Assembly: GCA_003221635.1 (NCBI GenBank)
Contig: QHSR01000134.1
Span: 1 to 37,132 of the forward strand
Origin: Candidatus Rokuibacteriota bacterium
GTDB taxonomy: Bacteria; Methylomirabilota; Methylomirabilia; Rokubacteriales; CSP1-6
Length of the DNA stretch: 37,132 nt
Direction: 5' to 3'
Below the pieces are notes generated by a model. It ran no database searches. It was given only the letters and a program-made list of their open reading frames with translations, and was not told the origin of the DNA. Positions 1-37,132 of the stretch are shown here, piece by piece. Within the stretch, counting starts at the first letter, position 1. Every line of letters begins with the position of its first letter. Position numbers and translations under genes: made by a program.

Positions 1-632
1 TCGCCGAGCGAGAGCCGGATCCAGATCGCGATCGCGACCAGGAGGAGCGAGATGATGAAGGGCAGCCGCCAGCCCCAATCCTGGAAGGCGTCGAAGCCCA
101 GGTAGCTCCGGATGCCGATGATCGTCGCCAGCGACACGACGATGCCGAGTGTGGGCGACGTCTGCAGCCAGCCGGTGTAGTACCCGCGATGCTCGTCCTC
201 GATGTGCTCGGCGACGTACGTGATGGCGCCACCGTACTCTCCGCCCAGGCAGAGACCCTGGATCAGGCGCAGGGCGAAGAGAATGAAGGCCGCGGCGAGG
301 CCGATCGACTGGTAGGTCGGCACGAAGCCGATGAGGGCCGTCGCCAGGCCCATGCCGGTCAGCGTGACGATGAAGGTGTACTTCCGGCCGACCTTGTCAC
401 CGAGCCAGCCGAAGACGAACGCCCCCAGGGGCCGGATCAGGAAGCCGACCGAGAAGATCGCCACCGTGCTGAGGAAGGCGGCCACCGGGTGGCCCTTCTC
501 GAAGAACTTGACGGCGAGGATCGAGGCCAGGCTCCCGAAGATGTAGAAGTCGTACCACTCGATGATGTTGCCCACCGACGCGGCGATGACGACGCGACGG
601 AGCTCCTTGAGTGGAACTTTAGACGCCCGCAT
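1..632 (-). CDS. MFS transporter, metabolite:H+ symporter (MHS) type, C-terminus beyond window
   Basis: Inner-membrane secondary transporter of the MHS branch of the major facilitator superfamily (relatives ProP, ShiA, KgtP), which take up carboxylates or osmolytes with protons. The frame is open from an ATG at 632 to the window edge, so 210 residues of a roughly 430-residue family are seen. N-terminal hallmarks are IIEWYDFYIFG in the first membrane segment, the loop RPLGAFVFGWLGDKVGRK after the second, and RLIQGLCLGGEYGGA in the fourth. A good Shine-Dalgarno sequence (AAAGGAG, 643-637) sets the start, and a -10-like TATGAT lies at 685-680. It follows acs by 97 bp on the same strand, so acetate or another organic acid is a reasonable guess for the substrate, but only a guess. 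Confidence 0.9.
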   Translation of the reverse strand, partial: MRASKVPLKELRRVVIAASVGNIIEWYDFYIFGSLASILAVKFFEKGHPVAAFLSTVAIFSVGFLIRPLGAFVFGWLGDKVGRKYTFIVTLTGMGLATALIGFVPTYQSIGLAAAFILFALRLIQGLCLGGEYGGAITYVAEHIEDEHRGYYTGWLQTSPTLGIVVSLATIIGIRSYLGFDAFQDWGWRLPFIISLLLVAIAIWIRLSLG

Positions 633-729
633 AGGTCTCCTTTGTGTGCGGTCGGTTCGACGCGCTCTCAGCCGCGGCTATCATACCGAAAGTGCCCGCT
701 TTTCGAGCAGTTTCGCGAACAGCGGAGAT

Positions 730-2685
730 CTATGACTCCTGTTCCTCATACTTCGACTTGAGCGACGCGACGACCGCAGGGTCGGCGAGCGTCGTGGTGT
801 CGCCGAGCGCTCGGCCCTCGGCGATGTCGCGCAGGAGCCGGCGCATGATCTTGCCGCTCCGCGTCTTCGGGAGCTCCGCCGAGAAGATGACGTCATCGGG
901 CCGCGCCAGGGAGCCGATCTTCTTCACGACGTGGGCCTTGAGCTCGTCCATGAGCTGGGGCGAGCCGTCGACGCCGCTCTTCACCGTGACGAACGCCGCG
1001 ATCGCCTGGCCCTTGATGTCGTGGCTCTTGCCGATGACCGCGGCCTCGGCGACCGACTTGTGGTCGACGAGCGCCGATTCCACCTCCATGGTGGACACAC
1101 GGTGGCCCGAGACGTTCATGACGTCATCCACGCGACCCAGGAGCCAGAAGTAGCCGTCCTCGTCGCGCTTGGCTCCATCGCCGGTGAAGTAGATGTTGTC
1201 GTACTTCGACCAGTACTGCTTCACGAAGCGGTCGGGGTCGCCCCAGATCCCGCGCAGCATCCCGGGCCAGGGTTTCCGGAGCACGAGATACCCGGACTTC
1301 GCCGGATTCCCCTTCTCGTCGAACACCTCGGCGTCGACGCCCGGGAACGGCAGCGTCGCCGATCCGGGCTTGAGGACCGTGATGGCGGGGAGCGGCGAGA
1401 TGAGGATGTGGCCCGTTTCGGTCTGCCACCACGTGTCCACGACGGGGCACCGGCCGCCGCCGATGACTTTCCAGTACCAGACCCACGCCTCCGGGTTGAT
1501 CGGCTCGCCGACCGAGCCGAGCAAACGCAGGCTCGAGAGGTCGCACCGGTTCGGGTACTCCTCGCCCCACTTCATGAACGTCCGGATCGCGGTGGGCGCC
1601 GTGTAGCAGATGGTGACCCCGTACTTCTCGACGATGCGCCAGAACCGGTCCTTGTCCGGGTAGTCGGGCGTTCCCTCGTACATCACCGTGGTGGCGCCGT
1701 TCGCCAGTGGGCCGTAGACGATGTACGAGTGGCCCGTCACCCAGCCGATGTCGGCGGTGCACCAGTAGACGTCCTCGTCGTGGAGGTCGAAGATCCACCG
1801 GTGCGTCACCGTCACGCCGGTAAGATACCCGCCGGTCGTGTGAATGATGCCCTTGGGCTTTCCCGTCGACCCGGACGTGTAGAGGAGGTAGAGAAGGTCT
1901 TCGGAGTCCATGGGCTCGGCGGGGCAGCGCGCCGGGGCGCCCTTGATGAAGTCGTCCCACCAGATGTCCCGGCCGCTCTGCATCTCCACCGGCTGGCCGG
2001 TGCGCTTGAGCACAATGACGGTCTTCACGCCGGGAGCGCCGCGCAGCGCCTCGTCGGTGTTCTTCTTGAGCGCCACCGTCGTCCCGCGCCGGTAGCCGCC
2101 GTCGGCGGTGATCACCAGCGAGGACTCGGCGTCATGGATCCGCTCGCGCACCGCTTCGGGTGAGAAGCCGCCGAAGATCACGCTGTGGGCCGCCCCGATC
2201 CGGGCGCAGGCCAGCATTGCGATCGGCAGCTCGGGGACCATCGGCATGTAGATCGTGATCCGGTCGCCCTTCCGGACGCCGTGCCGCTTCAGCGCCGCCG
2301 CGAACTGGTTCACCTCGCGGTACAGGTCCCAGTACGTCAGGACGCGTGAGTCGCCGGGCTCGCCTTCCCAGATCAGGGCCGCCTTCGTCTTGCGGGGACC
2401 GGCCACGTGGCGGTCGAGGCAGTTGTACGCCACGTTCAGCTTGCCGCCGATGAACCACTTGGCGTAGGGCGGCTTCCACTCGAGCGCCTTCTTCCAGGGC
2501 TTGAACCAATGAAGCTCGCGGGCGCGCTGCTCCCAGAACTTCACGAAGTTGCGCTGCGCCTCGGCGTAGATCGACTTCCGGTTCATCACCGCGCGCTTCA
2601 CGAACTCCTTGGGCGGGGGGAACTTGCGCTTCTCCTTGAGCAGCGCCTCGATCGGGACGTCCGCCTTCACCTTCGGCTGAGCCAT
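730..2685 (-). CDS. acs: Acetyl-CoA synthetase (AMP-forming)
   Basis: Cytoplasmic enzyme that activates acetate with ATP and CoA to acetyl-CoA via acetyl-AMP. At 651 residues it has the normal family length. Visible motifs in order are the phosphate-binding loop [19 protein letters not shown], the TWWQTETGH adenylate motif, [20 protein letters not shown], and [12 protein letters not shown] at the hinge. [11 protein letters not shown] near the C-terminus carries Lys612, the residue that is reversibly acetylated in well-studied homologues. The ATG at 2685 has GAGGGGA just upstream. The malic enzyme gene ends 58 bp upstream on the same strand, so the two probably form a unit linking acetate and C4-acid metabolism, with the MHS transporter downstream. 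Confidence 0.97.
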
Positions 2686-2743
2686 GGCTCCCCTCGTGTG
2701 GTGGTGTGAGAGTGGATCGAGGCCCGTACCCGCCGCACGCGTA

Positions 2744-4183
<1,440 letters not shown>

Positions 4184-4273
4184 CGTGACGTCCTCCGTTC
4201 ATCAGTGAGTTCCGCCCGTGAGCGGGCGTATTCTACCTCTGTTGTAGAGGGTTTCGCGAGGGAGTACGCTCGG

Positions 4274-6139
4274 GTGGGAGGGGCTGATCGGGAACTCCAG
4301 TTCTACATCCGCCCCCAGACGTTCCCGGTGGCGATCCGCATGCTGCGAGGGGGCGAGGAGATCCCGGAGAAGGCCCGGCGGCCGGCCCGTGACTTCAAGA
4401 AGCTCAGCATGAACTGCCAGGTCATCGACATGGCGCGGCGCTACGGCTGGATGATCGCTCTCACGCGCGAGGACCACATCTGCTCGCTCGGCATCGCGGC
4501 GCTCGGCTTCGAGAAGCCCACGCACCTGCACAACTCGGGGACCCTCTGCGAGGGCATGTACACCGAGACGAAGGCGGCGGGTCAGCGCTCGGAGGCCGCC
4601 GTCGACAAGTTCGCGCCCGGCGAATACGCGACGCTGCTCGTCGCGCCGCTCGACCGCACGACGTTCGAGCCCCACCTGGTGTGCATCTACGCGAACCCCG
4701 CCCAGGTGATGCGCCTGACGCAGGCGGCCCTGTGGAAGCGCGGCGGCAAGCTCACCTCCTCGTTCGGCGGCCGCATCGATTGCTCGGAGATCATCGTGAC
4801 GACGATGCGGACCGACCAACCCCAGGTGATCCTGCCGTGCTCCGGCGACCGCATCTTCGGCCAGACCCAGGACCACGAGATGGCCTTCACGATCCCCTGG
4901 GGCCAGATGGAGGAGATGATCGAGGGGCTCAAGGGCACGCACGCCGGCGGCATCCGCTACCCGATCACGCAATTCATGGAGTACGAGGCCAAGCTGCCGC
5001 CGAAGTACATGGAGGCCAATCGCCTCTGGGAGGTCGAGCACGGCCGGGCGCAGTTCACCAATCGCGACCGGGTCGTCGCCGCGTACCGCCGGTCGTTCAC
5101 CGACCGCGTCCCGGTCTATCCGATCGTCGCCTCGTTCGCCGGGACCCTCGACGGCCTGTCCATCGAGGAGTACTGCACGAACGTGCCGAAGGCGATCACG
5201 GCGATGATGAATTACTACGAGCGCTATCAGCCCGACGTGGTCCTCGCCTACAACGATCTCGCCAAGGAGGCCGAGGCGTTCGGGTGCCGCGTGAAGTACT
5301 CGGACTACGTCGTTCCCTCGATCGACCAGCACGTGCTCCACGACGACAAGACGAAGCTCGCGCGGCTGCCCATGCCCGATCCGGAGAAGACGGCGCGCCT
5401 GCCCGGGTTCCTCGAGCAGTGCGCGGCGCTGGTCCGCGCCAAGCCGCCGGCGGCGATCGGCGCGGTGGCGGTGGGCCCCTGGACGATCGCGATGCTGTTG
5501 CGAAATCCCGAGACCATGCTCCTCGACACCTTCGAGGACCCGCAGTTCATCCACGATCTGATGCGGGTCTCCACCGACTTCTGCAAGCTCTGGGGCGACG
5601 CGATCGCCAAGACGGGCATCGGGCTCTCGTTCTCCGAGCCCACCGCCTCGATCAGCCTGATCTCGCCAGACAACTACCGGGAGCTCGTCGCGCCCTACCA
5701 CAAGGAGCTGGTCGACCACTTCAAGGCCAAGAAGGTCGGCGTGACGACGCACATCTGCGGAACCACCTATCCGATCTACGAGGATCTGATCCGCTGCGGC
5801 TTCACGACCGTGTCCTTCGACCTCGACCAGCAGGCGGACCCGACGCTCCACGTGGACCAGCTCAAGCGGTTCGTGGAGGTTTCGAAGGGACGGGCGGTGG
5901 CGATCGGCAATGTCGACGCGACGAAGTTCGAGCGGTCGTCCAAGGAAGCGATGGTCGCGGACGTGCGACGCTGCATCGACACCGCGGCTCGGCACTCGGC
6001 CTTCATTCTGTCGACGTCCTGCGAGATTCCGCCGCGGTCCGAGCCGGAGATCGTGAAGTGGTTCATGGACGCGGCGCGGGAATACGGCCGGTACGAGCGT
6101 ATCTTCGACGGCGCCGAGCCGGCGACGCCCGCCGTCTGA
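4274..6139 (+). CDS. DUF169 / uroporphyrinogen decarboxylase (MtaA-like) fusion protein
   Basis: A single frame joins two domains. Residues about 1-235 are DUF169: TFPVAIRML near the start, then NCQVIDMARRYGWMIALTRE and EDHICSLGIAALGFEKP. Residues about 240-600 are a uroporphyrinogen-decarboxylase-family barrel of the methylcobamide:thiol methyltransferase type, with TFEDPQFIHDLM, THICGTT and STSCEIPPRSEPE. The H-x-C plus later Cys match the zinc ligands of MtaA/MtbA/CmuA rather than true HemE, so methyl transfer to or from a corrinoid is inferred; the DUF169 role is unknown. The frame is open far upstream but only as antisense of the malic enzyme gene. GTG 4274, with GAGGGAG at 4258-4264, is the best start (621 aa); GTG 4205 and ATG 4340 are alternatives. 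Length alone excludes a stand-alone HemE. Confidence 0.85.
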   Translation: MGGADRELQFYIRPQTFPVAIRMLRGGEEIPEKARRPARDFKKLSMNCQVIDMARRYGWMIALTREDHICSLGIAALGFEKPTHLHNSGTLCEGMYTETKAAGQRSEAAVDKFAPGEYATLLVAPLDRTTFEPHLVCIYANPAQVMRLTQAALWKRGGKLTSSFGGRIDCSEIIVTTMRTDQPQVILPCSGDRIFGQTQDHEMAFTIPWGQMEEMIEGLKGTHAGGIRYPITQFMEYEAKLPPKYMEANRLWEVEHGRAQFTNRDRVVAAYRRSFTDRVPVYPIVASFAGTLDGLSIEEYCTNVPKAITAMMNYYERYQPDVVLAYNDLAKEAEAFGCRVKYSDYVVPSIDQHVLHDDKTKLARLPMPDPEKTARLPGFLEQCAALVRAKPPAAIGAVAVGPWTIAMLLRNPETMLLDTFEDPQFIHDLMRVSTDFCKLWGDAIAKTGIGLSFSEPTASISLISPDNYRELVAPYHKELVDHFKAKKVGVTTHICGTTYPIYEDLIRCGFTTVSFDLDQQADPTLHVDQLKRFVEVSKGRAVAIGNVDATKFERSSKEAMVADVRRCIDTAARHSAFILSTSCEIPPRSEPEIVKWFMDAAREYGRYERIFDGAEPATPAV

Positions 6140-6160
6140 TCGGCACGGACGCCAGGACGA

Positions 6161-6194
6161 CGAAGGGGCCAGCCGATACCGGCTGACCCCTTCG
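6161..6194. terminator. Convergent terminator hairpin
   Basis: CGAAGGGGCCAGCC and GGCTGACCCCTTCG form a 14-bp stem with one C-A mismatch around a 6-nt loop. It sits 22 bp after the DUF169-fusion stop and 39 bp after the stop of the convergent RRM gene, so it can serve both strands. There is no clear T-tract. Confidence 0.7.
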
Positions 6195-6233
6195 CTGACC
6201 GCGCCGCTCCCCGCGACTGTTCGTCTTGGCTCG

Positions 6234-6611
6234 CTACCACTTGACGGGCTTCGAGGGGCGGTGGGCATAGCCGCTGTCCCGCCCGCCACCGCCACCCGGA
6301 CCACGCCCGCCGCCACCGGGCCTCCCGCCGCCACCGGGCCGGCCGCCGCCACCCGTGCGCGGCGCCTGCGGGTTCGAGATCTCGACCGTGATCCTCCGGC
6401 CATCGAGCTCGCGCCCGCTCAACTGGGAGATCGCGTTCTGCGCCTCCTCCGCCGTGGCCATCTCGACGAACCCGAATCCCCGCGATTGCCCCGAGAAGCG
6501 ATCGGTGATCACGGTCGCCGACAGGACGTTGCCGCACTGAGTGAAGAACTCCCGTAGCCCTTCGCTGGTCGTGGAGTATGCAAGACCGCCGATGTACAGT
6601 TTGGATGCCAT
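6234..6611 (-). CDS. RRM-domain RNA-binding protein with glycine-rich tail
   Basis: Small single-stranded RNA-binding protein of 125 residues. Residues 1-80 are one RNA-recognition motif with both signature strands: RNP2 LYIGGL (5-10) and RNP1 RGFGFVEM (44-51). Residues 86-111 are a Gly/Arg-rich tail of GGGGRP-type repeats ending in HRPSKPVKW. The layout matches the glycine-rich RNA-binding proteins of cyanobacteria and other bacteria, several of which are cold-induced; that role is inferred here. The ATG at 6611 is fixed by GAGGGGG seven bases upstream and by the start of RRM homology; the frame extends further upstream without homology. The gene stands alone, with its own terminator and a structured leader. 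Confidence 0.93.
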   Translation of the reverse strand: MASKLYIGGLAYSTTSEGLREFFTQCGNVLSATVITDRFSGQSRGFGFVEMATAEEAQNAISQLSGRELDGRRITVEISNPQAPRTGGGGRPGGGGRPGGGGRGPGGGGGRDSGYAHRPSKPVKW

Positions 6612-6630
6612 CTGAACCCCCTCGGACTGT

Positions 6631-6705
6631 CTTCCGCTCCCTTGCACGCCCCGCGAACGCGGAAGGCCTGTTTCATCGGAGGCGAGGTCCGCCCAAACGG
6701 CGGAC
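6631..6705 (-). promoter_or_regulatory. Structured 5' leader of the RRM gene
   Basis: Two hairpins can form in the predicted leader. The first is a perfect 7-bp stem, GTCCGCC/GGCGGAC with a 5-nt loop (6687-6705), at the extreme 5' end. The second pairs CTTCCGC (6631-6637) with GCGGAAG (6659-6665) and ends just upstream of the ribosome-binding site. Leaders of RNA-binding and cold-induced genes are often regulatory; here this is inference from structure only. Confidence 0.35.
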
Positions 6706-6712
6706 GCTCTCC

Positions 6713-6740
6713 AGTGTACACAGGCCACGACCCGGCGCAA
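6713..6740 (-). promoter_or_regulatory. Candidate promoter of the RRM gene
   Basis: On the minus strand TTGCGC (6740-6735), a 16-bp spacer and TACACT (6718-6713) resemble a sigma-70 promoter. The predicted transcript would start near 6706 and carry a leader of about 95 nt. Confidence 0.35.
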
Positions 6741-6761
6741 CTCGACAAGTGTCGCGGCGAG

Positions 6762-6777
6762 GGGGCCACGCGGCCCC
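6762..6777 (-). terminator. Terminator hairpin after the response-regulator gene
   Basis: GGGGCC-ACGC-GGCCCC forms a perfect 6-bp GC stem six bases after the response-regulator stop codon. No T-run follows on the minus strand. Confidence 0.5.
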
Positions 6778-6783
6778 GGCGCG

Positions 6784-8139
6784 TCAACGGAACTCCTCGG
6801 CCGCAATGGCGTAGCCGATGATCTTCCGATAGAGCGTCTTGGGATCGATGGCGAGGAGCGCGGCCGCCTTGCCGCGGTGGCCGCCGACCTGGCGCAAGGT
6901 CGCGAGGATGTGCTGGCGCTCCATCGCCTCGAGGCTTCCGGTCGACGGCGCGGTGGGGGACGTGCTCGAGCCCAGCACTTCGGGGGGAAGGTCCACGGGC
7001 TGGATCTCGTCGCCCTTGCTCAGGATGACCGCACGCTCGACGGCGTGGAGAAGCTCACGGACGTTGCCCGGCCAGGCATACGCCTCGAGCGCGGTGAGCG
7101 CCGCGGCGCCGAGGCGCTTGAGGCCGTACGCGGCGTTCGCCTCCACGAAGTGATTGGCGAGGAGCGCCACGTCGTCCCGCCGCTCGCGCAGCGGCGGGAT
7201 CTGGATGGCGATCGTGTTGATCCGGTAGTAGAGGTCCTGGCGGAACTGGCCGGCCTTCATGGCCTCGGCGAGATCGCGGTTCGTGGCGGCCACGAGCCGC
7301 ACGTCGACGCGACGCGGCCGGGTGCCGCCGACGCGGAAGAACGTCCCGGTCTCGATGGCGCGCAGCAGCTTCACCTGGCTGTCCGGCTCCATCTCGCCGA
7401 TCTCGTCGAGCAGCAGGGTCCCTCCGTCGGCGAGCTCGACGAGCCCGGGCTTCGTACCGACCGCTCCGGTGAACGCGCCCTTCTCATGGCCGAACAGCTC
7501 GGACTCGAAGACCTCGTGCGGCAGGGCGCCGCAGTGGATGGGCACGAACGCCCGCGGCGCCCGCGAGGAACGCTCGTGGATGGCGCGCGCCACGAGCTCC
7601 TTGCCGGTGCCGCTCTCGCCGAGGATCAGGACCGTCGAGTCGGTCGGGGCCACCCGCTCGATGATGTGCAGCACCTCCTGCTGCATCCGAGCGCTCCGGG
7701 TCAGGATGCCGCCGAAGGGCGCCGCGCCGGGGGCATGGGCGCGAAGGGCGACGTTGTCGCGGAGGAGCTGCCCCTTCTCCGCCGCCTTCCGCACCACCAC
7801 GTCGAGCTCCTCGATCTTCGTCGGCTTGGTCAGGTAGTCGTAGGCTCCGAGCTTCATGGCCTCGACCGCGGTGGCGACGTCCTGGAAGCCGGTCATCACG
7901 ATCACCTGCGGCGCCTCCGGAAGCGATACGAGCTCGCGCAGGACATCGATGCCCTGCTTCTGCGGCATCCGCATGTCGAGCACGACCACGTCGTACGCGG
8001 TCTCGCGAATGCGCTCGAGCGCGCTGACGCCGTCGGCCGCCCCGTCGACGTCGTGCCCGCGACGGCCCAGCTCGCGGATGATGAGCTCGCGGAGGTTCCG
8101 CTCGTCATCGGCCACCAGCACGCGGAGCGGGCGCGTCAC
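6784..8139 (-). CDS. Sigma-54-dependent response regulator (NtrC/AtoC family)
   Basis: A 451-residue transcription activator that, once phosphorylated, drives RNA polymerase carrying sigma-54. Domains: receiver (1-120) with DDER and phospho-acceptor Asp55 in LDMRMP; AAA+ domain (about 145-375) with Walker A GESGTGKE, the sigma-54 contact loop GAFTGA, Walker B LLLDEIGEM and sensor RLVAATNRDL; and a Fis-type helix-turn-helix at the C-terminus (HRGKAAALLAIDPKTLYRKI). All key motifs are intact. The GTG start at 8139 overlaps the kinase stop (GTGA), making this its cognate regulator. Its target promoters would have -24/-12 elements; I did not identify one with confidence in this window. Confidence 0.96.
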   Translation of the reverse strand: MTRPLRVLVADDERNLRELIIRELGRRGHDVDGAADGVSALERIRETAYDVVVLDMRMPQKQGIDVLRELVSLPEAPQVIVMTGFQDVATAVEAMKLGAYDYLTKPTKIEELDVVVRKAAEKGQLLRDNVALRAHAPGAAPFGGILTRSARMQQEVLHIIERVAPTDSTVLILGESGTGKELVARAIHERSSRAPRAFVPIHCGALPHEVFESELFGHEKGAFTGAVGTKPGLVELADGGTLLLDEIGEMEPDSQVKLLRAIETGTFFRVGGTRPRRVDVRLVAATNRDLAEAMKAGQFRQDLYYRINTIAIQIPPLRERRDDVALLANHFVEANAAYGLKRLGAAALTALEAYAWPGNVRELLHAVERAVILSKGDEIQPVDLPPEVLGSSTSPTAPSTGSLEAMERQHILATLRQVGGHRGKAAALLAIDPKTLYRKIIGYAIAAEEFR

Positions 8140-10636
8140 AGCGGCAGCACCACGCGGAACACGCTGCCCTTGCCGGGCGCCGAGCGGACCTCGATCCGGC
8201 CGCCGTGGTCGGTCACGATGCCCTGGGCGATCGCGAGCCCGAGCCCCGTCCCCTGCCCGGGTGGCTTGGTGGTGAAGAAGGGATCGAAGATACGAGAGAG
8301 GTTCTCCTCCGGAATGCCGGGCCCCTCGTCCTCGAGCTCGATCTCGATCTCGCCGCGAACCAGGCGGGACCGAATCGTCAGGGTCCCCCGCCCGTCCATC
8401 GCCTCGAGCGCGTTGGACGCGAGCCCGAGGCACACCTGGCGCAGCTGGCCCTCGTTCGCGGCGAGCGGTGGCAGCGCGGGATCGAGCTCGGTCGTCACGC
8501 GGCTGGCGGCGAACCGCGACTGTCGCGCCAGAAGCTCGACAGCCTTCAGGACGACCCCGTTCAGGTCGGTCGGGTCGCGCCGGCTCCCGGGATCACGCAC
8601 GAACTGGAGCAGGCTCCCGGTGATCTCCTTGCAGCGGTAGGCCTCCTCCTCGATGAGGCCGAGGTAGTGGCGAAAGTCATCGGCCGCCGCGCTCGTGGCG
8701 GAGTCGCCGTGCCCCAGTCGTCCCTGAAGCGATTCGGCGCACCCGGCGATCGTCGCCAGCGGATTATTCAGCTCGTGTGCGACGCCGGCGGCGAGCCGGC
8801 CGGCCGTCGTGAGCCGCTCCGTGAGGAGCATCTGGCGCTCGAGCCCCTTTGCGCGCGTGACGTCCTCCACCAGGAGCACCGCGTGCGCGGCTCGATCGCT
8901 CGCCGACTCGACCGGCGCGGCCGTGAGCCGGAAGATCTTCGCATCGCCGGCGACGATCATCTCTTCCTCGATCGAGCCGACGTGCCGGCTGCGGAACGCC
9001 TCGCGGAGGAGCTCCTGTACGAGCGCGACCCGGTCGTCCGGCAGGAACCGTGCGAGCGGGACGCCGGCGTCCGCGCCGCATGACAGCGCGCGGGCGCCGG
9101 CACGGTTGACCCGGACCACGTTGAGGTCCGCGTCGAGCACGAACACCCCGAGCGGGAGCGTCTCCAGTACCACCTCGACGAACCGCTTCTGCGTGGCGAG
9201 CTCGCGAGTGCGAGCGCGATCGCCGCCTGGTCCGCCAGCGCCACCAGCAGCTCCTCCTCGTGCGCCGAGAAGTCGTGCACGTCGTGCCGCAAGACGCTGA
9301 GCGCGCCGATCGCATGGTCGCCGATGAGCAACGGCACCACCAGCATCGAGCGGAAGCCGCTGGTGCGCGCGAGGTGAGGATATTTCGCGCGCGCGTCGGC
9401 CCAGAGGTCGCGGCTCTGCATCGGACGTCGCTGCTGCACCGCGCGTCCGGTGACCCCCTCTCCCGGACGCAATCGAACGGTCGCCACCGTCGCCGGCGGC
9501 ATGTCGAGGCTCGCCGCCATCACCAGCTCGTCCGTCGCGGGGTCGATCGTCAACAGGCCGCACGAGTCGACGCCGAGGATGCCCCGCGCCCCCTCCAGGA
9601 GCACCTGGATCGTCCGGCCGACATCCAGGCTCGCCGTGACCGCCCGGCCCGCCTCGAGGAGCGCGCGGGTCTCGCGCGCGCCCCGGACGCCCCCTTCGGC
9701 GAGGCGCGACCGCTCGATCGCCAGCGCCAGGGGGCGCGCGAGCTCGGTGACCACATCGAGGTCGGTGTCGTCGAAAGCTCCGGGGCGCAAAGCCGCGAGC
9801 GTGACCGCGCCGAGCACGGTGCCGCCCGCTGCCAGGGGGACGAGCGCCACCGTCCGGGAGCCGCCGGCGGCCAGCACGCGGTGGCTCGCCTCGGGCACCG
9901 CGTCGCGCTCGAGGTCGTCGACCCGCACCCGGGAGCCAGCGGCCACGACGCGCGCGAGCAGCGTCCCCTCCAGCGCCATCCACGTACCGCGCGACGGGGA
10001 CGCCGGAAGCCCGCGCGCCGGCAAGTCGATGAGCTCGAACTCGCCGCGCACGGCGTCGAGCAGCGACACGCTGATCGAGTCGAACCGCACGAGCTTCGCC
10101 GCGCCCTCGGCGAACGCGGCGAATACCTCGTCGAGCGTATGGCGCGACGCGAGCAGCCCCGTGATCCCATTCAGCACGGCGGCGCGCCGCGCCAGCCGGT
10201 CACGCGCGCACCGGCGCTCGATGGTCGTCCCGAGCTCGCGCGCCAGGCTCGCCGGCAGCGCCGCCGCCGTCAGGCTTCCGCTCCGACCGAGCAGGACCAG
10301 TTCGCCGACGGGCCGGCCCGGCACGCCGAGCGGCGTTCTCAGAAGCGCCGCCGTCCGGCTCCGGGACGCGCCCGGCGGCACGACCCGCGCAACCCGCGCG
10401 CCGCGCGCCGGTGTCGTGGCAATCGTCGTCAGCCAGCGCCGGAGACTCACGGACGTGCGTCCGGTACCGGCCGTGACGACGATGGGCTCCTGGTCGCGCG
10501 GCCGGACTGCGACCGCGCCGGCCGTGGCGCCGGTCAGGTCCACCAGGCGGCGCAGGGTCTGGGCGAGCCCCTCCGTCACGGACGGGGCGACGGAGATCGG
10601 CGCCGGCAGGTCGTCGAACGCTCGCCCCCTCTTCAT
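8136..10636 (-). CDS. GAF-GAF-PAS sensor histidine kinase, frameshifted near 9205
   Basis: Two-component sensor that phosphorylates the downstream sigma-54 regulator. From the ATG at 10636 one frame encodes two GAF domains, the second ending at VALADQAAIALA. A different frame then encodes a linker (RELATQKRFVEVVLETLPLG), a PAS domain, HisKA with the phospho-His in AGVAHELNNPLATI, and HATPase_c with SNALEAM, DEGPGIPEEN and GTGLGLAI. The join near 9195-9215 needs one added base (or two removed); bridged length is about 833 residues. No membrane segment is visible, so it probably senses a cytoplasmic ligand. The ATG overlaps the deacylase stop (ATGA). Sequencing error or true mutation cannot be told apart from this sequence alone. 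Confidence 0.85.
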
Positions 10637-12228
10637 GCCGGTGTGAGGAGTCGGCCCGGCAGGCTCCCGGTGTGCTCGCCGTGCTTGATGACGAAGCGGC
10701 CGTTGACGAGCACGTGATCGATGCCCGACGGGTACTGGTGGGGGTCCTGATACGTGGCGCGGTCGGCGACACGGCGCGCGTCGAACACCACGAGGTCGGC
10801 TCTCGCGCCGACCGCGACGACCCCCCGGTCTTTGAGCCCGAGACGGCGCGCCGGAAGCGCCGTCATCTTGTGAATCGCCTGGGGCAGCGTCAGCACGCGC
10901 TCCTCGCGCGCGTACTCGCCCAGGACGCGCGGGAAGGTACCGTAACTCCTCGGGTGCGGCTTGCCGGCGGCCAGATCGCCGTAGGGGGCCAGCGCCGAGC
11001 CGTCCGAGCCGATCATCACCGCCGGGTGGACGAGCGCTCGCCGGAGGTCTCGCTCGTCGAGCTGGAAGAGGATCATGGAGCCCTTGCCCCCCTCGGCGAT
11101 GATCAGCTCCAGCGCGGCGTCGAGCGCGTCCATACCGCGGCTGGCCGCGACCTCGGAAATCCGTTTGCCCTCGGCGTCCTTGCGCCGGGCGCAGGAGGCG
11201 ACCATGACGTTCTCCCACCCGACGCGATCGAGGAGGCCCTGGCCGGTGGCGGGCGCCTCGACGTCGCGACGGATGCGCGCGCGGACGTCCGGGTCTTCGA
11301 GACGCTTGAGCATGGCGTCGATCCCGCCTTCGAGCGCCCAGTCCGGCAAGAGCGTCCGCAGCGACGTGCTCGACGCGGTGTACGGGTAGACGTCGGCCAT
11401 GACGTCGAGTCCCTCGTCGCGCGCGGCGTCGATGAGCGCGAGCGCGTCCGCCACCTTGCCCCAGTTCGGCCGCCCGGCGGCCTTCACGTGGCTGATCTGT
11501 ACCGGCAGGTCGCCCTCGCGCCCGACGTGGATCGCCTCCCGCACGGCGTCCAGCAGCGTGGCTCCTTCCCCACGGATGTGGCTTGCGTAGAAGCCGCGAT
11601 GGCGTCCCGCGACGGTGGCGAGCGCGACGACCTCCTCGGTCGTGGCGTACGAGCCTGGCGCGTAGATGAGCCCGGTCGAGAGCCCCCAGGCGCCGTCCTC
11701 GATGCCGTCGGCGAGCAGCGCCTGCATCCGACCGAGCTCGGCCGGCGTCGGCTCGCGCCTCGCGAAGCCCATCGCCGCGACGCGGAGCGTGCCGTGGCCG
11801 ATGAGCTGGATCACGTTGAGAGCGGTCCCGCTCGCGTCGAACGCCCGGAGGTAGTCGCCGACCGAGCGCCAGCGGAAGTCCATGCCGGCCGGCACGTGGA
11901 GCGCGAATCCGCGCAGGTCGTCCACGAACTCGTCCGAGACCGGTGCGGGCGAGAAGCCACAATTGCCGACCACCTCGGTGGTCACGCCCTGTCGCACCTT
12001 GGACTCGGCGCGGCGGTTCTCCCAGAGCCGCCAGTCCGAGTGCGAGTGCATGTCGATGAAGCCGGGCGCCACGACCTTGCCCGCCGCGTGCAGGTTGGTC
12101 CCGGCGGGTTCGCGGTGCAGGTCGCCGATCGCCGTGATGCGCTCGTCCTTGATCCCGACGTCCGCTCGGGCGCCCGGGCGCCCGGTGCCGTCGATCACCT
12201 GCGCGCCCTCGATCTTGAGATCAAGCAC
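10633..12228 (-). CDS. N-acyl-D-amino-acid deacylase (D-aminoacylase) family amidohydrolase
   Basis: Zinc amidohydrolase that removes N-acyl groups, typically from D-amino acids; the precise substrate is not readable. The 531-residue protein has GFIDMHSHSDW with the HxH metal motif (His61, His63), GNCGFSP with the metal-bridging Cys90 of this family, later His motifs ASHIRGEG and ISHVKAAG, the catalytic Asp in IGSDGSAL, and a C-terminal beta-sandwich. The GTG at 12228, 11 bp after the amidase stop, matches where family proteins begin (VLDLKIEGAQVIDGTG); there is no clear Shine-Dalgarno, so coupled translation is likely. Its stop overlaps the kinase start, so enzyme and signalling genes are co-expressed. 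Confidence 0.93.
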   Translation of the reverse strand: MLDLKIEGAQVIDGTGRPGARADVGIKDERITAIGDLHREPAGTNLHAAGKVVAPGFIDMHSHSDWRLWENRRAESKVRQGVTTEVVGNCGFSPAPVSDEFVDDLRGFALHVPAGMDFRWRSVGDYLRAFDASGTALNVIQLIGHGTLRVAAMGFARREPTPAELGRMQALLADGIEDGAWGLSTGLIYAPGSYATTEEVVALATVAGRHRGFYASHIRGEGATLLDAVREAIHVGREGDLPVQISHVKAAGRPNWGKVADALALIDAARDEGLDVMADVYPYTASSTSLRTLLPDWALEGGIDAMLKRLEDPDVRARIRRDVEAPATGQGLLDRVGWENVMVASCARRKDAEGKRISEVAASRGMDALDAALELIIAEGGKGSMILFQLDERDLRRALVHPAVMIGSDGSALAPYGDLAAGKPHPRSYGTFPRVLGEYAREERVLTLPQAIHKMTALPARRLGLKDRGVVAVGARADLVVFDARRVADRATYQDPHQYPSGIDHVLVNGRFVIKHGEHTGSLPGRLLTPA

Positions 12229-12239
12229 GGGCGGGCCGG

Positions 12240-13547
12240 CTAGACAATCGCCGCCTGCGAGAACGCGAGCACCCGTTCGCACCACGCGGCCACCCCGAGG
12301 AGCCGCGCCGACTCGCTCGCCGCCTGGACGAGCTGGATCGCGTGAGGAAGCCCCGACGCGGCGATCCCGCTCGGCAGCGAGATCGCAGGAACGCCAGCGT
12401 TGCTCCACGGCGCGCAGAGCGAGCCGTCACCGGTCGAGCCGAGTCCAGACGGCGCCGGCGCGGGCGCCGTGGGACAGAGCAACGCGTCGTGGGCCGCGAG
12501 CAGCGGCATCACGTCCTCGCGGAACGCGAGGCGGGCGCGGTTCGCGCCGACGTACGCCGTCGCCGAATGGCGAAGTCCCGCCTCGACGAGGCTCCGCATC
12601 TCCGGACCGTAGTCGTCGGCGTACTTGCCGAACCAGGGCGCATGATAGGCGGCGGCCTCGACCTCCAGCACGGTCAGTCCCGCGGCGTGGGTCCCGCGAA
12701 ACGACGCGGGGAGCTCGACCTTCGACACCGTCGCGCCGGCGCGGAGAAACGCGTCGGCGGCGGCTTCGACGTGCGCCGCGACCTCGCGCGACGCGCGGCT
12801 CAAAAGCTCCGGAGCGAGCGCGAGGCGCGGCGTGCTCACGGGCAGCGGATCGAAGTTCTGGCCCGAGAGCACGGACATCGCGAGGGCGGCGTCGCCCACG
12901 CTCCCCGTGAGCACGCCGACGTGATCGAGCGACCACGCCAGCGGGATGACGCCGGCGACCGGCACCAGGCCGTGCGTGCCCTTGAAGCCGACCACGCCAC
13001 AGTAGGCGGCCGGCCGCAGCACCGAGCCGACCGTCTGGGAGCCCAGCGCGAGCGGCGCCATCCGCGCCGCGACGGCGACCGCCGACCCGGCCGACGAGCC
13101 TCCGGGGGTGTGGCCGTGATTCCACGGGTTCCGCGTCGGCGCCGGATCGCGATACGCGAACTCGGTCGTCACGGTCTTGCCGAGGATGATCGCGCCCGCG
13201 GCGCGCAGGCGCGCCACTGCCGCGGCGTCCGCGCCGGGGCGGGTGTGGGCGAAGGGCTTGGCGCCGCCGGTGGTCGGCATGCCTGCGACGTCGAAGATGT
13301 CCTTCACGCCGACGGGCACGCCGTGCAGCGGGCCGCGGAGCTTCCCCGCGCGCGCCTCCGCCAGACGCTCGCGCGCCGTCGCGAGGGCCCCGCTCCCGTC
13401 GACGTGAGACCACGCTCTCAGATCGCCATCGAGCGCGCGGATCCTGGCGAGGCACGCGTCGACCAGCTCGACGGGGCTCACGGTCCCGGCCCGGATCGCC
13501 GCCGCCGCCGCTCCCACGCCGAGCGCCCCGAGGTCAGTGGATCGCAT
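12240..13547 (-). CDS. Amidase-signature family amidase
   Basis: Hydrolyses carboxylic amides, or transfers their ammonia, by a Ser-cisSer-Lys triad. At 435 residues it shows GVKDIFDVAG with the catalytic Lys82, GHTPGGSSAGSAVAVAA with the cis-Ser (151/152) and the nucleophile Ser175 in GSQTVGSVLRPA. It is not obviously GatA, because no GatB or GatC gene is nearby and the neighbours are a D-aminoacylase and a two-component system. The ATG at 13547 has GGAGG six bases upstream; that ribosome-binding site lies inside a remnant of another gene. It heads the unit amidase, deacylase, kinase, regulator, which may serve use of amide compounds. Confidence 0.93.
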   Translation of the reverse strand: MRSTDLGALGVGAAAAAIRAGTVSPVELVDACLARIRALDGDLRAWSHVDGSGALATARERLAEARAGKLRGPLHGVPVGVKDIFDVAGMPTTGGAKPFAHTRPGADAAAVARLRAAGAIILGKTVTTEFAYRDPAPTRNPWNHGHTPGGSSAGSAVAVAARMAPLALGSQTVGSVLRPAAYCGVVGFKGTHGLVPVAGVIPLAWSLDHVGVLTGSVGDAALAMSVLSGQNFDPLPVSTPRLALAPELLSRASREVAAHVEAAADAFLRAGATVSKVELPASFRGTHAAGLTVLEVEAAAYHAPWFGKYADDYGPEMRSLVEAGLRHSATAYVGANRARLAFREDVMPLLAAHDALLCPTAPAPAPSGLGSTGDGSLCAPWSNAGVPAISLPSGIAASGLPHAIQLVQAASESARLLGVAAWCERVLAFSQAAIV

Positions 13548-13641
13548 CGAGAACCTCCGCCACGACCTCGAGCAGCGTGCCCATCGCGCCGTCGCACAGG
13601 AGGGGTGCCGTCTCGAGGCGGCGGCTAAGCTCGTACGGCAT
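13534..13641 (-). pseudogene. N-terminal remnant of a homocysteine S-methyltransferase
   Basis: A 35-codon frame from an ATG at 13641 begins MPYELSRRLE and reaches TAPLLCDGAMGTLLE, the typical opening of homocysteine S-methyltransferase domains (BHMT/MetH N-terminus, LLxDGAMGTxL). It then runs into unrelated codons and a stop at 13534. It overlaps the aroK end by 17 bp and the amidase start by 14 bp. The catalytic parts of the family (about 300 residues) are absent. I infer a truncated leftover at a recombination boundary; a short fortuitous ORF is less likely given the motif match. Confidence 0.5.
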
Positions 13642-14158
13642 GCGCCTCCCGCAGCGCGGCCAGGACGCGGGCGGCGACCTGGTCGGCGCCGAGCCCCCTC
13701 GTGTCGATCGCGATGTGCGCCCGCCGATAGTAGGGCAGGCGCAGCCGGTACAGCGCTTCGATCTCGGCGAGCGACCGTCCGTCGAGCATGGGCCGGTCGC
13801 CGATCCGGCTCGCCCGGGCGTGCAGCTCGCGCACGTCCCCGTCGAGCCACACCACGGTCCCCAGCTCGCGCACGAGCTCCATCCGGCCCTCACGACACGG
13901 CAGCCCGCCGCCGGTCGCGATGATCTCGCCGGACTTCAGCGCGAGGGCCTCGAGCGCCTCGGCCTCGAGCTGGCGGAATCGCTCCTCCCCCACCTCGCGG
14001 AAGATCTCGGGAATCGAGCGGCCCTCGCGCGCGACGATCATGTCGTCGGTCTCGACGAAGCAGCGCCCGAGCCGCCGGGCGAGCAGTCGCCCGCAGACGG
14101 ATTTTCCGGCACCCATGAATCCCACGAGCACGATGTTATCCCGCCGCATCCCCCGCAT
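13625..14158 (-). CDS. aroK: Shikimate kinase
   Basis: Phosphorylates shikimate with ATP, the fifth step of the chorismate pathway. The 177-residue protein has the P-loop GFMGAGKSVCG (residues 13-23), the substrate-binding FVETDDMI, the shikimate-contacting Arg in FREVGEERFRQLE, GGGLPCREG and the lid segment RPMLDG. Two start codons are possible, ATG 14158 and ATG 14149; the second gives the more usual MRRDNIVLVGF opening. No other aromatic-pathway gene is in the window. A strong hairpin separates it from the corrinoid operon upstream. Confidence 0.95.
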   Translation of the reverse strand: MRGMRRDNIVLVGFMGAGKSVCGRLLARRLGRCFVETDDMIVAREGRSIPEIFREVGEERFRQLEAEALEALALKSGEIIATGGGLPCREGRMELVRELGTVVWLDGDVRELHARASRIGDRPMLDGRSLAEIEALYRLRLPYYRRAHIAIDTRGLGADQVAARVLAALREAHAVRA

Positions 14159-14174
14159 CGTATCAGATCGTACG

Positions 14175-14229
14175 CCGGGAGACGGCAGGCCGCGGCGGGC
14201 GCCGGCCGCCTCGATCTGCCGTCTCCCGG
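14175..14229 (-). terminator. Long hairpin between the corrinoid operon and aroK
   Basis: CCGGGAGACGGCAG (14175-14188) pairs perfectly with CTGCCGTCTCCCGG (14216-14229), and the 27-nt loop is itself GC-rich and partly self-complementary. It lies 8 bp after the stop of the reactivation-protein gene, as expected for a terminator or mRNA-stabilising hairpin. Confidence 0.55.
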
Positions 14230-14237
14230 GGCGCGGT

Positions 14238-14963
14238 CTATCCGTGCACGGTCGTCCGGGCGGGCTTCCTCCGGTAGGCGCAGTCCGGCATCCAGCACCG
14301 CGCGCACTGGCTGAAGTAGTGGTCGACCTTCGCGCCGGCGCCGGCCGCGGCGATCAGCGAAATGGACTTCACGGGGGTCATGAAACACGCCTCGTTGAGG
14401 CTGACACCGATCGCGTCACCCGGGCACACGTCGAACAGCCGCCGCTGCTGAGCCACGTCCCACCGGCCGTAGCCGGGGCTCACCCGATTCGTGACCGGCA
14501 AACCGAGCGGGATCGCCTCCTGGCAGAAGACGTCGTTGACGTACTCGGCCAGGCTCTCGACGGCTCCCGACCCCACGCTGTCGAGCATCGCGGCGAGCGG
14601 CAACTCACGCGCCTCCCACAGCTCGCCGACGCGCCGCTCGAGCCCGTCGCCGATCGTGCACACGGCGGCCGCCACCCATTCGACCGGACCCCACAGGCGG
14701 CCGACGTCCGGGATCGTCAAGGTAACGCCGCCGGCGTCGATCGTGTCGGCGCCCTGCCGCGTGACCGCCAGCCACCGGACGACGGCGCGCGGCGTGATGA
14801 GGCCCCGCCCCAGGGCGAGCGCGTCATCGAAGAGCGCCAGGACCTCGGGGCCCGGGGTGTCGACGGACTTCTTGTATCCCTGGAAGCGGAGCACCTCGTC
14901 GGGGTCGATCGCCAGCGGGAGCGCGGTGAGGACTCGCGGCGCCGGGGAAAGCCGCGCGGTCAC
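14238..14963 (-). CDS. MetH-type vitamin B12-dependent methionine synthase activation-domain protein
   Basis: Stand-alone homologue of the C-terminal reactivation domain of cobalamin-dependent methionine synthase, which binds S-adenosylmethionine and re-methylates oxidised cobalamin. The 241-residue protein carries the domain hallmark RVSPGYGRWDVAQQ and WVAAAVCTIGDGLE. Near the C-terminus is a cysteine cluster, SQCARCWMPDCAYRR (CxxC-x4-C), not found in full-length MetH but seen in separate activation-type proteins, possibly an Fe-S or metal site. The GTG at 14963 overlaps the homocysteine methyltransferase stop (GTGA). Its neighbours make it the likely repair partner of the corrinoid protein two genes upstream. 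Confidence 0.85.
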   Translation of the reverse strand: MTARLSPAPRVLTALPLAIDPDEVLRFQGYKKSVDTPGPEVLALFDDALALGRGLITPRAVVRWLAVTRQGADTIDAGGVTLTIPDVGRLWGPVEWVAAAVCTIGDGLERRVGELWEARELPLAAMLDSVGSGAVESLAEYVNDVFCQEAIPLGLPVTNRVSPGYGRWDVAQQRRLFDVCPGDAIGVSLNEACFMTPVKSISLIAAAGAGAKVDHYFSQCARCWMPDCAYRRKPARTTVHG

Positions 14964-15880
14964 TTCCGGGGGCGTCGTCGGCTCACGATCTCGGCGATCC
15001 GGCGGATGTGCTCCGGGTTGGAGCCGCAGCAGGCGCCCACGATGTTGCAGCCGACGTCGAGGAGCGCGGGGTAGTCGCGCGCCATCGCCTCGGGGCCGAG
15101 CTCGTACGTCACGGTGTCGCCGGTCGTGATGGGAAGCCCGGCGTTCGGATAGGCGACGAGCGGCGCGTCGGTGGCCTGTCGCATCTCTCTGATGATCACG
15201 ATCGCCCGGTCCGGGCCGCGGCCGCAGTTCATGCCGACCACATCGGCGCCGGCCGCGACGAGATTCTTCGCGACCTCCGCCGGGCTCTCGCCCCACATCG
15301 TGCGGTCACGATCGTGGATCTCCTCGTACTGGAAGAACATGGTGGCCATCACGGGCAGGTCGGCCACCGCCTTGCAGGCGCGGACCGCGGCGGTGCATTC
15401 TTGCGGGAACATCATGGTCTCGACCGCGAAGAGATCCACCCCGCCCTCGGCCAGCGCCTCCGCCTGCTCCCGGAACGTGTCGAGGTACTCCTCGTCGGTG
15501 ACGCCCTCGTCGAGGGCGTAGTCGACCGGCAGGCGGCTGGTCGGCCCGATCGACCCCGCGATGTACCCGGACTCCGGCGCCGCCGCCCGCGCCAGCCGGG
15601 CGCCCTTATCGTTCAGCTCGCGCGTGCGGTCACCGATCTTGTACTCGTTGAGCTTGAGTCGCGTGCCGCCGAACGTGTTGGTCTCGACGATCTGACTGCC
15701 GGCGTCGAAATATCCCGCGTGGACGCCCCGCACCACGTCGGCGTGGGTGTCGTTCCAGAGCTCGGGGCAGGCGCCGTTCGCGAGCCCGGCGGCGAACAGC
15801 ATCGTCCCGTAGCCGCCGTCGAACACGAGCGTTTCGCCGCGGCGGATCCGCTCGACGACCTCCCATCCACGCGCCCTCAC
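14960..15880 (-). CDS. Homocysteine S-methyltransferase family protein
   Basis: TIM-barrel methyltransferase homologous to the Hcy domain of MetH and to BHMT; it moves a methyl group onto homocysteine or another thiol. The 306-residue protein opens with LVFDGGYGTMLFAAGL, contains VETNTFGGTRLKLNEY, and has the three zinc Cys of the family: Cys219 in GMNCGRGP and Cys284-Cys285 in GACCGSNPEHI. The GTG start at 15880 overlaps the corrinoid-protein stop. There is no fused folate or cobalamin domain, so the methyl donor is presumably the corrinoid protein encoded just upstream. The acceptor is not proven by sequence. Confidence 0.9.
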   Translation of the reverse strand: MRARGWEVVERIRRGETLVFDGGYGTMLFAAGLANGACPELWNDTHADVVRGVHAGYFDAGSQIVETNTFGGTRLKLNEYKIGDRTRELNDKGARLARAAAPESGYIAGSIGPTSRLPVDYALDEGVTDEEYLDTFREQAEALAEGGVDLFAVETMMFPQECTAAVRACKAVADLPVMATMFFQYEEIHDRDRTMWGESPAEVAKNLVAAGADVVGMNCGRGPDRAIVIIREMRQATDAPLVAYPNAGLPITTGDTVTYELGPEAMARDYPALLDVGCNIVGACCGSNPEHIRRIAEIVSRRRPRK

Positions 15881-16542
15881 GGGGCGACCTCGGCCTTGAC
15901 GAGGGCTTTGGCCTTGACGACGGCCAGCGTGGAGTCCCTCGCGTACCCGTCGGCGCCGATCTCGTCGGCGAAGGCCTGGCTCACCGGCGCCCCGCCGACC
16001 ATGACCTTGACGCGCTCGCGCAGCCCGGCCTTGATCAGCGCATCGATCGTGCGCTTCATCGCGGGCATGGTGGTGGTCATCAGCGCCGAGATCCCGACGA
16101 TGTTCGCCTGGTGCTCGTCGACCGCCTTGACGAACACCTCGGGCGCGACGTCACGCCCGAGGTTCACGACCTTGAACCCGGCGCCCTCGAGCATCATCGC
16201 GACGAGATTCTTGCCGATGTCGTGCAGATCGCCCTGCGCGGTGCCGATGACGACGATCCCGAGGTAGTCGCCGCCGCGGGCGGATGCGGTGATGAGCGGC
16301 TTCAGCAGATCGAGCCCGGCGTACATGGCGCGCGCCGAGAGCAAGACTTGAGGGACGTAGTACTCGTTGCGACGGAATTTCTCGCCGACGACGTCCATGC
16401 CGGGAATGAGCCCCTTGAAGATGAGCACCTTCGGGTCGAGCGACAGGTCGAGGCCCTCGCGCGTCTTGCGGGCGACGGTGTCCTTGTCGCCCAGGATGAG
16501 AGCCCGGGCCATCGTCGGGTAGTCGAAGGTGTCGGCGCTCAC
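15877..16542 (-). CDS. Corrinoid (methyl-cobalamin carrier) protein, MtaC/MtbC/MetH-like
   Basis: Carries a cobalamin cofactor that shuttles methyl groups between methyltransferases. The 221-residue protein has the two expected domains: a helical cap (about 1-88; LIPGMDVVGEKFRRNEYYVPQ) and a Rossmann-like B12 domain (about 92-215) with the base-off signature D105-x-H107-x2-G110 in GDLHDIGKNL, where His107 would ligate cobalt, then VVNLGRDVAPE, GISALMTTTMPAM and GGAPVSQ. It is the first gene of a three-gene operon with a GTG start at 16542 and no clear ribosome-binding site; a perfect inverted repeat ends six bases upstream. Confidence 0.93.
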   Translation of the reverse strand: MSADTFDYPTMARALILGDKDTVARKTREGLDLSLDPKVLIFKGLIPGMDVVGEKFRRNEYYVPQVLLSARAMYAGLDLLKPLITASARGGDYLGIVVIGTAQGDLHDIGKNLVAMMLEGAGFKVVNLGRDVAPEVFVKAVDEHQANIVGISALMTTTMPAMKRTIDALIKAGLRERVKVMVGGAPVSQAFADEIGADGYARDSTLAVVKAKALVKAEVAP

Positions 16543-16548
16543 TGGATC

Positions 16549-16570
16549 AAGCGTGTTCTAACACACGCTT
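16549..16570. promoter_or_regulatory. Inverted repeat directly upstream of the corrinoid operon
   Basis: AAGCGTGT-TCTAAC-ACACGCTT is a perfect 8-bp inverted repeat with a 6-nt loop, six bases before the corrinoid-protein start. It could be an operator, a hairpin covering the translation start, or a terminator for the truncated PilZ gene 15 bp upstream. Confidence 0.4.
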
Positions 16571-16584
16571 CGAGGACCGGCAAC

Positions 16585-16779
16585 CTACCGGCCGCGTGTC
16601 GCGACGTAATCGGCCACCGCCGGCGCCGCCTCCGCCCCCAGCTCGGTGAACCGGATGCCGGCCAGCGCGTCGCGGCGCCAGGCGATGACGCCGGTCGCGG
16701 TCAGCGGCTTGGGCAGCAGGCCGCCTTCGCAGCGCACCTCGACCTTGAGACGCTCGCGTTCTGCGAGCTCGGCGCGGCG
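16585..16779 (-). pseudogene. C-terminal remnant of a PilZ-domain protein
   Basis: The minus frame ending at 16585 reads AELAERERLKVEVR, then TATGVIAWRRDALAGIRFTELG and AAPAVADYV, which fits the second half of a PilZ barrel (basal strands with VVWRR and GIRFxxL). The N-terminal RxxxR and (D/N)xSxxG motifs that bind cyclic di-GMP are missing, and no start codon in a sensible position replaces them. Homology stops around 16770-16780, exactly where metallo-beta-lactamase homology begins on the other strand. The right boundary given is approximate. Confidence 0.55.
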
Positions 16780-17313
16780 GTGACGATCGCCAGCATCGAT
16801 CCGGTGATCGGCGCCCTGCGCGCCGGAGTCTTCAACAACGCGCTCTGGCCCGACTTCAGCAAGATCCCCCACCCCGACGTTCCTGTCGTCAAGTATCGCG
16901 CACTGATCGAAGACGTCGAGCAGCGCGTCGGCGACCTCTGGGTCACGCCCGTCGCCGTCAACCACACGGTGCCGACCGCCGGCTTCATCGTGCACGACGG
17001 CTCGACCGGCGTCGTCTACTCGGGCGACACGGGACCGACCGAGGCGCTCTGGCAGGCCGCCCGTGGCCTCCGCGGCCTGCGCGCGGTCATCGTCGAGTGC
17101 GCGTTCCCGAACCGGCTCGGCCCGCTCGCGCAGGTCGCCAAGCACATGACGCCCGCGCTCATCCAGCGCGAGCTCGACAAGCTCCCGCCGGACGTCCCCG
17201 TGTGGATCTTCCACGTCAAGCCGCAATTCCACGAGGAAGTGGCCGAGGAGCTGGTGCGGATCGGCGGCGCCCGCGTGTCCATCCTCGAGCAGGACCGCAC
17301 CTACTCGATCTAG
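16780..17313 (+). pseudogene. 5'-truncated metallo-beta-lactamase fold / class II cyclic-nucleotide phosphodiesterase-like gene
   Basis: The plus frame from about 16780 resembles the C-terminal two thirds of the MBL-fold class II phosphodiesterase (CpdP-like) family: FNNALWPDFSKIP, PVAVNHTVPTAGFIV, VYSGDTGPTEALW, VIVECAFPNR and WIFHVKPQFHEEV. These supply the later metal ligands. The N-terminal third, with the essential HxHxDH motif, is absent; upstream codons are antisense to the PilZ remnant. A chance GTG at 16780 could start a 177-residue product, but it would lack the first metal site. The stop at 17311-17313 overlaps that of the convergent ABC gene. Confidence 0.6.
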
Positions 17314-18428
17314 TCTCGGCGCGTGCGTCGTGGGGCGGCGGGCACCATCACGACGGTTTCGCTCGACATTTCGACGCGCACCCGGTCGCCGAGGCGAAAC
17401 ATGCGAGCCTCGCCCACTGCCGGCAGCTCGACGCGCAGCGGCACACTGGTGCCGATGTCGACCTCGTACAGGTGGCGGGCGCCCTCGAAGACGCGCAACG
17501 CGACGCGTCCGGGGATGCCCGGACCCCGGGCCATGGCCGCCTCGGTCATCGCGAGCGTCTCCGGCCGCAGGACCAGCAGCCCACGGTCGCCCAGCCGGTA
17601 GGCGACGCTGCCGACGACGGGCACGCGGTCGCCCCGCTCCGTCTCCACGACGACGCCGAGGTCGCGAACCTCGACCACGTGCACCGGGAGAAAGCTCGCC
17701 GGTCCGAGCGCCTCGGCGACGGCCCGGCTTTGCGGCTGGTGGTAGAGCTCGGCCGGCTCGCCCACCTGCAGCACGCGACCGCCGTCGATGACCGCGAGCC
17801 GGTCGGAGAGCGCCAGCGCGTCCGCGGCGTTCCGCGTCGCATGCACCGTCGTCACCGCCAGGTCGCGATGCAGCTTCGTCAGCTCGAGCCGGAGCATCTT
17901 GCGCGCGGTCGGGTCGAGGTTGGCCAGCGGCTCGTCCAGCAGGAGCACCCGGGGCTCCACCGCGAGCGCGCGTGCGAGCGCGAGGCGGCGGCGCTGCTCG
18001 AGGGTCAGCTTCTCGGGCCGGAGCGTCTCGGCGCCCGCGAGCTCGAGCCGGCCCAGCACGGTCCCGACGCGGCGCTCGATCTCCTCCCTCGCCATGCGCT
18101 GCTGACGGAGACCGTAGGCGACATGCTCCCGCACGCTGAGGTGCGGCCAGAGCGCGCCGTCCTGAAAGACGTACCCGACGCCGCGCAGGCGCGGAGGCAC
18201 GGCGGAGATGTCCTGGTCGTCGACGAGGACCCGCCCGCGCGTGATGGGCAGAAAGCCGGCGATCGCGCGCAGGACGTCGGACTTGCCCGATTTCGGCGGC
18301 CCGAGGAACGTGAAGAACTCCCCGTACCGAATGTGCACCGCGAGCCCGCGCACGCCCGGGGCCACGCCCCCCCGGGTGTCGAGCTCGTCGAGCCGGATGT
18401 CGACGAGCGGCCGGGCGGCAGTGCTCAC
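17310..18428 (-). CDS. ABC transporter ATP-binding protein (PotA/FbpC/MalK-type, with TOBE domain)
   Basis: Cytoplasmic ATPase subunit of an importer of the polyamine/iron/sugar class, 372 residues. Visible are Walker A GPPKSGKSD, the Q-loop YVFQDGALWPHLSV, Walker B VLLLDEPLANLDP, the switch His in TTVHATRNAADAL, and a C-terminal TOBE-like region (about 255-365). The signature motif is degenerate: LTLEQRRRLALARAL instead of LSGGQ. No permease or binding-protein gene is next to it; the GTG start overlaps the stop of an MFS gene (GTGA), which is unusual. It may energise permeases encoded elsewhere. The substrate is unknown. Confidence 0.9.
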   Translation of the reverse strand: MSTAARPLVDIRLDELDTRGGVAPGVRGLAVHIRYGEFFTFLGPPKSGKSDVLRAIAGFLPITRGRVLVDDQDISAVPPRLRGVGYVFQDGALWPHLSVREHVAYGLRQQRMAREEIERRVGTVLGRLELAGAETLRPEKLTLEQRRRLALARALAVEPRVLLLDEPLANLDPTARKMLRLELTKLHRDLAVTTVHATRNAADALALSDRLAVIDGGRVLQVGEPAELYHQPQSRAVAEALGPASFLPVHVVEVRDLGVVVETERGDRVPVVGSVAYRLGDRGLLVLRPETLAMTEAAMARGPGIPGRVALRVFEGARHLYEVDIGTSVPLRVELPAVGEARMFRLGDRVRVEMSSETVVMVPAAPRRTRRD

Positions 18429-19573
18429 GCTCGCGTCCCGGCCTCGCGCGTCCGGACGAGCGGCACACAGGCGAGTCCGATCGCCGCCAGCAGGCCGTAC
18501 AGGACGCCGGGCGAGGTCCACGCCAGCAAGGTGGTCGCCACGACCGGTCCGACAAACCCGGCGCCGATGCGCGCCGAGTTGATGACGCCGACCGCCGCGC
18601 CCCCGGCGTGCTGGGCGATGCGGGCGACCACCAGGGGAAACACCGGCGCGATCGACAGCACCTGGAGGAAGCGCAAGCCGCCGTAGAGCCACACCGAGTC
18701 CGCCGTGGCGAAGGCCGCGAGACAGAGCGATGACGTCACCAGCAGAGCGGCGACCACGCGGTGCTCGGGGAAGAGCTCGCCCAGCCGCGGCACCGCCAAG
18801 GCCCCCAGGGCGGCGGCCACGCCCGAGACGAAGATCAGCATGCCGCCGACTTCGAGCGTCCGGGCCGCGTCGACGCCGAATCCCGTGAGGACGTGAGGCA
18901 GGGTCGCGGTGAAGAAAAAGACCTGAATCGACCCGCCGAGGACGATCAGCGAGACGGCCGCGATCTCGCGCGGACGAACACGCTCGTCCGTCGTGCTCGC
19001 CCGCGACGCCTGCGACGGCCGCGGCACCGCCCAGTGCACGAGCGTCGCGCAACCGAGCAGAATCGCGCCGCCGAGGACGAAGGAGCCGCGGATGCCCAGG
19101 CGGGCCGCGGCGATGGCGCCAACGAGCGGCCCGATGACCTGGCCGACCGTCGAGGCCGATTGCAGGGTCGCCACCCGCCGCCGCACGTCACCGCTCTCGG
19201 GCGTGCGTCCGGCCATGATGAACGCCAGCGTCGACGCCGCCCCCATGGCGCCGAGGAGAAGCCGGGCGAAGAAGAGCTCGGGGAGCGTGCTCGCGAGCGC
19301 CATCACGAAGAACCCGAGCCCCTGGAGCGCCTCGACCGCCACGTAGCAGGCCTTCGGATTGCCGCGAGCGGCGTACCGGCCCCAGACGGGCGCGGTGGCG
19401 ACCGTGACGAGCGAGGTGATGCCGAGGATCCAGCCCGTCCAGCGGAGCGTGGCCGCCGGATCCGCCGTGCTGATGCGCTGAATGTGGAAGGGCAGGCTCA
19501 CGAAGACGAAGGACCAGGCGAACGAGCCGAAAAACATCGACACCGGAAGGAGGTGAGGCCCGGTCAGCCTCAA
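18425..19573 (-). CDS. MFS transporter
   Basis: Inner-membrane facilitator of 382 residues with about 12 hydrophobic segments and drug-efflux-like architecture: WGRYAARGNPKACYVAVE after segment 2 (a weak form of the GRxxDRxGRR loop) and LLLGAMGAASTLAFIMAGR in segment 4, with a charged central loop around residues 190-205. Substrate unknown. The frame can begin at TTG 19573 (MRLTGPHLLPVSM) or ATG 19537; neither has a Shine-Dalgarno. It lies 27 bp after the candidate selenoprotein gene and overlaps the ABC ATPase gene, so all three are probably co-transcribed. Confidence 0.88.
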   Translation of the reverse strand: MRLTGPHLLPVSMFFGSFAWSFVFVSLPFHIQRISTADPAATLRWTGWILGITSLVTVATAPVWGRYAARGNPKACYVAVEALQGLGFFVMALASTLPELFFARLLLGAMGAASTLAFIMAGRTPESGDVRRRVATLQSASTVGQVIGPLVGAIAAARLGIRGSFVLGGAILLGCATLVHWAVPRPSQASRASTTDERVRPREIAAVSLIVLGGSIQVFFFTATLPHVLTGFGVDAARTLEVGGMLIFVSGVAAALGALAVPRLGELFPEHRVVAALLVTSSLCLAAFATADSVWLYGGLRFLQVLSIAPVFPLVVARIAQHAGGAAVGVINSARIGAGFVGPVVATTLLAWTSPGVLYGLLAAIGLACVPLVRTREAGTRA

Positions 19574-19600
19574 CGCGGGATCACGCTGGCCTCGTGCGCC

Positions 19601-20152
19601 TCATTCGCGAGACTTGAGCACGCAGAACCCCTGCGCCTCGATGCCGAGCGCGACGTTGAACTTCGAGCGGAAGTTCTCGAGGGCCACGGCGGCGGTCAAC
19701 TCGACGATCTGGGCCTCGGCGAAGTGCACGCGCACCCGTGCGAACAGCTGGTCGGTGACCTTCCGATCCGTGATCGTCATCGCTTCCGCGTACTCCAAAG
19801 CCGCCTTCTCGCTCTCGCCGAAGAGCTGGCTGGTGGCGGCGCCGGCGACCGCGGCGATCTTCGCCTCCGACGCCCCCGCCTGCATCCCACGGGATGCATT
19901 GATGTCGATTCAGAAGGGGCACCCGTTGATCAGCGCGACGCGCAGGTAGACGAGCGCGAGCAGCTCGGGCGGCAGCAGGCCCGATCGCTCGACGGCGGTC
20001 GAGAGCTGCTTGGCGGCTCGCATGATCCCGGGCGTGTGCGCCTGGATCTTGGTGGTGTTCAGGACGAAGCCGAAGGCGTCGGTCTCCTTCGCGAACGTCT
20101 CCTTCAGGACGGGATCACTGCCGGGATCGCCGATCTCTCTCACGCGTGGCAT
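19601..20152 (-). CDS. AhpD-like / carboxymuconolactone decarboxylase family protein, candidate selenoprotein (CPFU)
   Basis: AhpD-fold proteins are small helical thiol peroxidases or reductases with a CxxC active site. From ATG 20152 the frame runs 80 codons to INGCPF, meets TGA at 19912-19910, and continues in the same frame for 102 codons (IDINASRG, AGASEAKIAAVAG) to a TGA at 19603. The first TGA stands exactly at the second redox Cys, giving C78-P-F-U81 in a 183-residue protein of normal family length with no other defect. A hairpin suited to SECIS begins 11 nt downstream. Either half alone would be a non-functional fragment. The alternative, a nonsense mutation of TGC or TGT, is less likely given that placement. 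No Shine-Dalgarno is seen. It lies 25 bp after the M28 gene. Confidence 0.8.
19881..19898 (-). promoter_or_regulatory. Candidate bacterial SECIS element
   Basis: In the mRNA sense, TGCATCC-CGTG-GGATGCA forms a perfect 7-bp stem with a tetraloop containing GU (8 bp if the last C-G pair closes). It starts 11 nt after the in-frame TGA. The minimal E. coli fdhF element also sits 11 nt downstream and needs G and U in its loop for SelB contact. The bulged U of the E. coli stem is not evident. Confidence 0.6.
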
Positions 20153-20158
20153 GGCGTG

Positions 20159-20164
20159 ATTATA
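20159..20164 (-). promoter_or_regulatory. Candidate -10 element of the AhpD-like gene (leaderless)
   Basis: A consensus TATAAT on the minus strand lies six bases before the ATG at 20152, so transcription would begin at or next to the start codon. No good -35 match is present, and the M28 gene ends just upstream, so read-through from it is also possible. Confidence 0.35.
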
Positions 20165-20177
20165 GCCTTCGGCCCGC

Positions 20178-21092
20178 TCAGGGCCGCGCTCCGCGTGAGC
20201 GAGTCAGGGCGTGCTCGATCGCGGGCAGGGCGTCGAGCAGCACGTTGCCGACAATCTCGAGACTCCGCGCCGACACCTTGTCGACCGTGTCCCCCGCCGT
20301 ATGCCACGGTGGGTAGTCGAAGTCGATCAGAAGCGTCGCCGGCACTCCCAGGCGCATGAACGGCGCATGGTCGTCCTCGACGGCGAGCGTGTCGGCGAGG
20401 AAGTGGACGTTGTAGCCGAGCCGCGCCGCGCTGGTCCAGATGACGTCGGTCAGCCAGGGGGTGGACGAGACCTCCCGCCGGATGCCCAGATCCCGGTCGC
20501 CGATCATATCGGCCACGATCACGGCGCGCGGCAGCCGTCGCGACTTGCCCAGCTCGATCGCCATCCGCCGCGATCCGTAGAGGCTGTCGGCCGCGGTCCA
20601 CGCCTCGCGAGCTTCCTCGCCGTCGAACCACACGATCCAATAGGTGTACTCGCGCGGTCGCTCGCGGAGCCGGCGCGCCAGCTCGATCAGGAGCGCGGTG
20701 CTCGAGCCGCCGTCGTTCGCGCCCACGAACGCAAACTCGCGGAACCACTTCGTATCGTAGTGCCCCCCGATGAGGATGACGTCTTGACGGCGGCCCGGGA
20801 GCACCGCGACGACGTTGGCCATCGGGAGCCGTCCGTGGGGGGTGTCGGCGTCGAACGGCTCCACCCGCGTCGCGATCCCGGCCGACCGAAGCTCGCCGAC
20901 GACGTACTGACGCGCGCGGACGCCCGCCGCCGACCCGGCCGGACGAGGGCCGATGGCCACGAGCCGCTCGACGTGGCGCAGAGCGGCGGCGCCGTTGAAC
21001 GACGACCCGGGGCGCGTCTGCGGCGCGCCCAGCGATGCGAGCCCGGCCACCAGGCAGGTGACGAGCGCCAGGCCGGCGCCAACCCGTCTCAT
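20178..21092 (-). CDS. Exported M28-family protein, glutaminyl-peptide cyclotransferase-like
   Basis: Zinc-dependent enzyme of the M28 fold, 304 residues, with an N-terminal signal sequence (MRRVGAGLALVTCLVAGLAS) pointing to export. Motifs follow the animal-type glutaminyl cyclases: GGHYDTK (His111), GANDGGSS (Asp127), WFDGEEAREAW followed by ADSLYGSRRMA, DMIGD, and PWHTAGDT (His264). DSLYGS after DGEEA is a hallmark of that branch, so conversion of N-terminal Gln to pyroglutamate is more likely than aminopeptidase activity, though not proven. The ATG at 21092 overlaps the methyltransferase stop (ATGA). The open frame upstream of it has no homology. Confidence 0.88.
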   Translation of the reverse strand: MRRVGAGLALVTCLVAGLASLGAPQTRPGSSFNGAAALRHVERLVAIGPRPAGSAAGVRARQYVVGELRSAGIATRVEPFDADTPHGRLPMANVVAVLPGRRQDVILIGGHYDTKWFREFAFVGANDGGSSTALLIELARRLRERPREYTYWIVWFDGEEAREAWTAADSLYGSRRMAIELGKSRRLPRAVIVADMIGDRDLGIRREVSSTPWLTDVIWTSAARLGYNVHFLADTLAVEDDHAPFMRLGVPATLLIDFDYPPWHTAGDTVDKVSARSLEIVGNVLLDALPAIEHALTRSRGARP

Positions 21093-21958
21093 GCCGGTTT
21101 CGTCCCGACGGCGCCGTAGTAGTTCAGCGTCAGCACGAAGGCGCCCTGCGCCACGACCTCCGTGAGCCCGTCGAGCCACCGCGCGGCCGTCGTCCCGTTC
21201 ACGATGGCGAAGCTGACCGCCCGCTCGGCGCGCCGCTCGAGGAAGGTCTTGGTCCACGGCTCGAGCGTCGTGTCCTGGTAGACGTCCGTCAGCAGGCGGA
21301 CGTCGTCGAGGCCGGCGGCGCGGAGCAAGCCCGGGAGCCGGCGACCGCTGTGCGGCTCCGGATAGATGTGAGCGGCGACGCCGTGCATGATGCGATCCGT
21401 CAGCTCGTGGTCGGGATGCGTGAGCGCGACCACGCCGAAGTCCTGATCCTGCACGCCGACGTGCCCGCCCGGCCGCGTCACTCGAGCCATCTCGCGCACG
21501 ACCCGCAGCGGATCGGCGACGTGCAGAAGGACCGTGATGGCGAGCGCCGCGTCGAAGCGGCTCGCGGCGAACGGCAGGCGCGCGCCGTCACCGACGCGCA
21601 GCGCCACCCGGGCGCGGCCCGCCGCCTCGCGACAGAGCCGGCGGGCCCGGTCCAGGAGGAGCCGGCTGGAGTCGATGCCCACGACTTCGCCCCGTCGGCC
21701 GACGAGCGCGACGAGGTCCCGGACGACGACACCCGTGCCGCAGCCGACCTCGAGCACGTGATCCCCCGCCCTGACGGGGACGAACCTCAGGAAGCGCCGC
21801 CGCAGCCGGGCCTGCGCCGGTGTCCGGCCGCGCGCCTCGAGGCCCGCCGCCATCTGCTCGAGGTTCGTCTGAGCATCGGCGTCGCGCCACGGATCGAGGT
21901 GACGGCGGGTCGGGCGCGGGTGGCCCCGCGCCGTCACGGCCGAGCGGCGAAATCTCAC
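21089..21958 (-). CDS. Class I SAM-dependent methyltransferase
   Basis: A 289-residue methyltransferase of the UbiE/Methyltransf_11 type. Motif I LEVGCGTGVVVRDL binds SAM, GEVVGIDSS is motif II, LRVGDGARLPFAASRFDAALAI covers post II and motif IV, and VTRPGGHVGVQDQD is motif VI. The substrate is not identifiable; the C-terminal third (after about residue 200) is the acceptor-binding part. GTG 21958, ten bases after the YHS gene stop, is the likely start; GTG 21937 is another. It sits between a YHS protein and a glutaminyl-cyclase-like protein with overlaps, so it is co-expressed with them. Confidence 0.85.
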   Translation of the reverse strand: MRFRRSAVTARGHPRPTRRHLDPWRDADAQTNLEQMAAGLEARGRTPAQARLRRRFLRFVPVRAGDHVLEVGCGTGVVVRDLVALVGRRGEVVGIDSSRLLLDRARRLCREAAGRARVALRVGDGARLPFAASRFDAALAITVLLHVADPLRVVREMARVTRPGGHVGVQDQDFGVVALTHPDHELTDRIMHGVAAHIYPEPHSGRRLPGLLRAAGLDDVRLLTDVYQDTTLEPWTKTFLERRAERAVSFAIVNGTTAARWLDGLTEVVAQGAFVLTLNYYGAVGTKPA

Positions 21959-21968
21959 GCGATGCGGG

Positions 21969-22205
21969 TCAGCCGCCGGTGTCGAGGCGGGCGCACTGCT
22001 CGCTGCAGAAGTACCGCACCCCGCCGGCATCGATCCGGCGGACGGCACGCGACTTCACGATGTAGGTCTGGCATACCGGATCCTTGACGAGCTCGTCGGG
22101 AAGCGCACGGGGCACTCGGCGTGCCGGCAGCTGGATCCGGCGCAGCGCCGGGAGCAGCAACACGACCGCAAGGACCACGAACAGGAGAATCGGAAGAAGC
22201 CGCAT
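21969..22205 (-). CDS. Small membrane-anchored YHS-like protein
   Basis: A 78-residue protein with one N-terminal membrane segment (RLLPILLFVVLAVVLLLPAL) and a short YHS-type metal-binding domain: DPVCQTYI followed by GGVRYFCSEQCARL. YHS domains are linked to metal handling and often sit in membrane or redox proteins. The orientation suggests the YHS part faces the cytoplasm or periplasm depending on insertion; sequence does not decide. It starts six bases after the 76-aa gene and is followed ten bases later by the methyltransferase gene. Confidence 0.8.
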   Translation of the reverse strand: MRLLPILLFVVLAVVLLLPALRRIQLPARRVPRALPDELVKDPVCQTYIVKSRAVRRIDAGGVRYFCSEQCARLDTGG

Positions 22206-22211
22206 GAGGCC

Positions 22212-22442
22212 TCAGCGGTCGGGCTTGATGGACACCGCCCGGAGGAACTCTCTGTCCTGGGTGGTCAGCTCGGACGAGACGGCGACGCCCTTCTTGCTGC
22301 CGGCGAAGAAGATACCCGTGTCGGCGCCCCGGCGGAGAATCTCCTGGACGGCGTCGCGCGCCGCTTCGGCGGCGTCGAGCGAGACTTCGATCGTCTGCAC
22401 GAGCTTCTTGAGGAGCGCGTCGACCTGGCGTTCCCGGGCCAT
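22212..22442 (-). CDS. Conserved-looking small protein of unknown function (76 aa)
   Basis: I do not recognise the family. The 76-residue product is mostly helical and charged, with a likely coiled region MARERQVDALLKKLVQTIEV then SLDAAEAARDAVQEILRRGA, followed by ADTGIFFAGSKK and TTQDREFLRAVSIKPDR. It is supported as a gene by a clear Shine-Dalgarno (AGGAG, 22452-22448) six bases before the ATG and by tight spacing to the YHS gene. It is the first gene of the run 76-aa, YHS, methyltransferase, M28, and is divergent from the Nudix gene with only 26 bp between the starts. Confidence 0.7.
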   Translation of the reverse strand: MARERQVDALLKKLVQTIEVSLDAAEAARDAVQEILRRGADTGIFFAGSKKGVAVSSELTTQDREFLRAVSIKPDR

Positions 22443-22468
22443 CGCGACTCCTACGATATCATAGGGCG
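22443..22468. promoter_or_regulatory. Very short divergent intergenic spacer with back-to-back -10-like hexamers
   Basis: The 26-bp spacer holds TATCAT (22457-22462) for the plus strand, six bases before the Nudix ATG, and TATGAT (22464-22459) for the minus strand. No -35 consensus is visible, and any such box would lie inside the opposite gene. Confidence 0.3.
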
Positions 22469-23011
22469 ATGAATGCGGCGTGGACCCGCCTGTCGTCGTC
22501 GGCGCGCTACGCGCGGGGAAAGCTGACGCTTCGCGAGGACGCGTGGCGCCTGCCGAACGGCCAGGAAGTCGTCTATCCTGTTCTCGCGGTCGGCGTGGCG
22601 GTGGGCGTGCTCCCGTTCGTGGACGCGGCCCGGGTTCTCCTCGTCGGGCAGTACCGCCACCTGCAAGGCGCCGTCTCGTGGGAGCTCCCGGGAGGTGGCG
22701 CCCACGGCGGCGAGGACCCGGTGGTCGCGGCCCAGCGCGAGCTACGCGAAGAGGGAGGCTACCGGGCCGAGCGATTCGCGTTGTTGACGCGCTTCTATCC
22801 GTCCAGCGCCTACCTCGACGAGGTCGCGTACTGCTACGCCGCGTACGGCCTGACACCCGATCCTCTCCCCGCCGACCACGACGAGTTCCTCGAGCGGCGG
22901 GTCGTGCCGCTCGCGGAAGCGGTACGCATGGCCATCGACGGCGAGATCACGGAGTCGGTCTCGAAGGTGACGCTGCTCCAGTACGCGGCGCGACCGCCCG
23001 AGAAGTCCTAG
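22469..23011 (+). CDS. Nudix hydrolase, ADP-ribose pyrophosphatase-like
   Basis: Hydrolyses a nucleoside diphosphate linked to another moiety; similarity is closest to NudF-type ADP-sugar pyrophosphatases. The 180-residue protein contains a complete Nudix box, Gx5Ex7RELxEEGGY, at residues 76-98 (Gly76, Glu82, Arg90, Glu91, Glu94, Glu95), preceded by VLLVGQYRH and WELPGGG as in NudF. The N-terminal part (RGKLTLREDAWRLPNG) matches the usual dimerisation strand. ATG 22469 has only a weak AGGG upstream and may be translated from a nearly leaderless transcript. The CGS-like gene converges, with a 10-bp gap. Confidence 0.93.
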   Translation: MNAAWTRLSSSARYARGKLTLREDAWRLPNGQEVVYPVLAVGVAVGVLPFVDAARVLLVGQYRHLQGAVSWELPGGGAHGGEDPVVAAQRELREEGGYRAERFALLTRFYPSSAYLDEVAYCYAAYGLTPDPLPADHDEFLERRVVPLAEAVRMAIDGEITESVSKVTLLQYAARPPEKS

Positions 23012-23021
23012 ACGTCCCGCC

Positions 23022-24065
23022 TCATGACAGGGCCTGGCCGAGATCGTCGGTCAGGTCGTCGGGGTGCTCGAGGCCGACGGACAGCCGCAGGAGGTTGTCC
23101 GGGGTGCGCGTGCCGGCGCCCTCGATCGACGCGCGATGCTCGACGAGACTCTCCGTCCCGCCGAAGCTCGTCGCCCGCGTGAAGACGCGGAGCTTCGCGG
23201 CGACCTCCATCGCGCGCTCCCGACTTCCCCGCACCTGGACCGACACCATCCCGCCGAAGGCCGTCATCTGGCGGCGAGCAACGTCATGCGCCGGGTGCGT
23301 GGGAAGTCCCGGGTAATGGACCGCCTCGACGCGGGGATGGCCGTGCAGGAACGTGGCGACCCGGAGGGCGTTCTCGGCGTGGGCGCGCACCCGGTACGGA
23401 AGAGTCCGGATCCCGCGTCGAACGAGCCAGCAGTCGAACGGTGACGGCACGGCCCCACCCGAGGCCTGGAGCGCACGGATCCGGTCGAACAGCTCGCCGC
23501 GCATCTTGGCCACCACCGCGCCCCCGAGCACGTCGCCGTGACCACCGAGGTATTTCGTGCTGGCGTGCAGGACCAGGTCAGCGCCGAGCTTGAACGGTGA
23601 CTGGAGCACGGGCGTCGCGGTCGTGTTGTCGCAGACGTAGAACGCACCGGTCTCCCTGGCGATCGCGCCGATCGCCGCGATGTCGGTGATCTTCCACAGC
23701 GGGTTCGACGGCGTTTCCACCCAGATGAGCCGGGTCTTCGCCCTGATCGCCGCCCGCACGGCCGGGGCGTCGGTCATGTCCACGAAGGTGGTGTCGAGCC
23801 CCCACGGGGCGAAGGTCTCGCGAAGCAGTCGCGAGGTCCCGTGGTAGGCGTCGATCGGCGCGACGACGTGGTCCTCGAGGGCGGCGAGACATTCCTCCAG
23901 CGCGCTGCGGTTGGGGTTACTGTTGCGCGAGTACAGGAACCCGCGCGGGTAGGAGCCATCCGGATCACGCTCGAAGGTCGTGGACGGATGGATCGCGGGC
24001 GTCACCGCGCCGGTCCCCGGATCGACGCGCGTCCCGGAGTGGACCGCGATCGTCTCGATCCGCAT
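23022..24065 (-). CDS. Cys/Met-metabolism PLP enzyme (cystathionine gamma-synthase/lyase-like) with internal deletion
   Basis: Homologue of MetB/MetC/MGL enzymes, which make or cleave C-S bonds of cystathionine and related amino acids. Intact features: SRNSNPNR substrate loop, VETPSNPLWKI, Asp146 in YVCDNTTATP, the PLP Lys171 in STKYLGGHGD, and SFGGTESLVEHRAS. At 347 residues it is short for the family (about 375-400). Between Glu64 and Asp65 (23873/23874) the frame jumps from LEECLAALE straight to DHVVAPIDAYHG; about 26 residues normally found here, including the Gly-Met that holds the PLP phosphate, are missing. The product is probably inactive if the sequence is right. The ATG at 24065 lies 77 bp after the SDR stop. 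Confidence 0.85.
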   Translation of the reverse strand: MRIETIAVHSGTRVDPGTGAVTPAIHPSTTFERDPDGSYPRGFLYSRNSNPNRSALEECLAALEDHVVAPIDAYHGTSRLLRETFAPWGLDTTFVDMTDAPAVRAAIRAKTRLIWVETPSNPLWKITDIAAIGAIARETGAFYVCDNTTATPVLQSPFKLGADLVLHASTKYLGGHGDVLGGAVVAKMRGELFDRIRALQASGGAVPSPFDCWLVRRGIRTLPYRVRAHAENALRVATFLHGHPRVEAVHYPGLPTHPAHDVARRQMTAFGGMVSVQVRGSRERAMEVAAKLRVFTRATSFGGTESLVEHRASIEGAGTRTPDNLLRLSVGLEHPDDLTDDLGQALS

Positions 24066-24142
24066 CTCAGTCGCCTTTCTTTGGAGCGGGTGCCGTGAGC
24101 ACGGAATTGCCGAGGGTGGCCTGAGACAGGTGCACGCCGGCT

Positions 24143-24907
24143 CTAGCCGGCCGTGAAACCACCGTCGACGACGAGCTCCGCCCCGGTCATGAACGAGGAC
24201 TCGTCGCTGGCGAGGAACAGAGCGACGTAGGCGATCTCGCGCGGCTGCGCGATCCGCCCCAGCGGGATCCCGGTTTCGAACTCCTTCCGGATCGCCTCGG
24301 TGAGATACGGCGCCTGCAGGGGTGTGTCGACGATCCCGGGATGGATCACGTTGCAGCGGATCTTGTCCCGGGCGAACTGGATCGCGAGCGATTTGGTCAG
24401 CGAGATGAGGGCGCCTTTGGCGGCGGTGTATGCGTCCTGGGCCCGCGTGAAGCCGGCGAGCGCGGAGACCGAGCCCATGTTGATGATCGAGCCACCGCCG
24501 GCGCGCCGGAGGTGCGGGATGCCGTGCTTGGTCACCCAGAACACCGACTTGAGGTTGATCGCCATGACGCGGTCCCACCACCGCTCGTCGGTCTCGAGCA
24601 CGGAGCGGTCGCGATCCTTCCAGAGGACACCGGCGTTGTTGTGGAGGACGTGCAGCGCGCCGAAGCGCCGCACGCCCTCCTCGACCATCCGCAGCACGTC
24701 GGCTTCGACCGCGACGTCGCCGATGACCGCGAGCGCCTGGCCCCCGGCCCCGTCGATGCGGGCGACCGTGTCCGTGGCCGCTCCCCCGTCGAGGTCCGCC
24801 ACCACGACCCGCGCGCCTTCTTCGGAGAAGAGCAAAGCCGTCTCGCGCCCCATGCCCATTCCGGCGCCCGTGATGAGCGCGACCTTCCCGGCAAGCCGCC
24901 CGCTCAT
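24143..24907 (-). CDS. Short-chain dehydrogenase/reductase (classical SDR)
   Basis: NAD(P)-dependent oxidoreductase of 254 residues. The cofactor motif TGAGMGMG (14-21), VVVADLDG with an Asp at the end of strand 2 (favouring NAD), HNNAG, the catalytic Ser in MGSVSAL, and Tyr-x3-Lys in AYTAAKGAL are all present, as is IVDTP after the active site and the C-terminal VVDGGFTAG. The substrate is unknown; the neighbours are a glutamine-synthetase-like ligase (3 bp upstream) and a PLP enzyme, suggesting amino-acid or amine breakdown. It is distinct from fabG elsewhere in the window. Confidence 0.93.
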   Translation of the reverse strand: MSGRLAGKVALITGAGMGMGRETALLFSEEGARVVVADLDGGAATDTVARIDGAGGQALAVIGDVAVEADVLRMVEEGVRRFGALHVLHNNAGVLWKDRDRSVLETDERWWDRVMAINLKSVFWVTKHGIPHLRRAGGGSIINMGSVSALAGFTRAQDAYTAAKGALISLTKSLAIQFARDKIRCNVIHPGIVDTPLQAPYLTEAIRKEFETGIPLGRIAQPREIAYVALFLASDESSFMTGAELVVDGGFTAG

Positions 24908-24910
24908 TCG

Positions 24911-26284
24911 CTAGATCCGCTCGAAGTTGCGCGCCAGCTCCCAGTCGGTCACGACCTGGTCGAAGGCCTCTTGCTCGAGGCGCGCGGTGTGAAGATAGTG
25001 CTCGACCACCCGGTCGCCGAACGCCGCGCGGGCGACCTTCGAGCGCTCGAGCTCGGCGATCGCCTCGCGGAGGGTCTTGGGCACCTGGGGAAGCGTCGCA
25101 TCCTCGTAGGCGTTGCCCTCGTAGAGCTTCGGCGCCTTCAGCCGGCTCGCGATGCCGTAGAGCCCCGCGGCGATCGTGGCGGCGAAGGCGAGATAGGGGT
25201 TGGCGTCGGCGCCCGGGATCCGGTTCTCGACGCGGAACCCCCCGCGCTCGCCGCACAGCCGGAAGCCGCACGTCCGGTTGTCCCACCCGGCCACGATGCG
25301 CGTGGGCGCGAACGAGCCCGACTGGTAGCGCTTGTAGGAATTCACGCTCGGCGCATAGAAGTACGCGAACTCGCGCGCCAGCGCCATCTGACCCGCGAGC
25401 CACTGGCCGAACAGGGGCGTGCTGGTCGTCCGCGCGCCCCGGCCGGAGGCCGCGAACAAGGGCTTGCGCCCGCTCTTGTCCCAGAGCGAGGAGTGCAGAT
25501 GGAACGACGAGCCGGCCGCGGCCACGTCGTATTTGGCCATGAAGGTGACGGCGCAGCCCTGGAGGTGCGCGATCTCCTTGGCGCCGTGCTTGTAGAGGGC
25601 GGTGCGGTCGGCCATCTCGAGCGCCTCCGCGTAGCGCAGGTTGATCTCCTCCTGACCGCGTCCCCATTCGCCCTTCGAGGTCTCGACCGGGACATCCGCC
25701 TCCTCCATGCCGTTGCGGATCGCGCGGATCAGCGGCTCCTCTTTGGTCGTCTGCAGGATGTGATAGTCCTCGAGGTAGCTCGACGCCGGCGTGAGCTGGT
25801 GGTGGCGCTTGCGGCGCGCCTCCTCGAACGACTCCTTGAAGCAGTAGAGCTCGAGCTCGGCGGCGGTCTTGACGACGTAGCCCATCGACGCCGCGCGCTC
25901 GATCTGCCGCTTGAGGATCCACCGCGGCGCCTCCTCGATCCGCTCACCCTCCTCGGTGAAAACGTCGCAGAAGACGAGCGCGGTCTTCGGCAGCCACGGG
26001 ATGAGCCGTAGCGTCGCCAGGTCCGGGACCATCTTCATGTCGCCGTACCCGCGTTCCCAGGAGGTGAGCTTGAACCCGGGCAGCGGCGCCATCTCCATGT
26101 CGACGGTGAAGAGATAGATGCAGGCGTGGGCGCCGTCGTCCACGACGTGATCCAGGAAATAGTTGCCGACGACCCGCTTGCCCATCAGCCGGCCGAAGGT
26201 GTCGGGGAAGACGGTCAGCACGGTGTCGACGTCGCCCTTCTCGACGCGCTGCTCGAGTTGCTTGCGATCGAGCCGACCCGGCAT
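24911..26284 (-). CDS. Glutamine synthetase family protein (gamma-glutamyl-amine ligase-like)
   Basis: ATP-dependent ligase of the glutamine synthetase fold, 457 residues. Seen are AELELYCFKESFEEA, the metal and glutamate-site segment SKGEWGRGQEEINLRYAEALEMAD, SFHLHSSLWD, Arg-rich NRTCGFRLCGERGGFRVENRIPGADANPYLAF, and the C-terminal VTDWELARNFERI. That ending and the family branch resemble gamma-glutamylpolyamine or gamma-glutamylmethylamide synthetases (PuuA/GlnA3-like) rather than assimilatory GlnA. Adjacent SDR and PLP-enzyme genes support a catabolic role for an amine, by inference. It is divergent from the UMF1-type transporter, which may move its substrate. Confidence 0.9.
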   Translation of the reverse strand: MPGRLDRKQLEQRVEKGDVDTVLTVFPDTFGRLMGKRVVGNYFLDHVVDDGAHACIYLFTVDMEMAPLPGFKLTSWERGYGDMKMVPDLATLRLIPWLPKTALVFCDVFTEEGERIEEAPRWILKRQIERAASMGYVVKTAAELELYCFKESFEEARRKRHHQLTPASSYLEDYHILQTTKEEPLIRAIRNGMEEADVPVETSKGEWGRGQEEINLRYAEALEMADRTALYKHGAKEIAHLQGCAVTFMAKYDVAAAGSSFHLHSSLWDKSGRKPLFAASGRGARTTSTPLFGQWLAGQMALAREFAYFYAPSVNSYKRYQSGSFAPTRIVAGWDNRTCGFRLCGERGGFRVENRIPGADANPYLAFAATIAAGLYGIASRLKAPKLYEGNAYEDATLPQVPKTLREAIAELERSKVARAAFGDRVVEHYLHTARLEQEAFDQVVTDWELARNFERI

Positions 26285-26291
26285 GCCGCGG

Positions 26292-26321
26292 ATAGTAGCG
26301 TACGCTGGCGGCCTGTGTCAT
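26292..26321 (-). promoter_or_regulatory. Promoter of the glutamine-synthetase-like operon
   Basis: On the minus strand ATGACA (26321-26316), an 18-bp spacer and TACTAT (26297-26292) form a fair sigma-70 promoter. The -10 box ends seven bases before the ATG at 26284, so the mRNA would be leaderless; no Shine-Dalgarno is present. Confidence 0.45.
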
Positions 26322-26338
26322 CCTCCCGCAGCGCGTCC

Positions 26339-27667
26339 ATGACCGCACCGGGGAGCAACCGCGCGGAGCAAGTCAGCTGGTACTTCTACGATTGGGCGAA
26401 CTCCGCCTTCGCCACCACGGTCGTGACGGTCTTCCTCGGGCCGTGGCTGACCACCGTCACCAAGGCCGCCGCGGACGCCGACGGCTTCGTGCATCCACTC
26501 GGAATCAAGATCCACGCCGGCTCCTTCTTCCCGTACGTAGTCTCGCTCTCGGTGCTGGCACAGGTCGTGGTTCTCCCGGTCCTCGGCGCCGTCGCCGACT
26601 ACTCGCAGGGGAAAAAGCAGCTGCTCGGGCTCTTCGCCTACCTCGGTGCCGGCGCCACCCTCGGGCTCTATTTCGTCGAGGGCACCCGGTACCTTCCGGG
26701 CGGCGTCCTCTTCCTCGTCGCCAATCTGAGCTTCGGCGCCTCCGTGGTCGTCTACAACGCGTTCTTGCCGGACATCGCCAGCGCCGACCGTCGCAACGTG
26801 GTGTCATCGTACGGATGGGCGCTCGGTTACCTGGGCGGCGGGCTCCTCCTCGCCCTGAACCTCGCGCTGTTCTCGCAGGCCGCTTCGCTCGGGCTGAGCG
26901 TCGGCCACGCGGTCCGCATCAACCTAGCGTCGGCGGGCGTCTGGTGGGCGGTCTTCACGCTCGTGCCGCTGTTCGGCCTCCGGAACCGTCAACGCGCCCA
27001 GCAACTCCGAGGGGGCGCCAGCTACCTCACCGTCGGCTTCCGCCAGCTCCGGCGCACGCTGGGTCGCGTGCGCCTGTACCCGCAGACGGTTCTGTTCCTC
27101 GTCGCGTACCTCCTCTATAACGACGGCATCCAGACGGTCATCGCCCTCGCATCACAGTTCGGTCAGGAAGAGCTGGGGCTCCCGGTCTCCACGCTGACCT
27201 TAATCATCCTCATGGTGCAGTTCGTCGCCTTCTTTGGTGCCGTCGTCTTCAATTGGGTGGCCGCGGCTCTGGGGACGAAACGGGCGATCATCACGAGTCT
27301 GGTGATCTGGACCGGGACCGTCACCTACGCCTACGGTTGGCTCAGGACGGCCGGTCAGTTCTTCGTCCTCGGCGCCGTGATCGCGATCGTGCTCGGCGGA
27401 AGTCAAGCCCTCAGCCGCGCCCTGTACTCGCTGATGATCCCCAAGGGCCAGGAGGCCGAATACTTCAGCCTCTACGAAGTGAGCGAGCGGGGGACCAGTT
27501 GGCTCGGGCCGCTCCTCTTCGGCCTCGCGCTGCAGTTCACCGGCAGCTACCGCATCGCGATCCTTTCGCTCTCGGTCTTCTTCATGCTCGGCCTCGGCCT
27601 CCTCACGTTCGTCGACGTGCGCCGGGCGGTGATCGAAGCGGGCAACGAGCCGCCCCCGCGGATGTGA
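26339..27667 (+). CDS. UMF1/Atg22-type MFS transporter
   Basis: Inner-membrane protein of 442 residues with about 11-12 hydrophobic segments. It belongs to the UMF1 (vacuole-effluxer Atg22-like) branch, recognised by SWYFYDWANSAFATTV at the N-terminus, VADYSQGKKQLL after segment 2, YNAFLPDIASADRRNVVSSYGWALGYLGGG and GGSQALSRALYSLMIP. Yeast Atg22 exports amino acids; bacterial substrates are unknown. ATG 26339 was chosen for homology; GTG 26315 is in frame and eight bases after TACGCT, so a slightly longer leaderless product is possible. It is divergent from the glutamine-synthetase-like gene. Confidence 0.9.
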   Translation: MTAPGSNRAEQVSWYFYDWANSAFATTVVTVFLGPWLTTVTKAAADADGFVHPLGIKIHAGSFFPYVVSLSVLAQVVVLPVLGAVADYSQGKKQLLGLFAYLGAGATLGLYFVEGTRYLPGGVLFLVANLSFGASVVVYNAFLPDIASADRRNVVSSYGWALGYLGGGLLLALNLALFSQAASLGLSVGHAVRINLASAGVWWAVFTLVPLFGLRNRQRAQQLRGGASYLTVGFRQLRRTLGRVRLYPQTVLFLVAYLLYNDGIQTVIALASQFGQEELGLPVSTLTLIILMVQFVAFFGAVVFNWVAAALGTKRAIITSLVIWTGTVTYAYGWLRTAGQFFVLGAVIAIVLGGSQALSRALYSLMIPKGQEAEYFSLYEVSERGTSWLGPLLFGLALQFTGSYRIAILSLSVFFMLGLGLLTFVDVRRAVIEAGNEPPPRM

Positions 27668-27680
27668 CGACGTCCCGGTC

Positions 27681-28865
27681 CTAGTGAATGACGAAGGGCG
27701 GGATCATCAGCACGAGCAGGACCAGGCAGACGAGCCCCACGACCCGGCGCCCCGGGGAGATCGGCGAGAGGTCATCGAGGGGCGGCGTGTGATGAAAGCC
27801 CACGAGGAAGGAGATCAGGCCTGCCCACACGAACCAGTTCACCGACGACGCCATCGCCGATACCATGTCGCCGCCCGCGGCCCGCAGGCTCCACAGGAAC
27901 GAGGCGACGCCGAGGAGGAGCAGTGCCGCGACGGTCGTCTTGCCGATGGCGCGGTGGTGCCGGCCGAAGAGCGCGTAGGCGATCCGGCCGCCGTCGAGCT
28001 GGCCCACCGGGAAGAGGTTCAGCGCCGTCACGAGGAATCCGGCCCAGGCGGCGTCGGCCATCGGATGCGTGAAGAGCATGTGCCCCGGCGGGATCGGCCC
28101 GAACCGCAGATATGCGAGTGCCCACGTGAGCAGCGAATCGCCGAACGCGGCGTAGCCCTCCGGCGGCGCCGGCACGACGCTCGACCAGGCGAGCCCCAGC
28201 AGGATCGCCGGGAACGCGACGGCCAGGCCGGCCAGCGGGCCCGCCGCGGCGATGTCGAACAGCGAGTTCCGGTCCCGGGCCGGCGAGCGCATGAGGATGA
28301 TCGCCCCGAGCGTCCCGAATCCGACGGGCGCGGGGATGAAATACGGGAGGCTTACCGCCGCGCGGTAGTACCGCGCCGTGAAGTAGTGGCCGAGCTCGTG
28401 GACGGAAAGAATCGCCATCAGCGTGAACGCGAACGGCGTCCCGGCCAGGAACCGGGCCGCGGACGGGGACGACCGCAGCGCGTCGAACGTCGGAGACCCC
28501 GCGAACGAGAGCCCCGCCACGAGCGTCGACAGGCACGTCGCCACGAACAAGAGCACGTTCACGCCGATCCGCCAAGGTACGGTCGTCTCGGCGAGGGGCC
28601 ACGCCTGGACGGCGACGACGTCCGCCTCTTGGCGCAGGAACGGGGTGTAGCCGAGCGGCCGGAAGCGCTCGATCAGCAGGTCGAGCGCGCGACGGGGCTC
28701 GGTCGTCAGAACGCCGCGGAACACGATGACGCCACCGCGGATCTGCCGGTCGCCCACGACCAGCACGTCCTCGACGTTGCGGCGCAGCCGGTCCTCGGCG
28801 ACGAGCAAGTCCTCCGGCGGCGGCGGGACCCCGAGACGGCGCGCGCGAATGGGCCACCAGCGCAT
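27681..28865 (-). CDS. Site-2 protease family zinc metalloprotease (M50, EGY1-like)
   Basis: Intramembrane protease of 394 residues with about seven membrane segments. Zinc ligands are His156 and His160 in SVHELGHYFTARYY and Asp291 in LNLFPVGQLDGGRIAYALFG. The N-terminal 95 residues form a soluble cytoplasmic region (EDRLRRNVEDVL to VAVQAWPLAETTVPW) as in the long EGY/S2P-like bacterial and plant proteins; no PDZ domain is seen. It starts 9 bp after the RNase III-like stop, so it is the last gene of the fatty-acid operon. Substrate unknown. It converges with the UMF1-type gene across 13 bp. Confidence 0.92.
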   Translation of the reverse strand: MRWWPIRARRLGVPPPPEDLLVAEDRLRRNVEDVLVVGDRQIRGGVIVFRGVLTTEPRRALDLLIERFRPLGYTPFLRQEADVVAVQAWPLAETTVPWRIGVNVLLFVATCLSTLVAGLSFAGSPTFDALRSSPSAARFLAGTPFAFTLMAILSVHELGHYFTARYYRAAVSLPYFIPAPVGFGTLGAIILMRSPARDRNSLFDIAAAGPLAGLAVAFPAILLGLAWSSVVPAPPEGYAAFGDSLLTWALAYLRFGPIPPGHMLFTHPMADAAWAGFLVTALNLFPVGQLDGGRIAYALFGRHHRAIGKTTVAALLLLGVASFLWSLRAAGGDMVSAMASSVNWFVWAGLISFLVGFHHTPPLDDLSPISPGRRVVGLVCLVLLVLMIPPFVIH

Positions 28866-28874
28866 GGAGTCAGG

Positions 28875-29318
28875 CTACCACGCGGCCAAACGGCCGATCA
28901 CCGCTCGCACCGCGCCGAGGCCACCCTCGCAATAGAGCGCGCCCAGCACGGCTTCGAGCGCGGTGGCCAGGATCGACTCGCGGGCGCGGCCACCCGACTG
29001 GTCCTCTCCGCGGCCCAGGCGGAGAAGTTCCGGGAGCTCGAGCTCGAGGGCCCAGCGCGCGAGCCGAGCGCCGGCGACCAGCTCGGCGCGCCGTGGCGTG
29101 AGGACGCCGACCGGCGCCGTCGGATCGGTCGCGGTGATGTGCTCGGCGACGACGAGCGCGAGCGCCGCATCGCCGACGAACGCGAGCCGCTCGTGGTCGG
29201 CGGCGGGTGGGTGCTCGTTGGCGTACGACGCGTGCGTGAGCGCGCATTCGAGGAGCCCCGGATCGCGAAACCGATGACCGAGCCGCCGTTCGAGCTCGGC
29301 GACGCGGAGCGAGTCCAC
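28875..29318 (-). CDS. RNase III-like single-domain protein with altered metal site
   Basis: The 147 residues match the endonuclease domain of RNase III: LGHRFRDPGLLECALTHASYANEH, then HERLAFVGDAALALVVAEH and ESILATALEAVLGALY. The C-terminal double-stranded-RNA-binding domain is absent (normal length about 225-240). Of the conserved acidic residues, Glu43, Asp50 and Glu122 are kept, but the signature ERLEF is ERLAF (Ala46) and the ILAD(T/A)xEA Asp is Thr119, so two metal-binding positions are lost. GTG 29318 directly follows the fabF stop, as rnc often does in such operons. Activity is doubtful; a regulatory or RNA-binding role is possible. Confidence 0.8.
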   Translation of the reverse strand: MDSLRVAELERRLGHRFRDPGLLECALTHASYANEHPPAADHERLAFVGDAALALVVAEHITATDPTAPVGVLTPRRAELVAGARLARWALELELPELLRLGRGEDQSGGRARESILATALEAVLGALYCEGGLGAVRAVIGRLAAW

Positions 29319-30520
29319 CTAGCCCGGGAACGTCCGGAAGGCCAGCGTGGCGTTCGTGCCGCCGAAGCCAAACGCGTTCGACAGGGCCACATCGACGCTC
29401 TGCTTGCGCGCCTGGTTCGGGACGTAGTCGAGATCGCAGTCGGGATCGAGCGTCTCGTAGTTGATGGTCGGCGGCAGCACACCATGATGGAGGGCCAGCG
29501 CAGTCGCGATCGCCTCGACCCCGCCGGCGGCGCCCAGCATGTGACCCGTCATCGACTTGGTCGACGAGACGGCCAGGCGCCGTGCGTGATCGCCGAAGAC
29601 CCGCTTGATCGCAAGCGTCTCGAACTTGTCGTTGTACAGCGTCGACGGCCGTCACGCAGCGCGGCCACCATCGCCCGCGCCGCCCCGTCGCCCTCGGGGT
29701 CGGGCGCCGTCATGTGGTGAGCGTCGCTGGTCATCCCGTAGCCGACGATCTCGGCGTAGATGCGCGCATCGCGGTGACGCGCGTGGTCGAGCGACTCCAG
29801 GACCACGAGGCCGGCGCCCTCGCCGCACACGAAGCCGTCACGCTGCGCGTCGAAGGGACGCATGGCCTTCGTCGGCTCGTCGTTGCGCGTGGACATGGCT
29901 TTCATCGAGCAGAAGCCGGCGATGGTCAGCGGGACCACGATGGCCTCCGAGCCCCCGGCGATCATCACGTCGGCCTCGCCGCGCTGGATGATCTTGAAGG
30001 AGTCACCGATGGCGTGGTTCCCGGTGGCGCAGGCCGTCACCACCGAGGAATTCGGGCCCTTGGCACCGTAGCGCATCGATACCAGTCCGGACGCCATGTT
30101 GACGATCATCATCGGAATGAAGAAGGGCGACACGCGGTCGGGGCCCTTCTCCAGCAGCACCCGGTGCGTCTCGAGGAGCGTGGTGATCCCGCCGATCCCC
30201 GAGCCGATGAGGACGCCGAACCGCGTGCCGTCGACTTTGTCGGTGTCGAGCGCGGCGTCCTGGACGGCCATGGCGGCGCACGCCATCGCGTACTGGAGGA
30301 AGGGGTCGAGGCGGCGCGCTTCCTTCTTGTCGACGAAGTCCAGCGGGTCGAAGTTCTTCACCTCGCCGGCGATGCGGGTCGGATAGCCGGCGGGGTCGAA
30401 TTTCGTGATCGGCCCCACGCCCGAGCGCCCCTGCAGCAGCGCGGACCAGAACTCGTCCGCCGTGTTGCCCACCGGCGTGAGGGCGCCGAGCCCGGTCAGG
30501 ACGACCCGTGGCACGCTCAC
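29319..30520 (-). CDS. fabF: Beta-ketoacyl-ACP synthase II, disrupted by deletion near 29650
   Basis: Chain-elongating condensing enzyme of type II fatty-acid synthesis. From GTG 30520 the frame is normal up to [19 protein letters not shown], the nucleophile Cys164 in [10 protein letters not shown], and [14 protein letters not shown]. It then shifts; the other frame resumes at [17 protein letters not shown], with [16 protein letters not shown] (second His) and [12 protein letters not shown], ending at 29319. About 15 residues (roughly 46 nt) are missing, including NAHGTS with the first catalytic His. As written the gene cannot make active FabF. An essential gene in an otherwise intact operon suggests an assembly error, unless another copy exists. 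Confidence 0.88.
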
Positions 30521-30523
30521 CCC

Positions 30524-30760
30524 TTACGAGTTGTCCTTGATGTACTGGATCGCGTCGCCGACGGTCACGATCTTCTCGGCGTCTTCGTCGGGGATCTGGA
30601 TGTCGAAGTGCTCCTCGAGGGCCATGACGAGCTCTACCGTGTCCAGCGAGTCGGCTCCCAGGTCTTCGATGAACTTCGCCGTGGGGGTGACGTCGTCCTC
30701 CTCCACCCCGAGCTGCTCTACGATGATCTCCTTCACCTTCTCATCCACTGACTTCGCCAT
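30524..30760 (-). CDS. acpP: Acyl carrier protein
   Basis: Carries growing acyl chains on a phosphopantetheine arm attached to Ser38 in the motif [16 protein letters not shown]. The 78-residue acidic protein has the usual length and four-helix pattern ([12 protein letters not shown], then [14 protein letters not shown], and the C-terminal VGDAIQYI). The ATG at 30760 has GGAGG ten bases upstream, one of the few strong ribosome-binding sites in this operon, which fits the high ACP level cells need. It lies between fabG (30 bp upstream) and fabF (3 bp downstream), the classical order. Confidence 0.98.
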
Positions 30761-30790
30761 GAACCCGTCACCTCCACGGATAAGGATGAG

Positions 30791-31540
30791 TTACATGTAA
30801 AGTCCGCCGTTGACGTGGAAGACCTGACCGGTGATATATGTCGCCCCGTCTCCGGCGAGGAATCGTACCATCTCGGCCACCTCGCGGGCGGTCCCGCTGC
30901 GCTTGAGCGCGATCTGGGCGAGCAGGGCCTCGCGCGCCGCCGCGGACAGTGGCGCGGTCATGTCCGTCTCGATCAGCCCCGGCGCCACCGCGTTCACGAG
31001 GATCGACCAGTGGGCCAGCTCGCGCGCCGACGCTTTCGTGAACCCGATGAGCCCGGCCTTCGCCGCCGAGTAGTTCGTCTGGCCGGCGTTGCCCATGGCG
31101 CCGGCGGTCGACGTGATGTTGATGATCCGCCCACCGCGCTTCTGTCTGACCATCGACTTGCTGACCGCGCGCGTCATCAGGAACGCACCGCGCAGGTTCA
31201 CCTCGATCACGCGATCCCAGTCTTCGTCCTTCATGCGGATGAGCAGCTCGTCGTGCGTGATGCCGGCGTTGTTGACGAGGATGTCGATGCGTCCAAACTG
31301 CTGTCGCGCCGCGTTCACGAGCCGCTCACAGTCCTCGCGGCTCGCGGCATCGGCGGCGATACCGAGCGCCGCGCCGCCCCGCGCTTCCAGGTCGCGCACC
31401 GCACGCTGAAGACGGTCCGCGTCGCGCCCCGAGACTACCACGGCCGCGCCGTCTTCGGCCAGCCGCGCTCCGATCTCCGCGCCGATCCCACGGCTACCGC
31501 CGGTGACGATCGCCACCTTGCCGTCGAGTGGACCCTTCAT
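30791..31540 (-). CDS. fabG: 3-oxoacyl-ACP reductase
   Basis: NADPH-dependent reductase that reduces 3-ketoacyl-ACP in each elongation cycle. The 249-residue SDR has TGGSRGIG (13-20), NNAG, the catalytic Ser144 in NITSTAG, Tyr157 and Lys161 in NYSAAKAG, LIETDM and the C-terminal GQVFHVNGG. Its ATG lies exactly at the end of the 62-bp tandem repeat and overlaps the stop of the last mini-ORF (ATGA), with a GAGG seven bases upstream supplied by the repeat. Its translation may therefore depend on ribosomes finishing the upstream frames. Confidence 0.97.
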   Translation of the reverse strand: MKGPLDGKVAIVTGGSRGIGAEIGARLAEDGAAVVVSGRDADRLQRAVRDLEARGGAALGIAADAASREDCERLVNAARQQFGRIDILVNNAGITHDELLIRMKDEDWDRVIEVNLRGAFLMTRAVSKSMVRQKRGGRIINITSTAGAMGNAGQTNYSAAKAGLIGFTKASARELAHWSILVNAVAPGLIETDMTAPLSAAAREALLAQIALKRSGTAREVAEMVRFLAGDGATYITGQVFHVNGGLYM

Positions 31541-31602
31541 AAGCTCGCCTCGGACGGCAGGGCCCCAGCCCCGCGACGTCCTGCGGCTCGCGCGGCCCTC
31601 AT
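31537..31602 (-). CDS. Mini-ORF 2 (21 codons) in the fabD-fabG repeat
   Basis: One repeat copy encodes MRAARAAGRRGAGALPSEAS plus a final Leu; it starts by ATGA overlap with mini-ORF 1 and stops by ATGA overlap with fabG. It is probably a by-product of duplication that keeps translation coupled, not a functional peptide. Confidence 0.3.
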   Translation of the reverse strand: MRAARAAGRRGAGALPSEASL

Positions 31603-31698
31603 AAGCTCGCCTCAGACGGCGGGGCCCCAGCCCCGCGACGTCCTGCGGCTCGCGCGGCCCTCATAAGCTCGCCTCGGACGGCAGGGCCCCAGCCCCGC
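31538..31698. repeat. 62-bp tandem direct repeat, 2.6 copies, at the fabD-fabG junction
   Basis: Copies start at 31538, 31600 and 31662, each beginning CATAAGCTCGCCTCGGACGG on the plus strand; the third is cut after 37 bp. Copy 2 differs from copy 1 at two positions. On the coding strand each unit holds a GAGG ribosome-binding-like site and a stop/start overlap, so the period of 62 equals a 66-nt ORF minus the 4-nt overlap. Confidence 0.9.
31599..31664 (-). CDS. Mini-ORF 1 (21 codons) in the fabD-fabG repeat
   Basis: It is identical to mini-ORF 2 except Leu to Pro (GAGAPPSEAS). Its ATG overlaps the fabD stop and its stop overlaps the ATG of mini-ORF 2. Its end also matches the fabD C-terminus, GALPSEASL. 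Confidence 0.3.
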   Translation of the reverse strand: MRAARAAGRRGAGAPPSEASL

Positions 31699-32620
31699 CG
31701 ACAACCGCGAGCGCCCGCTCGAGCCCTTCCGGATCCTCGATCGACATCCCCTCCGCGCCGGTGATGATGCGCCTCAGTAGACCCGTCAGCACGCGCCCGG
31801 GCCCCACCTCGACGAATGCGGTCGCGCCCTCCGCGGCGAGTCGGCGAACGCAGTCGGTCCACCGCACCGGGCTGGCGACCTGGCGCAGCAGGAAAGGTCG
31901 CACCTCCGCTGCGGTGCGGGTGACCCCGGCGTCGACGTTCCGCACGACAGGCACCACGGGGTCGACGACCGCGGCTTCGTCGAGCTCGCGCGCGAGCCGG
32001 GCGCCCGCCGGCGCCATGAGCGAGCAATGGAAGGGCGCGCTTACCGGCAATGTCACGCTCATCTTTCCGCCACGCCGGGCGGCCAGCGCGACGGCACGCT
32101 CGACAGCCGCGCGATGACCACCGATCACGATCTGGAGGGTCGAGTTCACGTTCGCGATCTCGACCACCTCGCCCCGGGCGGCCTCGGCGCACACTTCCTC
32201 GACGGCGCCGAGCTCAAGGCCCATGATCGCCGCCATCGCGCCGGTCCCGACGGGCACCGCGTCCTGCATGAACTCGCCCCGCTTGCGCACGAGCCGGACC
32301 GCATCGGAGAAGCGGAGCGCGCCGGCGACGACCAGCGCCGCGTACTCGCCGAGGCTGTGACCCGCCGTGAGGGCGGGCCGAAGGCCGCGCTCGGCGCACG
32401 CGGTGGCCGCCGCCACGGACGCGGTCAGCACCGCCGGCTGGGTGTTGGCGGTCAGCGCCAGCTCGGCCTCGGGTCCGTCGAACACGAGCCGGGCGAGGTC
32501 GAAGCCGAGCGCCGCGTTCGCTTCCTCGAAGACCGCCTTGGCGCCGGGGGACGCTTCGTAGAGCCGCTTGCCCATCCCCACCGCTTGCGACCCCTGACCC
32601 GGGAACAGGAAGGCGATCAT
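31661..32620 (-). CDS. fabD: Malonyl-CoA:ACP transacylase
   Basis: Transfers malonyl from CoA to ACP, supplying the extender unit. The 319-residue protein has FLFPGQGSQAVGMG at the start, the nucleophile Ser89 in TAGHSLGEYAALV, a substrate Arg in RKRGEFMQ, and the catalytic His198 in SAPFHCSLM. The C-terminal ten residues (GALPSEASL) are encoded by the 62-bp repeat, so the native terminus may differ slightly. ATG 32620 has no evident Shine-Dalgarno. It is separated from fabH by 236 bp of repeat-like sequence, unusually long for this operon. Confidence 0.97.
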   Translation of the reverse strand: MIAFLFPGQGSQAVGMGKRLYEASPGAKAVFEEANAALGFDLARLVFDGPEAELALTANTQPAVLTASVAAATACAERGLRPALTAGHSLGEYAALVVAGALRFSDAVRLVRKRGEFMQDAVPVGTGAMAAIMGLELGAVEEVCAEAARGEVVEIANVNSTLQIVIGGHRAAVERAVALAARRGGKMSVTLPVSAPFHCSLMAPAGARLARELDEAAVVDPVVPVVRNVDAGVTRTAAEVRPFLLRQVASPVRWTDCVRRLAAEGATAFVEVGPGRVLTGLLRRIITGAEGMSIEDPEGLERALAVVGGAGALPSEASL

Positions 32621-32856
32621 GGTAGCGGGGGCCGTGAGGCAGGTGTGGCCGTGCGAAGCCGCAGGGCGTTCGACGCCCGAGGCGAGCCCGAGTGAATCCG
32701 AAGGCGGCCTGAGATAGATGCGGGTGGCTCCGACACTCCCGATCTCATCCTGGGCGGCCGAGGGGGGGTGGCTCCGCTCGTCCGGTCAACCCGCAGGCGA
32801 GTGAGGCGAGTGGCTCCGATACGTCCGATGTCACCCGATCCGCCTCTCCGGCGTGG
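32621..32856. repeat. Non-coding fabH-fabD spacer with degenerate repeats
   Basis: I see no credible gene here. GTGGCTCCG recurs at 32724-32732, 32768-32776 and 32810-32818 within longer imperfect copies (periods 44 and 42 bp). The part at 32641-32700, read on the minus strand, resembles the plus-strand sequence of the 62-bp repeat (CTCGCCTCGGGCG and CCTGCGGCTTCGCACGGCC), suggesting an inverted, diverged relative. No terminator with a T-run is seen. Confidence 0.5.
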
Positions 32857-33837
32857 TCACCACCGCATGAGGGCAGCGCCCCAGGCGAAGCCCCCGCCGA
32901 ACGCGACGAGGAGCACCAGGTCCCCACGCTTCAGCCGGCCCGCGGCGATGGCCTCCTCGAGCGCGACGTACACCGACGCGGCGCCGGTGTTGCCGTAGCG
33001 GTCGACGTTCACGAACACCCGTTCCATCGGCAGATTCACGCGCTTGGCCGCGGCTTCGATGATGCGGAGGTTCGCCTGGTGAGGAATGAACAGGCTCACG
33101 TCGTCCGCGGTGAGCCCGTTGCGGGCGAGGATCCGCTCGGCGCAATCCACGAACAGACGGACGGCGACCTTGAAGACCTCGTTGCCCTTCATCTTCGCGT
33201 AGTGCATCCGCGCCTCGACCGTCTCCTTCGTCGCGGGATGCCGCGATCCGCCGCCCGGCATGTAGAGCAGATCCCAGTACTGGCCGTCCGAGTAGAGGTC
33301 GAAGTCGATGATCCCGCGCTCATCGTCGGAGGGCTCGAGGACCGCGGCGCCGGCCGCGTCGGCGAGGAGCACGCACGTGCCCCGGTCGGTGAAGTCCGTG
33401 ATCCGCGAGAGCGTCTCGGCGCCGATGCACAGGACGCGACGGTACTTGCCGGTCTGGATGAACTGGGAGCCGATCGAGAGGCTGTAGATCGAGCCCGCGC
33501 AGGCGGCCAGCATGTCGACCGAGCCCGCGCGCCGGCAGCCGAGCCGGTGCTGGACGATGTTCCCGACGGTCGGGAAGATCATGTCCGGCGTGGTCGTCCC
33601 GACCGCGATGAATTCGATATCCTCCGGCACGAGGTTGGCGCGCTCGAGCGCCTGCTGCGCCGCCTTCACGGCCAGGTCCGACGTCGCCTCGGTCTCGTCC
33701 GCGATGCGGCGCTCGCGGATGCCGCTGCGCTGCACGATCCACTCATCGTTGGTGTCGATCATCTTCTCCAGATCGGCGTTCGTCAGGATCCGCTTGGGCG
33801 CGTAGGCGCCGACCCCCGTGATCCTCGCTCGCGTCAT
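32857..33837 (-). CDS. fabH: Beta-ketoacyl-ACP synthase III
   Basis: Starts fatty-acid synthesis by condensing acetyl- or another acyl-CoA with malonyl-ACP. The 326-residue protein carries the complete Cys-His-Asn triad: Cys113 in MLAACAGSIYSL, His253 in FIPHQANLRII and Asn283 in RYGNTGAAS. WIVQRSGIRERR is the CoA-binding region, and GGGFAWGAALMRW is the usual C-terminus. ATG 33837 overlaps the plsX stop (ATGA). Primer choice (straight or branched) cannot be judged from these motifs alone. Confidence 0.98.
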   Translation of the reverse strand: MTRARITGVGAYAPKRILTNADLEKMIDTNDEWIVQRSGIRERRIADETEATSDLAVKAAQQALERANLVPEDIEFIAVGTTTPDMIFPTVGNIVQHRLGCRRAGSVDMLAACAGSIYSLSIGSQFIQTGKYRRVLCIGAETLSRITDFTDRGTCVLLADAAGAAVLEPSDDERGIIDFDLYSDGQYWDLLYMPGGGSRHPATKETVEARMHYAKMKGNEVFKVAVRLFVDCAERILARNGLTADDVSLFIPHQANLRIIEAAAKRVNLPMERVFVNVDRYGNTGAASVYVALEEAIAAGRLKRGDLVLLVAFGGGFAWGAALMRW

Positions 33838-34856
33838 TCGCGCCCCCCCTCGCGGCCGCCGCGCGCCTCTTCGGCGCCCAGCGCGGCCTTGATGTGCTCG
33901 TTCAGCCCGGCGCTCGCCCACTCCTGCGCCACCCGCACCGCGTTCTTGATGGCCTTCACCGGTGAAGCACCGTGACAGATGATGGCGACGCCGTCAATGC
34001 CGAGCAGCGGGGCACCGCCCATCTCGGTGTAGTCGATGCGGCGACGGAACCGCGCGAATGCCGGCATCGCGAGCTTCGCGCCGAGCTTCGAGCGCGCATC
34101 GCGCATGAGCTCTTCCTTGATCATGGAGCCGAGCATGTCGGCGAGGCTCTCGGAGATCTTGATCGCGACGTTGCCGGTGAACCCATCGGTCACCACGACA
34201 TCGCATCGGCCGTTGTAGATGTCGCGGCCCTCCACGTTGCCCACGAAATTCAGCGACGACTCGCGCAGCTGCTCGTAGGCTTCCTTCGTGAGCTCGTTGC
34301 CCTTGCCCTCTTCTTCGCCGACCGAGAGGATCCCGACCCGCGGGCTGTCGAGCCCGAGGATGTCTCGCGCGTACACGTGACCCATGACGGCGAACTGCAG
34401 GAGGTGCTCGGCCTTGGGATCGACGTTGGCGCCGGCATCGATCAGGATCGTGAACTTCCGGAGATTGGGCAGGACCGCCGCGATCGCCGGCCGGTCGACG
34501 CCGGGGAGCACCCCGATGACGAACATGGCGATCGCCATCGCCGCGCCGGTGTTGCCGGCCGAGATGAAGGCGGCCGCGTCGCCCTGCTTGACGAGCTCGG
34601 CCGCCACGCGCAGAGACGAGTCGCGCTTGCGTCGGAGCGCGTGCGACGGGCTCTCCCCCATCCCGACGACCTGCGAGGCATGGCGGATCTCCAGCGCCAG
34701 GCCCTGGGCGTTGAGCCGGACGACCTCACGGTCGATCGAGGCCCGGTCGCCCACGAGGATGACGGACGCACCGAACTCCCGGACCGCGGCGACCGCGCCC
34801 TCGACCACGACCCGGGGGCCGTGGTCGCCTCCCATCGCATCCACCGCGATCTTCAT
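33834..34856 (-). CDS. plsX: Phosphate acyltransferase PlsX
   Basis: Converts acyl-ACP to acyl-phosphate for PlsY in phospholipid synthesis; peripheral to the inner membrane. The 340-residue protein starts MKIAVDAMGGDHGP, the family hallmark, and contains SAGNTGAAMAIAMF, LIDAGANVDPKAEHLLQFA, GILSVGEEEGKGNEL, VTDGFTGNVAIKISE and GAPLLGIDGVAIICHGAS. Together with rpmF upstream and fabH downstream it forms the very widespread rpmF-plsX-fabH order. Confidence 0.98.
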   Translation of the reverse strand: MKIAVDAMGGDHGPRVVVEGAVAAVREFGASVILVGDRASIDREVVRLNAQGLALEIRHASQVVGMGESPSHALRRKRDSSLRVAAELVKQGDAAAFISAGNTGAAMAIAMFVIGVLPGVDRPAIAAVLPNLRKFTILIDAGANVDPKAEHLLQFAVMGHVYARDILGLDSPRVGILSVGEEEGKGNELTKEAYEQLRESSLNFVGNVEGRDIYNGRCDVVVTDGFTGNVAIKISESLADMLGSMIKEELMRDARSKLGAKLAMPAFARFRRRIDYTEMGGAPLLGIDGVAIICHGASPVKAIKNAVRVAQEWASAGLNEHIKAALGAEEARGGREGGRE

Positions 34857-34876
34857 GATGACGGCGTCGAGATCGG

Positions 34877-35059
34877 CTAGGTCCCTTCGACGGCGACGAT
34901 CTCCCGGCCCTTGTAGTACCCGCAGTGCGGGCAGACGCGGTGCGGCAGCTTCGTCTCACGGCACTGCGGGCACACCGAACGCGTCGGCGCGGCGAGCTTG
35001 TAGTGTGTGCGGCGTTTTCGACCGCGTGTCTTGGAATGGCGTCGTTTCGGTAAAGGCAT
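34877..35059 (-). CDS. rpmF: 50S ribosomal protein L32
   Basis: Small ribosomal protein of 60 residues with the typical basic N-terminus [17 protein letters not shown] and a zinc ribbon formed by Cys30, Cys33, Cys43 and Cys46 (CPQC, CPHC). This is therefore the zinc-binding form of L32. It lies 10 bp after the DUF177 gene and 20 bp before plsX. Confidence 0.98.
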
Positions 35060-35069
35060 GCGGTCTCTC

Positions 35070-35579
35070 CTAGCGTGGAAGTCGCGCGGCCAGGTCCTTG
35101 AGGGCGGCCAGGCGGGGATCCGGCGGCCGTTGCTGGCAGGTGCAGTGAGTCAGGTTCCGATTGCCGCCGCACACGGGACAGAGCCCGAGACACCCTTCGC
35201 GGCACAGCGGCTTCATGGGTAACGCGAGCGTGGTCTCGGTCTCGACCAAGACGCTGATGTCGATCTCGCCCCTTTCGTAGAAGTCCACGTCCAGGTCATC
35301 GGGGGCGAGCTCCACGCTGTCCGCGGTGGCCGGGCGCGGGACCAACCGCACATCCATCGCCGCCGTCACCTCGACCGGCGAAGGCTCGAGGCACCGGCCG
35401 CAGGCCTGCGTCACCGCCGCCCGGACCTCCCCGGTCACGAAGACATCGACGCCGTCCCGCTCCAGGCGAAGACGCAGAGCCTCGAGCCGCCACGTCGGGT
35501 CTCGGTAGACCGACCCGAGCGCGGCCGCATCGGTCACGCTCAAACCTTCACTCGGTATATCCGGAACCCGGACGATCAT
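35070..35579 (-). CDS. DUF177 / YceD family protein
   Basis: Partner gene of rpmF in most bacteria; the family is implicated in 23S rRNA accumulation and ribosome assembly. From ATG 35579 ([15 protein letters not shown]) it has 169 residues, with the conserved QACGRCLEP centre, an acidic stretch [22 protein letters not shown], and a C-terminal cysteine cluster ([16 protein letters not shown], then HCTCQ) that probably binds zinc. A TTG at 35618 would add 13 residues but lies two bases from the predicted transcript start, so ATG 35579 is preferred. It is the first gene of the operon. Confidence 0.92.
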
Positions 35580-35626
35580 GACAGCTAACTCTTCGTCAAC
35601 AAAAGATTTTTCGCCCAATTTGCGCC

Positions 35627-35656
35627 AGTATATCGGCCGTTACGGGGGCAAGTCAA
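35627..35656 (-). promoter_or_regulatory. Promoter of the DUF177-rpmF-plsX-fab operon
   Basis: TTGACT (35656-35651), an 18-bp spacer and TATACT (35632-35627) on the minus strand make the best sigma-70 promoter in the window. Transcription should begin near 35620, giving a leader of about 40 nt. It is back to back with the htpX promoter. Confidence 0.65.
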
Positions 35657-35671
35657 GGCCTTTGACTGGAT

Positions 35672-35700
35672 TTGACCCACCCTGGACCCTCTGCTAGGCT
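35672..35700 (+). promoter_or_regulatory. Promoter of htpX, leaderless
   Basis: TTGACC (35672-35677), a 17-bp spacer and TAGGCT (35695-35700) end six bases before the htpX ATG at 35707. The predicted start site coincides with the ATG, and no Shine-Dalgarno is present. Confidence 0.5.
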
Positions 35701-35706
35701 TCGAGC

Positions 35707-36558
35707 ATGTCAAACGTATTCAAGACCGGCCTGCTACTGGCCGTTCTGACGGCCATGCTCGTTCTCATCGGCGGCGCCATCGGCGGCCAGCAAGGGATGA
35801 TGATCGCCTTCTTCCTCGCCCTGGCCATGAACGTCATGAGCTACTGGTTCTCGGACAAGATCGTGCTCGCCGCGTACGGCGCCCAGCCCATCGACGAGGC
35901 CGCGGCGCCCCGGCTCTACGCGATCGTTCACCGCCTCGCCACGCGCGCCGGCATCCCCATGCCGCGGGTCTACTTGATCCCGAGCGAGACGCCGAACGCC
36001 TTTGCCACCGGCCGCAACCCGCAACATGCCGTCGTGGCGGTGACCGAGGGGATCATGCGCATCCTCGACGAGGAAGAGCTCGAGGGTGTGCTGGCCCACG
36101 AGCTCTCGCACGTGAAGAACCGCGACGTGCTGATCTCGACCGTCGCCGCGACGCTCGCCGGCGCCATCACCTACCTCGCGCACATGGCCCAGTGGGCCGC
36201 CATGTTCGGCGGACGAAGCCGAGACGACGATGAGGGCGGGTCGAACCCGATCGCGATGATCCTCCTGGCGGTTCTCGCGCCGATCGCGGCCCTGCTCGTG
36301 CAGATGGCGGTTTCACGCTCGCGCGAGTTCCAGGCCGACGCCACCGGCGCGCGCGTCGCCGGCCGCCCCTGGGGGCTCGCCAAGGCCCTCGAGAAGCTCC
36401 AGATGGCGAACCAGGCGATGCCGATGGCGGATGCGACGCCGGCAACCGCGCATCTCTTCATCGTGAATCCGCTCAGCGGGCAGACACTGATGCGGCTCTT
36501 CTCGACCCATCCTCCCCTGGAGGAGCGGATCGCCCGCCTCCGGGCGATGAGAGTCTAG
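35707..36558 (+). CDS. htpX: Membrane zinc metalloprotease HtpX
   Basis: Inner-membrane M48 protease for quality control of membrane proteins. The 283-residue protein has two N-terminal membrane segments (about 6-25 and 31-48), the zinc motif His131-Glu132-x2-His135 in [11 protein letters not shown], two further hydrophobic segments (about 143-160 and 180-200), and the third ligand Glu in [11 protein letters not shown]. The C-terminal [13 protein letters not shown] is typical. It has its own promoter, divergent from the fatty-acid operon. Confidence 0.97.
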
Positions 36559-36570
36559 TCCTCCCGAGAG

Positions 36571-36584
36571 CGCGGGAACCCGCG
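36571..36584. terminator. Short GC hairpin between convergent htpX and the binding-protein gene
   Basis: CGCGGG-AA-CCCGCG is a perfect 6-bp inverted repeat 12 bp after the htpX stop and 17 bp after the convergent gene's stop. There is no T-run, so efficiency is uncertain. Confidence 0.35.
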
Positions 36585-36601
36585 GGATCCCGCCAACCTG
36601 C

Positions 36602-37132
36602 TCAGGCCTTCTCCACGACGTAGATGTGCGGCAGCATGTCGACGTAGATGTTGCCGTCGACGACGGTCTCCCCCAACTTGTTCGTTTCGAGTCCCCGGAC
36701 CTGCGGCTTGGCCGCGGCCCACCGTGCGACCCAGGCCACCGGAACGTAGCCGCCGTCGGTCTGCATGATCTCCTCGGCCCGGGCGTAGTTGGCGAGCCGC
36801 TTCTTGGCGTCGCGCGTATCGCGCCCCGCCTCGAGCTCACGGTCGAAGGCGTCGTTGATCCAGGCCTGGCGCCTCCCCTCCGCCTTCCTGCCGTAAAACG
36901 TGTCGAAGTACTCGTTGTGCGGATCCGGGTAGTCCATGAACCAGCGGATCCAGACGAACTGGTAGTCGTTTTTCCAGAGGCCGGCGCGGAAGACGCGTTG
37001 CTCCAGGATCTCGAGCTCCGTCCGCATGTTGAGGTGCTCGAGGAGCACCGCCTGTACGGCCTCGGCGAGCGGCTTGGAGCCGAGGCCTTCCTCGCGCATG
37101 GTCAGGGTGATCTTCGGCCAGTGGCGTCCACC
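36602..37132 (-). CDS. Peptide ABC transporter substrate-binding protein (family 5), N-terminus beyond window
   Basis: C-terminal 176 residues of a periplasmic solute-binding protein of the DppA/OppA family. The frame is open through the window edge (KITLTMREEG continues upstream), so the first two thirds are not seen. Recognisable parts are VQAVLLEHLNMRTELEILE, then FVWIRWFMDYPDPHNEYFDTFYG (the W-x2-DYPDP signature of the family) and ARAEEIMQTDGGYVPVAWVA. Such proteins deliver peptides, nickel or other solutes to an ABC permease; no permease gene is in view. Confidence 0.9.
   Translation of the reverse strand, partial: GGRHWPKITLTMREEGLGSKPLAEAVQAVLLEHLNMRTELEILEQRVFRAGLWKNDYQFVWIRWFMDYPDPHNEYFDTFYGRKAEGRRQAWINDAFDRELEAGRDTRDAKKRLANYARAEEIMQTDGGYVPVAWVARWAAAKPQVRGLETNKLGETVVDGNIYVDMLPHIYVVEKA

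Follow-up and report, generated by a model that had tools for sequence, protein, structure and literature searches.

A probable selenoprotein gene of the AhpD/YciW-like type in a Rokubacteria contig and its family of paralogues

Introduction

Does a TGA codon in the middle of an AhpD-like gene mark a broken gene, or would it be read as selenocysteine (Sec)? The question is raised by a 37,132-nucleotide stretch of DNA from Candidatus Rokuibacteriota, here called the window. A first-pass annotation, made by a model from the letters of the window, had proposed a selenoprotein candidate in which a TGA replaces the second Cys of a redox CxxC motif. We examined the reading frame, its relatives, the RNA structure behind the TGA, the Sec machinery of the genome and the place of the protein among known families. 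A selenoprotein at this locus would add a subfamily from an uncultured soil lineage, and annotation that lacks a matching model would split or truncate its gene.

Results

One reading frame interrupted by a single TGA

The only break in the 183-codon frame is the TGA at codon 81, found in the context ...INGCPF-TGA-IDINASRG... (Table 1). When the joined protein was compared with Pfam, it matched the CMD family well above the cut-off of 23 bits over residues 41-124, a span that crosses the TGA. The earlier claim that both halves of an AhpD/CMD protein share one frame, split by a TGA at the second Cys of CxxC, was confirmed; the strand, which it had left unnamed, is the minus strand. The positions given for the coding sequence and the hairpin, and the 11-nt spacing from the TGA to the hairpin, were also correct.

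Table 1 Features of the predicted selenoprotein locus in the window.
Feature	Position	Strand	Remarks
CDS, AhpD/YciW-like selenoprotein (predicted)	20152-19601	minus	183 residues + stop; start ATG at 20152, terminal TGA 19603-19601; Sec at codon 81; PF02627 52.2 bits
In-frame TGA, predicted Sec codon (U in C-P-F-U)	19912-19910	minus	TGA in 81/81 sequences
TGC codon, partner Cys78 of CxxU	19921-19919	minus	Cys in 81/81 sequences
Bacterial SECIS-type hairpin, 7-bp stem TGCATCC/GGATGCA, loop CGUG	19898-19881	minus	starts 11 nt after TGA
Peptidase_M28 gene	20178..21257	minus	upstream, stop 25 nt before selenoprotein start; 23/30 Rokubacteria loci
SAM methyltransferase gene	21089..22048	minus	upstream; 21/30 Rokubacteria loci
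MFS transporter gene (PF07690)	18425..19573	minus	downstream; 10/30 Rokubacteria loci
ABC transporter ATPase (PF00005 ABC_tran + TOBE_2)	17310..18572	minus	downstream; 12/30 Rokubacteria loci

The TGA is conserved and both halves of the gene are under purifying selection

A gene caller without Sec awareness sees two short ORFs here, and the window's own assembly is of MAG grade (5.17 Mb in 335 contigs, 88.8% complete and 5.2% contaminated), as would suit a pseudogene, a nonsense mutation or a sequencing error at codon 81. We searched the contigs of species-representative genomes for relatives. A total of 154 loci were confirmed, of which the best 80 were kept and combined with the window into a set of 81 sequences. 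The 80 loci were 54-90% identical to the window; by title, 30 were from Candidatus Rokubacteria or Rokuibacteriota and 50 carried proteobacterial names, many of them Reyranella. Among the window and these best 80 of 154 loci, codon 81 was TGA and residue 78 was Cys in every sequence. Neither TAA nor TAG was ever found at codon 81, and no Cys version was seen among the 81 sequences, so that TGC or TGT in place of TGA, which the first-pass annotation had named as a finding that would speak against Sec, was not observed. The query for relatives had a Cys in place of the TGA residue, and of the six patterns used in the search, one (CPFCIDIN) demanded Cys there; since a Cys relative would score higher with a Cys query, Cys versions were favoured, if anything. 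In the alignment with homologues (PA0269 and the Cys homologues described below), it was the Cys of CxxC that fell in the column of the TGA.

Random stops elsewhere in close relatives, another outcome that had been put forward as adverse, were likewise not the pattern found. When 40 Rokubacteria-type sequences were read without gaps, 38 had no stop within codons 1-180 other than that at codon 81. The exceptions were L132, with an extra stop at codon 178, and L167, with stops at codons 155 and 179, which we put down to indels. We then computed dN/dS against the window codon by codon, as a gapless third-position count is blurred by indels. Upstream of the TGA (residues 5-79) the median was 0.27 and downstream of it (residues 96-175) 0.32, and the downstream value was below 1 in all 71 comparisons, several of which were the same contig from two collections. 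Purifying selection acts on both halves of the gene, before and after the TGA. The TGA in 81 of 81 sequences, the 38 readings free of other stops and the selection on the downstream half make a pseudogene or an error at codon 81 highly improbable.

Some loci of this set showed further peculiarities. A second, more distant paralogue was found nearby in two of them, with TGC in L075 and TGA in L083. In the latter, whose contig is titled Burkholderiales, the second AhpD-like gene has CNY-TGA and lies at about position 9900, 3.6 kb downstream of the first. Three loci (L052, L060 and L096) bear MAG titles, for example Klebsiella pneumoniae or Asaia bogorensis; their genes are 55-60% identical to that of the window and Reyranella-like, and the titles are probably wrong.

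A compact hairpin follows the TGA

Bacterial SECIS elements are characterized by a stem and a small loop with an early G, the loop lying about 16-37 nt from the UGA. The hairpin downstream of codon 81 fits this description, with its 7-bp stem and a loop 18 nt from the UGA. The 18-nt element also forms when the 42 nt that follow the TGA are folded to minimum energy (-14.5 kcal/mol). It had been described at first pass as a perfect hairpin with GU in its loop, and this was borne out, the loop being CGUG.

To assess the hairpin statistically, we took the best-scoring compact hairpin with a start 7-19 nt behind the TGA and compared it with those of 100 synonymous-codon resamplings encoding the same peptide. 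We tested 91 different orthologue sequences and 81 different paralogue sequences, each also at seven control offsets within the gene. At the TGA, P<=0.05 was reached in 59% of the orthologues and 49% of the paralogues, compared with 1-4% and 0-7%, respectively, at the control offsets; as the tested sequences are related, these percentages are not independent trials, and the orthologue set and the 95-genome paralogue set, which have contigs in common, are not independent of each other. About half of the single sequences fell below significance individually. A compact hairpin follows the TGA beyond what is expected by synonymous-codon chance. The stems were unlike in sequence from clade to clade (TGCATCC/GGATGCA, TTCCGTC/GACGGAA, TTCCAGC/GCTGGAA, TATGCCGG/CCGGCATG and CCGCTTC/GAAGCGG), and across clades they started mostly 11-13 nt after the TGA. 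Of the 172 distinct sequences, 169 had a G among the first three loop nucleotides.

The minimum free energy of the whole 42 nt gave a weak signal in the orthologues (mean z -0.42; controls -0.27 to +0.23) and a clearer one in the paralogues (mean z -1.33; controls -0.36 to -0.12). In GC-rich genes this z score tests poorly for SECIS elements, and the compact-hairpin test was used instead. An Rfam scan of the window found no family over its cut-off, and Rfam may hold no bacterial SECIS model; a permissive scan at the hairpin returned one chance match (Mnt IRES, E 4.3).

Near-cognate tRNAs can read through UGA in bacteria. The TGA could thus be passed at a low level with a near-cognate amino acid, or it could be a programmed termination that yields two separate peptides. 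Such readings are scarcely probable. They leave unexplained the hairpin with its G-containing loop in unlike sequences, the choice of TGA but never TAA or TAG in 81 of 81 sequences, and the presence of selB in all eight carrier genomes that we tested (see below).

Selenocysteine machinery in the genome

In the window's own assembly, selA (584.7 bits; cut-off 267.9) and selB (373.5 bits; cut-off 242.25) were found adjacent to each other at the start of one contig (C2). A selD gene over its cut-off is located on contig C122 (L099) and has an in-frame TGA in the context CAG-TGA-ASK, which we take to be the Cys/Sec site of SelD. With a TGA at this site, SelD itself reads as a Sec form. In addition, selB was over its cut-off in eight of eight proteobacterial genomes that we chose among the carriers of the gene.

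A tRNA-Sec over the cut-off was identified in 25 of the 30 genomes searched. The window's own assembly had none, nor did G001, G005, G016 and G028. ARAGORN, to which 11 of 20 loci were submitted, called tRNA-SeC in all 11. Within the last 115 bases of contig C210 of the window's assembly (L125), we found the first 43 bases of selC, including the UCA anticodon, 72 bases from the end. These 43 bases are the same as in a relative (G002) and are followed by unrelated DNA up to the end of the contig. In the relative, the selC locus runs on into a sequence matching bases 1-760 of C2 in reverse, and by this layout selC is expected about 740 bases past the end of C2. We read the incomplete selC as an assembly break; alternatively, selC may be disrupted in this genome, for example by an insertion. 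Of the Sec genes that the first-pass annotation had proposed to look for, selA, selB and selD are present in the genome, and selC is incomplete in the assembly, as a 43-nt 5' half. A genome devoid of Sec machinery, the remaining adverse outcome that it had named, was thus not what we found.

The frame would likewise stay open if TGA had been reassigned to Trp, Gly or Cys in this lineage. However, TGA still serves as a stop: it ends selA and seven of the eight window ORFs checked, the selenoprotein ORF included. Homologues have the second Cys of their CxxC in the column of the TGA residue, and selA, selB and selD are present in the genome, which makes reassignment improbable in the extreme.

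A predicted CxxU redox protein

Several observations argue for a selenoprotein: the conserved TGA, the hairpin, the low dN/dS before and after the TGA, the selA, selB and selD genes of the genome, and the family to which the protein belongs. Very probably, the gene encodes one intact CMD/AhpD-superfamily selenoprotein of the COG2128/YciW-like CxxU type, in which UGA81 would be decoded as Sec and Cys78-x-x-Sec81 would form a redox centre. Decoding would be carried out by SelB and tRNA-Sec, with the hairpin that starts 11 nt after the UGA as the directing signal. The most likely chemistry of the product would be selenol/thiol redox, with Sec81 attacking an oxidant or a disulfide, Cys78 closing a selenenyl-sulfide and a cellular thiol donor reopening it. 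We infer Sec insertion and a working selC in this strain, as well as the redox activity, the reductant and the substrate. Some orthologues belong, judging from the titles of their records, to named strains of Reyranella, Vineibacter and Enhydrobacter, and Sec insertion and activity could therefore be tested directly.

Place among known AhpD-like proteins

The closest NCBIfam model was NF053654 ('YciW-related (seleno)protein', GroundWater_YciW), which was matched over positions 1-175 of 179 (E 1.7e-44) at 151.7 bits, below its cut-off of 310. Ten relatives and paralogues also stayed below this cut-off, the best being L175 at 237.5. The score for TIGR01926 (peroxidase-related enzyme) was 45.9 bits, below the cut-off of 81.8, and that for TIGR00778 was 28.4 bits, just over the cut-off of 27.8. 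AhpD of M. tuberculosis and PA0269 are among the closest known systems; solved AhpD-like proteins, PA0269 (2IJC, 2O4D) among them, have a sequence-detectable relation to the window protein, with CxxC aligned to CPFU. A YciW-type protein of E. coli was 35.7% identical and has CEFC where the window protein has CPFU, with Cys instead of Sec; its locus (L278), which we take to be yciW, lies in a record without annotation at that place. The lengths also differ, as a review gives YciW 401 residues (PMC10821248), compared with 183 here.

AhpD-like COG2128/YciW selenoproteins with CxxU have been known since 2005 from the Sargasso Sea and GOS surveys and from reviews of them (PMC1088965, PMC2398784, PMC9312934, PMC13188914). 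These sources bear out the statement of the first-pass annotation that AhpD-like proteins are an established bacterial selenoprotein family. As described there, known members (COG2128/YciW, TIGR01926) likewise have the CMD/AhpD fold, CxxU with Sec in second place and a SECIS hairpin downstream. The window protein differs from them in falling below the TIGR01926 cut-off and in that none of the 81 orthologues has Cys, whereas Cys forms are in the majority in the GOS survey, which counts 299 Sec and 902 Cys sequences for AhpD-like 1 (PMC2398784). With the CMD domain-containing selenoprotein (PF02627, CxxU) of the Sargasso Sea, the window protein shares a PF02627 match over the cut-off; PF02627 is superfamily-wide, so this match does not tell the subfamily. 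Judged from all the sequence evidence, the window gene is a further member of the known COG2128/YciW-like CxxU selenoproteins, probably in a distinct subfamily.

The AhpD relay is absent and a redox role is likeliest

A relay through Glu, Cys, Tyr/His, Cys and His has been proposed for AhpD and PA0269, and the peroxidase activity of PA0269 is given as weak (PMC3141380). Where this source places the relay residues Glu36 and His55 of PA0269, the window protein has Ala66 and Asn85. Residue 66 is Ala, Pro, Ser or Asn in the orthologues, and residue 85 is Asn. The label 'AhpD-like' of the first-pass annotation therefore holds for the fold and the CxxU motif but not for the Glu/His relay of AhpD.

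Of the 132 tree rows, 16 have both Glu and His, 15 of these being TGA rows, and two changes suffice to explain the relay state on the tree. We also examined four Cys homologues (L275-L278; H1, H3, H4 and H8 of 373 matching plasmid records), which were chosen by us. All four, the E. coli YciW-type protein included, lack the relay: residue 66 is Ser in three and Leu in one, and residue 85 is Asn in two, Thr in one and Ala in one. This suggested that the relay change is a property of the YciW-like branch. The idea that Sec made the Glu/His relay dispensable was rejected, as these Cys homologues are without the relay too and 15 TGA proteins keep both residues. It had been favoured by the window's own genome, in which 20 of 22 PF02627 matches were examined and Glu and His were found in two of three CxxC proteins and none of four TGA proteins, a small sample. 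The AhpD enzyme has AhpC and a lipoyl donor as its partners; no ahpC was found among the nine other window ORFs scanned.

By the motif alone, a redox role of Cys78 and Sec81 appears likeliest. Sec81 may also be decoded as such and act neither as a peroxidase nor as a redox carrier, binding a metal(loid) or serving as another nucleophile, for example in cysteine or organosulfur metabolism. We consider this possible but rather unlikely. The missing relay of the four Cys homologues would agree with it, as would the loss of the partner Cys in one paralogue clade and the ties, by name, of some AhpD-domain selenoprotein families to arsenic methylation and arsenosugar genes. According to a review, E. 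coli becomes more sensitive to cysteine when yciW is disrupted, and the function of YciW is given there as unknown (PMC10821248). On the other hand, CxxU is a classical redox motif, and none of the seven neighbour genes traced was metal-handling by Pfam matches.

Paralogues in Rokubacteria and a clade without the partner Cys

We searched 95 genomes of the phylum for paralogues and found matches at E<=1e-15 in 57. Of the 133 matches listed, 128 loci were used; the remaining five were C-terminal fragments (three) or further pieces of loci already in use (two). L173 and L187 had no row covering codon 81, so that 126 loci were counted. Codon 81 was TGA in 122, TGC in three and TCG in one. The TGA loci were spread over 55 genomes with one to five in each, and a window-type orthologue (>=65% identity) was present in 42 genomes. 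Since a query from a Sec gene favours its own kin, this Sec share is valid for the branch and not for the CMD proteins of the phylum at large; in the window's genome, only four of 22 PF02627 matches had TGA. The TCG locus (L189, genome G062) reads C-P-C-S where its own clade has C-P-F-U, with a Cys just before the position of the Sec codon.

Residue 78 was Cys in 103 of the 122 TGA loci, Ser in 13, Ala in three, Thr in two and Val in one. The 19 loci without Cys78 form one clade with S/A/T/V-x-x-U (SH-aLRT 100, in a quick tree without bootstrap). A hairpin rich in G-C pairs is retained in all 19, for example CACGCC-GTC-GGCGTG or CGCGCC-GTC-GGCGCG. One member is from the window's own genome (L219, contig C111), and the 18 others include L202, L208, L185 and L180. 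That genome holds three of the 122 loci, namely the window gene, a gene with CRYU on contig C9 (L198) and the gene with SAYU on C111. A fourth gene, for a small AhpD-core protein with CFD-TGA, was seen on its contig C168 (L261, 1465-1806, minus strand), with a hairpin 12 nt after the TGA; it scored 27.9 for TIGR00778, just over the cut-off of 27.8, and stayed below the four other NCBIfam models that it resembled.

We regard it as somewhat likely that AhpD/YciW-like proteins have undergone a lineage-specific radiation in Rokubacteria, with nearly every member in the Sec form (122 of 126 loci), the reverse of the Cys majority in the GOS figures, and that the 19-member clade represents a single-selenol enzyme. 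The clade would offer a natural experiment on the role of Sec when CxxU is broken. The radiation, with up to five paralogues per genome, and the loss of the partner Cys are new as far as we searched: the literature, searched in partial listings, gave no report of a Rokubacteria subfamily or of a clade without the partner Cys, and Deng et al. 2026 and Haft & Tolstoy 2025 may list them. For one Methylomirabilota MAG, a review citing Deng et al. 2026 gives 63 selenoprotein genes as a possible bacterial upper bound, with a warning about co-assembly (PMC13188914).

Gene neighbourhood

The first-pass annotation had left a link to an MFS protein and an ABC ATPase downstream unexplained. Both genes are present in the window, but the link is not conserved. 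Each was found in a minority of the 30 Rokubacteria loci (Table 1), and two of the ABC matches were weak and on the upstream side; the sequence available extends 1300 nt or more upstream of the TGA in 29 of these 30 loci, and 1500 nt or more downstream in 26. In Reyranella massiliensis, where ten neighbouring ORFs were scanned, we found instead an alcohol dehydrogenase, a TctC receptor, an FAD protein and a weak LuxR-like match. A general MFS/ABC link was rejected, as the low counts and the differing neighbours in Reyranella massiliensis indicate that it is local.

On the same strand of the window as the selenoprotein gene, at 14960-16542 and 23022-25922, lie genes for a B12-binding protein, a homocysteine S-methyltransferase and a Cys/Met PLP enzyme, all within about 5 kb of it. 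The B12-binding protein and the homocysteine S-methyltransferase were found in five of the 30 Rokubacteria loci, and the Cys/Met PLP enzyme in 13.
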